A stretch of 42,241 nt of DNA from a virus. Made by a program: the position numbers and the translations under genes. Position 1 is the stretch's first letter; every line of letters begins with the position of its first letter. Positions 1-42,241 of this stretch are shown here, piece by piece. The notes beneath the pieces are model-generated. The model did no database searches. It was not told the DNA's origin and saw only the letters and a program-made list of their open reading frames with translations. The stretch spans positions 1-42,241 of IMG/VR virus record IMGVR_UViG_3300042904_000455, one strand, 5' to 3'.

Positions 1-106
1 ACTTGGCGTGCGTCTTGGGCGCATGAATGAGTTTACACCAAAGTTAAAGTTTTGGGGTAAGAGTCGTTTTGTGGTTGGCAATGCGCAAATGCAGGTAAGG
101 CAATAG
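1..106 (+). CDS. 3' end of gp10-like head-tail protein (duplicate of 42115-42220)
   Basis: The reading frame open from base 1 to the TAG at 104-106 is the last part of the gene that is complete at 40589-42220. It is repeated only because the window ends overlap, so it is not a second gene. Confidence 0.95.
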   Translation, partial: LGVRLGRMNEFTPKLKFWGKSRFVVGNAQMQVRQ

Positions 107-127
107 GAGGAGATTATGGCAAATATT
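1..127. repeat. Terminal direct repeat, left copy
   Basis: Bases 1-127 are identical to 42115-42241. The repeat holds the end of the gp10-like gene, a ribosome site and the first codons of the next gene, so it is ordinary coding sequence seen twice. A length of exactly 127 equals a k-mer size widely used by short-read assemblers, which suggests an assembly overlap of a circular or circularly permuted genome rather than a physical terminal repeat. Confidence 0.95.
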
Positions 128-364
128 CCGCCTTATATGAAAGGGCAAAGTCCTGAGAGCAAAGAAATTTATGATGCGAGGCTAAATAAGGCGCTTAATT
201 GCATCAGCGACAATGGCTTTGTTCCTGCAAACCAGAGTGAGGCAACTATTGCGGCGTTGGCGCAAACACAACAAAACAGCACCGTGTGGTACGACACCGA
301 TAACCACAGATGGGTGGGTAAACAAAATGGCGTCCTTGTTGAATTTCAAACGACGCCAGTATAG
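116..364 (+). CDS. Small virion-operon protein, unknown function
   Basis: 82 residues. The start is set by a strong AGGAGGAG ribosome site just upstream. It lies directly after the gp10-like gene (across the join) and before the ejection-protein genes, a place where P22-like phages carry tail-needle, head-closure or ejection factors. The chain is hydrophilic, has no signal peptide or membrane segment, and ends in a short aromatic-rich part with a WYDTDNHRW stretch. I do not recognise the family. Co-expression with structural genes suggests a minor virion protein (inference). Confidence 0.75.
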   Translation: MANIPPYMKGQSPESKEIYDARLNKALNCISDNGFVPANQSEATIAALAQTQQNSTVWYDTDNHRWVGKQNGVLVEFQTTPV

Positions 365-375
365 AGGGGTAACTT

Positions 376-957
376 ATGTTTGGTTTTGGTAATACGCCTG
401 ATTATGAGAATCCAGCCGATGATGCAATGCCGTATTTGGAATCTGTTCCAGGGACGGTTCAGCCCATTTATCAGCCCTACATTGACCAGGGGTTAAAGTC
501 TGGCGGCATTCTGGCGAATGAGTATGGTCAGATGGCCACTAATCCAGGCGATTACTACAACAATATTATGTCTGGGTACACGCAGTCAGATGCGTATAAG
601 TACAACCAGCAGCAAGCAATGGCGCAACAGCAAGCGGCAGCCAATGCAGGTGGGTACACGGGGACGTCTTTTGACCAAGCCAATCAAGCTTACACCACTA
701 ATGGGCTGCTAGCCAATGATGAGCAGCAGTATTACAACAATGTCACGGGCGCACAAAGATATGGTCTGCAAGGCGAAAGCCATTTGTTTGATACAGGGTA
801 CGAAGCATCTAACCAGCTAGCAAATGACTTGGTGCAAAACCTCTATGCTGAGGCCGGATTAAGCTACAAGGGGACTGCTGCGGATAATCAGAAGCGTGCG
901 CAGCATAATAGCAATATGTGGACTGCTGGCGGCTTAGCTGCTGGCTTAGCGTTGTAG
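376..957 (+). CDS. Probable DNA ejection (internal virion) protein
   Basis: 193 residues, rich in Gln, Asn, Ala, Gly and Tyr, with a run of alternating Q/A near residues 80-95 and a hydrophobic Ala/Leu/Gly C-terminus. This make-up is typical of pilot or ejection proteins in short-tailed phages (the P22 gp7/gp16/gp20 position), which leave the head with the DNA and form a conduit through the cell envelope. It lies between the head-tail genes and two larger proteins of similar make-up. The functional call rests on position and composition, because there is no clear domain. Confidence 0.6.
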   Translation: MFGFGNTPDYENPADDAMPYLESVPGTVQPIYQPYIDQGLKSGGILANEYGQMATNPGDYYNNIMSGYTQSDAYKYNQQQAMAQQQAAANAGGYTGTSFDQANQAYTTNGLLANDEQQYYNNVTGAQRYGLQGESHLFDTGYEASNQLANDLVQNLYAEAGLSYKGTAADNQKRAQHNSNMWTAGGLAAGLAL

Positions 958-965
958 GAGAGCAT

Positions 966-2066
966 ATGGCAACTATAGTACAAGCCCCTACGTTTGCGGC
1001 AGACCCTAATGCAGTTCCTGCCACTGACCCATTCGGCAATGTCATGCGCGGCTATCAGTTATCGCAATTGCCCGCTAAGTTAAAAGCCGAGCGTCAACAG
1101 GCGCAGGCTAATTTGCAGAAGACGCAACAAGAAAATGCGTATTACCCTAAGATGCAAGATTCTGCTTTAGCGTTGCAAGCTGCGCAGACGCAGGGCAAGC
1201 AACTAGAGAATCAATATTACCCCCAATTAACCGGTGCGCAAATAGCGCAATTGCAGGCTCAGACTGGATTAACGGGGCAGCAATCTAGTTGGTATGGGCG
1301 GCTGACGCAAAGTGAGATAGCTAAAAATCAGGCTGAGGCGGCTAAGGCTGGGCAGGCTGACAACGGCATTATTATGTATGACGCCAATGGTAACCCAATT
1401 GTGCAAATAGGCGGTTCTGGCGGTTCAGGGGCGAGAAATGGCGGCAGATTAGGGACAGATGCGAATGGCAATGTAGTCAGTGAATTAACGAGCTCCAATA
1501 AAACTGCTGTGCAAAACAGAAAGATTGGTGAAGATGTTGTTAAGCCATTTATAGACCAAATAGTGGCGAATGTGCCCCAGTTCCAAACCGCTGGCAAAAG
1601 AGCGCAAAGCGCGGTCTCGGGGGTGTTTAATCAGGCGGGGCTTGCGGACTGGCAAGATAATAATCCAATCACTCAACTTGTTGGGTTAAATTCAAATTTA
1701 CCATCTCAACAAGCCACAGGCCAATCCGCCATTATTAATAGCACGGAAGGACTGGTTAAGGCGCTAGGACTTCGGCCTACAGACCAACAAACAGCCATGA
1801 TCCAAAAGGCTTTGGCGCCACAACCGGGAGAGTCAGAGAAAGGGTACCGCACCCGGGTATTAAGCTTTGCACAGACTCTTTCAGATAACACAAATAACGC
1901 GCAAAAGATGTTGGCTACCGGTATTAATACAGGCGTCCAACAAGCCCCTTATGGCAATGTAACAAATGCTATTCCTGCGCCACAGCAGCAACCACCAGCG
2001 CCCAACCCGCAATTATCTCAAATCACAGATGAGCAATTAGCACAAATTGCTAATGGGGGCCAATAG
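966..2066 (+). CDS. Probable DNA ejection protein
   Basis: 366 residues. An ATG at 966 with GGAG upstream is preferred over an in-frame ATG at 918 that would overlap the previous gene. Residues 40-120 are a Gln/Ala-rich helical region with likely coiled coil. A Gly/Ser linker follows near residues 155-165 and a Pro/Gln-rich tail at the end. The gene overlaps the next one by one base (TAG/GTG), so translation is probably coupled. It is likely the second of three ejection proteins, by analogy with the P22-like gene order. No enzymatic motif is visible. Confidence 0.6.
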   Translation: MATIVQAPTFAADPNAVPATDPFGNVMRGYQLSQLPAKLKAERQQAQANLQKTQQENAYYPKMQDSALALQAAQTQGKQLENQYYPQLTGAQIAQLQAQTGLTGQQSSWYGRLTQSEIAKNQAEAAKAGQADNGIIMYDANGNPIVQIGGSGGSGARNGGRLGTDANGNVVSELTSSNKTAVQNRKIGEDVVKPFIDQIVANVPQFQTAGKRAQSAVSGVFNQAGLADWQDNNPITQLVGLNSNLPSQQATGQSAIINSTEGLVKALGLRPTDQQTAMIQKALAPQPGESEKGYRTRVLSFAQTLSDNTNNAQKMLATGINTGVQQAPYGNVTNAIPAPQQQPPAPNPQLSQITDEQLAQIANGGQ

Positions 2067-4153
2067 TGATTACCCCAGAGATGGCTAGACAAGAATTAGC
2101 GGCAAGAGCAGCAGCAAGACAGGCTCAGCCATCTGCGCAAGCTACACAGCAAATTACCCCTGAAATGGCGCGTCAAGAACTAGCTGCAAGACAAGCGGCA
2201 AGAGCGATGCAACAGCAGCCTCAAGCACCGCAAGGGGGTGGACAAACTGTCCCCACCCCTGCTCAGCAACCATCAGGGAATCAATTGTGGCAGTCACAAT
2301 TAAGCCAGGTTAAAGCGGATGCCGCCAACGAGCAAAGATTGGCGGCTAACCCTGTTAGGTCGGGCAAAGTGGCGGCAGCAAGCGCGCTTAATACGGCACA
2401 GGGATTGCTTAATCTTATCAGCAAGGGTGTTCACTATGGCAGCGCGGGATTAATCCCAGAAGCAAAAATGAATCAAGACTATAACAATGTCCTTGGGGTA
2501 GGTAAGCCAGAGAAAGGAGATGCGTTGCTTGCGCTGGCACCTTTAATTGCGGCGCCGGAGGCTATTCCGACTCAAGGCTTGGGCGCGCTAGGAAAGTTAG
2601 GTGCGCGAGTGGTTGAAGGGGAGGCTTACGGCGAAGCGGCTGGCGCTGATGCTGGCACAGGCGGTCAAACTGCGGCAGCAGTTGAATTGCCAAATCTTGC
2701 CCTAAGCGCTGCGCGTGGGCGTTATGCTATACCTGCGCGATTACTCAAAGGTACTGCAACCGCTGCTGAGCGCGAAGCTAATGCGGCTGCGGCTGGCGAT
2801 TTGCCCGTCTCTATAGGGCAGATAACACAAAGCCCAGGGGCTAATAAGCTGTATGAAAATGTGTTGGCTGAGGTGCCCTTTAGTGGCGTTAGCGGTCAAC
2901 AAAAGAAAGTAGCCGAAGGCGTGCAAGGTGCTGCCGAGGGATTGGTTAATAAAGCAACCGGCACCAAGGAATCGGCTCTTGACCCGAACGAACAACTAAA
3001 ACAAAGCCTAGTTAATGCTCAGAAGCGCGCCCAGGCCGCTAAGAACGACCAATACAATATGGTTGATACTTTAGCGCAACAACAAGGCCATCAATTAGAG
3101 TTACCCTCTTTTACCTCTCGCGCCAAAGAAGTGCAAAGCATGATTGCTGAATCTCCATTATTGCAAGCAAACCCAAAGCTTAAATCATTCATGAATAAGG
3201 TGGGTGTTTATGGGGAGGGGGCAACAGCTAAAGCGCCGCAGGATTTAAATAGCGCCCTTACTGGCCAAAGGTCGGCAGCTCAGGCCCCTTCAATACGCGA
3301 CGCCAACCTCGCCAAAAATGAGCTTTATAACGCCGGGGAAACTTTAGCTAAAAGCGCTGTAGCTTCTGACCGATATATGGGTGGCATTTATAAAGAGCTA
3401 TCAGGCAAGATTGCAGAAGACATTAAGTCCAGTATTAGCGAGAAAGGCTCGCCAGAGCTGCAACAAGCATTTCAAAGCGCTAATCAAGAATATAGGCAAA
3501 ACTATGCTCGATTTTTGAATAAAGACATCAGAAAGTTATTAGACAAGGATAAGCCGGCCGATAAGTTTGCTAAAGACATTGTAAAACCTGGGCGTGCCAA
3601 TGACTCATATAGCAATATCAATTTAGTGCAAAGCCTGCTACCGCCGGAAGAGCGCAACCTATTGCCTGCCGCCTATCTATCTAAAGCGATAGATGAAAAT
3701 GGCAATGTAGATGCCAGCAAAATGGGGCAGATAGTAAAAGGCTTAGGGCCTCGTCAATTTAACGCCTTGTTTGGCTCTACAGGCCTTAAGGGTGGCGTAC
3801 AGGATTACCAACGCTTAATGCAAATGAGCGGCAATGCTCGCTCTCAGATGGCAAACCCAAAAACTGGCGCAAGAGCAATCCCTAGTATTTTGGGGGGCGG
3901 CGCAATAGGGATAGGCGCTCATGCTGCACCCCTCACCAGCGCTGCGGTCATAGGAAGCACGATAGGCGCTTCCAAAATTCTATCCAACTACATGACCAAT
4001 CCAAAGGTAAGAGAAAAGCTTTTATCTGCGATGAAGAAAAGAGAGTCTGGCGGCGTGTATGGCATTAAAGAAAGTGATGCTTATAGCCGCATTGCATCGA
4101 CATTGCCAAAGGTGGTGTCGGTACAGCAAGCACAAGAAAAGAGGAGCCAATAA
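2066..4153 (+). CDS. Large DNA ejection protein (P22 gp16-like role)
   Basis: 695 residues starting at GTG, which overlaps the previous stop codon by one base. The N-terminus has an imperfect tandem repeat: ITPEMARQELAAR at residues 2-14 and again at 30-42. A small-residue hydrophobic segment near residues 150-175 (ALLALAPLIAAPEAIP) and a Gly/Ala-rich hydrophobic region near 615-640 could insert into membrane. The middle is helical and charged. I see no transglycosylase or peptidase motif. Size, make-up and position before the tail-fibre genes support an internal protein injected with the genome. It is coupled to the next gene through a TAATG overlap. Confidence 0.6.
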   Translation: MITPEMARQELAARAAARQAQPSAQATQQITPEMARQELAARQAARAMQQQPQAPQGGGQTVPTPAQQPSGNQLWQSQLSQVKADAANEQRLAANPVRSGKVAAASALNTAQGLLNLISKGVHYGSAGLIPEAKMNQDYNNVLGVGKPEKGDALLALAPLIAAPEAIPTQGLGALGKLGARVVEGEAYGEAAGADAGTGGQTAAAVELPNLALSAARGRYAIPARLLKGTATAAEREANAAAAGDLPVSIGQITQSPGANKLYENVLAEVPFSGVSGQQKKVAEGVQGAAEGLVNKATGTKESALDPNEQLKQSLVNAQKRAQAAKNDQYNMVDTLAQQQGHQLELPSFTSRAKEVQSMIAESPLLQANPKLKSFMNKVGVYGEGATAKAPQDLNSALTGQRSAAQAPSIRDANLAKNELYNAGETLAKSAVASDRYMGGIYKELSGKIAEDIKSSISEKGSPELQQAFQSANQEYRQNYARFLNKDIRKLLDKDKPADKFAKDIVKPGRANDSYSNINLVQSLLPPEERNLLPAAYLSKAIDENGNVDASKMGQIVKGLGPRQFNALFGSTGLKGGVQDYQRLMQMSGNARSQMANPKTGARAIPSILGGGAIGIGAHAAPLTSAAVIGSTIGASKILSNYMTNPKVREKLLSAMKKRESGGVYGIKESDAYSRIASTLPKVVSVQQAQEKRSQ

Positions 4154-6309
4154 TGACGTTAGACCCACGCTTTGTAGTCGGCATAAACATCAATGACTAT
4201 TTTGTTGATAAAACGACTGGCTTGCCTTTAGAAGGTGGCACTATTGAGTTCTTCAAAGACCAAGACCGCTCTGCGGGAAAATTGGTGTATCAACTAACGG
4301 GTTCGCCACCTAACTATACCTATACGCCATTATCAAACCCATTAACGTTAAGCACTGTGGGTACGGTGGTTAACAATAGCTCTCCAGCTAAAAATGTGGC
4401 CATTTACTATTACCCTTATGATGAACTTGGCAATGTAGAGTTATATTACATTGTTGTTAAAGACAGTGGCGGTACTACACAATTGGTGCGCGAGGCTTGG
4501 CCCAATATTACTGCGGAGGACGATCCAACGCAGACAGAAAACAGCGTCACTAATCAATTGCAAAATCCTCAGTTTGTAGATGTATTTTTCAATCCTGACT
4601 ATGGCGTGACCATATCGACTGGGGGTGCTGTATCTGATGCCGTTTATGACATTGCGCCTAATTGGTTTTTAAGGGTTTCAGCTAATGCGGACTCCAATAT
4701 AGTGGTAAATAGGGTTGGCATATCTGGCGCTGAAAATGTCGTTACAAACCCGCCATTCCAGCTAGAAATAGAGCCGCAAAGCAATAACATTACCTCTATT
4801 GAGTTGGTGCAGCGCCTTTATCATAACCCAGACCTGTGGGCTAATGGTTTTGTGGCTGGGAGCGCTGTTGTAGCTTCACTAGATGGGATTGCGCATACGG
4901 TTGAGATGCTTTACAGCCCCAATATTGCGGCAGCGGCTACGACCGTCTTTTCTGGGGCGACTGAAACAACGGGATATAGCAGGCTAGAGGGAACTATTGA
5001 GATTGAGGCTGGAACCAATACCGACACAGGCGATGATGGCTATTTAGATATTGTCTATGTGCTGCCACCTATAGGTTCAGTGGCTATAACCAGCACTCAA
5101 ATAGTTGGGTTAGCCTCTAATGCTACTAACATAGATTATGAGCAGCAACCAGTTAATATGCAGGAGTCTTTATTATTTAGCCACTACAACCCATTAATTC
5201 AGCAAGTGCCCGTTCCGAGCCTTTTGCAGGGGTGGGATTTCAAAGTTAATCCAGCGCAATTTGGTGAGACAGTTTCTATGGGCGCTGTTGACTCCCAATA
5301 TTTGTGGGACCAGCTTATAGGGTGGCAGAGCGTTGATAGCTCCGTTTCCATATCACGCAACCCTGCCGGAAATCTTAATGTCAATTTAAGTACTACAGGC
5401 CAATTTGCATTAATACAATACTTAAGCGCCACGCAGTTAAAAGAATTTTTGGCAAATGATTTTTCGGTGTTGATGGAAGGGTATAGCGACCAAGTAGCGG
5501 GCGCATCGGGTACGGTGTCATTTTGGTATACCACGGACGCGACATTGCCTAATGTTGCTTCCGGCACAAACCTATCATTGATTAGCACTGTAGATGCCAA
5601 TGGGGTACCGCTAACATTTAACGGGAACTGGACTCAGTTAACACGCAACTATAGGGGTGATGGGCGCTTCACTCTGCCTTACAGCTCATCATCTGCTCCG
5701 CAGTCTATATCTTTAGAAGGCTGGAATAATCCTGGTTATACGATTGCCAGCACTGCAACTTATGCAGCTATTGTGGTTGGCTTTGCTTCTGCCCCTGCGT
5801 CCAACGTAGTTTTTAAATCTATTTCTGTAACGCCTGGTTTATTGGCCAGGCCCTTTGCGCCGTTAAGTTATGAATTAACGCGCAAAGAGCTAGAGTATTA
5901 TTATGAGAAGAGCTATGACCCAGGTGTTTACGCCGGAGCAGCAACATCTATTGGGCAATTATCTAAACCGCAGGTTGTAACGACAGCTAGTGTCACCGGC
6001 GGTTTAGTTGCAAATGAGTGGAAATATTATACGGGAAACTTTGGAATTGAGTTTAGAAGCATGAAAAGGGCGGTCCCTACTGTGCATCTATATTCTACTA
6101 TTTCTGGAGCAATAGATACAGTAATTTATCGCATCGCAAGCACAAGCAATACCGGTGAATCTGTTAGCAGATGGAGTGTTGCTTCTGGGAGATATGCCGT
6201 TAATTATGAACCATTAGATAGCACGCCAATTGACACCCTGAGCAGTCCAAAAGCCCCAACACTTTACTTCCAATATACCGCCGATGCTCGTCTCGGCATT
6301 GTACTTTAA
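4153..6309 (+). CDS. Tail spike or tail fibre protein with head-binding-like N-terminus
   Basis: 718 residues. The ATG overlaps the upstream stop (TAATG). Residues 1-110 have the layout of podovirus head-binding domains: a short strand, then TTGLPLEGGTIEFF and a 'price tag' of further beta strands ending in an aromatic, Val-rich part. The middle is beta-rich with two repeated-looking sheets (about 150-330 and 370-580). The last 130 residues contain FRSMKRAVPTVHLYS, a sequence type common in the C-terminal carbohydrate-binding part of phage fibres. No depolymerase catalytic motif could be identified. The likely role is host surface recognition. Confidence 0.7.
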   Translation: MTLDPRFVVGININDYFVDKTTGLPLEGGTIEFFKDQDRSAGKLVYQLTGSPPNYTYTPLSNPLTLSTVGTVVNNSSPAKNVAIYYYPYDELGNVELYYIVVKDSGGTTQLVREAWPNITAEDDPTQTENSVTNQLQNPQFVDVFFNPDYGVTISTGGAVSDAVYDIAPNWFLRVSANADSNIVVNRVGISGAENVVTNPPFQLEIEPQSNNITSIELVQRLYHNPDLWANGFVAGSAVVASLDGIAHTVEMLYSPNIAAAATTVFSGATETTGYSRLEGTIEIEAGTNTDTGDDGYLDIVYVLPPIGSVAITSTQIVGLASNATNIDYEQQPVNMQESLLFSHYNPLIQQVPVPSLLQGWDFKVNPAQFGETVSMGAVDSQYLWDQLIGWQSVDSSVSISRNPAGNLNVNLSTTGQFALIQYLSATQLKEFLANDFSVLMEGYSDQVAGASGTVSFWYTTDATLPNVASGTNLSLISTVDANGVPLTFNGNWTQLTRNYRGDGRFTLPYSSSSAPQSISLEGWNNPGYTIASTATYAAIVVGFASAPASNVVFKSISVTPGLLARPFAPLSYELTRKELEYYYEKSYDPGVYAGAATSIGQLSKPQVVTTASVTGGLVANEWKYYTGNFGIEFRSMKRAVPTVHLYSTISGAIDTVIYRIASTSNTGESVSRWSVASGRYAVNYEPLDSTPIDTLSSPKAPTLYFQYTADARLGIVL

Positions 6310-6323
6310 CCAAGGAGAAAATT

Positions 6324-6704
6324 ATGGCAACGACTTTTTCACAAAACATACCCAGAGGAATGAAAAATGATTTTAGCAGCCTGATAGCGATTGATACGGT
6401 AACCGTAAAATTAAGCGCTGGAGCCGAGCAGAACTATACAGTACCTAGCGACACATCTATCGGCGGCTCTATTGGCAATATGCCTTGGTATCTTGCTGTT
6501 TTCACCTCTCAGGCAGGCAAAACAGTATCTGTATCAGATAAAAATACGGCTGTGGTTCCACCTACTAGCATAGCAAAAACAGGATGCATTTTGGTTTCTG
6601 GTGAGCGCGTCGGAAAACTAGTAAAGCCTGGGGCAACCCTTTCGGTGATAACCAGCGATACAACCGCAGAATTTGGCATTGAGATATTTGCAACTAATAC
6701 CTAG
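6324..6704 (+). CDS. Small beta-rich structural protein, tail-associated
   Basis: 126 residues with an AAGGAG ribosome site. Short predicted strands separated by Thr, Ser and Gly turns give the look of a single beta-sandwich. It lies between two fibre genes with gaps of about 10 bases. It may be a fibre accessory, capping or decoration protein. I do not recognise the family. Confidence 0.6.
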   Translation: MATTFSQNIPRGMKNDFSSLIAIDTVTVKLSAGAEQNYTVPSDTSIGGSIGNMPWYLAVFTSQAGKTVSVSDKNTAVVPPTSIAKTGCILVSGERVGKLVKPGATLSVITSDTTAEFGIEIFATNT

Positions 6705-6712
6705 GAATAGTC

Positions 6713-8758
6713 ATGACTAAAAAATTCAGCCAATTTGTTGATGGAGAGAACCCAAGAACAACAGATATAGTTGTAGGGCTTAGGGATGATTTGAACACGC
6801 AATTTGATTTTAGCGGGATTAAAGACCAATACGGCAATCAAATAGTACAGTGGCAAGCCTATAATAGCTCGGGAAGAAATTATATTCGCTTTATCAATAG
6901 CCCTGCTGGATTACCTGTCGCGATACAGTCTCAAGGTGTAGATGCAAGTGTTGGGATGGCTATCTCATCTAAAAGCAATGGTGATTTAGACTTGCTTGCT
7001 CCTGGCTCTGGGGATATTAACATTGTACTTGGCGGCGCTGGCGACATTAACATGACCACCAATGCTGGCAAGTTAATCTTAAATGAAACGGTTGGTATAG
7101 ATGAGATTCTAGATGAAGATAATATGGTGTCTAATAGCGCCACCGCAGTACCCACTCAGCAAAGTACAAAGGCTTATGTGGACGCCTCAGTTGGTGGGCT
7201 GCATGATTTTACCTATATAACCAACACAGACGAAACCGCGGACTTACCAAACTCATTCCGATTATTAGGAACCGCAAATCAAATTACAGCCACAAACGGC
7301 ACGCTTTCTTTATCCAGCACGCTTCTCTTGCCTGGAACGGCAACCTTGGGGGGCAATTTAAGTGTGGGGACTTATCGCATCATATCTCCCAGCGGCACAT
7401 CTATAGAGCTTGCTCCAGACGTGGACGCAGACGGCATAGATTTAGCGAGCACGATTGTAAGAGTGGAGAATGATATCAGACATGCGGGAGATGAAACCAA
7501 CAAGGTTTCTTTCACGACTGCCGCGCAAACTTACTACATTGGCGGCACCAGCATTATGGATATTAATGCTTCTGGCTTTCGTTTAGATTCAGGCTATCGG
7601 GTAAGTGCAATCAGCAATGACGCCGCTGCTTTTTTAGATACTGAGCTCATGACGGCCTATGCGATACAAACCGCCATAGGAAATGCAATCATTGGCTCTA
7701 ATAATTTCCGTGGTGCTTGGGACGCATCTGGCGGCTTATTCCCAACCACGGGCGGCACTGGCCCTGCTGGCGCAGTAGCGGCAGGTAATAACTGGCGCAT
7801 TAGTGTGGGCGGCACATTGGGTGGAGAGCCTGTAGACCAAGGAGACCAAATTATTGCGGCGGTAGACGTCCCAGGGCAGACCGCATCAAACTGGATTATC
7901 GTTAACCCGCGCGTATTTAGCGTATTTGGCAGAACTGGCTCTGTGATCGCGCAAAGCGGGGATTACCCTTTTAACTATATTACGGGCCTACCAAGCACGG
8001 CAACCTCCGGCAAAATTATGCGCGGTGATGGCAGTGCGTGGGTTGAGTCTACTCCAACATTTCCAAACACTGCAAACAGCGGAAAATTGATGCGTGGCGA
8101 TGGCTCCAACTGGATAGAGTCTACTCCAACATTTCCTAATACAGCAGCATCGGGCAAGTTAATGCGCGGCGATGGTACAAATTGGGTTGAATCAACACCA
8201 ACATATCCCAATACCGCAAATACCGGCAAAATCCTAAGGGGAGACGGCACAAATTGGGTTGAGACTACAGCGCAATACCCAAATACAGCTGGAACGTCAG
8301 GAAATGTTTTAACATCGGACGGTACTAACTGGGTAAGCTCCTCCCCCAGCAGTGGCCAAAGAGCATTAATGATGATGAATCCTGCAACCAGTGCTGGCTC
8401 TCCCTTTAGCTTTACTACCTCCTACCAAGAAATATTGGGGCTGGCCACTGCTTATACCCTGGTGAATAACACTGCAAATTTTGATATGCCCTCTGAGGGA
8501 AGGCTTAGATATATAGGAGCTTCCCCGATAAGCATATGGGTTGGCTTTTCCATTTTAACAACCAACAAAACATTTACTTTTGCAATTTACAAGAATGCGG
8601 TGACTCAATTGATTGAGCTTAATACCACTGGGCTCGCAATAAACCTAAACAACTTCAAGATTGATTTGGTGCAGAACGATTATATCAGCATTTTTGGCAA
8701 GCGCTCAGCAGCGGGTGGCGAGGCAATATATAACATTCAACTTTTTGCGGTTGGGTAA
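6713..8758 (+). CDS. Tail fibre protein with 24-residue repeats
   Basis: 681 residues. The N-terminal part (about 1-160) is beta-rich and includes a common fibre segment near NSATAVPTQQSTKAYVD (about 140-156). Residues 429-548 consist of five 24-residue repeats with the core GKLMRGDGSNW followed by ESTPTFPN. The last 130 residues form a probable C-terminal receptor-binding domain rich in aromatic and Asn residues. Such repeats usually form the trimeric shaft of a fibre. It is probably transcribed with the ejection and tail genes. The receptor is unknown. Confidence 0.75.
   Translation: MTKKFSQFVDGENPRTTDIVVGLRDDLNTQFDFSGIKDQYGNQIVQWQAYNSSGRNYIRFINSPAGLPVAIQSQGVDASVGMAISSKSNGDLDLLAPGSGDINIVLGGAGDINMTTNAGKLILNETVGIDEILDEDNMVSNSATAVPTQQSTKAYVDASVGGLHDFTYITNTDETADLPNSFRLLGTANQITATNGTLSLSSTLLLPGTATLGGNLSVGTYRIISPSGTSIELAPDVDADGIDLASTIVRVENDIRHAGDETNKVSFTTAAQTYYIGGTSIMDINASGFRLDSGYRVSAISNDAAAFLDTELMTAYAIQTAIGNAIIGSNNFRGAWDASGGLFPTTGGTGPAGAVAAGNNWRISVGGTLGGEPVDQGDQIIAAVDVPGQTASNWIIVNPRVFSVFGRTGSVIAQSGDYPFNYITGLPSTATSGKIMRGDGSAWVESTPTFPNTANSGKLMRGDGSNWIESTPTFPNTAASGKLMRGDGTNWVESTPTYPNTANTGKILRGDGTNWVETTAQYPNTAGTSGNVLTSDGTNWVSSSPSSGQRALMMMNPATSAGSPFSFTTSYQEILGLATAYTLVNNTANFDMPSEGRLRYIGASPISIWVGFSILTTNKTFTFAIYKNAVTQLIELNTTGLAINLNNFKIDLVQNDYISIFGKRSAAGGEAIYNIQLFAVG
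7997..8356 (+). repeat. Tandem 72-base repeat array inside a fibre gene
   Basis: Five in-frame units of 24 codons encode the GDG-x-x-W shaft motif. The units differ by many synonymous changes, so they are old or under selection at protein level; the last unit is the most divergent (VLTSDGTNW). Confidence 0.85.
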
Positions 8759-8797
8759 AAGTTTCGTAATTTTAATTTTTAACTTAAGGGGTTTCTC

Positions 8798-9868
8798 ATG
8801 GCAATTTTAGATATGCAATTAGTTCAGGTCGGTGTTGTCGGCTTTCCTGTGCAGCAATTATTAATCAATACAGACAACACCATTGAAGAGGTAGTTGCCC
8901 CAGGATATCTTACCCAGTACGGCAATAACTTCGGCATTGGGTTCAGCGAAAGACAGACAGCAGACGTTTACACAACAGATGGAAAGGTGGGAACCTATCA
9001 GGTAACTGTAGATTCAGACGGGATTGCTTCCTTGTCAGCAGATACGGACGGCATCGTAAACCTTCCCGTGGTCTCCGGCGACTTCGCCGTATTTGACGGC
9101 ACAACGGGCGTTATAAAAGATGCAGGCTATAGCGCAAGTAATGCCGCTAAAACCAAAGTGGTTATGGCCGCGGGCGCTACGATTGTAAACTATATTGCAA
9201 AATATGCAGATACAGCAGGGACAATTGGCCCTGTAGGTCAAGCGGAAAGCGCGGCATACAACCTGGGCGATATCCATGCCGGTGTTAGCGGTGTATTTGG
9301 GAGGCTTTTTGCTCATGCGCCAGTAGCAGAGAAAGGCTCTCTCGTATTGCAAGGCGGAAATAACGCCTCAGACTACACGGTCTCTATTATCAATCGCTCT
9401 CACGCCCAAGTCTCTACCCGCAACATCCCAGACGTAGGCGCAAATGCTGACTTCTTGCTAACAACCTTAGCGAGCCCTGATGCAAACATCAACCTGGTGC
9501 GCTTTGACGCCTCCGTGACTACAGCCGCATTAAACAGCGGGGCAGTAACATTATTCACAGGCTCAGGCGCAAAGCAGTACAAGATAGTTGCTCTATGGCT
9601 TAACTTTGGCTCCAACCTCACCACAGGCGATAAAGACTTGGCTATTAGCGACGGCACGACTACTTACAGCGTCATTCCTAGCGCCTCCCTGTTAACGCTG
9701 GTCAATGCTACATGGGGAAGCACTGCATTGCCGTTCCCAACAGCGGCAGCGCTTACAACATCTACGGCGGCCGGAGCATCACTGAGCGCAACCTACAGTG
9801 GCGGAACGACCAACTACGATGCAGGCGCTACCATCGTAATCTCGGGGATTTTACAAAGGGTAGCGTAA
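8798..9868 (+). CDS. Tail fibre or tail-tip structural protein
   Basis: 356 residues with an AAGGGG ribosome site. It opens with a hydrophobic beta segment (LVQVGVVGFPVQQLLIN), continues as beta-rich sequence containing VVSGDFAVFDGTTGVIKDAG, a motif seen in many fibre proteins, and ends in a compact Gly/Ser/Thr-rich domain. It is the last of the fibre-type genes before the lysis block and is followed by a hairpin. It could be a second receptor-binding protein. No enzyme motif is seen. Confidence 0.6.
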   Translation: MAILDMQLVQVGVVGFPVQQLLINTDNTIEEVVAPGYLTQYGNNFGIGFSERQTADVYTTDGKVGTYQVTVDSDGIASLSADTDGIVNLPVVSGDFAVFDGTTGVIKDAGYSASNAAKTKVVMAAGATIVNYIAKYADTAGTIGPVGQAESAAYNLGDIHAGVSGVFGRLFAHAPVAEKGSLVLQGGNNASDYTVSIINRSHAQVSTRNIPDVGANADFLLTTLASPDANINLVRFDASVTTAALNSGAVTLFTGSGAKQYKIVALWLNFGSNLTTGDKDLAISDGTTTYSVIPSASLLTLVNATWGSTALPFPTAAALTTSTAAGASLSATYSGGTTNYDAGATIVISGILQRVA

Positions 9869-9882
9869 CTGCTTCCCATAGG

Positions 9883-9912
9883 AAGAGCCGATACTTTATG
9901 GCGTCGGCTCTT
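9883..9912 (+). terminator. Hairpin after the tail genes, possible terminator
   Basis: A perfect 9-bp stem (AAGAGCCGA with TCGGCTCTT) with a 12-base loop lies 15 bases after the tail-protein stop codon. Only a weak T-rich tract follows, so it may be a partial terminator or a processing or stability hairpin between tail and lysis genes. Confidence 0.5.
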
Positions 9913-9940
9913 ACATGATTGTTTGCTAAAGAGGTGAATT

Positions 9941-10330
9941 ATGCTCACAACATTATATTACGTTTCTGGTCTTTTAATGTGCATTTGGTACGTAGTTGGA
10001 TATAGATGGACAATGCAGGGTAATGAGCTTGGCAAGTTGGCTGGTAATGCCTTTACGCTAAATTGGTGGTTTGCGCCTATTAATATGATAACCGCATTTC
10101 TGTCAGCGTACTTTGTGTTGCGAGCATTTTTCTTTACAGAGCAATCCTTTACTCAAAATATGATGTACATAGCCGCGTTTTTGTTGCTGAGAAATTGCTA
10201 TTACGCCATTGAAGATATTGTTGACTATTTGCATTACCCCAGCAGAAAGCAACTGGCATTTGTGGCTATCGATTTAGTCATGGCGCTGTTTGTTGCGCTG
10301 TGGGTGCTTAAATTTAAAGTTCAGTGCTAA
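9941..10330 (+). CDS. Polytopic membrane protein, lysis region
   Basis: 129 residues with four hydrophobic segments at about 4-22, 43-65, 74-92 and 104-125. A GAGGTG ribosome site precedes the start. It is the first gene of the block that ends in the endolysin, which suggests a holin-related or antiholin membrane protein, but four segments are more than most holins have. The function is therefore open. Confidence 0.6.
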   Translation: MLTTLYYVSGLLMCIWYVVGYRWTMQGNELGKLAGNAFTLNWWFAPINMITAFLSAYFVLRAFFFTEQSFTQNMMYIAAFLLLRNCYYAIEDIVDYLHYPSRKQLAFVAIDLVMALFVALWVLKFKVQC

Positions 10331-10340
10331 GGGGGGGGTT

Positions 10341-10670
10341 ATGCTTACATCTTTAACGGGGACGATAGAGTTTTGGATAGTATTTTCTACTGCGCTAATT
10401 GGTGTTGGCGCCTATAAGCTTATAACGAAGCAAAATAGCGAGCAAATAAAAGTTCTTGGGGAGAAAATAGACAGTTTTAGTTTTGAGATTAGGTTAGATC
10501 AAGTACGTGCAAATGAGAATCTTAAAACGATTAATGAGAAGGTAAATAGGATAGAGGGCGATACAACAGCAATGCGTGCCCAGGGAAGTATGTTTTCGGA
10601 ATCTATAGCAAAAATGCAGATTCGAGTAGATAACTTAGAAAGGGAGCATAGAAAAAATGAAGCTAATTAA
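10341..10670 (+). CDS. Membrane-anchored coiled-coil protein, possible spanin or antiholin
   Basis: 109 residues. The ATG at 10341 follows a run of eight G residues that serves as ribosome site; an upstream in-frame start would overlap the previous gene and lacks a ribosome site. A single membrane segment lies at about 9-28, followed by a long charged helical region (31-105) with heptad-like spacing. This type-II anchored coiled coil resembles inner-membrane spanins in layout only. It overlaps the next gene by 14 bases. Confidence 0.6.
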   Translation: MLTSLTGTIEFWIVFSTALIGVGAYKLITKQNSEQIKVLGEKIDSFSFEIRLDQVRANENLKTINEKVNRIEGDTTAMRAQGSMFSESIAKMQIRVDNLEREHRKNEAN

Positions 10671-10890
10671 AAAAGTAAAAGGGTATTTCCACACGTGCAA
10701 ATCGTTCAAAAAATGCGGTTTAAAGCAGCTTAGCACTTGGGCGGGCATTCTTATTTTTGTGTGCGTCTTTAACAAAGATTTTGTGGATTTGGTGAATAAT
10801 GTCTTAACCAGCGATAACCTGGCTCAGCAAGTAGTGGTTGGACTATCGGGGTTAATTATGGTATTTTTCAACCGAATCAATAAACAGTAA
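10657..10890 (+). CDS. Putative holin
   Basis: 77 residues with a basic N-terminus and two hydrophobic segments at about 27-43 and 56-72, ending in a short polar tail (NRINKQ). Size, topology and position just before the endolysin fit a class II holin, which forms holes in the inner membrane to release or activate the endolysin. The family was not identified from sequence alone. Confidence 0.6.
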   Translation: MKLIKKVKGYFHTCKSFKKCGLKQLSTWAGILIFVCVFNKDFVDLVNNVLTSDNLAQQVVVGLSGLIMVFFNRINKQ

Positions 10891-10905
10891 GCATGGGAGT
10901 GCGTC

Positions 10906-11295
10906 GTGGGCAATTTTGTTTTTAGCAAGCGGTCTTTGGATAATTTAAAAGGCGTTCATCCCGATTTGGTATCTGTGGTGAAACGAGCTTTGGAGCTTTC
11001 CAATATTGACTTTGCGGTGCTAGAAGGATTGAGGACGCCAGAAAGGCAGCAAGAGGTTATTGAGCTCGGCAAATCCTGGACCAAGAACAGCAGGCATTTA
11101 ACAGGCCATGCCGTTGATTTGGGCGTGGTTATTGATAGGCATGTGAACTGGTATTATCCGTGGTATGAAAAGCTGTATAAGTTCTTTAAGCAGTCATCAG
11201 ATGAGCTTAAGATACCGATAGAGTGGGGCGGTGATTGGCCTAAAAAGGATGGCGGCCACTACGAACTTACATGGGCGGCATATCCGTTAAAATAA
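10906..11295 (+). CDS. Endolysin, M15-family peptidoglycan peptidase
   Basis: 129 residues starting at GTG after GGGAG. It carries the M15 (VanY/Ply500/T5 endolysin-like) zinc peptidase signature SRHLTGHAVDL at residues 62-72, giving zinc ligands His64 and Asp71, and WGGDW...D..HYEL at 107-121, giving the catalytic acid Asp115 and third ligand His118. These enzymes cut peptide cross-links of peptidoglycan (L-alanyl-D-glutamate or D-Ala bonds). There is no signal peptide, so it needs the holin. Its 3' end overlaps a convergent gene by 29 bases. The length fits a single-domain Gram-negative phage endolysin. Confidence 0.9.
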   Translation: MGNFVFSKRSLDNLKGVHPDLVSVVKRALELSNIDFAVLEGLRTPERQQEVIELGKSWTKNSRHLTGHAVDLGVVIDRHVNWYYPWYEKLYKFFKQSSDELKIPIEWGGDWPKKDGGHYELTWAAYPLK

Positions 11296-11530
11296 AAGGA
11301 CGCACTTTGCGAGAAGCTTGATCTAAAAGATACCTAAACTCAAAGTTACTCGCTATATCCGTATCAGCAATATGAGTCATGGCGTCATAGAGCGCTTTGT
11401 GTGACTCTTTAATTCTTGCAGCGCCTGGGATGTTAGGCACTTCCAGCATGTGCATACAGAACACCGCGGCTTCCGTGAGACGTATCAGATGGTCTCTGAT
11501 AGTCATTGACTCCTTGTCGCTAAACAGCAT
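11267..11530 (-). CDS. Hypothetical protein, convergent with endolysin
   Basis: 87 residues, with AGGGG just before the ATG. It is helical, Met- and His-containing and without membrane segments. The last 29 bases run into the endolysin gene on the other strand, so this gene and the lysis operon converge with no terminator between them. It follows the VRR-NUC gene by 9 bases and is probably cotranscribed. Family not recognised. Confidence 0.6.
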   Translation of the reverse strand: MLFSDKESMTIRDHLIRLTEAAVFCMHMLEVPNIPGAARIKESHKALYDAMTHIADTDIASNFEFRYLLDQASRKVRPFILTDMPPM

Positions 11531-11539
11531 GCTTTACCC

Positions 11540-11965
11540 CTATTTTAAACATGGAACCCCATCTTGAACGAGCTTTTGCGTCTTCTCTTTTCCGTCAAGC
11601 CACCCGTATGCTATTAGAAACTTATAACCAAAAGGCTCTACCGTATCCCTGAATAGTTTTTGGTCTTGGCTTAAATATGCTCTTATCGGCTTTGCGGGCT
11701 TTACCTCTATAAACGTAAACCAGCCAGGAATAAATAAATCCCAGAAACCAGGGTAGACCCCCATCTCTTTTAAACGCTTTCCTCTAAGCATGGCTTTAAA
11801 TGATTCGCTGTCTCTGGCTTCACCGTTAGGGGAGTGGTGGATAACCACGCCTGGATATTCATCCTTGAACCATCGGACAAGCTTTATATGCTCCGGCTCT
11901 TCACGCCTAACTCTAGGCTTCTTTGGTTTCTTTGGTTTTAACTCGTCTAATGATTTTATTCGCAC
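11540..11965 (-). CDS. VRR-NUC domain nuclease
   Basis: 141 residues, starting at GTG with an AAGGAGAAAG ribosome site. A basic N-terminal tail (PKKPKKPRVRREE) precedes a VRR-NUC (PD-D/ExK superfamily) fold: Glu25 in the first helix, the GxxP-type segment MGVYPGFWDLFIP at 68-80 with Asp76, and FIEVK at 85-89 (Glu87, Lys89), followed by LSQDQ and a final helix. Phage members act as structure-specific or Holliday-junction-type nucleases in recombination or packaging. It is probably transcribed from the inverted-repeat region upstream. Confidence 0.85.
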   Translation of the reverse strand: MRIKSLDELKPKKPKKPRVRREEPEHIKLVRWFKDEYPGVVIHHSPNGEARDSESFKAMLRGKRLKEMGVYPGFWDLFIPGWFTFIEVKPAKPIRAYLSQDQKLFRDTVEPFGYKFLIAYGWLDGKEKTQKLVQDGVPCLK

Positions 11966-11989
11966 CCTTTCTCCTTAGACGAATTATCG

Positions 11990-12088
11990 GACATTTCGCT
12001 TGCGCTGGCAAGATATTAGCCTATTTTTGAGAAATGTCGTACGTTCACTTATTTAGAAAAGCTTAAGTGGTATGTCGGAAATCCCGAC
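11990..12088. promoter_or_regulatory. Cluster of inverted repeats between divergent units
   Basis: Three inverted repeats lie in the gap between the - strand nuclease unit and the + strand RNA unit: GACATTTC/GAAATGTC (11990-11997 and 12031-12038), CACTTA/TAAGTG (12046-12051 and 12064-12069), and the hairpin GTCGG/CCGAC (12074-12078 and 12084-12088). They could be operators or RNA structures. I see no ORF here. Confidence 0.5.
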
Positions 12089-12099
12089 GCAAAATATGC

Positions 12100-12127
12100 T
12101 TGACATTTTTGAATTGTATGCTATAGT
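12100..12127 (+). promoter_or_regulatory. Strong sigma-70 promoter of the tRNA-like region
   Basis: TTGACA (12100-12105), a 16-base spacer and TATAGT (12122-12127). It matches consensus at 11 of 12 positions and predicts a start near 12134, upstream of the hairpin leader and both tRNA-like elements. The GCTTGACA context is shared with the two - strand early promoters. Confidence 0.75.
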
Positions 12128-12172
12128 TGGTTGGCTACATGAAAGAATATCCCTGCCCTGGGAAGTCTTTTT

Positions 12173-12205
12173 GCCAGTTTAGGACGCTAAAGGATGAAAA
12201 CTGGC
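12173..12205 (+). other. Leader hairpin before tRNA-like element 1
   Basis: GCCAGTTT (12173-12180) pairs perfectly with AAACTGGC (12198-12205) around a 17-base loop and is followed by TTTTA. It lies 6 bases before the first tRNA-like element. It could be a weak terminator or attenuator, or a processing signal for RNase III or RNase E. Confidence 0.5.
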
Positions 12206-12211
12206 TTTTAT

Positions 12212-12298
12212 GCGCCCGTAGCTTCAACAGGTAGAGCATCTAGTGATTGCTGCAAAGCATGACCAGGAGGGTTATCGGTTCGACTCCGATAGGGCGCT
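12212..12298 (+). tRNA. tRNA-like element 1 with expanded anticodon arm
   Basis: 87 bases. Acceptor strand GCGCCCG pairs with AGGGCGC (12291-12297; one G-A mismatch at the base of the stem). The D-arm is GCTT/GAGC with loop CAACAGGTA, and the T-arm is ATCGG-TTCGACT-CCGAT. A normal 17-base anticodon arm is missing. In its place 12239-12267 folds into a longer imperfect hairpin capped by GCAA. I find no 7-base loop with U33 and a normal stem, so no anticodon can be assigned. No CCA is encoded. It may be a tRNA with a short insertion, a decoy, or a degenerate tRNA. Confidence 0.5.
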
Positions 12299-12304
12299 TT
12301 TATG

Positions 12305-12429
12305 CGGTACGATGCCTATTGTTAGGGCGGAAGATATAAATTTAATAATGAAAGAGTAGCCTGCTTTCATGTTGTTTGTGTTTTCTCCGACTTTGGCCGC
12401 GGGTGTTGGTTCGAATCCAGCCGTATCGC
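12305..12429 (+). tRNA. tRNA-like element 2 with about 50-base insertion
   Basis: The 3' part is a clear T-arm, GTTGG-TTCGAAT-CCAGC (12405-12421), followed by CGTATCG (12422-12428). This pairs over all seven positions (one G-U) with CGGTACG (12305-12311). A D-arm-like GCCT/GGGC follows the 5' strand. GAAGA (12330-12334) can pair with TTTTC (12381-12385), but about 46 bases, including the hairpin ATGAAAG/CTTTCAT, sit where 7 loop bases should be. It may be a tRNA with an intervening sequence, a remnant, or a tRNA 3'-end identity block with chance pairing upstream. Confidence 0.35.
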
Positions 12430-12435
12430 TCTGTA

Positions 12436-12451
12436 TGTTTCACGTGGAACT
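12436..12451. promoter_or_regulatory. Chromosomal-type parS-like site
   Basis: TGTTTCACGTGGAACT differs by one base from the parS-type sequence TGTTTCACGTGGAACA. The core GTTTCACGTGGAAC is a near-perfect palindrome with one T in place of C. Chromosomal ParB proteins of many bacteria bind this sequence. The phage has no recognisable parA or parB, so host ParB would have to act on it. It lies between tRNA-like element 2 and the next gene's ribosome site. Confidence 0.65.
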
Positions 12452-12462
12452 TTGGGGAAAAG

Positions 12463-12744
12463 ATGAGTAAACATATTGGCAGCAACCTAAATGAATTTTT
12501 AGAGGAAGAGGGTTTATTGGCGCACACAGAAGAGGTGGCGAATAACAGAATGCATGGCGTTGTAAAAATCACAGATCTCGGTAAAGATTTTAACCTACAC
12601 ATTAACCACCCCACTTTAGGTGATTTTGTCATCACAAGAATGGATAACCGCTCTCTGTTCATGCATGAATTAGATGAGCTGGTTGGCTATATCAAAGAAC
12701 GACTAGGGTTTACCAATGACCAACATAATCAAAGCTCCGAATAA
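12463..12744 (+). CDS. Small protein with IGSNL/LEEEG N-terminal motif
   Basis: 93 residues. The ATG at 12463 with GGGGAAAAG upstream is preferred over a long extension running back through tRNA-like element 2. The N-terminus, SKHIGSNLNEFLEEEGLL (2-19), resembles the leader motif found before the helix-turn-helix of XRE-type antitoxins, but the rest (about 25-93) shows no such helix-turn-helix and instead looks like a small alpha/beta domain (GVVKITDLGKDFNLHI). A related motif closes the protein of the convergent gene at 12772. Function unknown. Confidence 0.65.
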   Translation: MSKHIGSNLNEFLEEEGLLAHTEEVANNRMHGVVKITDLGKDFNLHINHPTLGDFVITRMDNRSLFMHELDELVGYIKERLGFTNDQHNQSSE

Positions 12745-12771
12745 ATGGTGGGAAACATGGGGTGTTGGTGA

Positions 12772-13044
12772 TTAACCCTCTTTCCCCTTAAACCCCTCTT
12801 CCTCTAGCCAACTATCCAAGTTGCTGCCGATGTATTTGTGTGTTTGTTTTTGAAATGGTCTAAATTCATCTAATAGCGCTCCGGTTCCTGGGTTGTCCAG
12901 ATACCTTATGAAGTTTGGATGTAAAACGTGATCACATTCTTTGCAGGCAATATGGTTTATGTTGTGACGAACCACAGTATGCAGCTTTAATCGCGAGCCG
13001 CAGTTTTGGCAGTGAACATTTATATCTTCAACTTCAATTGCCAT
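12772..13044 (-). CDS. Zinc-ribbon protein with C-terminal IGSNL/LEEEG motif
   Basis: 90 residues from the ATG at 13044, which has AGGAGAAGAGG upstream; a longer form from 13068 is less likely. Cys12-x2-Cys15 and Cys34-x2-Cys37 form a zinc ribbon. The C-terminus carries HKYIGSNLDSWLEEEG, nearly the same as the N-terminus of the convergent gene at 12463. It overlaps the upstream gene by 11 bases, so translation is likely coupled. Last gene of the long - strand early operon. Function unknown. Confidence 0.65.
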   Translation of the reverse strand: MAIEVEDINVHCQNCGSRLKLHTVVRHNINHIACKECDHVLHPNFIRYLDNPGTGALLDEFRPFQKQTHKYIGSNLDSWLEEEGFKGKEG

Positions 13045-13456
13045 CCTCTTCTCCTGTATTTTGTTCAAATATAATCGGATGCTCTTCCCAATATTTAAAC
13101 GCTTTCTCTCTAATGCTTTCTAGCTCTTGTGTGCGCATAGCGGCATAACCATCACACGAGCACTCGCATATATTTCCACTTCCAGAGCCGCGCCCACATT
13201 CTCTTACATGAGCTATAGGTAACCCCATTAGTCCTCTTAAGCGATTATATTCAGCCCATGAAAGGGGGTAGTCATACCGCTTATTTTCAAATGAAGAATA
13301 TTGGGTCCGTGATTGTTTTTCATAATACTCTTTGTGTCCAACCACGAACATTGAAACCGAATCTGGCCAGCAGGTTTCAAAAAATATATTATTTAGGTTG
13401 ACGGTGAGAACAACCTTATCTCCGTCACAATCAATTGTCTTTACGTCTACAAACAT
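13034..13456 (-). CDS. Hypothetical early protein
   Basis: 140 residues, TGGAGAA ribosome site. The N-terminal half is beta-rich (VDVKTIDCDGDKVVLTVNL). The middle has several aromatic residues and a short Cys-rich stretch (ECGRGSGSGNICECSCDG, about 87-104) that might bind metal, and the end is helical. No family recognised. Overlaps the zinc-ribbon gene downstream. Confidence 0.6.
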   Translation of the reverse strand: MFVDVKTIDCDGDKVVLTVNLNNIFFETCWPDSVSMFVVGHKEYYEKQSRTQYSSFENKRYDYPLSWAEYNRLRGLMGLPIAHVRECGRGSGSGNICECSCDGYAAMRTQELESIREKAFKYWEEHPIIFEQNTGEEDGN

Positions 13457-13476
13457 TCTCTTTTCTCCAGTCTATG

Positions 13477-13698
13477 TTATATAGCTTCATATTCAGCAAC
13501 AAATTGCGTTTCTGAATATAAGCGAATAGATCCCCTCTCATTCACAATCCAGTCTCCTGGAGCTACGGATTTAGACCCATCAACAGTCAAAACACACCCA
13601 AATTCGTGCGATTCTTCACATTTCACCCACGGGTGATCCCCATGTTTAAACCATTGGGTCGCCTCTACAATCGCCGACTTCTTTGCAAATTTTGCCAT
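13477..13698 (-). CDS. Small conserved-looking phage protein
   Basis: 73 residues from the ATG at 13698 (AGGA 8 bases upstream). The pattern ATQWFKHGDHP near the start, then PGDWIVNERG and a final FVAEYE, is one I associate with small phage proteins of unknown role found in early operons. Compact, beta-rich and soluble. A 135-base gap with a hairpin separates it from rtcB upstream, so it may have its own promoter. Confidence 0.65.
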   Translation of the reverse strand: MAKFAKKSAIVEATQWFKHGDHPWVKCEESHEFGCVLTVDGSKSVAPGDWIVNERGSIRLYSETQFVAEYEAI

Positions 13699-13817
13699 TT
13701 CCAATTCCTATGTTATACTATCTTTATATGCCGACGCGCCCAATTTGTCATATGCAATATTGGCGCCTCCTACCTGCTAGCGTTTAGGGGTGAAATAGAT
13801 CGGCATTATACTTACTG

Positions 13818-13837
13818 GTGATTATGCCTATAATCAC
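13818..13837 (-). terminator. Hairpin overlapping the rtcB stop codon
   Basis: GTGATTAT/ATAATCAC gives a perfect 8-bp stem with a 4-base loop and includes the rtcB stop codon. No T-run follows, so it is a weak or factor-dependent terminator or an mRNA-end-stabilising hairpin. Confidence 0.4.
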
Positions 13838-15042
13838 CCTTTGACGCACAGAACCTGCTTTAGTGTATGCACAATTTTGACGTGATCAGCTTGCGCAGCC
13901 ATAACCGCGTCAATATCCTTGTAGGCCATAGGCGTTTCATCAATCACATCTTCGTCTAACCTACATTCAACACCAGAAACGGCCTGTTTGTGATCGTCCA
14001 ATGTAAACCGTTTTTTAGCCTCATTGCGTGACATAGCGCGCCCAGCCCCATGAGAGCAAGAGTTAAAAGAATCTCTAAGAGCTGGCCCTTTAATGCCTTC
14101 TACAATATAGCTTTTAGCGCCCATACTCCCTGGAATAATGCCAAATACCCCTTCATTTATATGCACGGCCCCTTTGCGTGTTAAGTAAACTTCTTTCCCG
14201 AAGTGAAATTCTTTGCTTACATAATTGTGGTGGCAGTTAATAGCTTTTATATCAGCATCAAATGGCATGTTAATAACAAGGCGCATGGCTTTAATAACAT
14301 TTTCCATCATTGCATTTCTGTTCCATTGCGCAAAAGACTGAGCCCAGCTAACGGCAAAAGTGTAATCTTTAAACAATTCACTCCCATCCGGTATATAGGC
14401 TAAGTCAATATCCGGCAAATTAATGAACCACCTCTGCATATCTTTTTTGGCTAGCTCTATAAAATGACTGCCAATCTTATTTCCAATGCCACGAGAACCA
14501 GAGTGCAGCATTATCCATACATGGTTAGCTTCATCTAGGCATATTTCTATAAAATGATTACCAGTTCCAAGGGTTCCTATATGCAAAAAAGCTTTTTCCG
14601 CTGCCCGTTTTAATTCTGGATATTTATCAACAATAGAATCGAGGCCGCTTTTCAATCCGTGTATATGCGCTATATTCCTAATTTGGTCTGAATATTCCCT
14701 AAATGAACCTTTATCTCTTGCGCCGCCGTTATCGGTTCGCCCGTGCGGCACGGCCGACTCAATAGCACACCTTAATTGAAATAAATTATCGGGGAGGTTG
14801 TTTGCATTTAAACTTGTCTTGACCGCCATCATGCCGCATCCAATATCAACACCAACAGCGGCGGGTATAGTTGCCCCAATAGTTGGGATAACAGAGCCAA
14901 CAGTAGCGCCCATGCCCCAGTGCACGTCTGGCATTACCGCTACATGTGGGTAAATAAAAGGCATAGAGGCAATATTGTTTAATTGCTTCCTAGCTTGCTC
15001 TTCAACTTCTACGCCGTTAGTCCATTCTTTTATATCTACCAT
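13834..15042 (-). CDS. rtcB: RtcB-family RNA ligase
   Basis: 402 residues, near the length of bacterial RtcB. RtcB joins RNA ends with 2',3'-cyclic phosphate (or 3'-phosphate) and 5'-OH, using GTP and Mn2+. The metal and guanylate site is complete: Asp66 and Cys69 in GVDIGCGM, Asn162-His163 in GTGNHF, His180 in LHSGSRG, His271/272 in NCHHNY, the guanylylated His331 in SCSHGAGRAMSR, and a C-terminal Lys in CVKG. In bacteria it repairs or splices tRNA and rRNA. Here it lies 1.4 kb from two tRNA-like elements in the early operon, which suggests repair of tRNAs cut by host anticodon nucleases, or processing of the phage RNAs. Confidence 0.95.
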   Translation of the reverse strand: MVDIKEWTNGVEVEEQARKQLNNIASMPFIYPHVAVMPDVHWGMGATVGSVIPTIGATIPAAVGVDIGCGMMAVKTSLNANNLPDNLFQLRCAIESAVPHGRTDNGGARDKGSFREYSDQIRNIAHIHGLKSGLDSIVDKYPELKRAAEKAFLHIGTLGTGNHFIEICLDEANHVWIMLHSGSRGIGNKIGSHFIELAKKDMQRWFINLPDIDLAYIPDGSELFKDYTFAVSWAQSFAQWNRNAMMENVIKAMRLVINMPFDADIKAINCHHNYVSKEFHFGKEVYLTRKGAVHINEGVFGIIPGSMGAKSYIVEGIKGPALRDSFNSCSHGAGRAMSRNEAKKRFTLDDHKQAVSGVECRLDEDVIDETPMAYKDIDAVMAAQADHVKIVHTLKQVLCVKG

Positions 15043-15051
15043 CTTCCCACC

Positions 15052-15249
15052 TCATTCATTGTAAATCACCTCGCATAGCTCACCCCTAACCTTAGCCATT
15101 CTTTTGTTCCATTTTTGTATAATTTCCTTTTCTGACTCACCGCCCATGTCTAGCCTGCATCTCTCGCACGATATAAAAGGGTTTCCTGAACAGCCAAAAT
15201 CCAAGCTCACGTCTCCAGCACAGAATGGGCACCCCTTTAATTCGCTCAT
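15052..15249 (-). CDS. Lar-like (restriction alleviation family) zinc-finger protein
   Basis: 65 residues. Pattern LKGCPFC (Cys7, Cys10), then CxxC (Cys28, Cys31), then a helix ending in KWNKR is the signature of the Lar restriction-alleviation-like family, widespread in phages. Lar in the Rac prophage modulates type I restriction; for most homologues the role is unproven. Nine bases upstream of rtcB in the same operon. A second Lar-like protein is encoded at 18318. Confidence 0.8.
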   Translation of the reverse strand: MSELKGCPFCAGDVSLDFGCSGNPFISCERCRLDMGGESEKEIIQKWNKRMAKVRGELCEVIYNE

Positions 15250-15267
15250 CTTCCAACCTCATTCATC

Positions 15268-15432
15268 CTAATCACCCTTTAAAAATAATGGCGTTCCGCC
15301 TACCCGAAATATACGCTTGTTAGAGCAAACATCACACCTAAACCGAGCGTAAAAGCTATCTATATGCTCTGACAGCTTCATATTTCTACTAATACACTTT
15401 TCGCAGACAATATCGATAATTTTTTCTTCCAT
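15268..15432 (-). CDS. Small zinc-ribbon protein
   Basis: 54 residues, in the gap between larger early genes. Starts with MEEKIIDIVCEKC; Cys10-x2-Cys13 and Cys33-x2-Cys36 (CDVC) form a likely zinc ribbon. Ends at TAG at 15268. The ribosome site is weak (GGATAA). Spacing of 9 bases to the upstream gene and 18 to the downstream gene fits the operon. Function unknown. Confidence 0.6.
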   Translation of the reverse strand: MEEKIIDIVCEKCISRNMKLSEHIDSFYARFRCDVCSNKRIFRVGGTPLFLKGD

Positions 15433-15441
15433 TTGTTTATC

Positions 15442-15966
15442 CTAAGTATACGTCAAAGGGCGCCTAACAAAAGATGGGCTTACACCTACATCCATCGATG
15501 ACATAGATTTGCTTTTTCTAAAGAACCCGTACTGGTTATCAGCATCAATGCTAATCCCGTTTGGGTGCAAACTTAATACCATGCTCTGCAAGTTATCATT
15601 TATCATCGGCAAGACATTCTTGTATAGCGCATGGAGGTCATATATCCATCCCAGCGGCAAATCGATGTTGTGATAAACAAGGTCTCTGTAGTTTAAGTCT
15701 GGCACCGATATCAAGAAGCAAGCTATTTTGACAGCATCCCATAACATCTTGATGTTAGCGGGGCAGTTATTAAGCTTATGGTCTTCTTTGTTCTTTGGCG
15801 CTTTATAGAAGTTGTAAGAGTCTAGCTTACCAAGAAACGCTAACATTCTAGGCTCATCTAAATTCTGTTCGAACATGAAGTAGCTAAACCCAGAATCTGG
15901 ATGCTCGTCAAAATAGTATCTGTTCATCTCTGAAATTGCGCTATTAAAAGCTTCTGTGTATAGCAT
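15442..15966 (-). CDS. Hypothetical early protein
   Basis: 174 residues from the ATG at 15966, which has CAGGAGAAAAC upstream; the longer frame to 16020 would overlap ssb. Aromatic-rich and soluble, with mixed helix and strand. No domain recognised. It follows ssb directly, so a role in DNA metabolism is possible but not shown. Confidence 0.65.
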   Translation of the reverse strand: MLYTEAFNSAISEMNRYYFDEHPDSGFSYFMFEQNLDEPRMLAFLGKLDSYNFYKAPKNKEDHKLNNCPANIKMLWDAVKIACFLISVPDLNYRDLVYHNIDLPLGWIYDLHALYKNVLPMINDNLQSMVLSLHPNGISIDADNQYGFFRKSKSMSSMDVGVSPSFVRRPLTYT

Positions 15967-15991
15967 GTTTTCTCCTGTATAAGGGTGGATT

Positions 15992-16408
15992 CTAAAACGG
16001 AATGTCATCATCAAAAGCATGTTCTTGAGGCGCTAAATTGCCATTAGGCTCGTCATTGCCGCCAGGTCTATCGCCCTTGCTGTCAAGCATCTGCATCTTC
16101 TCCATAACCACCTCAGTGATAGAGCGTTCTATATTGTTCTTGTCAGTGTACTTGCGCGTCTTTAGCCGCCCCTCGACGAATATCTGACTTCCTTTCTTAA
16201 GGTATTGCTCGCATATAGAGGCTAATGGACCATAAACGCTAATGTTATGCCACTCTGTTTGCTGTTTCTTCTCGCCTGTGTTTTTATCTTTCCATTCATT
16301 GGAGGTGGCTAGGCTGAAATTAGCCGCCCTATCCCCGCTTTGAAATACATTTACTTTTGGGTCGTTGCCTAGACGACCAACCAGTATTACTTTATTTATT
16401 CCGGACAT
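15992..16408 (-). CDS. ssb: Single-stranded DNA-binding protein
   Basis: 138 residues. The OB fold is recognisable from MSGINKVILVGRLGNDPKV, NFSLATSNEW, TEWHNISVYG, YLKKGSQIFVEGRL and the following strands. A short Gly/Asn/Pro linker leads to the acidic tip DDDIPF, through which bacterial-type SSB recruits partner proteins. It protects single strands in replication and recombination and probably works with the Sak4-like ATPase encoded upstream in the operon. Its start overlaps the upstream gene by 13 bases at a duplicated junction (see 16396). Confidence 0.95.
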   Translation of the reverse strand: MSGINKVILVGRLGNDPKVNVFQSGDRAANFSLATSNEWKDKNTGEKKQQTEWHNISVYGPLASICEQYLKKGSQIFVEGRLKTRKYTDKNNIERSITEVVMEKMQMLDSKGDRPGGNDEPNGNLAPQEHAFDDDIPF

Positions 16409-16653
16409 TGTTCTTTCTCCATTTCGGTTAATAGTTCTCTTGCTTTGGCTGCAAGCTGCTCTAGGTGTGACACAATATTTTCGGTTAATGACATTTCACA
16501 ACCGAAGAAAGGCTTAAATCTATCGGGCATGCTGCCAAATATGGTCTGCCTAAATTCCTCTGCAAATGTACTGCTTATATTAATAAAAAACTCAGCCCCA
16601 TCTTCCGTTGGATTCCCGTTTATGCTGAAAAAAGCTTTCTTTACTCCGGACAT
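16396..16653 (-). CDS. Hypothetical protein coupled to ssb
   Basis: 85 residues. N-terminus MSGVKKAFFSI copies the first residues of SSB, and the C-terminus ends EKEQCPE exactly like the next upstream protein. Both come from a duplicated junction sequence in which a GGAGAAAG ribosome site and ATGTCCGGA overlap the stop of the previous gene. The middle (20-60) includes a segment rich in Phe; the last 25 residues are helical. Function unknown. Confidence 0.65.
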   Translation of the reverse strand: MSGVKKAFFSINGNPTEDGAEFFINISSTFAEEFRQTIFGSMPDRFKPFFGCEMSLTENIVSHLEQLAAKARELLTEMEKEQCPE

Positions 16654-16877
16654 TGTTCTTTCTCCTGTTCCACTTTATCTTTTAATCTGCTTAACTCTAA
16701 TTGTTGCCACTCTGAAATTGTTTTCTCATAAATGGCGCATTTATCTCGAAGCCATCTATTATCAAACTCAAGGTCATTGATACGCCTGCAAAGTGAGCTA
16801 TCTTCCCTGTCCATTCGCCACTCACAGAACAGCCACGTTAAAAACACACCCGTTAAAAAGCTTAAAATCATTCCCAT
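16641..16877 (-). CDS. Membrane-anchored coiled-coil protein
   Basis: 78 residues: one membrane segment at about 2-17 (ILSFLTGVFLTWLF), then a charged helix likely to form a coiled coil (25-75). The layout resembles a small inner-membrane-anchored rod. It overlaps the downstream gene by 13 bases and touches the upstream gene. Function unknown. Confidence 0.6.
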   Translation of the reverse strand: MGMILSFLTGVFLTWLFCEWRMDREDSSLCRRINDLEFDNRWLRDKCAIYEKTISEWQQLELSRLKDKVEQEKEQCPE

Positions 16878-17713
16878 TAATCTTTCTCCTGTAGGCTGGC
16901 TAGGTATTCTAGTTTTTGTTTTATTTTTTCGTCATGCCTGCGCACTTCAAAAATGGCAAATTCTCTTTCCTTTTGAGAAATAAGAGGGCTATTAGACTGA
17001 TCAACCAAAGAGCGACGCAATTCAAATAAGAACCATATATCCTCCGCTGTAACCTTTTCGCGCACCCCGTCTGCGCGCTCCTCTTTTGGCTCTTCTGGCG
17101 GGAAGCAGAATTGGCATTCTTTATTGTTGCATTCTTTGGGCATGGGGTCGCGCCACATTATCTCTTTCAGATGTCGCCTCTCATAAAAACACACCATCTT
17201 CTTCTCTAACCATTCTTCGTCTACCTCGTCAGCTATTATAGTATGCGGCTGCACAAATATTCCTTGCCACTGGCATTTTGTACATGTATAAAAATCAGAG
17301 TGGATATCTTTTAGATCCGCCTTTATTAAATCTTTAGAATGACAATATGGGCACGATACATCTTCACTGAATGTTTTAAACCAATCTTTGCTGCCCTCAA
17401 TAAAGGCTGCTGGCTTCTCTCCTATCTTGCTACGCTGCCTATTAATATCCTCGACGTCTTCCTTGTTTCTTTTATAGCAAGGCAGCCATTCCTCATAGAC
17501 CACCCCGTCTTTTTCGACGATCCAGTCGTTTGCCGTGAAGTCTTCTCTTGTAAAAATGGGCTCTACCCAATCTTGATCCCATCTAAAATCGCTCATCTGC
17601 AAAAAATAACAATCTATACCGCTATCAAAAATAAAAGAATATACAAGCTCTTTATCTGATTGATAAGCCACCCCACCATCCATAATCATGTCAATAGCTT
17701 CGTGATATTTCAT
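16877..17713 (-). CDS. DUF2829-like N-terminus fused to zinc-ribbon region
   Basis: 278 residues. Residues 1-70 follow the DUF2829 (Thoeris anti-defence 2-like) layout: MKYHEAIDMIMDGG at the start, several aromatic residues, then FTANDWIVE. Residues about 118-155 hold SCPYC...CTKC, a zinc ribbon, and CNNKECQFC near 205 adds more Cys. The C-terminus is a helical charged tail. DUF2829 proteins are common in phages; a few are known to bind cyclic nucleotides, but that function is not shown for this protein. The fusion is unusual. Confidence 0.6.
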   Translation of the reverse strand: MKYHEAIDMIMDGGVAYQSDKELVYSFIFDSGIDCYFLQMSDFRWDQDWVEPIFTREDFTANDWIVEKDGVVYEEWLPCYKRNKEDVEDINRQRSKIGEKPAAFIEGSKDWFKTFSEDVSCPYCHSKDLIKADLKDIHSDFYTCTKCQWQGIFVQPHTIIADEVDEEWLEKKMVCFYERRHLKEIMWRDPMPKECNNKECQFCFPPEEPKEERADGVREKVTAEDIWFLFELRRSLVDQSNSPLISQKEREFAIFEVRRHDEKIKQKLEYLASLQEKD

Positions 17714-17988
17714 CTAAACCACTCCTTTATTCGTTGCCATAAACTTTTATTTTTACTTTCTGGCGCATAAAATACTTCTTCATAGTGTTTATTATATAAA
17801 GCGTCTCCCACAAGACCCTCAATGTGAAAATTGACATCCACAACAGCTTTAGGCAAAGACAGCCTTTCTTCCTCTGTCATATTCCGCATATTCTCATAGG
17901 TTGGCGGTAAGCTGCTTAAATAACGTTCTTTGCAACATTCACAATCACCCCATCTCTCAGGGCTATTCCAACAATACTCGCAATGCAT
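17710..17988 (-). CDS. Small Cys-rich early protein
   Basis: 92 residues; the ATG at 17988 follows GGGG. Cys3, Cys6, Cys16, Cys18 and Cys19 near the N-terminus may bind zinc. The rest is helical and ends basic (WQRIKEWFR). It overlaps the downstream gene by 4 bases. Function unknown. Confidence 0.6.
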   Translation of the reverse strand: MHCEYCWNSPERWGDCECCKERYLSSLPPTYENMRNMTEEERLSLPKAVVDVNFHIEGLVGDALYNKHYEEVFYAPESKNKSLWQRIKEWFR

Positions 17989-18010
17989 CACACACCCCTA
18001 TCATTAAAAA

Positions 18011-18041
18011 TAGCAGAGTGCTATAATAAGCCACTCTGCTA
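18011..18041 (-). terminator. Intrinsic terminator inside the early operon
   Basis: Read on the - strand, a perfect 10-bp stem (TAGCAGAGTG with CACTCTGCTA) and an 11-base loop are followed by TTTTTAAT. It lies 12 bases after the small gene at 18054, so it should end or reduce transcription of the upstream half of the early operon unless antitermination occurs. Confidence 0.85.
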
Positions 18042-18053
18042 TCACATTAACGC

Positions 18054-18233
18054 TTACTTACTCGCATCATCTGTTTGCTGAGTTGCATGTGCTTGCTCGT
18101 AAGTTTGTGCAGGCGTATCATTATCATGATTTCCGTAATGAGTACCAAAAATCATACCAAGGGTCGCTGAGCCAGCTGCAATTGCTAACAACAACACTAA
18201 CCCGACTAGACCTGCTTGTTTTTTCATAGACAT
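18054..18233 (-). CDS. Small single-pass membrane or secreted protein
   Basis: 59 residues: MSMKKQ, then a hydrophobic segment at about 7-30 (LVGLVLLLAIAAGSATLGM), then a polar, acidic, Gln/Thr-rich tail. The layout is that of a signal-anchored microprotein with its tail outside the cytoplasm. AGGAGA ribosome site. It lies immediately before the operon's intrinsic terminator. Possibly a superinfection or envelope-modifying protein, but this is only a guess from topology. Confidence 0.6.
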   Translation of the reverse strand: MSMKKQAGLVGLVLLLAIAAGSATLGMIFGTHYGNHDNDTPAQTYEQAHATQQTDDASK

Positions 18234-18317
18234 AAATATCTCCTAAATTTACATTAAATTGCTGGTTTCCCAGCCCATGTGTACAGCACCATTGCCGTAT
18301 ACTCCGTTGGCTTACGC

Positions 18318-18716
18318 TCATTCTGTTGGCTTTTGTGAGCCCTTATATTGTTTTATCGCTTTTATCAAATTATCTTTACCGGAATCAATTCCCCTAAAAT
18401 CAGGCCGAGGATTCCCTCTTAAATTTGAGCCCAAAAGTAGTGCGTCGCTGATTAAACCATCTATTAATTTATCTATCTCTTCAATTGTCATTTCGCCCTC
18501 AGCACTTTCCATTTTGGAAACAACTGGCTCTGCGCGGCGATTCCATTTTTGTTTTACACCTTCCATTACATCTTTTATAGATGAGCCATGGTTCGACATA
18601 GAAGAGCCGCATGCGCATTCAACAATCGCTTCATAATATTTGTGCCATCCTATCTGGGTGCCAAGAGGGCCCTCTATATCATCATTCCCACAATGCGCAC
18701 ACGGTTTAAGCTCCAT
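18318..18716 (-). CDS. Lar-like zinc-finger protein, longer form
   Basis: 132 residues. Residues 1-60 match the Lar restriction-alleviation family layout: LKPCAHCGN (Cys6, Cys9), then ECACG, then KQKWNRRA. A second helical domain (about 75-132) not usual for the family follows. The start overlaps the previous gene's stop by 11 bases. With the 15052 gene, the phage carries two Lar-like proteins, which hints at anti-restriction function. Confidence 0.75.
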   Translation of the reverse strand: MELKPCAHCGNDDIEGPLGTQIGWHKYYEAIVECACGSSMSNHGSSIKDVMEGVKQKWNRRAEPVVSKMESAEGEMTIEEIDKLIDGLISDALLLGSNLRGNPRPDFRGIDSGKDNLIKAIKQYKGSQKPTE

Positions 18717-19062
18717 CTTTCACCTCTGGCAATGGCGGTATGGGCATCCAGTGAGTTACGTCCGAGACAGTATACTTATCTGAATAAGTTTCAAACAATT
18801 CATCACCTTTGTTAAAGTTACCTCTAAAAATAACCCTTTCCACAAAGTCGTTTGCGCTAAACAAAATATCTTGCCCATCTTCCGGCAACCTATCACCAAC
18901 CGCCACCCACTGCGGCGCTTCGGGCTGGGCGTTGAACCACTTTAATACATCATCCCAGCCATTAATATCGTATAATTTAGACTTTCCTTTATTGAAGCAA
19001 TTGTTGATTCTATTGCCAAAATGGTATAGCTCATCCAAACTAATCAGTACTTTTTTAGTCAT
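18706..19062 (-). CDS. DUF551-containing protein
   Basis: 118 residues. The second half carries the DUF551 signature: WVAVGDRLPEDGQDILFS near residues 52-69 and VTHWMPIPPLPE near the end. DUF551 proteins are frequent in phage and prophage early operons; their function is unknown. The N-terminal 45 residues are helical. Overlaps its neighbours by 8-11 bases on both sides. Confidence 0.8.
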   Translation of the reverse strand: MTKKVLISLDELYHFGNRINNCFNKGKSKLYDINGWDDVLKWFNAQPEAPQWVAVGDRLPEDGQDILFSANDFVERVIFRGNFNKGDELFETYSDKYTVSDVTHWMPIPPLPEVKDGA

Positions 19063-19516
19063 TGGCAGCCCCCAATAGCGCAGGGTGTTCGAATCTGTTG
19101 CCTATTATTTTTAATTTTAAGTTACCTCCAGCGTAAAATAAAGACATTTTTGACTTTGAATCGTTGCGAGAATCTTTTATAACCTTCAAGGCAAAGGCGC
19201 AATTAGATGTATCCCAATAAATATAAGCAACCCCGTCGAAGTCAATTCCATAGCGGTCTTTATACGCGTATTGACACACATCGCCATCCCAAATTTCCTT
19301 GCCCTCGCAGTCTAATAGGCCTGTAAATTGCATTAAAATAGGCTCTTCCTTCCTCCACGAGGGCAAATCATCATGTATTTCATGCCTGTGGTGCTCATTA
19401 GCAAATAGCCGCAAGCAATTTGGCTTACCATCTGAGCCAAAAGACATTCCCTCCACCTCAAATATTCTTTTTGACAACCAAGATACAAAAACCCTAAACT
19501 TAATCTGCCTATTCAT
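19055..19516 (-). CDS. YopX family protein
   Basis: 153 residues. Family landmarks: N-terminal NRQIKFRVF, the central LMQFTGLLDCEGKEIWDGD, and the C-terminal IIGNRFEHPALL. The YopX fold is a small beta-barrel-like domain found in phages and prophages; its biochemical role is not established. ATGA overlap with the gene upstream indicates coupled translation. Confidence 0.85.
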   Translation of the reverse strand: MNRQIKFRVFVSWLSKRIFEVEGMSFGSDGKPNCLRLFANEHHRHEIHDDLPSWRKEEPILMQFTGLLDCEGKEIWDGDVCQYAYKDRYGIDFDGVAYIYWDTSNCAFALKVIKDSRNDSKSKMSLFYAGGNLKLKIIGNRFEHPALLGAAND

Positions 19517-19770
19517 CCTCTCAACTCCTTAATCTTCTCAATCAGCTTCCTTCTAGACTCAAGATGCGCCTCTCCACGCGCCCTCATCTCATCGCTGCCT
19601 TGAGCAGCACAGAGCCACCAAGCTTTAGACGATAAATCATCAACCAGACTTATTATATCGTCATTCTCTACATCATTAGCACTTTCTATCAAGTAGTCTT
19701 TGTGAGCCTCTGAAATACCCATCATATCCATTAAATCAATTCTTGCTTGTAATTCTTTATGCATTATCAT
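19513..19770 (-). CDS. Hypothetical early protein coupled to csrA
   Basis: 85 residues, all helical and charged, with ATGA overlaps at both ends (to csrA upstream and YopX downstream). The middle contains KAWWLCAAQGSDEMRARGEAH. No family recognised. Confidence 0.6.
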   Translation of the reverse strand: MIMHKELQARIDLMDMMGISEAHKDYLIESANDVENDDIISLVDDLSSKAWWLCAAQGSDEMRARGEAHLESRRKLIEKIKELRG

Positions 19771-19955
19771 TTCTTATCTCTTTGCTTATCTTCCCAAATT
19801 TCCCGTCTATCAACCCCTATTTCCTTGGGCGCCTCGACCTCCAATCTGACAAGGCCATTCTTGTCAACGCTCTTGACTGTAACCTCTACGTTGTCATCTA
19901 TGATGATAGACTCGCCGCAGTATCTTCCTAAAACTAAGCGCCCTTTTTCTTGCAT
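19767..19955 (-). CDS. csrA: CsrA-family RNA-binding regulator
   Basis: 62 residues with a clear ribosome site (AGGAG). After a 5-residue N-terminal extension comes the CsrA fold: LVLGRYCGESIIID (Arg11 corresponds to E. coli Arg6), then VEVTVKSVDKNGLVRLEVEA, then PKEIGVDRREIWE (Arg50 corresponds to the RNA-contacting Arg44). CsrA dimers bind ANGGA motifs in RNA hairpins, often over ribosome sites, and change translation and stability. Both key Arg residues are kept, so RNA binding is likely. It could act on host mRNAs or on the phage's own ACGGA-containing leaders. Phage-encoded copies are uncommon. Confidence 0.9.
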   Translation of the reverse strand: MQEKGRLVLGRYCGESIIIDDNVEVTVKSVDKNGLVRLEVEAPKEIGVDRREIWEDKQRDKK

Positions 19956-19964
19956 TTCTAACTC

Positions 19965-20960
19965 CTATTCCTTAGTTATACCCAGTAATTTAGCCATTCC
20001 TTCATCCCATTGCGGCGGAACTGTAAACCAATCGTATTCTCCGGCATATTTATCGCAAAGTTTATCCCAGCTAAATTTTAATCTATCTACAACTTCTAGC
20101 CAGTCGCCACCTTGACACTCATCATCAGAATCAAATCTATTGTACTCGTTCCGTATCTCGGTAGCCTCGATGAGAAATTTAGACCTAACATCTTCAAAAA
20201 CCTCTTTAGTAACACCATCCGGCAAAGCAGGCTTAGGCGCTTGCGCTGGTTTAATTTCAGGTTTAACAACCTCAACACCAGTTTCCAGCCATTCCAATAT
20301 TTTCTTGCCCACCTCTTCATTCAATGGTTGCGGAATGTCAACATTACTAAACATGGCCGTTCTGTCTTTAGAGCAAGTAAAATTGTGATTTTGGTCTATA
20401 TCAAACACGATTGTAAACTCGTACTCCACACCATCACGTTGAGTCGGAGCCATGCCCACTTTCACAGGAGCCTGTTTACCCTTGTCATTAGTGCCCATTT
20501 CATAGGCGGTCTTTGTGCGCATAGTAACTATAATGTGAGTTTGCGCTGATATCATACGGTTAATTAAGGCGTCGTGGTGAGGCGTAACCTTGCCCCAAGC
20601 GGTGTAGCTATTACCCCCCGCTTTAGATACAGCATCAACCATGCTAAGGCAACCGCCCGCGCCATTCCACTCATGACTTAGTGAGTCAATAATAATGCAC
20701 TCATAGCCCGCTTTCTCAACGGTATCGATTGCCTGCATATATCGCTGAGGAGAGTATGGAGCCGTTAGCTCTAACACATCATACTCGGGGAAATGGTCTG
20801 AATAGAGGCTTGCAGAGCCACACTCAGTGTCAATAACACATACTTTCTTACACATAGAGAAAGCTAATGTTAATGCTGAATAGGTCTTGCCACTACCTGA
20901 TATGCCAGCTAAAGCAATCTTTAGCTTCTGTTTCTTTTTCTGTGCACGTTCAATTTTCAT
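19965..20960 (-). CDS. Sak4-like RecA-fold ATPase (phage recombination)
   Basis: 331 residues. Walker A is AGISGSGKT at 18-26 and Walker B is CIIID at 88-92, followed by SLSHEW; the core up to about 215 has the compact RecA/AAA_24 layout of Sak4-type phage recombination ATPases. The C-terminal third is helical and acidic. Sak4 proteins promote single-strand annealing or strand exchange together with SSB, which is also encoded in this operon. The start follows the repeated AACAACGGAGAT leader and overlaps the upstream microprotein (ATGA). Confidence 0.8.
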   Translation of the reverse strand: MKIERAQKKKQKLKIALAGISGSGKTYSALTLAFSMCKKVCVIDTECGSASLYSDHFPEYDVLELTAPYSPQRYMQAIDTVEKAGYECIIIDSLSHEWNGAGGCLSMVDAVSKAGGNSYTAWGKVTPHHDALINRMISAQTHIIVTMRTKTAYEMGTNDKGKQAPVKVGMAPTQRDGVEYEFTIVFDIDQNHNFTCSKDRTAMFSNVDIPQPLNEEVGKKILEWLETGVEVVKPEIKPAQAPKPALPDGVTKEVFEDVRSKFLIEATEIRNEYNRFDSDDECQGGDWLEVVDRLKFSWDKLCDKYAGEYDWFTVPPQWDEGMAKLLGITKE

Positions 20961-21112
20961 CTTTCATCTCCGTTGTTGCAAATGGTTTGTACTTTACACG
21001 TTTCTTGCGAAACATGCGCTTCCCGCTCTTGCGAAGCAGCATGCTGCACCACAAAAAAAATAGGAATAAGAAAAGGTAATGCCAACAAAATGCTTTTTAA
21101 CATAAACTTCAT
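20957..21112 (-). CDS. Membrane microprotein
   Basis: 51 residues: hydrophobic segment at about 5-23 (LKSILLALPFLIPIFFVV), then a polar tail with two Cys (positions 39 and 45) that would lie outside the cytoplasm. Start set by CGGAG within the repeated AACAACGGAGAT leader; stop overlaps the ATPase start. One of a run of membrane microproteins in this operon. Function unknown. Confidence 0.6.
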   Translation of the reverse strand: MKFMLKSILLALPFLIPIFFVVQHAASQEREAHVSQETCKVQTICNNGDER

Positions 21113-21131
21113 CTCCGTTGTTAAAATAAAC

Positions 21132-21329
21132 TTAAAACCAAATTTTCACCAAGGCAGTTATTCCTAACAGCAAAACAACTATCGCAAAAAACAAGCCACT
21201 TAGCGCCGCAAAAACCTCAGCGCCCTTGTCGCAGTCATTTGCTTCACACAAGACATACGCAATGCTGCTTGCAAGAAATGCCACCGTAAAAGTAAGGCAG
21301 AACTTTAAAATAATAATCATAGAACCCAT
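21132..21329 (-). CDS. Two-segment membrane microprotein, paralogue A
   Basis: 65 residues from the ATG at 21329, placed by the AACAACGGAGAT leader; the longer frame lacks a ribosome site and overlaps the next gene. Two membrane segments at about 5-26 and 38-62, with an acidic loop containing CEANDCDKGAE. It resembles the next protein in loop position, spacing and the last residues (IWF), so the two look like an old tandem duplication. Holin-like in size, but in the early operon. Confidence 0.6.
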   Translation of the reverse strand: MGSMIIILKFCLTFTVAFLASSIAYVLCEANDCDKGAEVFAALSGLFFAIVVLLLGITALVKIWF

Positions 21330-21349
21330 CTCCGTTGTTAAACAATAAT

Positions 21350-21535
21350 CTAAAACCAAATTGCCTCTACCCCAAGAATGCTTAAGCCAATCAACATAAG
21401 CCCCAAGCATATTATAATGCCGCCAACACATAACTCAGCCCATTTATCTGAGTCCATGCAGAGGCATACCATGTGCCCGACGATAAAAATCATAAAAGGT
21501 ATTAAAAGGCTTAAAGTAAGCTTAGCAACTAACAT
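21350..21535 (-). CDS. Two-segment membrane microprotein, paralogue B
   Basis: 61 residues, two membrane segments at about 5-26 and 34-58 joined by CMDSDKWAELC. Shares the pattern LC...D..DK.AE...G and the ending IWF with paralogue A. ATG lies directly after the upstream stop codon (TAGATG), so translation is probably coupled. Function unknown. Confidence 0.6.
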   Translation of the reverse strand: MLVAKLTLSLLIPFMIFIVGHMVCLCMDSDKWAELCVGGIIICLGLMLIGLSILGVEAIWF

Positions 21536-21652
21536 CTAATTATAAACCCCAACAGCCCACCAAATAGCATATACAGCTACAATTATTATCGTAACCAACA
21601 TGCCGTAGTACGTTATATCATTAAACAGCTCTTTCTTCTTGCGTGATAACAT
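21536..21652 (-). CDS. Single-pass membrane microprotein
   Basis: 38 residues: basic N-terminus (SRKKKE), one membrane segment at about 15-36 (YGMLVTIIIVAVYAIWWAVG). The positive-inside rule places the N-terminus in the cytoplasm. Packed between two other microprotein genes with gaps of one base, which supports it as a real gene despite its length. Confidence 0.55.
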   Translation of the reverse strand: MLSRKKKELFNDITYYGMLVTIIIVAVYAIWWAVGVYN

Positions 21653-21653
21653 A

Positions 21654-21818
21654 TTACATCCCCGCTAACCATAGAAGCTCTTTAAGCAGTAATCCAGCCG
21701 AAAGAACCACGGCATTTACAATCAATATCCTTTTCAGCCACGAAACCATGAGCAAATCAAACCGCCTCCAGTTAACCAGTTTTGATTCTTCATCTATAAT
21801 CTTAATTTCCGTTCTCAT
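21654..21818 (-). CDS. Small membrane-associated protein
   Basis: 54 residues. Acidic N-terminus, then a hydrophobic stretch at about 31-52 (ILIVNAVVLSAGLLLKELLW). GGGAG ribosome site. Lies one base from the next gene. No family recognised. Confidence 0.55.
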   Translation of the reverse strand: MRTEIKIIDEESKLVNWRRFDLLMVSWLKRILIVNAVVLSAGLLLKELLWLAGM

Positions 21819-21866
21819 TTATTACTCCCTTTAAAGTTTAACTTATTCGTTATGCCATCTGTATTC

Positions 21867-21998
21867 TTAGCTGTCATCTTGGCTCTGATCGTAACTATCA
21901 TCGTGCGACAACGTGCCGCCATACACAGTACCACCCACTTGACTGCCAAATTCATTCATAATTTCTAGCTTATCATCATAATCCATAAATTCACTCAT
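21867..21998 (-). CDS. Small acidic protein
   Basis: 43 residues, strongly acidic (MSEFMDYDDKLEIMNEF and SHDDSYDQSQDD), soluble, with a strong AAGGAG ribosome site. It overlaps the upstream gene by 8 bases. Such small acidic phage proteins often mimic DNA or inhibit host enzymes, but nothing specific identifies this one. Confidence 0.55.
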   Translation of the reverse strand: MSEFMDYDDKLEIMNEFGSQVGGTVYGGTLSHDDSYDQSQDDS

Positions 21999-22260
21999 TT
22001 TCTTCAACTCCTTGCAGATTAACTAAATCAACCGAATCATAAATAATCTCTTCTCGAACGTAATCAACTTGCCTTATGTAAAATAAGGCCGAGACGTGTT
22101 GACGCACAGGAACATTTATTAAAGCGCCAAACATATAATGAACCTTCTTCACCATTTCATCCACGGCGTAATCATATCCAACCTTAGCCGCGTCTAAAGT
22201 AGCAAATTGGATCTCCACTTTATCAACATGATTACAGACATAATACATCTTAGCCATCAT
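21991..22260 (-). CDS. First gene of the long early operon, unknown
   Basis: 89 residues from the ATG at 22260, placed after the AACAACGGAGAT leader. Soluble alpha/beta sequence starting MMAKMYYVCNHVDKVEIQF. Because it lies first behind a near-consensus promoter it should be made earliest and strongly, like host-takeover genes. No family recognised. Confidence 0.65.
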   Translation of the reverse strand: MMAKMYYVCNHVDKVEIQFATLDAAKVGYDYAVDEMVKKVHYMFGALINVPVRQHVSALFYIRQVDYVREEIIYDSVDLVNLQGVEENE

Positions 22261-22288
22261 TTCATCTCCGTTGTTAGTAAGTGTTAGT

Positions 22289-22317
22289 AGTATAACCCAT
22301 GATTTCATAGATGTCAA
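22289..22317 (-). promoter_or_regulatory. Early promoter with operator half-site, - strand
   Basis: Read on the - strand: TTGACA (22312-22317), a 17-base spacer, TATACT (22289-22294). The spacer contains TGAAATCAT (22299-22307), the same half-site found in three other promoters here. It drives the long early operon and lies back to back with the + strand Cro-like promoter. Confidence 0.85.
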
Positions 22318-22351
22318 GCAAATTTATAAAAAATATTGCATTTATGCTTTA

Positions 22352-22374
22352 TCTGTCTGAAATCATGCTATACT
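22352..22374 (+). promoter_or_regulatory. Divergent promoter for the Cro-like gene, with operator
   Basis: TATACT (22369-22374) is a good -10, while the -35 is poor. TGAAATCAT (22358-22366) lies just upstream and forms an inverted pair with the copy at 22299-22307, 50 bases away. A regulator bound to both would control the divergent units together. A weak -35 suggests activation or low basal use. Confidence 0.6.
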
Positions 22375-22405
22375 ATTCAGTAATGTTAATTAAAGAGGCA
22401 AGAAG

Positions 22406-22648
22406 TTGGCGAAAAATTATCGGAATGATACGCGGGTACCTGGCGCTACAGAAGAAGAGCGTCAATGGCTGAATGAGCTACATTTGAACGGCAGGCAACT
22501 AGCAAGAGACATAGGCATATCCCACACTACATACCATAAGTTTAAGCGGGGGGAGCCTACAGCAGAGTGGATAAGAGAAGCGATTATGAAAGTTGCACAC
22601 AGAAAACACCAAAAGTTGGAGGAATTAAAAGCAATAGCGAAGGATTGA
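22406..22648 (+). CDS. Cro-like helix-turn-helix regulator
   Basis: 80 residues, starting at TTG after AGAGGCAAGAAG. A helix-turn-helix at about 30-55 is visible (RQLARDIGISHTTYHKFKRG), followed by a helical tail. It lies directly behind the divergent promoter and upstream of the replication gene, the usual place of Cro or CII. Together with the XRE protein at 36488 it probably forms a genetic switch. The TTG start would limit its level. Confidence 0.75.
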   Translation: MAKNYRNDTRVPGATEEERQWLNELHLNGRQLARDIGISHTTYHKFKRGEPTAEWIREAIMKVAHRKHQKLEELKAIAKD

Positions 22649-22757
22649 TTACTTTGAGAAAAGTCCTACAACAAAGTAGTTGAACTTGCTTTTTTTGCGA
22701 ATTGGTTTATCGTATTATGCGCGCCTTAATACAGCCTTAATAAACCAAGGACGAAAT

Positions 22758-24185
22758 ATGCAGACAAATCCTCTACTGTGGGTCAACAACGAAAAGCTAT
22801 ACGATTTAGTTTCTATTGTTGGCAGTATAGACCTCGCTGTTTTTTATGCCCAAATAAAATTTCAGGTAAGCGATAGTCGAATAGTGAAATATGGTAAAAG
22901 ATACCGTATTAAGCGACGGGTAGAAAAAGAAGATGAGCGGGTAATTGCTAGAAGTAGGAAGCAGTTATCTCTATATAATGGCAAAGGCATAACAGCCACT
23001 ATGGAAGATACCGCTGAGCTAGCAAAGCTAGGCCTGATTACAAAAAGAGTGAGCACGTGGAAGGGGAAAAAACGTATGTTTATATCATGCCCAGAAGATT
23101 ATGATCTGGGAATCAACGTTCATAAATTAGAAATTCTTAACAAATATACGGGCGGCTTAGCTCAAAGCGCTTTGCTAGCCTACTTTGCTTATTGGATAGA
23201 AGTTAATCCATTTAAAGGCGAATATAAGGATTGGGCGATGGTAGCCAGAAGGCGCGCCGCTAAGATGCTCGGAGTAGAGGGTAAGACTTGCGATAAGTAC
23301 GTTAAAGAGCTAGTGGAGCGCGGGTTAATAGAGTGCAAGGGTGCCAAAAGATGGGGGCAGAGACAATACGAAGTAAAAATAAACAAAGATTTTTACGATA
23401 AGATTGTAGCCGAGTGGAAAGAAAGGGTTGAGCAGCTAGCCGAAGAAAGAGCTGAAAATTTGGCCAAACGGGAAAAATCCGACTTATCCATAAGAACTAA
23501 TAACTCTCCTAAGGTAGATATTAAAAATAATAATACTATAACTAGTTTAGTTAGCATCAATACACCGCTAGTCGACGAAGGAGGTAATGTTATTTTGTCA
23601 AAAAGACAACAAAACTATCTTGCTGAGGCTATAAAGCGCACATTGGCTCGATGTGACGTTTTAACCTGGAGCGCCACCACCCTAATGGGCCACATGAGAT
23701 ATGTGCTTGGCACGCCTAAAAACCGTGAAAGCGGCCAAGGTTTCGCGCATATTATTAACCGAGCGATGTTTTTGGTGAGGAAGGGCTTGTGGCAACAGCC
23801 ATTTGGGTATTTATATTACAGCGAGGAGGGGAAAAAGATGCAAGAAGCGCTGTTGCCTGTGAATCCGGCTAGCAAATGCGTTGTGCCTGGGGTTGGTACC
23901 ATCATGATGTGGGATTATAGTTCGGGAGTTGACCGTGCCGACAAGGTTCCGTCTATCGTGGAGATTATGGGCGAAAGAAAGCGGTTAGAAGACTTGGGTT
24001 TGTCGATGGAAGAGGTCAATAAAAGCTTGTTGGCTAAGTTTGACCATCATGGTAAACCGTTTTTGCTTAAGGAGGCTGTCATGTCGGGGTGCGCGAAGGG
24101 GCGCCAGGTAAAGTTAGACGACGAGGAGTGGGGAGAGCTAGCAAAAACAGATCCAGTTATACGAAGAGCGTTAGAGGGGGAATAA
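22758..24185 (+). CDS. Probable replication initiation protein
   Basis: 475 residues from the ATG at 22758 (AAGGACG ribosome site); an upstream TTG is less likely. The first part (about 1-215) looks like two winged-helix domains, ending in a helix-turn-helix-type stretch RAAKMLGVEGKTCDKYVKEL (about 165-184) and a wing with RGLIECKGAKRWGQRQYEV. A polar linker rich in Asn follows, then a C-terminal domain. Position next to the Cro-like gene matches lambda O or plasmid Rep genes, and no polymerase or helicase is seen elsewhere, so host replication is likely recruited. Family not confirmed. Confidence 0.6.
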   Translation: MQTNPLLWVNNEKLYDLVSIVGSIDLAVFYAQIKFQVSDSRIVKYGKRYRIKRRVEKEDERVIARSRKQLSLYNGKGITATMEDTAELAKLGLITKRVSTWKGKKRMFISCPEDYDLGINVHKLEILNKYTGGLAQSALLAYFAYWIEVNPFKGEYKDWAMVARRRAAKMLGVEGKTCDKYVKELVERGLIECKGAKRWGQRQYEVKINKDFYDKIVAEWKERVEQLAEERAENLAKREKSDLSIRTNNSPKVDIKNNNTITSLVSINTPLVDEGGNVILSKRQQNYLAEAIKRTLARCDVLTWSATTLMGHMRYVLGTPKNRESGQGFAHIINRAMFLVRKGLWQQPFGYLYYSEEGKKMQEALLPVNPASKCVVPGVGTIMMWDYSSGVDRADKVPSIVEIMGERKRLEDLGLSMEEVNKSLLAKFDHHGKPFLLKEAVMSGCAKGRQVKLDDEEWGELAKTDPVIRRALEGE

Positions 24186-24186
24186 C

Positions 24187-24384
24187 ATGTACGAGAAAGA
24201 CGAGGATGAGGGTAACGTAGGGTTTCAGTTTAAGATGGCGAAAGAGTGCAGCAATTCTTATGATATGTCTATTTGCGATAAGTGCGGCAATAAATCCACA
24301 GATGGGGAAATAACATTTTGCCATACAGATAAAGGTTTTGTTTACCAGTCTATATGCAGAGTATGCAGAGGATGCGATGACTAA
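24187..24384 (+). CDS. Small zinc-binding protein
   Basis: 65 residues, one base after the replication gene. Cys pairs CDKC (about 30-33), FC..., and CRVCRGC near the end indicate zinc binding. Acidic N-terminus. First of four small Cys-rich proteins that follow the replication gene. Function unknown. Confidence 0.65.
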   Translation: MYEKDEDEGNVGFQFKMAKECSNSYDMSICDKCGNKSTDGEITFCHTDKGFVYQSICRVCRGCDD

Positions 24385-24399
24385 GTTGTTGGGGAAGGT

Positions 24400-24633
24400 A
24401 TGAGTCTTTACCGTGAATTTTTAAGGGATGGGGCGTGCAATTATTGCGCATTAGAGAACCGCATCGCCAAAAGCTTGATGGATCAAGGGATTGACCCTAT
24501 GGGCATTGGCGGCCTTTGTAGTGAATGTTACGGGAAATTTAAAAATGTTTTTCGAAAGCTGCACGCTGAGGGAATGGCGCAAGCATTTTGCCATAAAGTA
24601 AACAAATTATTGGGGCTAGGTGATGGGCTATGA
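24400..24633 (+). CDS. Small Cys-rich protein
   Basis: 77 residues. CNYC (13-16) and CSEC (40-43) form a probable zinc ribbon, followed by a basic helical tail. GGGGAAGG ribosome site. Function unknown. Confidence 0.65.
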   Translation: MSLYREFLRDGACNYCALENRIAKSLMDQGIDPMGIGGLCSECYGKFKNVFRKLHAEGMAQAFCHKVNKLLGLGDGL

Positions 24634-24677
24634 AGACGATTACGCAATGCCAGGGTTATCGCGGAGGCGCTGAGTAG

Positions 24678-24872
24678 GTGAAAACTGAATCGCACCAAGG
24701 ATTTTGGATATGTCAAAATTGCAAAAATGGAGAGATGGTGCTCTGTCAGCAGAAATTAAGCTACCCGCCCATAAATGTTTATAGGTGCGATAGATGTTAC
24801 GCATTTTTTGAGGTTAGACAGGCTGATAATAAATTTTCCGTCACAGAGGGGTGGGTAGAAATTGAAAACTGA
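24678..24872 (+). CDS. Small zinc-ribbon protein
   Basis: 64 residues, GTG start. CQNC (12-15) and CDRC (37-40) give a classical two-knuckle ribbon; the surrounding strands are aromatic. Overlaps the next gene by 11 bases. Function unknown. Confidence 0.6.
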   Translation: MKTESHQGFWICQNCKNGEMVLCQQKLSYPPINVYRCDRCYAFFEVRQADNKFSVTEGWVEIEN

Positions 24873-25017
24873 AGAAATATTGAATGAAGGAGTATATGAA
24901 TTTAAATCGCAATTTTCACAAACGCTATTACCATCACCAGGTGATAAGGTTAAATTAACGCCAGAGCAGCAATTAGCATTATTAGAATTTCAGTCTTTTA
25001 TACAGGGGCAGTCATGA
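24862..25017 (+). CDS. Small protein with TTG start
   Basis: 51 residues. TTG at 24862 behind GAGGGGTGGG; the reading frame ends in an ATGA overlap with the next gene and overlaps the previous one by 11 bases, a spacing typical of this genome. Amphipathic helices, with no Cys. Function unknown. Confidence 0.45.
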   Translation: MKTEEILNEGVYEFKSQFSQTLLPSPGDKVKLTPEQQLALLEFQSFIQGQS

Positions 25018-25697
25018 GTACAGAGAAGATATTATCGGAAAGGGAAAAGACGCACGGGGATTTTGAGGGCGTTTCAGAATTGGCGCAAGAACTAAAGGAC
25101 GCGGCATATATTTTGGGGAAAAATAAACTAGACGGTGGTCAACAAATAGCTTTAGATATGATTTTTCTTAAAATTGCGCGCATCATGTGGGGAGACCCCA
25201 ACCATGCAGACCATTGGGATGATATAGCAGGCTATGCGATGCTGGGGAAGGGAGAGAATGAAAGTAGAATGGACAAAGCGGATAGGATAATTAATGATGC
25301 TCTGCATCAGCTGGGATACCCTTGCAGGAATTGTGGTGAACAAAAAGCGCAAGAGGGTATGGAGGTTATTTTTCCAGAGGCCAGCTATTATGTTTGTAAA
25401 GCATGTGCGCCAGAGGTTAGATCGAGAACGCCAGGCGCTAATGAGCAGGATAAAAATAGCACAAGTTCCAAAATGGAACATATGGAGCGAGAGACCAGGA
25501 TTACTGCTTTTCACGGTTGCCGCAAATGTAATAAATATTACAAGGCAGAGGATATGCATCAGACAAGATGCCTGAAAGATGGGTGTGAAAGGTATTGCGC
25601 TATTTGCATAAAATGCCATAAAGAAGAATGTGATGAGACAAAGAAATGTAATAAATGCGCTCAATATGATTATGAGCAGCAAATGAGAATGAGATAG
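25014..25697 (+). CDS. DUF6378-like domain fused to Cys-rich zinc region
   Basis: 227 residues. Residues 1-80 follow the phage DUF6378 pattern: ILSEREKTHGDFEGVSELAQ, LDMIFLKIARI, and GDPNHADHWDDIAGYA. Then come C..C at about 103-106 and CKAC at 129-132, a linker, and a second Cys-rich end with CRKC, CAICIKCHKEEC and CNKC (about 165-218). At least three zinc sites are possible. Usual DUF6378 proteins are short and lack this tail, so the fusion is notable. Function unknown. Confidence 0.7.
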   Translation: MSTEKILSEREKTHGDFEGVSELAQELKDAAYILGKNKLDGGQQIALDMIFLKIARIMWGDPNHADHWDDIAGYAMLGKGENESRMDKADRIINDALHQLGYPCRNCGEQKAQEGMEVIFPEASYYVCKACAPEVRSRTPGANEQDKNSTSSKMEHMERETRITAFHGCRKCNKYYKAEDMHQTRCLKDGCERYCAICIKCHKEECDETKKCNKCAQYDYEQQMRMR

Positions 25698-25705
25698 ATG
25701 CGCTC

Positions 25706-25734
25706 TTGCTCTACCCCAGAAGATTAGCTATAAT
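25706..25734 (+). promoter_or_regulatory. Sigma-70 promoter of the small-RNA unit
   Basis: TTGCTC (25706-25711), 17-base spacer, TATAAT (25729-25734). The predicted start at about 25741 is the first base of a structured RNA that ends at an intrinsic terminator. Located 9 bases after the preceding stop codon. Confidence 0.75.
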
Positions 25735-25794
25735 ATCCCCTCATCTCCGGTTATGGAATTAATTACGGTTAATGCATATCCGTAATTGCTGGAG

Positions 25795-25881
25795 ATGAAC
25801 CGATTACCTTCGCTAGCCCGCCTCATCCATATGGTAGCGGGCACTAGGCGTTATTCGCCGAAGCCTGTAGAGATGCTATAG
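25795..25881 (+). CDS. Possible 28-residue peptide inside the small RNA
   Basis: ATG at 25795, stop TAG within the terminator stem; product begins MNRLPSLARLIHMV and is basic. GGAG abuts the ATG with no spacing and is paired in the hairpin, so translation would be poor unless the leader opens. A chance ORF of this length is common, so this is tentative. Confidence 0.2.
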   Translation: MNRLPSLARLIHMVAGTRRYSPKPVEML

Positions 25882-25890
25882 GCTTTTTTT
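25861..25890 (+). terminator. Intrinsic terminator of the small RNA
   Basis: AAGCCTGTAG pairs with CTATAGGCTT (10 bp with one G-U), loop AGATG, then a T-run through 25890. Strong on the + strand only; it also separates this unit from the convergent - strand operon. Confidence 0.9.
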
Positions 25891-25892
25891 AC

Positions 25893-26111
25893 TTAATCAG
25901 GCATTTTATAAAATAATAGGCTTTCATATCGCTTTAATATCTGCAAATCTTTCTTGTAAATTCCCGTAGAATATTCCCACCTACAAATATTGCCAATAAG
26001 TATGCGCAAGCCTTTTATCATGTAATAATAAAAGCTAATATTTAAAAGACCATCTCCTTGCAGATTAATTTCTTTTACCGTACGTCGCCACGGCTCTGAC
26101 AACTTAATCAT
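25893..26111 (-). CDS. Hypothetical protein, end of second early operon
   Basis: 72 residues from the ATG at 26111 (GCGGGGAAG ribosome site), overlapping the upstream stop by 8 bases; a GTG start at 26138 is possible but less likely. Basic and aromatic, with ISFYYYMIKGLRILIGNIC in the middle, which might associate with membrane. Function unknown. Confidence 0.6.
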   Translation of the reverse strand: MIKLSEPWRRTVKEINLQGDGLLNISFYYYMIKGLRILIGNICRWEYSTGIYKKDLQILKRYESLLFYKMPD

Positions 26112-26487
26112 GAACTTCCCCGCATGAGCATGGCTCACTCTTGTCTGTATTGCTCTTTTTAATTATGTCGCCATGCCTTAGTGAGGTGTAACTCGTACCC
26201 TTAACTGCTTTAACTTTCCCAGCGTACTCATCACATGATAAAGACATCATCTTACCTAACCTTTTTACTTGAAACTCGTTAGGGAACCCATGCTCATCTA
26301 GAACCGACAAATCCTTTTCGTCAGCTAAAGCATGGTACATTTGCGCTGTCCTGTACTTTAAAGCGCTCAACACCAGCATTTGGCGAGAAAAGATAATATC
26401 AAATAGCGGGTTATCGTTCAAACTGTTTTGAATTGATGTCACCATTGCAAAAGATTCCAGCAAGTAGTCTCGTAGCTCTCTATCCAT
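26104..26487 (-). CDS. Hypothetical early protein
   Basis: 127 residues, mostly helical, ending in a CSCGEVHD tail that could bind metal. Overlaps both neighbours by 8 bases. No family recognised. Confidence 0.65.
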   Translation of the reverse strand: MDRELRDYLLESFAMVTSIQNSLNDNPLFDIIFSRQMLVLSALKYRTAQMYHALADEKDLSVLDEHGFPNEFQVKRLGKMMSLSCDEYAGKVKAVKGTSYTSLRHGDIIKKSNTDKSEPCSCGEVHD

Positions 26488-26854
26488 TCTGTTTCCCCTT
26501 TTTTATTAAACGCTTTTTCATTAACGTATCAATAGTCTCACTTACGCTATCCTTTGATTTTGCTAGCTCAGCCAGATTCAGAGTGCCGAGCGAATTATTT
26601 GGTACTTTAAACTCTTTCTTGCCATCTTTCTCGCCTTTGCGTACCACAGAATTATAGCAATCAACCTGTACAAGCTCTTGCAATAGCTCTATGCATTGAT
26701 TGATACCATCTGAGAACATGCACCCGTCTAACGCAATTTCGTAGTATATTCCTTTTGGCGATTCCGTGACTACTACTTCAAACTCAGCCTTAGTTTTTGG
26801 GTCTTGAACTTTATATATCTCAACTGTTTTTGTTAGATATTTTAACTTAATCAT
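26480..26854 (-). CDS. Hypothetical early protein
   Basis: 124 residues. N-terminal half beta-rich (VEIYKVQDPKTKAEFEVVVT); C-terminal half charged and helical, ending very basic (KKRLIKKGKQ). Possible nucleic-acid binding from charge only. Overlaps the gene downstream by 8 bases. Confidence 0.65.
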   Translation of the reverse strand: MIKLKYLTKTVEIYKVQDPKTKAEFEVVVTESPKGIYYEIALDGCMFSDGINQCIELLQELVQVDCYNSVVRKGEKDGKKEFKVPNNSLGTLNLAELAKSKDSVSETIDTLMKKRLIKKGKQNG

Positions 26855-26957
26855 AATTCCTCTTTGTTAATATTAACGTATTGGGCGCCTCACTTCACTT
26901 AAGACGCCCGCCACGGCTAGCGCGGGGACGAATCACGCTTTGCATCTTCACCTGTCG

Positions 26958-27137
26958 CTATCCTAATAACCATTTCACTTCACGCTTGCTCGCTATAACT
27001 GCGTGCCGCGTTGAACCTATGAACCTGCGTCGTTCTTCTCGCGTGTTAAACGCATACAGCTTACCACGAGGGCGCTCAAACCCATTTGGCCCCAGCTCTG
27101 GCGGCAGCGTATGGTCTACTGTGAATGCGTAGTACAT
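26958..27137 (-). CDS. Small basic protein
   Basis: 59 residues with a TGGAGAGG ribosome site. Basic (NTREERRRFIGSTRHAVIASK), starting MYYAFTVDHTLP. Found between the larger early genes; downstream of it about 100 bases hold only a GC-rich inverted repeat (GGGCG/CGCCC). Function unknown. Confidence 0.55.
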   Translation of the reverse strand: MYYAFTVDHTLPPELGPNGFERPRGKLYAFNTREERRRFIGSTRHAVIASKREVKWLLG

Positions 27138-27138
27138 T

Positions 27139-27303
27139 TTAGCCTCTCCATTTGCTGTACTTTATACAATACTCTAATTCTTCCTCTAGGCTTATAGGGG
27201 TGTAGAAGAAAGTGCGGTTATTAACCCTTTGTTCTTCTTTGCGCCTAGCGCCTAATAACCCTCTCACATAGAGGGTATGAGCCAATCTTCTGTCTTTATA
27301 CAT
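27139..27303 (-). CDS. Hypothetical small early protein
   Basis: 54 residues from the ATG at 27303, which overlaps the previous stop by 8 bases; a TTG start at 27333 is the alternative. Basic first half, then EEELEYCIKYSKWRG. Function unknown. Confidence 0.5.
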   Translation of the reverse strand: MYKDRRLAHTLYVRGLLGARRKEEQRVNNRTFFYTPISLEEELEYCIKYSKWRG

Positions 27304-27520
27304 AATGCAACCCGTACATTTTATCAAACTCAACGTCTATATTTTCATAAGCTATCTCTGCATCGCGAATGATATTCTCTATCATCTGATTCGTGCGATT
27401 AAAGACGTTTTCGTTTAAGCTGCTATCGCGCAACGCCGCTTTAGCCTTGGTGGCTATAGTCAATATCTCTTTTAACTCGTCTCTAGCCTGTAATGCTGTG
27501 GTAAGTGCTGTTAAGTACAT
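27296..27520 (-). CDS. Hypothetical small helical protein
   Basis: 74 residues, almost entirely helical with heptad-like hydrophobic spacing (ARDELKEILTIATKAKAAL), GGAGAAAG ribosome site. Probably forms a coiled coil or helical hairpin. Function unknown. Confidence 0.6.
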   Translation of the reverse strand: MYLTALTTALQARDELKEILTIATKAKAALRDSSLNENVFNRTNQMIENIIRDAEIAYENIDVEFDKMYGLHYV

Positions 27521-27532
27521 TTTACTTTCTCC

Positions 27533-27748
27533 TTATCTCATATTAACTAACTTGATTATCTTGCCGTGCTTACACCCACGCTGATAGCCATCTTCAAAGC
27601 CGTGCTTATAAATGCTCTGGATTATCTCCCGATGAGATTCAGCGCTTAGGTCACCGCTTAGCTTGCGTACGAAATAACTGGTGTCTTCTGAGCCAAGCTT
27701 TGGTGGTGTGACCATATCCCTAGGCGTTATGTTTATTATGTTTTTCAT
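27533..27748 (-). CDS. Hypothetical small early protein
   Basis: 71 residues, AGGGGTAAC ribosome site. Polar N-terminus, then a helical part with HGFEDGYQRGCKHGK, a His/Gly-rich stretch. It shares the first residues MKNII with the next protein upstream. Function unknown. Confidence 0.6.
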   Translation of the reverse strand: MKNIINITPRDMVTPPKLGSEDTSYFVRKLSGDLSAESHREIIQSIYKHGFEDGYQRGCKHGKIIKLVNMR

Positions 27749-27750
27749 AG

Positions 27751-27930
27751 TTACCCCTTAACAAGTTCTTTAATATTATTAACCAGTTCGTCTCTTTGTT
27801 TTAATACGATAGATTCTTTCAAATCACTAGCAAATGAACCTACATCACTGTCTCTAAGCCTATATTCAGTCTTACCCCACTCTTTAGCTAAATCTATTAG
27901 CTTATCTACGTTTTCTATTATGTTTTTCAT
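27751..27930 (-). CDS. Hypothetical small helical protein
   Basis: 59 residues: MKNIIENVDKLIDLAKEW and then a charged helix to LVNNIKELVKG. AGGAGAT ribosome site. Tight spacing to neighbours on both sides supports a real gene. Function unknown. Confidence 0.6.
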   Translation of the reverse strand: MKNIIENVDKLIDLAKEWGKTEYRLRDSDVGSFASDLKESIVLKQRDELVNNIKELVKG

Positions 27931-28191
27931 TTAAATCTCCTGTAATGAACGCTCTTGTATCATTTGTTGTAAATTATGTGAGCGCTTTAAGTCTCTATCC
28001 AAATGCACTAATTGCATTGCATCCACTATCTCAGTTATAGAATACGAGACCGCGATACCAGGATTAAGGCGTATTTTTTCTTGTAGCTTTTGCGCAACAT
28101 CTCTTATAAAAGCCATTTCGCATACGCGCTTATTTCTATTTCTAAGCGTAATATCTTCAATTTTTTCTGTTGTTATTATTTCGTCACTCAT
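27931..28191 (-). CDS. Hypothetical early protein
   Basis: 86 residues, helical, with basic patches (RNRNKR) and SYSITEIVDAMQLVHLDRDLK in the second half. Its stop abuts the next start. Function unknown. Confidence 0.6.
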   Translation of the reverse strand: MSDEIITTEKIEDITLRNRNKRVCEMAFIRDVAQKLQEKIRLNPGIAVSYSITEIVDAMQLVHLDRDLKRSHNLQQMIQERSLQEI

Positions 28192-28194
28192 CTC

Positions 28195-28389
28195 TCAATC
28201 TCCTTTGTTTACACGCTCTACTATTATCGCCCAAGGCTTAGGCCCTAAGCATGAGCCTTTCTTAGCCATTTCTAATGCCGCTGACTTTGTAATACCAAGT
28301 TCTTTTTCATAAAATAAAGCCGCAGATACTCTGCTCTCTATTGCCCTGTTTACTAATATTTCCATTGTTACATTTTCTCTTGCGTTCAT
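28195..28389 (-). CDS. First gene of the second early operon
   Basis: 64 residues; its leader has AACAACGGAGATTGAGAG just before the ATG, the shared early leader. Short helical protein with ENVTMEILVNRAIESRVSAA. Under a near-consensus promoter with the shared operator half-site, so probably expressed early. Function unknown. Confidence 0.65.
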   Translation of the reverse strand: MNARENVTMEILVNRAIESRVSAALFYEKELGITKSAALEMAKKGSCLGPKPWAIIVERVNKGD

Positions 28390-28440
28390 CTCTCAATCTC
28401 CGTTGTTGTTTCTACATAAGCCCTATTGCTTATAGTTGTA

Positions 28441-28469
28441 ATGATAGCTGATCATTTCCAAAGTGTCAA
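28441..28469 (-). promoter_or_regulatory. Second early promoter, - strand, with operator half-site
   Basis: TTGACA (28464-28469), 17-base spacer, TATCAT (28441-28446) on the - strand. The spacer holds GAAATGAT (complement of 28451-28458) at the same place as GAAATCAT in the first early promoter, which points to joint control. Confidence 0.85.
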
Positions 28470-28621
28470 GCATAAAGTGAAAGAAAAGCGAAAATAATTG
28501 TAAATATTTTTAGAAAGGTGAGTTTATTCGTACAAAGTTTAGCTATGGGTTAAATCTTGTACAAATTGTAATTGCTTTAGTTTATGCTCAATCAAACAAA
28601 CCACTTTGTAGGGTAATTATT

Positions 28622-29011
28622 GTGCAGGGGAAAAAACATATTCCAACGCGCCAACTTCGGTCGCTTGTAACGTTGCGAAAACAGCGAGGATGCAGCAATG
28701 AGCAGATAGCTGATTATCTCAATATAACACTCGTAACACTACTAAAGCACTATGACGTAGAGCTCAGAACAGCAAGAGAAGAGTTTACCGACAAGGTGTT
28801 TGGACGCTTGGCAAGCTTGATTGATGGCCCAAACGAGATGGTGTCGTTTAATGCGCAAAAGTTTTACCTCACACACCAAGCGGGCTGGAAATCGGCAGAC
28901 AAGCAAGCTGAGGTGGATGCAGTGAAAGAGCAAACAGCAGCACTAGAGCGTAAACGTCTGATAGATGAGCGCACCGCTGAGCTTAGAGCGGAGCACACAC
29001 CCAATGGCTAA
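28622..29011 (+). CDS. Terminase small subunit-like protein
   Basis: 129 residues, GTG start. A helix-turn-helix (GCSNEQIADYLNITLVTLLKH, read as about residues 22-43) is followed by the stretch MVSFNAQKFYLTHQAGWKS, both typical of phage TerS or TerS-like packaging proteins; the rest is helical. TerS recognises the packaging site and loads TerL. First gene of the late + strand cluster and two short genes upstream of TerL. The gene may contain pac, as in P22, but I could not identify it. Confidence 0.75.
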   Translation: MQGKKHIPTRQLRSLVTLRKQRGCSNEQIADYLNITLVTLLKHYDVELRTAREEFTDKVFGRLASLIDGPNEMVSFNAQKFYLTHQAGWKSADKQAEVDAVKEQTAALERKRLIDERTAELRAEHTPNG

Positions 29012-29207
29012 AGTATCGCAGAAGCAACGAGACAATATCGAGCGTTACAAGAAACGTGGCTGGAAGACGCAAGACATAGAAAAGTGCCGTAGTGGCATGC
29101 ATTTTAATGGCGCTATGCATGTGGGCGCTGTGCTGCCCGCAGACTTTGACCCGCCCGCGCCAGAGCGCATGAGCCGTACCGAGCTTAGCTATCTGATGGA
29201 TGTGTAG
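29004..29207 (+). CDS. Small protein between terminase genes
   Basis: 67 residues from the ATG at 29004, overlapping the TerS stop by 8 bases. Basic N-terminus (QKQRDNIERYKKRGWK), possible DNA binding. Ends with TELSYLMDV. Function unknown. Confidence 0.55.
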   Translation: MAKVSQKQRDNIERYKKRGWKTQDIEKCRSGMHFNGAMHVGAVLPADFDPPAPERMSRTELSYLMDV

Positions 29208-29387
29208 ATGAGTGAATTCCACTATAGATACGCAGGGCGAGACATCGACGAAGTGGACGTTCTTAGTCTTTTGCCACTGCCTGTTGAGTATGACGCGCTA
29301 CACGCCATCCTATACCCAGCCGTTCTCACCATGAGCGCAGTAGCTCAAATGTGCTGCTTCGAGGGCCGCTCATGTCATCCGCGCTAG
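29208..29387 (+). CDS. Small protein overlapping TerL start
   Basis: 59 residues starting one base after the previous stop codon and ending 16 bases inside the terL gene. Contains two adjacent Cys (QMCCFEG) and an acidic middle. Function unknown; retention between terminase genes suggests a packaging-related role. Confidence 0.5.
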   Translation: MSEFHYRYAGRDIDEVDVLSLLPLPVEYDALHAILYPAVLTMSAVAQMCCFEGRSCHPR

Positions 29388-30901
29388 ATGTAGATATCGA
29401 AAACGCTGCTCGCCTACGCTCTAGCTTCTTGCTGTTTGTGATGTATTTCTATCCACTCGTCTTTGGCAGGCCGTTTAAGTTATCCGCACCCCCAGGCCGT
29501 CAATCGCATATGAAGGTCATAGCGCAAGAGTTCGAAGAGTGCTTCTATCTTCGCAATAACAGATTAATTATTAATGTTCCGCCACGTCATGGCAAGACAA
29601 CGTTTGCTTCTTTCTTTATTCCTTGGGCTTTAGCCAGTTATCCAGACTCAAATTTTATCTATGTCAGCTACTCAATTGAGCGCGCTTCTGCAGCGACTGA
29701 GCTAGCAAGACGCGTAGTGCAGCTAAAAGAGTATGGCGAGTTGTTTGGCGTGTATGTGCACCCCCTGGCTAAAGGCAAGGAGCGCTGGCAGACTATGGCT
29801 CTAGGCACTATTTGCGCCTTCGGCTCTGCGGGCAGTATTACGGGTGCTGACGCTGGCTTGCCTGCGCCTACAGACAGGTTTACAGGCTGTCTAATGATAG
29901 ATGACTTACAAAAGCCCGATGAAGCGCACTCTACTACAGTGATGGAAAAGGTTATCACTAACTACAATGAGACCTTGTCGCAGCGTCCTAGCTCTTATGT
30001 GGTGCCTATCATTTGTATTGGGCAACGCTTACATGAAGCGGACTGTATCGCCCATTTAATCGGGGGTGGTGACGGCTATGAGTGGAAGACGGTTATATTG
30101 CCAGGGCGTGATGTTAACCGAAACCCGCTTTATCCTGAGGCTTTCCCGCTCGAATGGCTGGACAACAAGGAAAAGGTAGACCCATACACTTTTGCTTCTC
30201 AAATACAGCAAAACCCAATACCAGACGGGGGTGGATTGTTCAAGCGCGAATGGTTCCCGTTACTGGATAAGACGCCAGATAATATTGTCTGTACATTTAT
30301 CACGGGCGACACCGCTGAAACCGATAAAACCTACAATTGCGCCACTGTTTTTAGCTTCTGGGGCTTATACAAGATTGAAGAGACGGGCGTATGGGCTATC
30401 CATTGCATTAACTCGATTGAAGTTTGGATCACCCCCGAGAAGCTGCACGGTGAGTTTATGGCATTCTGGCACGCCTGCCAGTTGTTTGCTGTGCCGCCCA
30501 AGATTGCTGCTATTGAAAAGAAGTCAACGGGCGTAACGTTGCTCGCCATCTTAAAAGACCTGCGCGGTATCGATTTAAGGCCTATAGAGCGTACACAGAA
30601 AAGCGCTGCCGATAGGTATATCTCCATGCAGCCATTCGCCTCACAAGGCTTAATTAGCTTTACACGTGGTGATAAGCACACCGAAAGATGTGTAGAGCAC
30701 ATGACCAAAATCACCCCCAACATGACGCATAGGTTAGATGACTTTTGCGACACCGCAGACGATGCCATCACCATCGGCTTAAGAGATACAACGCTACAAG
30801 ACCAGTACAGCAAACAAAGTTCAACAGACTTTGCCAAAAGCTTTGCCCAATCCCTTAACTTACAAGATAACTCTAGGAGTACATTATGGCACCGAGGCTA
30901 G
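29372..30901 (+). CDS. terL: Terminase large subunit
   Basis: 509 residues from the ATG at 29372 (GAGGG ribosome site). ATPase domain: Walker A VPPRHGKTT at 69-77, Walker B CLMIDD at 173-178. The C-terminal nuclease domain (RNase H fold) begins with FITGDTAETD and has later acidic residues (DDFCDTADDAI). TerL pumps DNA into the prohead and cuts it. The length and motif spacing fit the common phage TerL family. It overlaps the portal gene by 16 bases. Confidence 0.9.
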   Translation: MSSALDVDIENAARLRSSFLLFVMYFYPLVFGRPFKLSAPPGRQSHMKVIAQEFEECFYLRNNRLIINVPPRHGKTTFASFFIPWALASYPDSNFIYVSYSIERASAATELARRVVQLKEYGELFGVYVHPLAKGKERWQTMALGTICAFGSAGSITGADAGLPAPTDRFTGCLMIDDLQKPDEAHSTTVMEKVITNYNETLSQRPSSYVVPIICIGQRLHEADCIAHLIGGGDGYEWKTVILPGRDVNRNPLYPEAFPLEWLDNKEKVDPYTFASQIQQNPIPDGGGLFKREWFPLLDKTPDNIVCTFITGDTAETDKTYNCATVFSFWGLYKIEETGVWAIHCINSIEVWITPEKLHGEFMAFWHACQLFAVPPKIAAIEKKSTGVTLLAILKDLRGIDLRPIERTQKSAADRYISMQPFASQGLISFTRGDKHTERCVEHMTKITPNMTHRLDDFCDTADDAITIGLRDTTLQDQYSKQSSTDFAKSFAQSLNLQDNSRSTLWHRG

Positions 30902-33135
30902 ATTCTAAGAAATACCAAGAAGAGCTTAAAAAGATAAAAGAAAACATGATGCTGGGCTATCAGTACTTCCAGAACAACTACGATAGATTTAAGCGTATGT
31001 ATCAGTTTGTGTGTGTTAGCAATCTCGACACAGGCGACAAGCAAGCATTAGCCACGCTCGGCAAGCCTGCCCTCACATTTAACGTGCTAGAAGCCTTTAT
31101 CTCTAAGCTACGCGCTCGTTTTATGGCGCAAGAGCCTAGTATCAACGTAAAGCCAGCAGTTGGGCTTATTCCGTCGCAAATGTCGCCAGAGTTCCTGGAC
31201 ACAATTGATGTGCTTGAAGCGCATCTGAGGGAAGCCTTCCAAGGCCCAGATAGCGATAGACACCGCTACCAGATTCTAACGGATGTGCTAGTAGGTGGCT
31301 GGGGTGTTGCGCGAATCTCCACCGATTATGCTGCAAGCAGGTCATTCGAGCAGAACTTCACGATTGAGCGCTGCTACCCGCCTGCTGTGGTATTTGACCC
31401 ATCCGCCAAAGAGATACACAAAGGCGATGGTAACTGGTGTGCTGAGATTATACCGTTTACCGAGCAAGAGTTTAAAGACGAGTTCGGCGAAGACGCTATG
31501 CGCGGCGTGACATTCACTAAGAGCGCCAATGCGTTTAACTGGTCATATACTACGCAAAAGCAGGTTAAAGTGGCTAATGTAGTCATGTACTACAAGAAGA
31601 AAAAGAAAAAGATTGATATTGTGCGCCTCTCAACTGGCAAGACTATGGAAGCAGACCGCTACCCGCAGTTCTTGCTCGAGTGGGATATGGCAGGCATCTT
31701 AGAGCAGCCGCCGCAGATTGTAGATGAGCGCAAAACAGAGGTTACAAAGATATGCTTGTACACTTGCTGCGAAGACAAGGTCTTGCGCTATGAAGAGACG
31801 GACTTTGAAATGTTGCCGTTGGTGTTCATTGATGGTAACTCGGTCACGGCTGAGGACACGACGAGCAATCAATTGGAGCAAGTGACACGCTCTTATGTCT
31901 ATAATGCAATAGATGCGCAGAAGGTTAAGAACTTCGCCGGTCAGTCGTTGGCGCAAGAGCTAGAGACCATGATAATGCACAAAATTATGGTGTCAACGCA
32001 GGCCATACCCGAGGACAAAGAGTTTCAGCGAGCCTACACTAACTATCAGAAGCCTAACACCATCGTTTGGAATGAGTTCTACAAGGGCAATCCTGATGCC
32101 AAAGTTACACCCCCGCAGATTATCCCTAGAACTCAAACGCCGGCTGTCATTATGGACACATTTGTCATGATGGATAAGTTGATACAAATGGCATTGGGTG
32201 ACTATGATGCACAAGTGGTGATGCAGAGTCAGGCTATGTCTGGTATTGGCCAAGACAAAGCGATGATGAACACCAATGATGCTGCCGGCCCTTGGTTCAT
32301 AGGTTTCATAGCGGGTCAAGAGCGCATCGCCCAGATTATGGTTAACCTTATCCCTAAGATTTGGCGTACGCCTCGTAGCATCCCTATACGCAAGCCTGAT
32401 GGCAGTCGAGATTATCGTATCATCAATGATGCACAGCAGCCCAATGCAGTGATGATGGGTTATGACCCTGAAAGCATGATGGTGCGTATTGAGCCAGGGC
32501 CTACGATTGCAACACAAAAACAAGTGGCGATGAAACAAATCACCGAGGTGATGAAAGTAAGTCCTGTTATCAATGAGTACTTTAGCACTGAGGGTGCGCC
32601 TATCATCATGGATAACATGGACTTTGAAGGCTCTGATAGGGCTAAGGCTGGCTTTGAGCCGTTCTTAGAGCAGAAGAAAAAATCTATGGCTGAGCAATCG
32701 CAACAAGCTAAGCAGGCGCAACAGATTGCATTGCAAAAACTCATGGCTGAGGCTGGCGCATCAGAGGCTACGGCGAAAGCTAAGATTATGGACTCACAAA
32801 CCAAGGCTATGCAGGCGCACAATCAAGAAGCGCAATTTGTGGCTGACTATATGCAGAAAGACCAGCAGAATGGGCGCAAGTTCAAGTTGGATGTGGGTGA
32901 GCTTGTGATTAAGAACAAGGAGGCTGATGCTGAGGTGATGAAGACTAAGATTCAATTGCAGTCAACGCAAGTAGACCAGTTGTTAAAAGCGGAACAAGTA
33001 GACGCTGAAAATGCTCGCACGCAAGTTGATATGATGATACAATTGGCTGACCATTTGCATGGTCGAGAGATGGATTTAGAGGGATTGGAGCTTGAGAAGA
33101 AAGCCGCAACAAAAGAGGGTTCAAATGACCAATGA
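30886..33135 (+). CDS. Portal protein, P22-type
   Basis: 749 residues, AGGAG ribosome site, length close to the P22 portal (about 725). Central part has the expected portal features including VAYNAID-like and MNTNDAAGPWF segments; the C-terminal 160 residues are a Gln/Ala/Lys-rich helical barrel region (QQAKQAQQIALQKLMAEAGA), as in P22-type portals. The dodecamer forms the DNA gate and the motor docking site. It is followed by a small-gene island instead of the scaffold. Confidence 0.85.
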   Translation: MAPRLDSKKYQEELKKIKENMMLGYQYFQNNYDRFKRMYQFVCVSNLDTGDKQALATLGKPALTFNVLEAFISKLRARFMAQEPSINVKPAVGLIPSQMSPEFLDTIDVLEAHLREAFQGPDSDRHRYQILTDVLVGGWGVARISTDYAASRSFEQNFTIERCYPPAVVFDPSAKEIHKGDGNWCAEIIPFTEQEFKDEFGEDAMRGVTFTKSANAFNWSYTTQKQVKVANVVMYYKKKKKKIDIVRLSTGKTMEADRYPQFLLEWDMAGILEQPPQIVDERKTEVTKICLYTCCEDKVLRYEETDFEMLPLVFIDGNSVTAEDTTSNQLEQVTRSYVYNAIDAQKVKNFAGQSLAQELETMIMHKIMVSTQAIPEDKEFQRAYTNYQKPNTIVWNEFYKGNPDAKVTPPQIIPRTQTPAVIMDTFVMMDKLIQMALGDYDAQVVMQSQAMSGIGQDKAMMNTNDAAGPWFIGFIAGQERIAQIMVNLIPKIWRTPRSIPIRKPDGSRDYRIINDAQQPNAVMMGYDPESMMVRIEPGPTIATQKQVAMKQITEVMKVSPVINEYFSTEGAPIIMDNMDFEGSDRAKAGFEPFLEQKKKSMAEQSQQAKQAQQIALQKLMAEAGASEATAKAKIMDSQTKAMQAHNQEAQFVADYMQKDQQNGRKFKLDVGELVIKNKEADAEVMKTKIQLQSTQVDQLLKAEQVDAENARTQVDMMIQLADHLHGREMDLEGLELEKKAATKEGSNDQ

Positions 33136-33379
33136 AGAGCGATATACATTACAGCAAATGACCTGTAAAGTAGAAAGAGAAAGGTTAAAAGGAATAAGTG
33201 AAATGAGAGTTAAATCAGAAACTGAGTTTTTAACAGATATGCTGCTACTCGTCAGCGCTCCGTACGAGGCTGAGAGTGTATATGGTAACGATAGCCTTAG
33301 CCAAATGCATGGTAGGTTAGATAAGGTTAGAATTAATGCAACAATGAGAATTGCTGAGCTGGCGAGGATGAAAGATTAA
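33125..33379 (+). CDS. Small protein after the portal gene
   Basis: 84 residues from the ATG at 33125, overlapping the portal stop by 11 bases. Helical and charged. Coupled to the next gene by TAATG. First gene of the accessory island. Function unknown. Confidence 0.6.
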   Translation: MTNEERYTLQQMTCKVERERLKGISEMRVKSETEFLTDMLLLVSAPYEAESVYGNDSLSQMHGRLDKVRINATMRIAELARMKD

Positions 33380-33678
33380 TGAATAAACCAGAAACCATCA
33401 TAACAGGCGCGCCCGATATAGACCACACCTTTTCACTACTGGGAGACTACATCAAGTTCTGCGTGGAACAAAAGCGCATGTTAAACAGCGAGGCTAATAT
33501 GTTCATTGCTGTGCTGAGCGTGCTACCCGCCTATTCCTTGGCTCTGGAAGAGAAAGACAGGCCAGAGCTTATGGAGGAGCTAAAGAAGACCTGGAAGCAG
33601 CTACAGAGCTTCATGGCGCAAGTTATCATCGAGTTAAATCAAACAGGAGCTAAGAGCGATGGAATTATTAAGCACTGA
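33379..33678 (+). CDS. Hypothetical protein
   Basis: 99 residues, helical, with acidic stretches (LEEKDRPELMEELKK). Overlaps the next gene by 20 bases. Function unknown. Confidence 0.6.
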   Translation: MNKPETIITGAPDIDHTFSLLGDYIKFCVEQKRMLNSEANMFIAVLSVLPAYSLALEEKDRPELMEELKKTWKQLQSFMAQVIIELNQTGAKSDGIIKH

Positions 33679-34018
33679 CCTATTAAACGCTGAATTTACA
33701 GACTTTAGCAGCGCATTACATAGCTACGAAGTCAACTTGAGGTACATAAAAGCGCATCGGCAATATCAATTGACCCTAGAAAAAATAGCAAATTTCTTGT
33801 CTCGCCTGCGTAATGCCGACAAAAGGGTTGAAAGAGAAGCGAGGAAACATTTGCTTTACATTCATATGGCGGATGCGGAAAATTGGAGGTTGATGAGCGG
33901 GCGTAATGAATTGAGCGAATTTCAGATATCATTAAATGAAGAATACAAGCAGATTGTAGCCGAGGAAGAAGCAGAGAAAGAAGCAGAACAAAATAAACCA
34001 GAGGGGGATGAGCAATGA
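33659..34018 (+). CDS. Hypothetical helical protein
   Basis: 119 residues. Long helices with a very acidic C-terminal tail (EEEAEKEAEQNKPEGDEQ), probably coiled coil. ATGA overlap with the next gene. Function unknown. Confidence 0.6.
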   Translation: MELLSTDLLNAEFTDFSSALHSYEVNLRYIKAHRQYQLTLEKIANFLSRLRNADKRVEREARKHLLYIHMADAENWRLMSGRNELSEFQISLNEEYKQIVAEEEAEKEAEQNKPEGDEQ

Positions 34019-34437
34019 GCCAGCAAGTAAATATTAAGCTAAGCGAGTACGCCTTGATGCTATCAAACGGCATCAGCAATGGGGGAGATAAGCCCGTCAC
34101 GCTGCATTTAATGCCTGAGCATATGTCCTATAGGCGCACTATATCTGAGCTTATACACCGCTGTATTTGCCTTAATCCAGCAGCTAGCACGCTAGATGAG
34201 TTATCGGCTGGTGTTAATGAGCTTAGTGGTTATGCTGCTCGCGCTACCGCCGAGATTGCAGAGCTTAAGGCTAAGGTTGCTGAGTTTGAGAAAGAGCATG
34301 AGGCTGGCTGGAAGACTATTGATATGCCCATCGTGGAAAACGCCCAGCCTAAGCCGAAACGCCCCAAGAAGCCCATTAAGATGATTGCTAGCCGCATACA
34401 TGATAATGGGGATTTAAGGGGTGAGCTGGATGAGTGA
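34015..34437 (+). CDS. Hypothetical coiled-coil protein
   Basis: 140 residues. Middle part (about 60-100) is Ala/Glu/Lys-rich coiled coil; the C-terminal part is basic and Pro/Lys-rich (KPKRPKKPIKMI), possibly nucleic-acid binding. A tiny ORF of 18 codons at 34430-34486 links it to the next gene. Function unknown. Confidence 0.6.
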   Translation: MSQQVNIKLSEYALMLSNGISNGGDKPVTLHLMPEHMSYRRTISELIHRCICLNPAASTLDELSAGVNELSGYAARATAEIAELKAKVAEFEKEHEAGWKTIDMPIVENAQPKPKRPKKPIKMIASRIHDNGDLRGELDE

Positions 34438-34478
34438 ATCAGAGCTGCTTTGCTTAAAAATGGAGATCGAGACTGCAG

Positions 34479-34940
34479 ATGAGTGATTTTATAGATGTTA
34501 GGCTATTGTCCGGCTGTATAAATGTGCAGCCTAAGTCAAAATTAAGGTTATCTGCCGTTGTAAACGGCGGCTACTATGCTTATGATTCTGATGTTGGCAT
34601 TTATAGCGAAGACCAAGATTTTCATAAGCAAAATGAGATAACAGGCGATGAGTATAGGCGTCTTTGCGATATTCTTGGTGTTAGCCATCCGGTTACCAAG
34701 AAGCCTGGTTTGTCCAATTCTTGCTGGAAAGAACTAAAAGATGAGGCGCCATACCCAGGGGAAAGAATATTTATCAAGCATGATATCATCGGGGAAGTTA
34801 TTGCTTATTATGAAGAGACGCTTTTGAAAAGGGATGCTTTCAATATTGAAGTCGTGATGAAAATAATATGGGGCGACTGCTCTATGCAGATAGACAGGGC
34901 AAATATACACCAATTTCAGTGGAAAGACATAGATGAGTGA
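34479..34940 (+). CDS. Hypothetical protein, MSDFI paralogue A
   Basis: 153 residues. N-terminus MSDFIDVRLLSGCINVQPKS and the later motif ITGDEYRRLCDILGV (about 53-67) recur in the next protein. The second half (75-153), absent from the paralogue, is beta-rich. Probably a small beta domain with an appended second domain. Function unknown. Confidence 0.6.
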   Translation: MSDFIDVRLLSGCINVQPKSKLRLSAVVNGGYYAYDSDVGIYSEDQDFHKQNEITGDEYRRLCDILGVSHPVTKKPGLSNSCWKELKDEAPYPGERIFIKHDIIGEVIAYYEETLLKRDAFNIEVVMKIIWGDCSMQIDRANIHQFQWKDIDE

Positions 34941-35193
34941 TTTTATAAAGGTTAATTTTAAGAATGGAATATCGAGGGTCATGCCTAAAGCATCTCTTAT
35001 GATAGAGGTAGACGAGGAAAGTGGGGCGTATTTTGTGTCAGAGCATAGTTTTTGGACAAGTTTAGCGGTAAAGATGCTGCAATACAAAGATGATGAGCAT
35101 TCTCGACATGCATACATGGGCTGCATCTTAGATACGCAATATATAACCCGCGAAGAGTACGACAGGCTTTGCAAGGAATTGGGGGTTGAGTGA
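34933..35193 (+). CDS. Hypothetical protein, MSDFI paralogue B
   Basis: 86 residues beginning MSDFIKVNFKNGISRVMPKA and ending ITREEYDRLCKELGVE, matching the first half of the previous protein. The gene pair looks like a tandem duplication followed by divergence. Function unknown. Confidence 0.65.
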   Translation: MSDFIKVNFKNGISRVMPKASLMIEVDEESGAYFVSEHSFWTSLAVKMLQYKDDEHSRHAYMGCILDTQYITREEYDRLCKELGVE

Positions 35194-35300
35194 TGAGCAA
35201 ATGGCACATTGAAGTTGATGCATTTGGCGCAAAAAGGTACGTTAAGCTTTCTGTATGGCGCAGATTTAAGCTGTTTTGCCGTAGATATTTAAAGGGGTAA
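35193..35300 (+). CDS. Basic microprotein
   Basis: 35 residues with a TGATG overlap to the previous gene; very basic end (WRRFKLFCRRYLKG). Real-looking because of its coupled start and the ribosome site it contains for the next gene. Function unknown. Confidence 0.4.
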   Translation: MSKWHIEVDAFGAKRYVKLSVWRRFKLFCRRYLKG

Positions 35301-35525
35301 ATGATGGGAGTAGAAAGCAATATTACGTGCAATGAATGCAAAAAATACGCCTATGTATTTAGGAATAACTCGGTAGATAAGAATAGGGTTGATGCATTAT
35401 GCGCGTTTATGAAAAAACATTTCTATTGCGCAGGTGGCTTTGATATAGTGGAAGACCAGTTTTTATGGGGAGATGGCTATAAGGAGTATACTTCTGATAA
35501 AGACATTGAAGCGGCAGGTGATTAG
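35301..35525 (+). CDS. Hypothetical protein with N-terminal Cys pair
   Basis: 74 residues. CNEC at about 10-13 plus later Cys (34, 43) may bind a metal. AAAGGGG precedes two in-frame ATGs (35301 and 35304); the second has better spacing. Aromatic C-terminus. Function unknown. Confidence 0.55.
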   Translation: MMGVESNITCNECKKYAYVFRNNSVDKNRVDALCAFMKKHFYCAGGFDIVEDQFLWGDGYKEYTSDKDIEAAGD

Positions 35526-35527
35526 CA

Positions 35528-35743
35528 ATGAAGGTTATCGTTACCATTGAGCACCGCCCATTTTCTAACGATATTTCTCTGTGCTTTGGGGTAAATGGCC
35601 AAGATTATTTCTTTAGAGTTAATGGAGCGATGATTGATCAAATTAAGCCGCCGCACCATACGTATGAGCTTGACAGCGAAGATGTTAAGCGCTTGGCGCT
35701 ATTTCTGAAAATCACGGAAGAGCTTGATGATGAGCAAAAATAA
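35528..35743 (+). CDS. Hypothetical small beta-rich protein
   Basis: 71 residues: MKVIVTIEHRPF, then LCFGVNGQDYFFRVNG, then a helix. Two bases after the previous stop. Function unknown. Confidence 0.6.
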   Translation: MKVIVTIEHRPFSNDISLCFGVNGQDYFFRVNGAMIDQIKPPHHTYELDSEDVKRLALFLKITEELDDEQK

Positions 35744-35757
35744 AGAAGAAGGAAGAA

Positions 35758-35985
35758 ATGGGGTGGTTATTGATGAATAGAATAGAAATATTAGAGAATG
35801 CTATTAAGATAATAGATATCTCTCAAAAAATAACAAAGATTCTCGCAAAACCTTGGATGGATGCATATAATCCACCCGACGAGGAAGAGCAAAGCATTGT
35901 AAATGCGCACTGGCAAGAAATCTCCCGCATTGCAGCAGAGCAAGCGGCTAAGCCGGAGATACAGGGGTATAGTGAGCATGGGTAA
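35758..35985 (+). CDS. Hypothetical small helical protein
   Basis: 75 residues; AGAAGGAAGAA supports the ATG at 35758, with an alternative in-frame ATG at 35773. Helical, with NPPDEEEQSIVNAHWQEI in the middle. Function unknown. Confidence 0.55.
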   Translation: MGWLLMNRIEILENAIKIIDISQKITKILAKPWMDAYNPPDEEEQSIVNAHWQEISRIAAEQAAKPEIQGYSEHG

Positions 35986-36151
35986 TCGCTGCCGTCAATG
36001 CTACGCTGAAATCCAAAGCGCAGTAACAAAATACCTTAATCCACCGCCTAGATTTTGCGATGCCTGCATAGATGCGTCGCCTGACCCAGAAAAGATACGA
36101 GCAATTTTAAAGGATGCTTATACTACTTATGAGGAATTTGTAGGGAAATAG
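35978..36151 (+). CDS. Small zinc-ribbon protein
   Basis: 57 residues from the ATG at 35978 (overlapping the previous gene by 8 bases). CRQC (about 5-8) and CDAC (about 27-30) form a zinc ribbon, followed by a helix. Last + strand gene of the island before the convergent repressor unit. Function unknown. Confidence 0.6.
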   Translation: MGNRCRQCYAEIQSAVTKYLNPPPRFCDACIDASPDPEKIRAILKDAYTTYEEFVGK

Positions 36152-36159
36152 CGCCCTTA

Positions 36160-36498
36160 TCAACCAAATATACGCTCAAATAAGCTTTTCTCACTTAAAG
36201 ACCGCCGCACCCTTTCAGCGACCTCTCTTTTGACGCGCTCTTCAAATTTATATTCTTCGCTCTCAGCATCAGCCTCAATAACAGCATCTATAAACTTGCA
36301 AAACTTTTCTTTTATCTCCAAAAGCCCTGCATTTGTACGCGCAGTTACAAGAGAGGGAAAGGGGTTATCCGTTAAGTCAGTAATTCCAGGAATGGTAAAG
36401 CGCACCCCTGACATGGGATGAACAGCCACAAAATCAACTCCAGAACCGCCGGATGAACCAATAATAAACTTAATTGTTTTTGTCTCGCTAGCTAACAT
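36160..36498 (-). CDS. Hypothetical protein in the repressor operon
   Basis: 112 residues. First 70 are mixed beta/alpha (FIIGSSGGSGVDFVAVHP); last 40 are charged helix (VKREVAERVRRSLSEKS). Overlaps the repressor stop by 11 bases, so it is translated with it and may modulate it (for example as an antirepressor or toxin-antitoxin partner), but no family is recognised. Confidence 0.6.
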   Translation of the reverse strand: MLASETKTIKFIIGSSGGSGVDFVAVHPMSGVRFTIPGITDLTDNPFPSLVTARTNAGLLEIKEKFCKFIDAVIEADAESEEYKFEERVKREVAERVRRSLSEKSLFERIFG

Positions 36499-36859
36499 AC
36501 CTTATCCCCACATTCATATTAGCCATATTCTTGGCAAGAGACACAATGATATTTGACTGCTCATTAGTAAGCGAATCCATCACCTTATACTTAGCATAAA
36601 ACAACCGCACATCATCCTTCTGTGGCGCCTTATACTTGATGAGCTCAAACAAATCTACATCCAGGCAATCTGCTATAGCTAATGCAGTAGATAAGAGCGG
36701 CATGCTCTGCCCGCTTTCTATCTTGCCTAAAACCGATTGTGATATAGAAGCGCTTTTTGCTACCTGCCATTGCGACAGTCTTTTCTTCTTCCTAAAATTT
36801 GCTAACGTACAACCCAAATAACCAATATCTATAAAATCTCTTGACGTTGATTGAGCCAT
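36488..36859 (-). CDS. XRE-family repressor (CI/Cro-like)
   Basis: 123 residues. A clear XRE helix-turn-helix at about 18-72: LANFRKKKRLSQWQVAKSAS, ISQSVLGKIESGQ, then LSTALAIADCLDVDLFEL. No serine protease self-cleavage domain, so it is not a LexA/CI-type cleavable repressor. It lies convergent to the island within the late region. Its own promoter carries TAAATCAT in the spacer, resembling the operator half-sites of the early promoters, so it is the best candidate for their repressor. Confidence 0.85.
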   Translation of the reverse strand: MAQSTSRDFIDIGYLGCTLANFRKKKRLSQWQVAKSASISQSVLGKIESGQSMPLLSTALAIADCLDVDLFELIKYKAPQKDDVRLFYAKYKVMDSLTNEQSNIIVSLAKNMANMNVGIRYVS

Positions 36860-36908
36860 TCATCCCTCGTTTACTCTAGTTTCGTTAAGTTAATTCTAAC
36901 ACCGCTCA

Positions 36909-36938
36909 ATTATACACTAAATCATAGCGCGCAGTCAA
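36909..36938 (-). promoter_or_regulatory. Repressor promoter with operator-like half-site
   Basis: On the - strand: TTGACT (36933-36938), 18-base spacer, TATAAT (36909-36914). The spacer holds TAAATCAT (36918-36925 on the + strand), one base from GAAATCAT in the early promoters, suggesting autoregulation. Confidence 0.7.
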
Positions 36939-36969
36939 ACTTTTATCTCTATAATTTTTGCATGTTTTG

Positions 36970-36989
36970 CTGGTTTCGCTAAAAACCAG
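36970..36989 (+). other. Hairpin in the scaffold leader
   Basis: CTGGTTT/AAACCAG forms a 7-bp stem with a 6-base loop, about 90 bases before the scaffold start. It may be a leader structure or a weak terminator for readthrough. The rest of this 219-base gap contains the repressor promoter and no ORF. Confidence 0.4.
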
Positions 36990-37078
36990 GGTTGCCCTTC
37001 TTGCTGGGGATAAAGGTAAGACGCGCTCAGCGATAAGAGGTTGGCTGTGACAGGCTAAAAAGTCAGAGAGGTTTTATT

Positions 37079-37759
37079 TTGGAAAATGGACAAGAGATTG
37101 GCCAAGCTGAAAGCTTGCCAAATGAAATAGCGGCGCCCGTAGAGCAACCTAAAGAGAAGCTTTACACGGTGCAAGAAGTAAATAATTTGATTGCATACAA
37201 AAAGGCTGAGGTTGCTGAAAAACTTAAGAAGCAATACGAAGGTCAACAAGGTGCGCAGTCAACGCCGACATTAGATGCAGAGGCTATCGCTGCGGCAGCA
37301 GCCCAAAAGACTTTGGAGCATTTGCAAGCGAAGGCAATGGAGGAAGAGCAGCGGTTGTTTGCGGAAGAACACGCAAAGAACCAGGCTGAGCTCAAGAAGA
37401 AATTGGTTGCTGGCAGGTCAAAGTATGATGACTTTGACGAGCACGTATCGACATTTAACGGCGCGTCCTACCCTCAGGTAGTGGCAGCGGCGGCAAAGCT
37501 AGATACAGCGGCCGATATCATTTATGAGCTTTCTAAGAATCCAGAGAAAGCGGCGCGTTTACAGCTATTGGCTGACAAGAATGATTACGGTGCTTTGGAA
37601 AGAGGCATCAAAAAGTTGTCCGACTCTATTGTTCAGAATGAAGAGGCAAAGAAACAGGCTAAGCCTGCCGCCCCTTATACCAAGATGAAGCCAGGTGTTG
37701 CGAGCGCAAGTTCTGGCGAGCTGACTATAGACGATTATGCCAAGATGTTTAAGCATTAA
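37079..37759 (+). CDS. Scaffold protein
   Basis: 226 residues, TTG start (AGAGAGG ribosome site). Acidic, helical, Ala/Glu/Lys/Gln-rich, including AAAAAQKTLEHLQAKAMEEE and a basic C-terminal part (about 190-226). These features and position just before the coat gene identify an internal scaffold that guides assembly of the prohead and is then lost or cleaved. A TTG start may set its level relative to coat. Confidence 0.8.
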   Translation: MENGQEIGQAESLPNEIAAPVEQPKEKLYTVQEVNNLIAYKKAEVAEKLKKQYEGQQGAQSTPTLDAEAIAAAAAQKTLEHLQAKAMEEEQRLFAEEHAKNQAELKKKLVAGRSKYDDFDEHVSTFNGASYPQVVAAAAKLDTAADIIYELSKNPEKAARLQLLADKNDYGALERGIKKLSDSIVQNEEAKKQAKPAAPYTKMKPGVASASSGELTIDDYAKMFKH

Positions 37760-37810
37760 TCGCAGTTAACCCCGTCATTTTGCGCTTTAAAATATTTTTT
37801 GAGGTGCAAA

Positions 37811-39094
37811 ATGACTTATATTCCAGATAACAGTTTTGTAAACGTCCCAACCTATCAAAAAGGCTTCTTGGGTAGTTTACGCTCTATCAACCCTTGGTTT
37901 TCTTCGCTGAATACCCGTTACAAAGACTTTACCAATGGTGTGGTGAATAACCTAGGCCCATCGGTTTTGATTGAACTGCCTCCTTTAGTGAATACGCGTA
38001 GAAGCCTAGTTTCTAATGCGAATGCTGCTCAACAACGTTTTGAGACTTTAACGTTAAATGAGCCTATTTCGAGCGAATTGGCTTTTACTACTGAGCAAAT
38101 CATAGAAAACAATGCTGTTACCTACATGAAGACATGGGGTGAGGCTATTGTTAACCGTATCGGTACCGACTTTGGCGCCATAATCGCAAGCCATGCATTA
38201 ACTGACACATACCGCTTCTTCGGCGATGGTAATACCCCTATTAATACTCGGTTACAGTTAGCGCAAATTATGGCGTTCTTCCGCAACTATGGCTCCGCAG
38301 ACGGTAAAGCGAACTGCTACTTGTCCGACATGATGGCGCCTGGCGTTGTTAACTCCGACTTGAACCAATTTGTGATGCGTCGCAATGAAGAAGAAGCTTC
38401 CAGTTGGGAGATTGGCGAATCCAGCAACGCTCGTTGGATGATATCTAACTTGTTGACGGAGCACATTGCGGGTACGGAAGGTCAGAACGTAGGTCATGAA
38501 TTAACCGTTTTGGGCGTGTCCACCAACTCTGATGGTGCGGTTACAGCGATTACGTTTAGCGGCACAACTTCCGCTAGTGACCCTGATTGTATCAAAGAAA
38601 ATGACAAATTGTGGTTCATAGACAATGTGTCCGGACAGCCCAATATGCGTTACATGGTGTGGAATACCACTGTGGTATCGCGCTCTCCGGTTCAGTTTAG
38701 GGCTACAGCTGATTGCCAATCTAACGGCTCAAGCCAAGTGACTGTGCCTATTTACCCGCCATTACAAGCCGCTGCTGGCAACACCCAAAACATCAACCAT
38801 CAAATTCAGGTTGGCATGAAGGTTAAGGTTGTTAACAGTCGTCTGTCTGGCTTGGTAGTAGGTGGAGATGCGTTCTACTTAGCGATGCCTCCTTTGCCAG
38901 ACCAACAACCGTTTGCTACGGCGAACGAGGTAGATCCAGTTACAAACCTTTCCATTCGTATGACCTACGGCTCCAAAGGCCCTGGTACAAACTTCATGGG
39001 CTTTGTGTTTGATGGCCTCTTGGGCGCAAAACTTATCTCAGAGTATGGGATGGAGATTTGTATACCGCTTAACACTGGCGCGTCATTTTTCTAA
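37811..39094 (+). CDS. Major capsid (coat) protein, P22-like
   Basis: 427 residues from the ATG at 37811 (GAGGTG ribosome site); length is close to the P22 coat (430). HK97-fold coat proteins of this group begin with a helical N-arm and contain a loop like LTLNEPISSELAFTTEQIIEN (about 78-98), followed by a long helix (AVTYMKTWGEAIVNRIG). A mid-protein insertion of strands (about 230-330) could correspond to the telokin-like I-domain of P22. Assigned by position after the scaffold, size and pattern. Sequence identity to P22 gp5 itself is low. Confidence 0.85.
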   Translation: MTYIPDNSFVNVPTYQKGFLGSLRSINPWFSSLNTRYKDFTNGVVNNLGPSVLIELPPLVNTRRSLVSNANAAQQRFETLTLNEPISSELAFTTEQIIENNAVTYMKTWGEAIVNRIGTDFGAIIASHALTDTYRFFGDGNTPINTRLQLAQIMAFFRNYGSADGKANCYLSDMMAPGVVNSDLNQFVMRRNEEEASSWEIGESSNARWMISNLLTEHIAGTEGQNVGHELTVLGVSTNSDGAVTAITFSGTTSASDPDCIKENDKLWFIDNVSGQPNMRYMVWNTTVVSRSPVQFRATADCQSNGSSQVTVPIYPPLQAAAGNTQNINHQIQVGMKVKVVNSRLSGLVVGGDAFYLAMPPLPDQQPFATANEVDPVTNLSIRMTYGSKGPGTNFMGFVFDGLLGAKLISEYGMEICIPLNTGASFF

Positions 39095-39111
39095 TTTGAG
39101 GAGTATTTAAT

Positions 39112-39855
39112 ATGTCAGGTCCAATGATTGCCGGAATTAATGCCGGATTGATATATGCAAATGGTTGTGTGCCGTTCTGGACGTCTGCCACTGTAATGGG
39201 TGTAAGCGCCGGCCAATTGCGTAACTCTACCGATGTTAACGACATCGAGGTAGATGAAGCCTTAACCATCACCAGCACTGTAGTAGGCGCTGGCGGTTTA
39301 GATGTAGGCACAATGGCTAACACGACCCTGTATGCCGTGTATGTGATTGCCGCCTCCACCCTAAGAGTAGAGCCAGCCGCTATTTTGTCCTTGTCTGAAA
39401 GCGCGCCTTTATTGCCGCGCGACTATGACATGTACTTAAAAGTAGGCCATGTGCGCACCGATGGCTCAGCCCAATTTTTGCCGTTTGTATGCGTAGGCAA
39501 TGGTTTAGTGCGCGAGACACGTTATGACACACCGATTGCGGTGCTAACAGCGGGGGCCGCCACAAGCTTCACAGACGTGGATTGCGCCGATATCGTGCCA
39601 GCAATGGAGACCAAAATCTTCTTGCAAGCCAGTATCACGCCTAACAGCGCCGGCAATTCGGTGTTTGCTAGGAGAAATGGCTCTGCTGCTAGCAGCGGCA
39701 ATGCGCAATTAAGCGGTGCCGTTTCTGCGGTGGCTCAGCTTGCACAGCTAGAGGTGACTTGTGATGAAGATGCAGTATTTGAATACAAAGTAAGTAATGC
39801 ATCCGACGCAACCACTTTGTCTGTTATCGGCTATCAAGAAATCTTAGGTTTGTAA
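39112..39855 (+). CDS. Head-associated structural protein, possible decoration or head fibre
   Basis: 247 residues, beta-rich, with LLPRDYDMYLKVGHVRTDGS (about 99-118) followed by FLPF, a pattern I associate with small phage structural proteins next to coat genes. AGGAG ribosome site. Probably surface-exposed on the head or a head-tail joining protein. Confidence 0.6.
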   Translation: MSGPMIAGINAGLIYANGCVPFWTSATVMGVSAGQLRNSTDVNDIEVDEALTITSTVVGAGGLDVGTMANTTLYAVYVIAASTLRVEPAAILSLSESAPLLPRDYDMYLKVGHVRTDGSAQFLPFVCVGNGLVRETRYDTPIAVLTAGAATSFTDVDCADIVPAMETKIFLQASITPNSAGNSVFARRNGSAASSGNAQLSGAVSAVAQLAQLEVTCDEDAVFEYKVSNASDATTLSVIGYQEILGL

Positions 39856-39878
39856 TCTAACCTGATTGGGGGTGGGCT

Positions 39879-40589
39879 ATGGCTCAGAATGTTTTAAGTC
39901 TTTTGACGAAATCGCTGTACTTGTCTGGCGTTGTAAGCAAAGACTTTAACCAGCCCACCTCAAATCAAAACGAAGATGCGCTCATGTGCCTTAATGACAT
40001 CTTATCTGAGAAATCAGTTGATGATGCCATGAATCCCTATTACAGCAAATATGAGTTCGATGCTGAAACAAATGAGCCAGAATATTTTGTAGACAATCTT
40101 ATCCAGGTAGATACGCTCACCTTCGTTAATGGTAGCGTAAGAATGCCTATGCGATACGTATCTCGTGATGAATACAACGGCCAGACGCGAGCGGTAAACG
40201 TAGACTCTATGCCCTACATGTATTATTACGAACGCGAACGAGGTGGCGCACGTTTATATATTTATTACCCGCCAAATCAAGAATACCCATTCACCCTGTG
40301 GGGTAAATTCGGCCTTGATTCCGAAGTGGGTTATTTTGATGACTTATCCACGGTCTATGACCGATTCTATCTTGCTTATTTAAAAGCGGCAGTAGCAGAG
40401 CGTTTATGCGACTACTACGCCATTGAAGTTCCTAGGCGGCTTGAAAAGCTGTTAGAGCAATACGACATTGTCTTTTCCAACCAGATATCACCCCCAGACA
40501 TGACCGTTACAGGCATGAGTATGTTTGGTCGTTATGTCTGGCCAAACTGGGGCTTTATTAATATCGGTAACGAGGGATGGTTGCCATAA
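39879..40589 (+). CDS. gp4-like head-tail adaptor protein
   Basis: 236 residues. Helical N-terminus (MAQNVLSLLTKSLYLSGVVS), a long central beta region with many aromatic residues, and a helical end (ERLCDYYAIEVPRRLEKLLEQYD) fit the P22 gp4 tail-accessory family, which joins the portal to the tail after packaging. ATG of the next gene overlaps its stop (TAATG). Confidence 0.75.
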   Translation: MAQNVLSLLTKSLYLSGVVSKDFNQPTSNQNEDALMCLNDILSEKSVDDAMNPYYSKYEFDAETNEPEYFVDNLIQVDTLTFVNGSVRMPMRYVSRDEYNGQTRAVNVDSMPYMYYYERERGGARLYIYYPPNQEYPFTLWGKFGLDSEVGYFDDLSTVYDRFYLAYLKAAVAERLCDYYAIEVPRRLEKLLEQYDIVFSNQISPPDMTVTGMSMFGRYVWPNWGFINIGNEGWLP

Positions 40590-42220
40590 TGCCAGAGCAG
40601 AATGTCCCCGTACAAATTGTAGGCTCATCGAAATTTGGTGTTTATAACAAGATAAATGCGCGCAAAACATACAATATGTTTGAGTCAGATGGATGGTTAG
40701 TGCCTTATGCTGGCTGGAAAAAAGTATTAACGCTTATCAGTGAATCCACGTCAGACATCAGTGGCCGAGGTTTATTTTGGAGTATCAGGGGCAGGATTGG
40801 TGTTGCCGTTATCAACTCCGGCGTTTGGCATTTAGATACGGTAGTAGGGGCTAGATTTATAGGCAACATAGCCACTTTTAGCGGCCCTGTATTTATGGAT
40901 GAGAACCTAAACTCGCAGATAGCCATTGTAGACCAACTCAACATCTATATCTATAACCGCGCAACCAATGCGCTTATTAAGCAAGAAAGCTTCACCAATG
41001 GCGGAACGGTGCCCGATGATTTAACGCCTAATTACGTGTGCTTCCACGATAACTATTTCTTGGTGGGTAATGGCAATTTTACAGGTAATGGCTCGCGCTT
41101 TTATGCCTTCCGGTACACCGATGCTGACACTATATCGGTTGCCACCGGCGGTCAATTGGCCTTACAGACTAAGCCAGATTATGCCAAGGCTATCGTGCGC
41201 TTATCTGAGAAAGGTGAAAACGTTCTGGTTTTTGGAACTGCAGTGACGGAAATACAAAGCAACTCGCCGATTGTTCAGGACGGCAATATATTGCTCTACC
41301 AAAGAAACCCAACGGTGAATATCGATTATGGCGTGCTAAGCGTTGCCACAATTGCCTTTTCCGATAATTTTGTGGTGTGGCTAGGCTCAAATGAAAAGTC
41401 ACCCCCAGTCATCATGCTGTTTAATGGCTCGCAGGCAAAGACCATTTCCACCGATGGTATCAATGCGCTTTTGCAAAGGCTAGAGCATCCAGAGGATTCC
41501 TTTGGTTTTATATACAAACAAGATGGCCATGTGTTTTACCAGCTTACGTTCAACAAGGATAACGTTTCTTTGTTATTGGACTTTAACAACGAAGCATTTT
41601 ATAACGTCAGTGATTACAACTTAAATTATCACCCTGCAAGGCAGGTAGTTTACTCTGGCAGTAAGTGCTATTTCGTGTCCATTAATGATGGCAGTGTTTA
41701 CGAGATAAGTACCACCTATACCACCTATGACGATAACACGCGTAGGCCTGGGCATCCCTTATACGATGAAGCGCAGAACCATGTTATCCCCCGTCAAGTT
41801 ATTGGCGATACATTCCGCATGGCTGGCACAAAACCATTTGTGATTGACAACTTTTATCTCACTATGGAGCAGGGGGAAGATAAAGCGTGGACGCAATATA
41901 CACGCGATGATTCTGGCGAGGGCATTATCACGGAGGATGATATCGCGATGGTTTCAGAAGATGACCAGCAGCTTGTTACTGATAATGGCGCCATCAACAC
42001 GCTTTCGTATCAACCAAAAGTATCTTTTTCTTTTTCGCCCGATGGTGGAACGACTTACAGCAATGAGGTTGAAACCGTTATTAATTTTGTAGGTTACAGA
42101 CAAAACATAGCGCAACTTGGCGTGCGTCTTGGGCGCATGAATGAGTTTACACCAAAGTTAAAGTTTTGGGGTAAGAGTCGTTTTGTGGTTGGCAATGCGC
42201 AAATGCAGGTAAGGCAATAG
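40589..42220 (+). CDS. gp10-like DNA stabilisation (tail hub) protein
   Basis: 543 residues. Begins MPEQNVPVQIVGSSKFGVY; the repeated NxYxxNARKTYNMFESDGW-like opening and the beta-propeller-like body (GRGLFWSIRGRIG, IAIVDQLNIYIYN) match P22 gp10-type packaged-DNA stabilisation proteins, which plug the portal together with gp4 and gp26. Start is at 40589 in a TAATG overlap; earlier in-frame ATG at 40577 is inside the previous gene. Ends in the terminal overlap. Confidence 0.85.
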   Translation: MPEQNVPVQIVGSSKFGVYNKINARKTYNMFESDGWLVPYAGWKKVLTLISESTSDISGRGLFWSIRGRIGVAVINSGVWHLDTVVGARFIGNIATFSGPVFMDENLNSQIAIVDQLNIYIYNRATNALIKQESFTNGGTVPDDLTPNYVCFHDNYFLVGNGNFTGNGSRFYAFRYTDADTISVATGGQLALQTKPDYAKAIVRLSEKGENVLVFGTAVTEIQSNSPIVQDGNILLYQRNPTVNIDYGVLSVATIAFSDNFVVWLGSNEKSPPVIMLFNGSQAKTISTDGINALLQRLEHPEDSFGFIYKQDGHVFYQLTFNKDNVSLLLDFNNEAFYNVSDYNLNYHPARQVVYSGSKCYFVSINDGSVYEISTTYTTYDDNTRRPGHPLYDEAQNHVIPRQVIGDTFRMAGTKPFVIDNFYLTMEQGEDKAWTQYTRDDSGEGIITEDDIAMVSEDDQQLVTDNGAINTLSYQPKVSFSFSPDGGTTYSNEVETVINFVGYRQNIAQLGVRLGRMNEFTPKLKFWGKSRFVVGNAQMQVRQ

Positions 42221-42241
42221 GAGGAGATTATGGCAAATATT
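42115..42241. repeat. Terminal direct repeat, right copy
   Basis: Exact copy of bases 1-127. Joining the ends here gives a 42,114 bp circle in which the gp10-like gene is followed directly by the small gene that starts at base 116. Confidence 0.95.

Follow-up and report, generated by a model that had tools for sequence, protein, structure and literature searches.

The phage DNA analysed here, the 42,241-base virus record IMGVR_UViG_3300042904_000455 (hereafter the window), encodes a confirmed, genuine tRNA-like element, TLS1, that cannot decode, since it has no readable anticodon. Directly 3' of it lies a second tRNA-like RNA, TLS2, which the first-pass annotation of this DNA had missed, and the acceptor ends of both are of glycine type. 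Non-decoding RNAs built on a tRNA body are, moreover, a recurrent class in phages.

Genomic context of TLS1 and TLS2

According to its best matches the window derives from a phage with a P22-like portal, and its other products include a DnaD-like replication protein, SSB, a Sak4-like annealing protein, two Lar-like proteins and RtcB. The two elements sit in some 500 bp that hold no convincing gene and that are flanked by the starts of a minus-strand gene (at 11965) and of a plus-strand 93-aa ORF (at 12463). A promoter-like site and a leader hairpin (12173-12205) are found in the same interval (Table 1). The sigma-70 match is suggestive only, given that two promoter-like sites were found against 1.7 in shuffles, and the terminator search made no call at the leader hairpin. 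The 93-aa ORF, possibly co-transcribed with TLS1 and TLS2, gave no family match above cutoff in protein family searches, and no relatives were found by its protein. The rtcB gene lies 1.5 kb from TLS1, a neighbour for which a functional link is a candidate.

Table 1. Positions of the features in the TLS1/TLS2 region (window coordinates) and of the Pseudomonas phage elements (coordinates in the accession given)
Feature	Position	Strand	Description	Basis
Sigma-70 promoter-like site	12100..12127	+	TTGACA-16-TATAGT, extended -10 TG	11/12 consensus positions
Leader hairpin	12173..12209	+	GCCAGTTT...AAACTGGC, then TTTT; just 5' of TLS1	Sequence; 8-bp stem in fold
11-nt direct repeat, copy 1	12204..12214	+	GCTTTTATGCG; across TLS1 5' end	100% identical to copy 2
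TLS1, tRNA-like RNA	12212..12298	+	Acceptor, D-arm, T-arm, remodelled anticodon arm, U73	Rfam, detector, fold
11-nt direct repeat, copy 2	12296..12306	+	GCTTTTATGCG; across TLS2 5' end	Repeat comparison
TLS2, second tRNA-like RNA	12304..12430	+	8-bp acceptor 12304-12311/12422-12429, T-arm 12405-12421, long hairpin for anticodon arm, U73
93-aa ORF	12463..12744	+	MSKHIGSNLNEF...; 3' of TLS2, same direction	ORF list
rtcB	13834..15042	-	RNA 3'-phosphate/5'-OH ligase	PF01139, E 4e-122
Element in Pseudomonas phage Shamal (L205-L207)	OR683409 12877-12974			
Element in Pseudomonas phage Haboob (L205-L207)	OR683404 15427-15523			
Element in Pseudomonas phage Itty13 (L205-L207)	MW460249 35332-35418			

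Other features of this neighbourhood were also recorded. A parS-like site, TGTTTCACGTGGAACT (12436-12451), is located directly 3' of TLS2 and has one mismatch relative to the bacterial parS consensus, with a chance expectation of 0.02 in the window; a phage with a ParB-binding site would be notable. The motif IGSNLxxxLEEEG is common to two neighbouring small proteins (12463-12741 on the plus strand and 12775-13068 on the minus strand), where it stands at the N-terminus of one and at the C-terminus of the other. The two Lar-like restriction-alleviation proteins are encoded in the early region (15055-15249 and 18321-18716, minus strand), and their presence together with RtcB suggests a counter-defence neighbourhood.

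TLS1 has the body of a tRNA

The acceptor of TLS1 consists of 6 bp (12212-12217/12292-12297) followed by a G7-A66 mismatch. U8 and A9 are present, the D-arm (12221-12237) has 4 bp and GG in its loop, the variable region is class-I, the T-arm (12274-12290), with 5 bp and a TTCGACT loop, is perfect, and the final base is U73 at 12298, with no encoded CCA. When the filters were relaxed and 601 bases of sequence searched, the Rfam tRNA model RF00005 matched the element over its whole length at 30.5 bits, above the gathering score of 29 (E 2.3e-4); default Rfam searches were empty because their fast filters miss it. A strict detector of tRNA-like elements, demanding at least 6 of 7 acceptor pairs, 5 of 5 T-stem pairs, T8, 4 of 4 D-stem pairs and GG in the D-loop, found TLS1 in the window (6/7 acceptor, 4/4 D-stem and 5/5 T-stem pairs) and gave no match in shuffled viral DNA totalling 887 kb. 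The acceptor, D-arm and T-arm are close to canonical, as the first-pass annotation had claimed.

The acceptor and T-arm of TLS1 are stable in the thermodynamic ensemble, unlike its D/anticodon half. The minimum-energy fold (-30.9 kcal/mol, as against -28.5 kcal/mol with the three tRNA arms enforced) keeps the acceptor and T-arm and re-pairs the D/anticodon part, and the shape of the anticodon arm is therefore only a predicted drawing. The longer hairpin with a GCAA cap that had been described for this arm can indeed be drawn at 12240-12266 (CUAGUGAUUGCU-GCAA-AGCAUGACCAG), but its energy of -4.7 kcal/mol is unexceptional, with 21% of shuffles equally good. A pairing of 12247-12256 in the arm with 12476-12485, close to where the 93-aa ORF begins, was found at 9 of 10 positions and judged to be within chance.

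TLS1 cannot decode

In agreement with its earlier description as an RNA without a readable anticodon, TLS1 offered no 7-base loop with U33 on a 5-bp stem in any class-I or class-II reading. When it was read as a class-II tRNA with a long variable arm, or with the Cys(GCA) loop CUGCAAA, the stems failed. Read as an intron-containing tRNA it fared no better, none of 98 single excisions producing a U33 loop on an anticodon stem of 4 bp or more; the proposal of a tRNA with a small insertion is therefore unsupported. ARAGORN, run on the window without introns and also with the intron options that the first-pass annotation had recommended, called no tRNA at the default threshold, and at low thresholds with introns it produced noise all over the window. 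A tmRNA was also sought, and the window contains neither a gene call nor an Rfam match for one.

TLS2 and the differences between the two elements

The fold of TLS2 is more stable than that of every shuffle (z -3.4), its acceptor and T-stem have pair probabilities of 0.94-1.0, and an 8-bp acceptor and perfect T-arm arranged in the same way occurred in none of 100 simulated windows; its D-arm is weak and its middle odd. Comparison of the two elements revealed paired differences at acceptor pairs 4-69, 5-68 and 6-67 and at T-stem pairs 49-65 and 51-63, with G1-C72, C2-G71, G3-C70 and U73 unchanged. The compensatory changes seen for TLS1 come solely from this pair. From the 11-nt leader and the T-arm that they have in common, we infer that TLS1 and TLS2 are paralogues.

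No relative of TLS1 was found by DNA in phages or plasmids or by pattern in IMG/VR, so that the search of related phages for the same fold with compensatory changes, suggested earlier as a check, returned nothing for TLS1. Four IMG/VR pattern matches proved to be other elements; three have a CTTATAC-type loop, and the fourth spans two tRNA-like pieces. The phage itself has one relative by capsid protein, L081/G001, and none by this protein in bacterial genomes. G001 is devoid of TLS1, TLS2 and rtcB. It was also seen to carry an ordinary tRNA-Met(CAU) at another place (L084 7957-8032).

The acceptor ends are of glycine type

The acceptor part of the bacterial glycine identity comprises G1-C72, C2-G71, G3-C70 and U73 (PMC9976931 Table 1), and it is present in full in TLS1 and in TLS2. 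The same set was found in 18 of the 606 phage tRNAs examined, 17 of which are tRNA-Gly, and in none of the 51 other listed elements of the over-long class described below. The chance of finding it is about 3% if TLS1 and TLS2 are duplicates, so that it counts once, and about 0.1% jointly if they are independent. C35 and C36, which GlyRS also wants, are absent in TLS1, as it has no anticodon, and its U73 is the first of four T's and could be coincidental.

Two kinds of toxin are of interest in this respect. The GNAT toxin TacT, as quoted in PMC9976931, reads U73 and G71 of glycine-charged tRNA; both bases are present in TLS1 and TLS2, and their glycine charging is putative. FaRel2, one of the toxSAS enzymes, which take part in defence against phages, modifies a bare tRNA-Gly minihelix, whose acceptor stem it reads (PMC11559606). 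Its determinants are G1-C72, C2-G71, G4-C69 and purine5-pyrimidine68 (PMC11559606), of which the first two pairs are found in both elements and the pairs at 4 and 5 in neither, TLS1 having C4-G69 and C5-G68 and TLS2 G4-U69 and U5-A68.

Non-decoding tRNA-bodied RNAs recur in phages

IMG/VR was scanned with a pattern consisting of a class-I D-arm and then an over-long gap before the T-arm. At least 51 distinct elements, counted among the matches listed, have a perfect 7-bp acceptor, which the pattern did not ask for, together with a perfect T-arm and an over-long middle. Among these 51 listed elements, 16 encode CCA and 30 have A73, and a readable anticodon loop is absent in 43 and present in eight, including a tRNA-Ile(UAU)-like group of five with a long variable arm. 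In 12 of the listed elements the anticodon stem is a perfect 5 bp and its loop is enlarged (0.9 expected). A single excision would suffice to restore four of the 51, namely L111, L123, L133 and L136 (0.23 expected), and interrupted tRNAs may thus form a minority of the class.

Some of these matches are of interest in themselves. Unusually long, structured variable arms characterise the tRNA-Ile(UAU)-like phage tRNAs L093, L094, L114, L138, L142 and L208-L210, and the four restorable elements are candidate interrupted phage tRNAs; in L111 (62-166, minus strand) an excision from the anticodon loop would give Ile GAU.

A sub-family of tRNA-bodied RNAs of about 99 nt was found in at least 30 contigs (members include L097, L124, L130, L143, L149, L163 and L212-L230), in which a conserved and structured insert, with the core UCAWGGYNAAGGRCC, interrupts the anticodon arm. 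Compensatory changes affect 11 of its 22 predicted pairs, and seven of these are listed as outside or inside the insert. Rfam gives only 'tRNA' for this sub-family, several members of which lie in tRNA arrays and one with GOLLD. Another such element is present in the cultured Pseudomonas aeruginosa phages Shamal, Haboob and Itty13, with an acceptor lengthened to about 12 bp, in which Itty13 shows compensatory changes relative to the other two; it is not annotated as RNA, and a hypothetical ORF overlaps the Shamal copy. Such a class is undescribed in the literature searched, a search whose scope did not extend to most subscription journals and bioRxiv, and an earlier description is possible.

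A possible role in titrating acceptor-reading proteins

TLS1 had been read in two ways, as a tRNA with a small insertion or as a tRNA mimic for a purpose other than decoding, such as a decoy for anticodon nucleases or a substrate for RNA ligase. The mimic reading is the better supported, given the unreadable anticodon, the adjoining TLS2 with the same acceptor identity, the compensatory differences and the existence of a recurrent class; the insertion is unsupported, and the two purposes named find little support. We tentatively propose that TLS1 and TLS2 are expressed, non-decoding glycine-type tRNA mimics that titrate acceptor-reading proteins, a possibility to which we give somewhat less than an even chance.

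RNase P, the CCA-adding enzyme and EF-Tu need mainly the acceptor/T-arm half of a tRNA. We infer that the pair would be transcribed from the promoter-like site and trimmed by the host's tRNA-processing enzymes (RNase P, RNase Z or exonucleases, and the CCA-adding enzyme), and that it could then build up as a stable glycine-type tRNA mimic, barred from decoding, which would occupy the proteins that read the acceptor. Selection would have kept the acceptor stem and T-arm with their tRNA-Gly determinants, and hairpins would have replaced the decoding half. The most attractive targets would be defence toxins for which the acceptor stem marks out tRNA-Gly, either TacT/AtaT2-type GNAT acetyltransferases or a relative of the toxSAS enzymes, with GlyRS-linked processes as an alternative target of such a sponge. 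Since the minihelix is conserved between TLS1 and TLS2 and toxins that read the tRNA-Gly acceptor are known, a sponge for a toxin or for a GlyRS process is our best guess. The RtcB and Lar-like genes that the phage carries nearby count in favour of toxin titration, whereas the failure to find a TLS1 relative, the G7-A66 mismatch, the missing CCA and the lack of both elements in G001 count against titration, as do the two FaRel2 pairs that differ, the missing C35 and C36 and a U73 that may be coincidental. A more general version, in which a widespread and heterogeneous class of phage RNAs has swapped the anticodon arm and kept the acceptor and T-arm, the tandem glycine pair of this phage being a sponge against acceptor-reading toxins, we consider unlikely.

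Other explanations have to be weighed against titration. Phages readily gain and lose tRNAs, and TLS1 and TLS2 might be functionless, decaying remnants of phage tRNA genes, as would fit the acceptor mismatch of the one, the weak D-arm and odd middle of the other and the related phage that has neither. Decay, however, should strike the acceptor and T-arm equally, yet these are near perfect in both elements and the middles wholly different. In addition, TLS1 and TLS2 differ largely by paired changes, they have the glycine acceptor set and the leader in common, and a good promoter-like site precedes them, so that we hold this explanation to be rather improbable. It is less probable still that the elements act in cis in the mRNA leader of the 93-aa ORF, either marking it for processing by RNase P/RNase Z or forming an operator for a tRNA-binding protein. 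The tRNA-like operators known for thrS count for such an action, and the elements lie on the same strand as the ORF, with about 30 bp from TLS2 to its start codon and the promoter-like site 5' of both; nevertheless, cis action has no need of two tandem copies with a repeated leader, and the comparable tRNA-like elements of cultured phages show no tie to any single gene.

The proximity of rtcB could be taken to favour the decoy or ligase purposes, and the uncut tRNA-like domain of YrlA has been proposed to inhibit an anticodon nuclease (PMC7790460). TLS1, however, is without the anticodon loop that most such nucleases cut, and only one of the 41 listed records carrying similar elements has rtcB, while 80 other phage rtcB regions yielded 59 tRNAs of normal length, as against a single genuinely long one and a tandem artefact. 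A link of rtcB to the class in general is not supported, and we regard TLS1 as very unlikely to be bait for an anticodon nuclease or a substrate of RtcB. That it is a working tRNA split by a short intron or insertion is hardly to be expected, in view of the failed excisions and the negative ARAGORN result with introns, even though the restorable members of the class exceed expectation and interrupted phage tRNAs may exist. Finally, tRNA mimicry and a nearby rtcB recall the Y RNAs of YrlA type. The ends of a Y RNA form a long stem that continues the acceptor (the Ro-binding stem), whereas the flanking pairs do not extend the acceptor stem of TLS1 and the flanks of TLS2 are unpaired by inspection; with no RF02553 match in the window and none of the searched window proteins resembling Rsr/Ro60, a phage Y RNA seems scarcely credible.

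Comparison with known systems

Phage tRNAs are usually read as a codon supply or as nuclease-resistant replacements. A class of tRNA-shaped phage RNAs unable to decode would imply that the tRNA body, too, serves phages as a tool, for example by keeping busy the enzymes or toxins that act on the acceptor end. Such RNAs are passed over or mislabelled by annotation programs and thereby stay unseen in many genomes, including those of cultured Pseudomonas aeruginosa phages, where such elements are open to deletion and testing.

With a canonical phage tRNA (RF00005) TLS1 shares the acceptor, T-arm, D-arm and class-I variable region, a score above the Rfam cutoff and a glycine-type acceptor, and it differs from it in having an extended arm, no anticodon loop, no encoded CCA and no ARAGORN call. 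The Bacillus cereus pseudo-tRNA tRNA-Other (PMC3399842) is tRNA-shaped and outside translation, as TLS1 appears to be from its sequence, but it keeps a Trp anticodon, belongs to a bacterial genome, beside a pathogenicity island, and is only poorly aminoacylated. YrlA (RF02553; PMC7790460), a proposed competitor of an anticodon nuclease, is likewise a tRNA mimic encoded near rtcB, whereas TLS1 lacks the model match and the extended acceptor stem, and no Rsr partner was seen. GOLLD and ROOL (PMC12286853) are, like TLS1, non-coding RNAs of phages with no known function and are often neighbours of tRNA genes, but they are hundreds of nucleotides long, form cages and are not tRNA-shaped. The IMG/VR elements and those of Shamal, Haboob and Itty13 differ from TLS1 in their arm sequences, in the acceptor of about 12 bp of the Pseudomonas group and in the absence of the glycine set among those listed, but have in common with it a near-perfect acceptor and T-arm, a class-I D-arm and an anticodon arm that has been replaced.

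What the first reader, a model, noticed from the sequence alone, without database searches (positions are those of the whole stretch)
25741..25890. Small RNA whose predicted 5' end is complementary to the shared early leaders
A self-contained unit (promoter 25706-25734, intrinsic terminator 25861-25890) makes an RNA predicted to begin UCAUCUCCG, the exact complement of CGGAGAUGA in four of the five early leaders (the fifth, before 28389, shares CGGAGAU). The same 5' end is paired in a hairpin, so opening it could expose an anti-SD. The RNA also has GGA sites that might sponge CsrA. This combination of a phage small RNA, repeated targets and a phage CsrA is not one I know as described.
Basis: inference. 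Interest (0 to 1): 0.8.

Follow-up and report, generated by a model that had tools for sequence, protein, structure and literature searches.

The report
Conserved structured phage small-RNA gene
This bacterial virus carries a short, highly folded non-coding RNA gene with its own start and stop signals; its core is preserved in a distant relative, but the part proposed to jam early-gene translation is folded shut and missing in that relative.

Summary
The unit is real. A sigma70-like promoter (25706-25734) and a strong intrinsic terminator (25860-25890) frame a 150-nt RNA that folds far better than shuffles (z = -5.2). One syntenic relative was found (IMGVR_UViG_3300034355_000787 = L003/G001; orthologues mostly 22-57% identical). 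It has the same unit between the same two genes: a promoter with the same 17-nt spacer, the identical unpaired box UUACCUUCGCUA, hairpin 2 with loop UCCAUAU, near-identical hairpin 3, and terminator. All 23 core pairs are kept in both, six by two-sided compensatory changes. So this is a lineage-specific phage RNA family with no Rfam match.

CGGAGATGA is in three, not four, of the five RBSs; all five share AACAACGGAGAT. The 5' anti-SD sits inside an 11+8-bp hairpin: opening costs 12.6 kcal/mol, leaving about -1.5 to +0.9 net. The relative lacks that hairpin arm and the RBS motif. The RNA has only two GGAs, neither in a hairpin loop and neither conserved, so a CsrA sponge is not supported.

Best reading: a trans-acting phage small RNA working through its conserved unpaired boxes, targets unknown (probably host). 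New member of a known kind.

The parts
25706..25734 (+). sigma70-like promoter, TTGCTC-17-TATAAT, 9 nt after the stop codon of the upstream gene
   Evidence: the relative has TTGCTT-17-TATAGT 4 nt after the stop of the orthologous gene (L003 5382-5410)
25741..25798 (+). hairpin 1: outer stem UCAUCUCCGGU/GCUGGAGAUGA and 8-bp inner stem; carries the anti-SD-like 5' end; window-specific in sequence
   Evidence: L003 has an unrelated 7-bp hairpin here
25804..25815 (+). conserved, mostly unpaired box UUACCUUCGCUA (12/12 identical in the relative)
25816..25842 (+). hairpin 2: covarying stem (4 of 8 pairs with two-sided changes), conserved loop UCCAUAU at 25826-25832
25847..25859 (+). hairpin 3: GGCG-(A)UUAUU-CGCC, near-identical in the relative
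25860..25890 (+). intrinsic terminator: 11-bp stem, 5-nt loop, U7 tail; two compensatory pairs
25014..25697 (+). upstream gene: DUF6378 domain plus a Cys-rich C-terminus; orthologue in the same place in L003
25893..28389 (-). convergent leftward early operon ending at the RNA's terminator; 26480-26854 has its orthologue next to the RNA in L003
22258..22270 (-). proposed target: first RBS of the leftward early operon (AACAACGGAGATGA)
   Evidence: net pairing about -0.8 kcal/mol
20966..21334 (-). proposed targets: three internal RBSs (20972, 21117, 21334) of the same operon
28390..28402 (-). proposed target: first RBS of the second leftward operon; only CGGAGAT matches
19767..19955 (-). phage csrA
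   Evidence: L003 also carries CsrA

Best explanation
The window encodes an independently transcribed, non-coding, structured phage RNA (about 148-150 nt), made from a sigma70-type promoter just behind the DUF6378 gene and ended by its own intrinsic terminator. Shown by sequence comparison: the + strand, the three core hairpins, the conserved unpaired box UUACCUUCGCUA, the conserved loop UCCAUAU, and conservation of the unit's position. Inferred: that it is expressed, and that it works in trans by base pairing, with the unpaired box (which contains an ACCUU anti-SD-like stretch) and/or loop 2 as the seed, most likely on a host RNA. Stem sequences drift with compensation while the exposed single strands stay fixed, which fits a pairing or protein-contact surface. 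Hairpin 1, with the anti-SD-like 5' end, is a variable 5' module, perhaps protecting the RNA from decay. I put about 0.85 on a real conserved RNA unit and about 0.45 on the trans-acting base-pairing function.
For: Fold z = -5.2 in the window and -5.5 in the relative. Syntenic relative with a matching promoter, box, hairpins and terminator. DNA similarity of the core has E 2.4e-6 against the early region; it is one of only two clearly non-coding stretches conserved there. All 23 pairs are kept in both, 6 with two-sided changes; 7/500 shuffles do as well, and slid controls reach 33-50% paired against 100%. All 23 pairs form on the + strand but only 20 on the - strand in each sequence because of G-U pairs. 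No shared reading frame (what the sequence shows). Model R1 finds both members at E below 1e-24 and no other viral locus tried.
Against: Only two members, so covariation is two-sequence evidence. The 12-nt box and loop 2 show no enrichment of complementarity at RBSs of either phage, and no common phage target was found, so the target is unidentified. The promoter's -35 is weak. No expression data. The host is unknown.
Confidence: 0.45

Rival explanations
1. One reading: the 5' UCAUCUCCG acts as an anti-SD and represses (or competes at) the five early RBSs that share AACAACGGAGAU, with hairpin 1 as an on/off switch.
For: The 9-nt match to three RBSs, 8 and 7 nt to the others; duplexes of -13 to -16 kcal/mol; the five best RBS duplexes beat 300/300 shuffles of the 9-mer. 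The relative lacks both the RNA element and the RBS motif, as a co-evolved pair would.
Against: Opening the 5' end costs 12.6 kcal/mol, net -1.5 to +0.9. The element is absent from the relative while the rest of the RNA is kept. CGGAGAUGA resembles an extended SD and UCAUCUCC resembles the 16S 3' end UCACCUCC (general knowledge), so the match may reflect ordinary SD complementarity. The shared AACAA of the motif is mostly outside the pairing.
Confidence: 0.12
2. It is the 3' untranslated region and terminator of the rightward early operon (22406-25697), separating it from the convergent leftward operon; any free RNA would be a processing product.
For: It lies directly behind the last rightward gene and ends at the convergent operon in both phages. 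The weak -35 makes the separate promoter uncertain.
Against: A bare terminator would not need the invariant 12-nt box, loop 2 and hairpin 3, nor a promoter kept at the same place with the same spacer.
Confidence: 0.18
3. A late-transcription leader like the lambda pR'/6S unit: a short terminated RNA that an antiterminator extends into the late genes.
For: Position behind the rightward operon, promoter then terminator within about 150 nt, late genes further on the same strand.
Against: No Q-type antiterminator family among the window proteins (PHROGs list cut at 25 families). A 2.5-kb opposing operon lies between it and the terminase. In the relative the terminase genes have their own TTGACA-17-TAAACT promoter.
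Confidence: 0.08
4. A protein-binding or decoy RNA (CsrA, Hfq or an unknown phage or host protein) whose conserved single strands are protein contacts.
For: Both phages encode CsrA; the conserved exposed segments have no phage RBS partner.
Against: For CsrA: two GGAs in the window RNA, neither in a hairpin loop; three in the relative, at other places.
Confidence: 0.12

Closest known systems
C4 antisense RNA of phages P1/P7/P22 (Rfam RF01695)
   Same: A small phage RNA proposed or shown to pair near a phage mRNA's ribosome-binding site (PMC12197685)
   Different: No Rfam match here even at E <= 5; no ant/icd-like target operon; here the candidate pairing stretch is closed in a stem; separate promoter
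Intrinsically terminated trans-acting sRNAs of (pro)phages, e.g. AsxR, IpeX, DicF (reviewed in PMC12197685; DicF from general knowledge)
   Same: Compact phage-encoded RNA, stem-loops, intrinsic terminator, no reading frame
   Different: Sequence and structure unrelated by Rfam; the phage shows no integrase among its families (PHROGs list cut at 25 families); target unknown
CsrB/RsmY-type CsrA sponges
   Same: CsrA is encoded by the same phage
   Different: These carry many loop-exposed GGAs; this RNA has two, neither in a hairpin loop, none conserved
Lambda 6S/pR' late leader
   Same: Promoter plus terminator behind the rightward operon
   Different: No Q family found; opposing operon downstream; relative's terminase has its own promoter

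Membership tests
Phage trans-acting small RNA with intrinsic terminator | Own promoter | tested here: inconclusive
   9/12 sigma70 match, perfect -10, same spacer and place in the relative; no 5' end data
Phage trans-acting small RNA with intrinsic terminator | Intrinsic terminator with U tail | tested here: met
   11-bp stem plus U7; covarying in the relative
Phage trans-acting small RNA with intrinsic terminator | Conserved RNA structure, no conserved reading frame | tested here: met
   23/23 pairs kept, 6 compensatory; reading frames compared by eye do not match
Phage trans-acting small RNA with intrinsic terminator | Defined RNA target paired by an accessible seed | tested here: inconclusive
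   No common phage target; no RBS enrichment for the conserved boxes; host unknown
Phage trans-acting small RNA with intrinsic terminator | Expression; Hfq or ProQ binding | not testable with these tools
   Needs RNA-seq or co-precipitation
C4 antisense RNA (RF01695) | Match to the covariance model | tested here: not met
   No match at gathering score or E <= 5
CsrA sponge (CsrB/RsmY type) | Several GGA motifs exposed in hairpin loops | tested here: not met
   Two GGAs, one in a bulge, one paired; not conserved
Lambda 6S/pR' late leader | Adjacent Q antiterminator gene | tested here: not met
   Upstream protein is DUF6378; no Q family in the Pfam proteome scan

The most novel reading that the evidence does not exclude
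A phage small RNA whose 5' end mimics the ribosome's anti-SD, kept shut by its own SD-like arm, and which when opened represses a set of early genes that share one RBS motif, AACAACGGAGAU, gained together with the RNA element in this lineage only.
Probability: 0.1. Interest if true: 0.75.

Novelty: new member of a known kind. Interest (0 to 1): 0.42.

Why it matters
It defines a new phage RNA family: two circular podovirus-like genomes whose proteins have largely diverged (mostly 22-57% identity) keep one structured RNA in one place, so the RNA is probably under selection. The invariant 12-nt box and loop 2 give two short, directly mutable elements for target finding. If the window-specific 5' anti-SD also works, it would be a one-to-many translational switch tied to a shared RBS motif.

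Tried and rejected
Rfam on the window, the unit and part of the relative: nothing at gathering score in window or relative; only a sub-threshold trpB hit (E 3.6) in the relative. DNA similarity in phages and plasmids: none significant. Hairpin 1 as a widespread element: 39 viral pattern hits, by inspection chance matches mostly in coding-like sequence. Further relatives through portal, Sak4-like protein, 26480-26854 family, replication protein and terminator pattern: only the same contig or nothing. Model R1 in up to about 770 gammaproteobacterial/Pseudomonadota genome draws: best 27-27.5 bits, about one expected by chance at that number of genomes; two hits were in a chromosomal, non-phage setting and two were not opened. 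Conserved phage target: none shared; some window-only predictions rest on an approximate accessibility score and I do not rely on them. Origin of replication: no iterons, GC skew simply follows gene direction. Small ORFs (28 aa window, 19 aa relative) are in different frames and not conserved.

Full report
WHAT IS THERE. The window is a 42,241-base IMG/VR virus record with identical 127-base ends, so probably a circular contig. It encodes a P22-like portal, terminase, SSB, RtcB, CsrA and Lar; no integrase family was seen (the PHROGs list was cut at 25 families). Rightward genes 22406-25697 end with a DUF6378 gene. Leftward genes 28389-25893 converge on it. Between them lies the unit: TTGCTC-17-TATAAT (25706-25734), four stem-loops, and an intrinsic terminator ending in T7. 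The folded RNA has -59.2 kcal/mol, z = -5.2, with 0 of 200 shuffles as stable.

CGGAGATGA is whole in three of the five sites, CGGAGATG in one and CGGAGAT in one. All five share AACAACGGAGAT. Four of the five are in one operon and three are internal RBSs. Shared 9-mers of this sort have complements about 0.09 times per 150 nt, while the match beats 300/300 shuffles of its own letters. So it is unlikely to be pure composition, but it was selected after the fact from many features.

THE RELATIVE. A search with the DUF6378 protein found IMGVR_UViG_3300034355_000787 (L003), a 42,522-base contig also with 127-base end repeats. Orthologues are mostly 22-57% identical, and the early region shares gene order: csrA, recombination gene, small HTH-type gene, replication gene, DUF6378 gene, RNA, leftward operon, terminase side. 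Behind its DUF6378 gene lies TTGCTT-17-TATAGT, then UUACCUUCGCUA (12/12), hairpin 2 with UCCAUAU in the loop, UAGGCGAUUAUUCGCCG and a terminator. The core hit has E 2.4e-6; the only other clearly non-coding stretch conserved in the early region is the 5' leader of the leftward operon.

RNA-LEVEL SELECTION. The 23 core pairs form in both sequences. Six have changes on both sides: four in hairpin 2 and two in the terminator. Sliding the partners drops pairing from 100% to 33-50%. Only 20 of 23 pairs would form on the opposite strand, because of G-U pairs. Two sequences are few, but the pattern is that of a + strand RNA.

WHAT THE RELATIVE SAYS ABOUT THE ANTI-SD. It has no TCATCTCC/GGAGATGA hairpin; its 5' module is a 7-bp hairpin. 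It has no GGAGATGA anywhere and CGGAGAT at no RBS. The anti-SD is thus not what defines this RNA. Since both sides are absent together, a window-specific pair remains possible.

ENERGETICS. Freeing the 5' nine bases costs 12.6 kcal/mol (8.0 for a start at 25743 with seven bases). Duplexes are worth -13.3 to -16.3. Including target opening, the net is -1.5, -0.2, +0.9, -0.8 and +0.8. Without a helper protein or co-transcriptional pairing this is marginal.

CsrA. The phage CsrA is genuine, but the RNA offers one bulged and one paired GGA, neither conserved. The RBS motif itself (ACGGA) could be a CsrA site; this is inference and untested.

MECHANISM. I favour a trans-acting small RNA using the exposed box and/or loop 2, target probably in the host, because neither element is enriched for complementarity at the phages' own RBSs. 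Shown: unit, strand, structure, conservation. Inferred: expression, pairing, target class.

COMPARISON. It works like known phage sRNAs (C4, AsxR, IpeX; review PMC12197685). It is not a member of C4 by the Rfam test, nor a CsrA sponge, nor a lambda-type late leader by the features tested. Novelty: a new family of a known kind.

Noticed in passing
L003 3821-4977: An IS110/IS116-family transposase-like ORF is followed directly by a 37-nt tandem array (9.6 copies) of two short motifs, ATGAGAAACCA and TGCGAGCCA, separated by variable stretches of about 8 nt; not seen at the corresponding place in the window.
   Followed up: partly
window 28406-28434; L003 7068-7096: The 5' leader of the leftward operon keeps a small stem-loop (ATAAGCAATNGGGCTTAT) in both phages, just after a TTGACA promoter.
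   Followed up: partly
window 22292-22320 and 28444-28472: The two leftward early promoters share a 29-nt stretch (72% identical), a possible common operator.
   Followed up: no
window RBSs at 20972, 21117, 21334, 22270, 28402: Twelve identical bases AACAACGGAGAT at five RBSs, longer than an SD needs; perhaps a CsrA or other regulator site.
   Followed up: partly
window 22621-22700: A terminator-like fold (AAAAGCAA...TTGCTTTTTTT) between the HTH gene and the replication gene contains TAGCGAAGG, complementary over 9 nt to the RNA's conserved box; not found upstream of the relative's replication gene.
   Followed up: partly
window 1-127 and 42115-42241: Identical 127-base ends, also in the relative: probably circular contigs with an assembler overlap.
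   Followed up: yes
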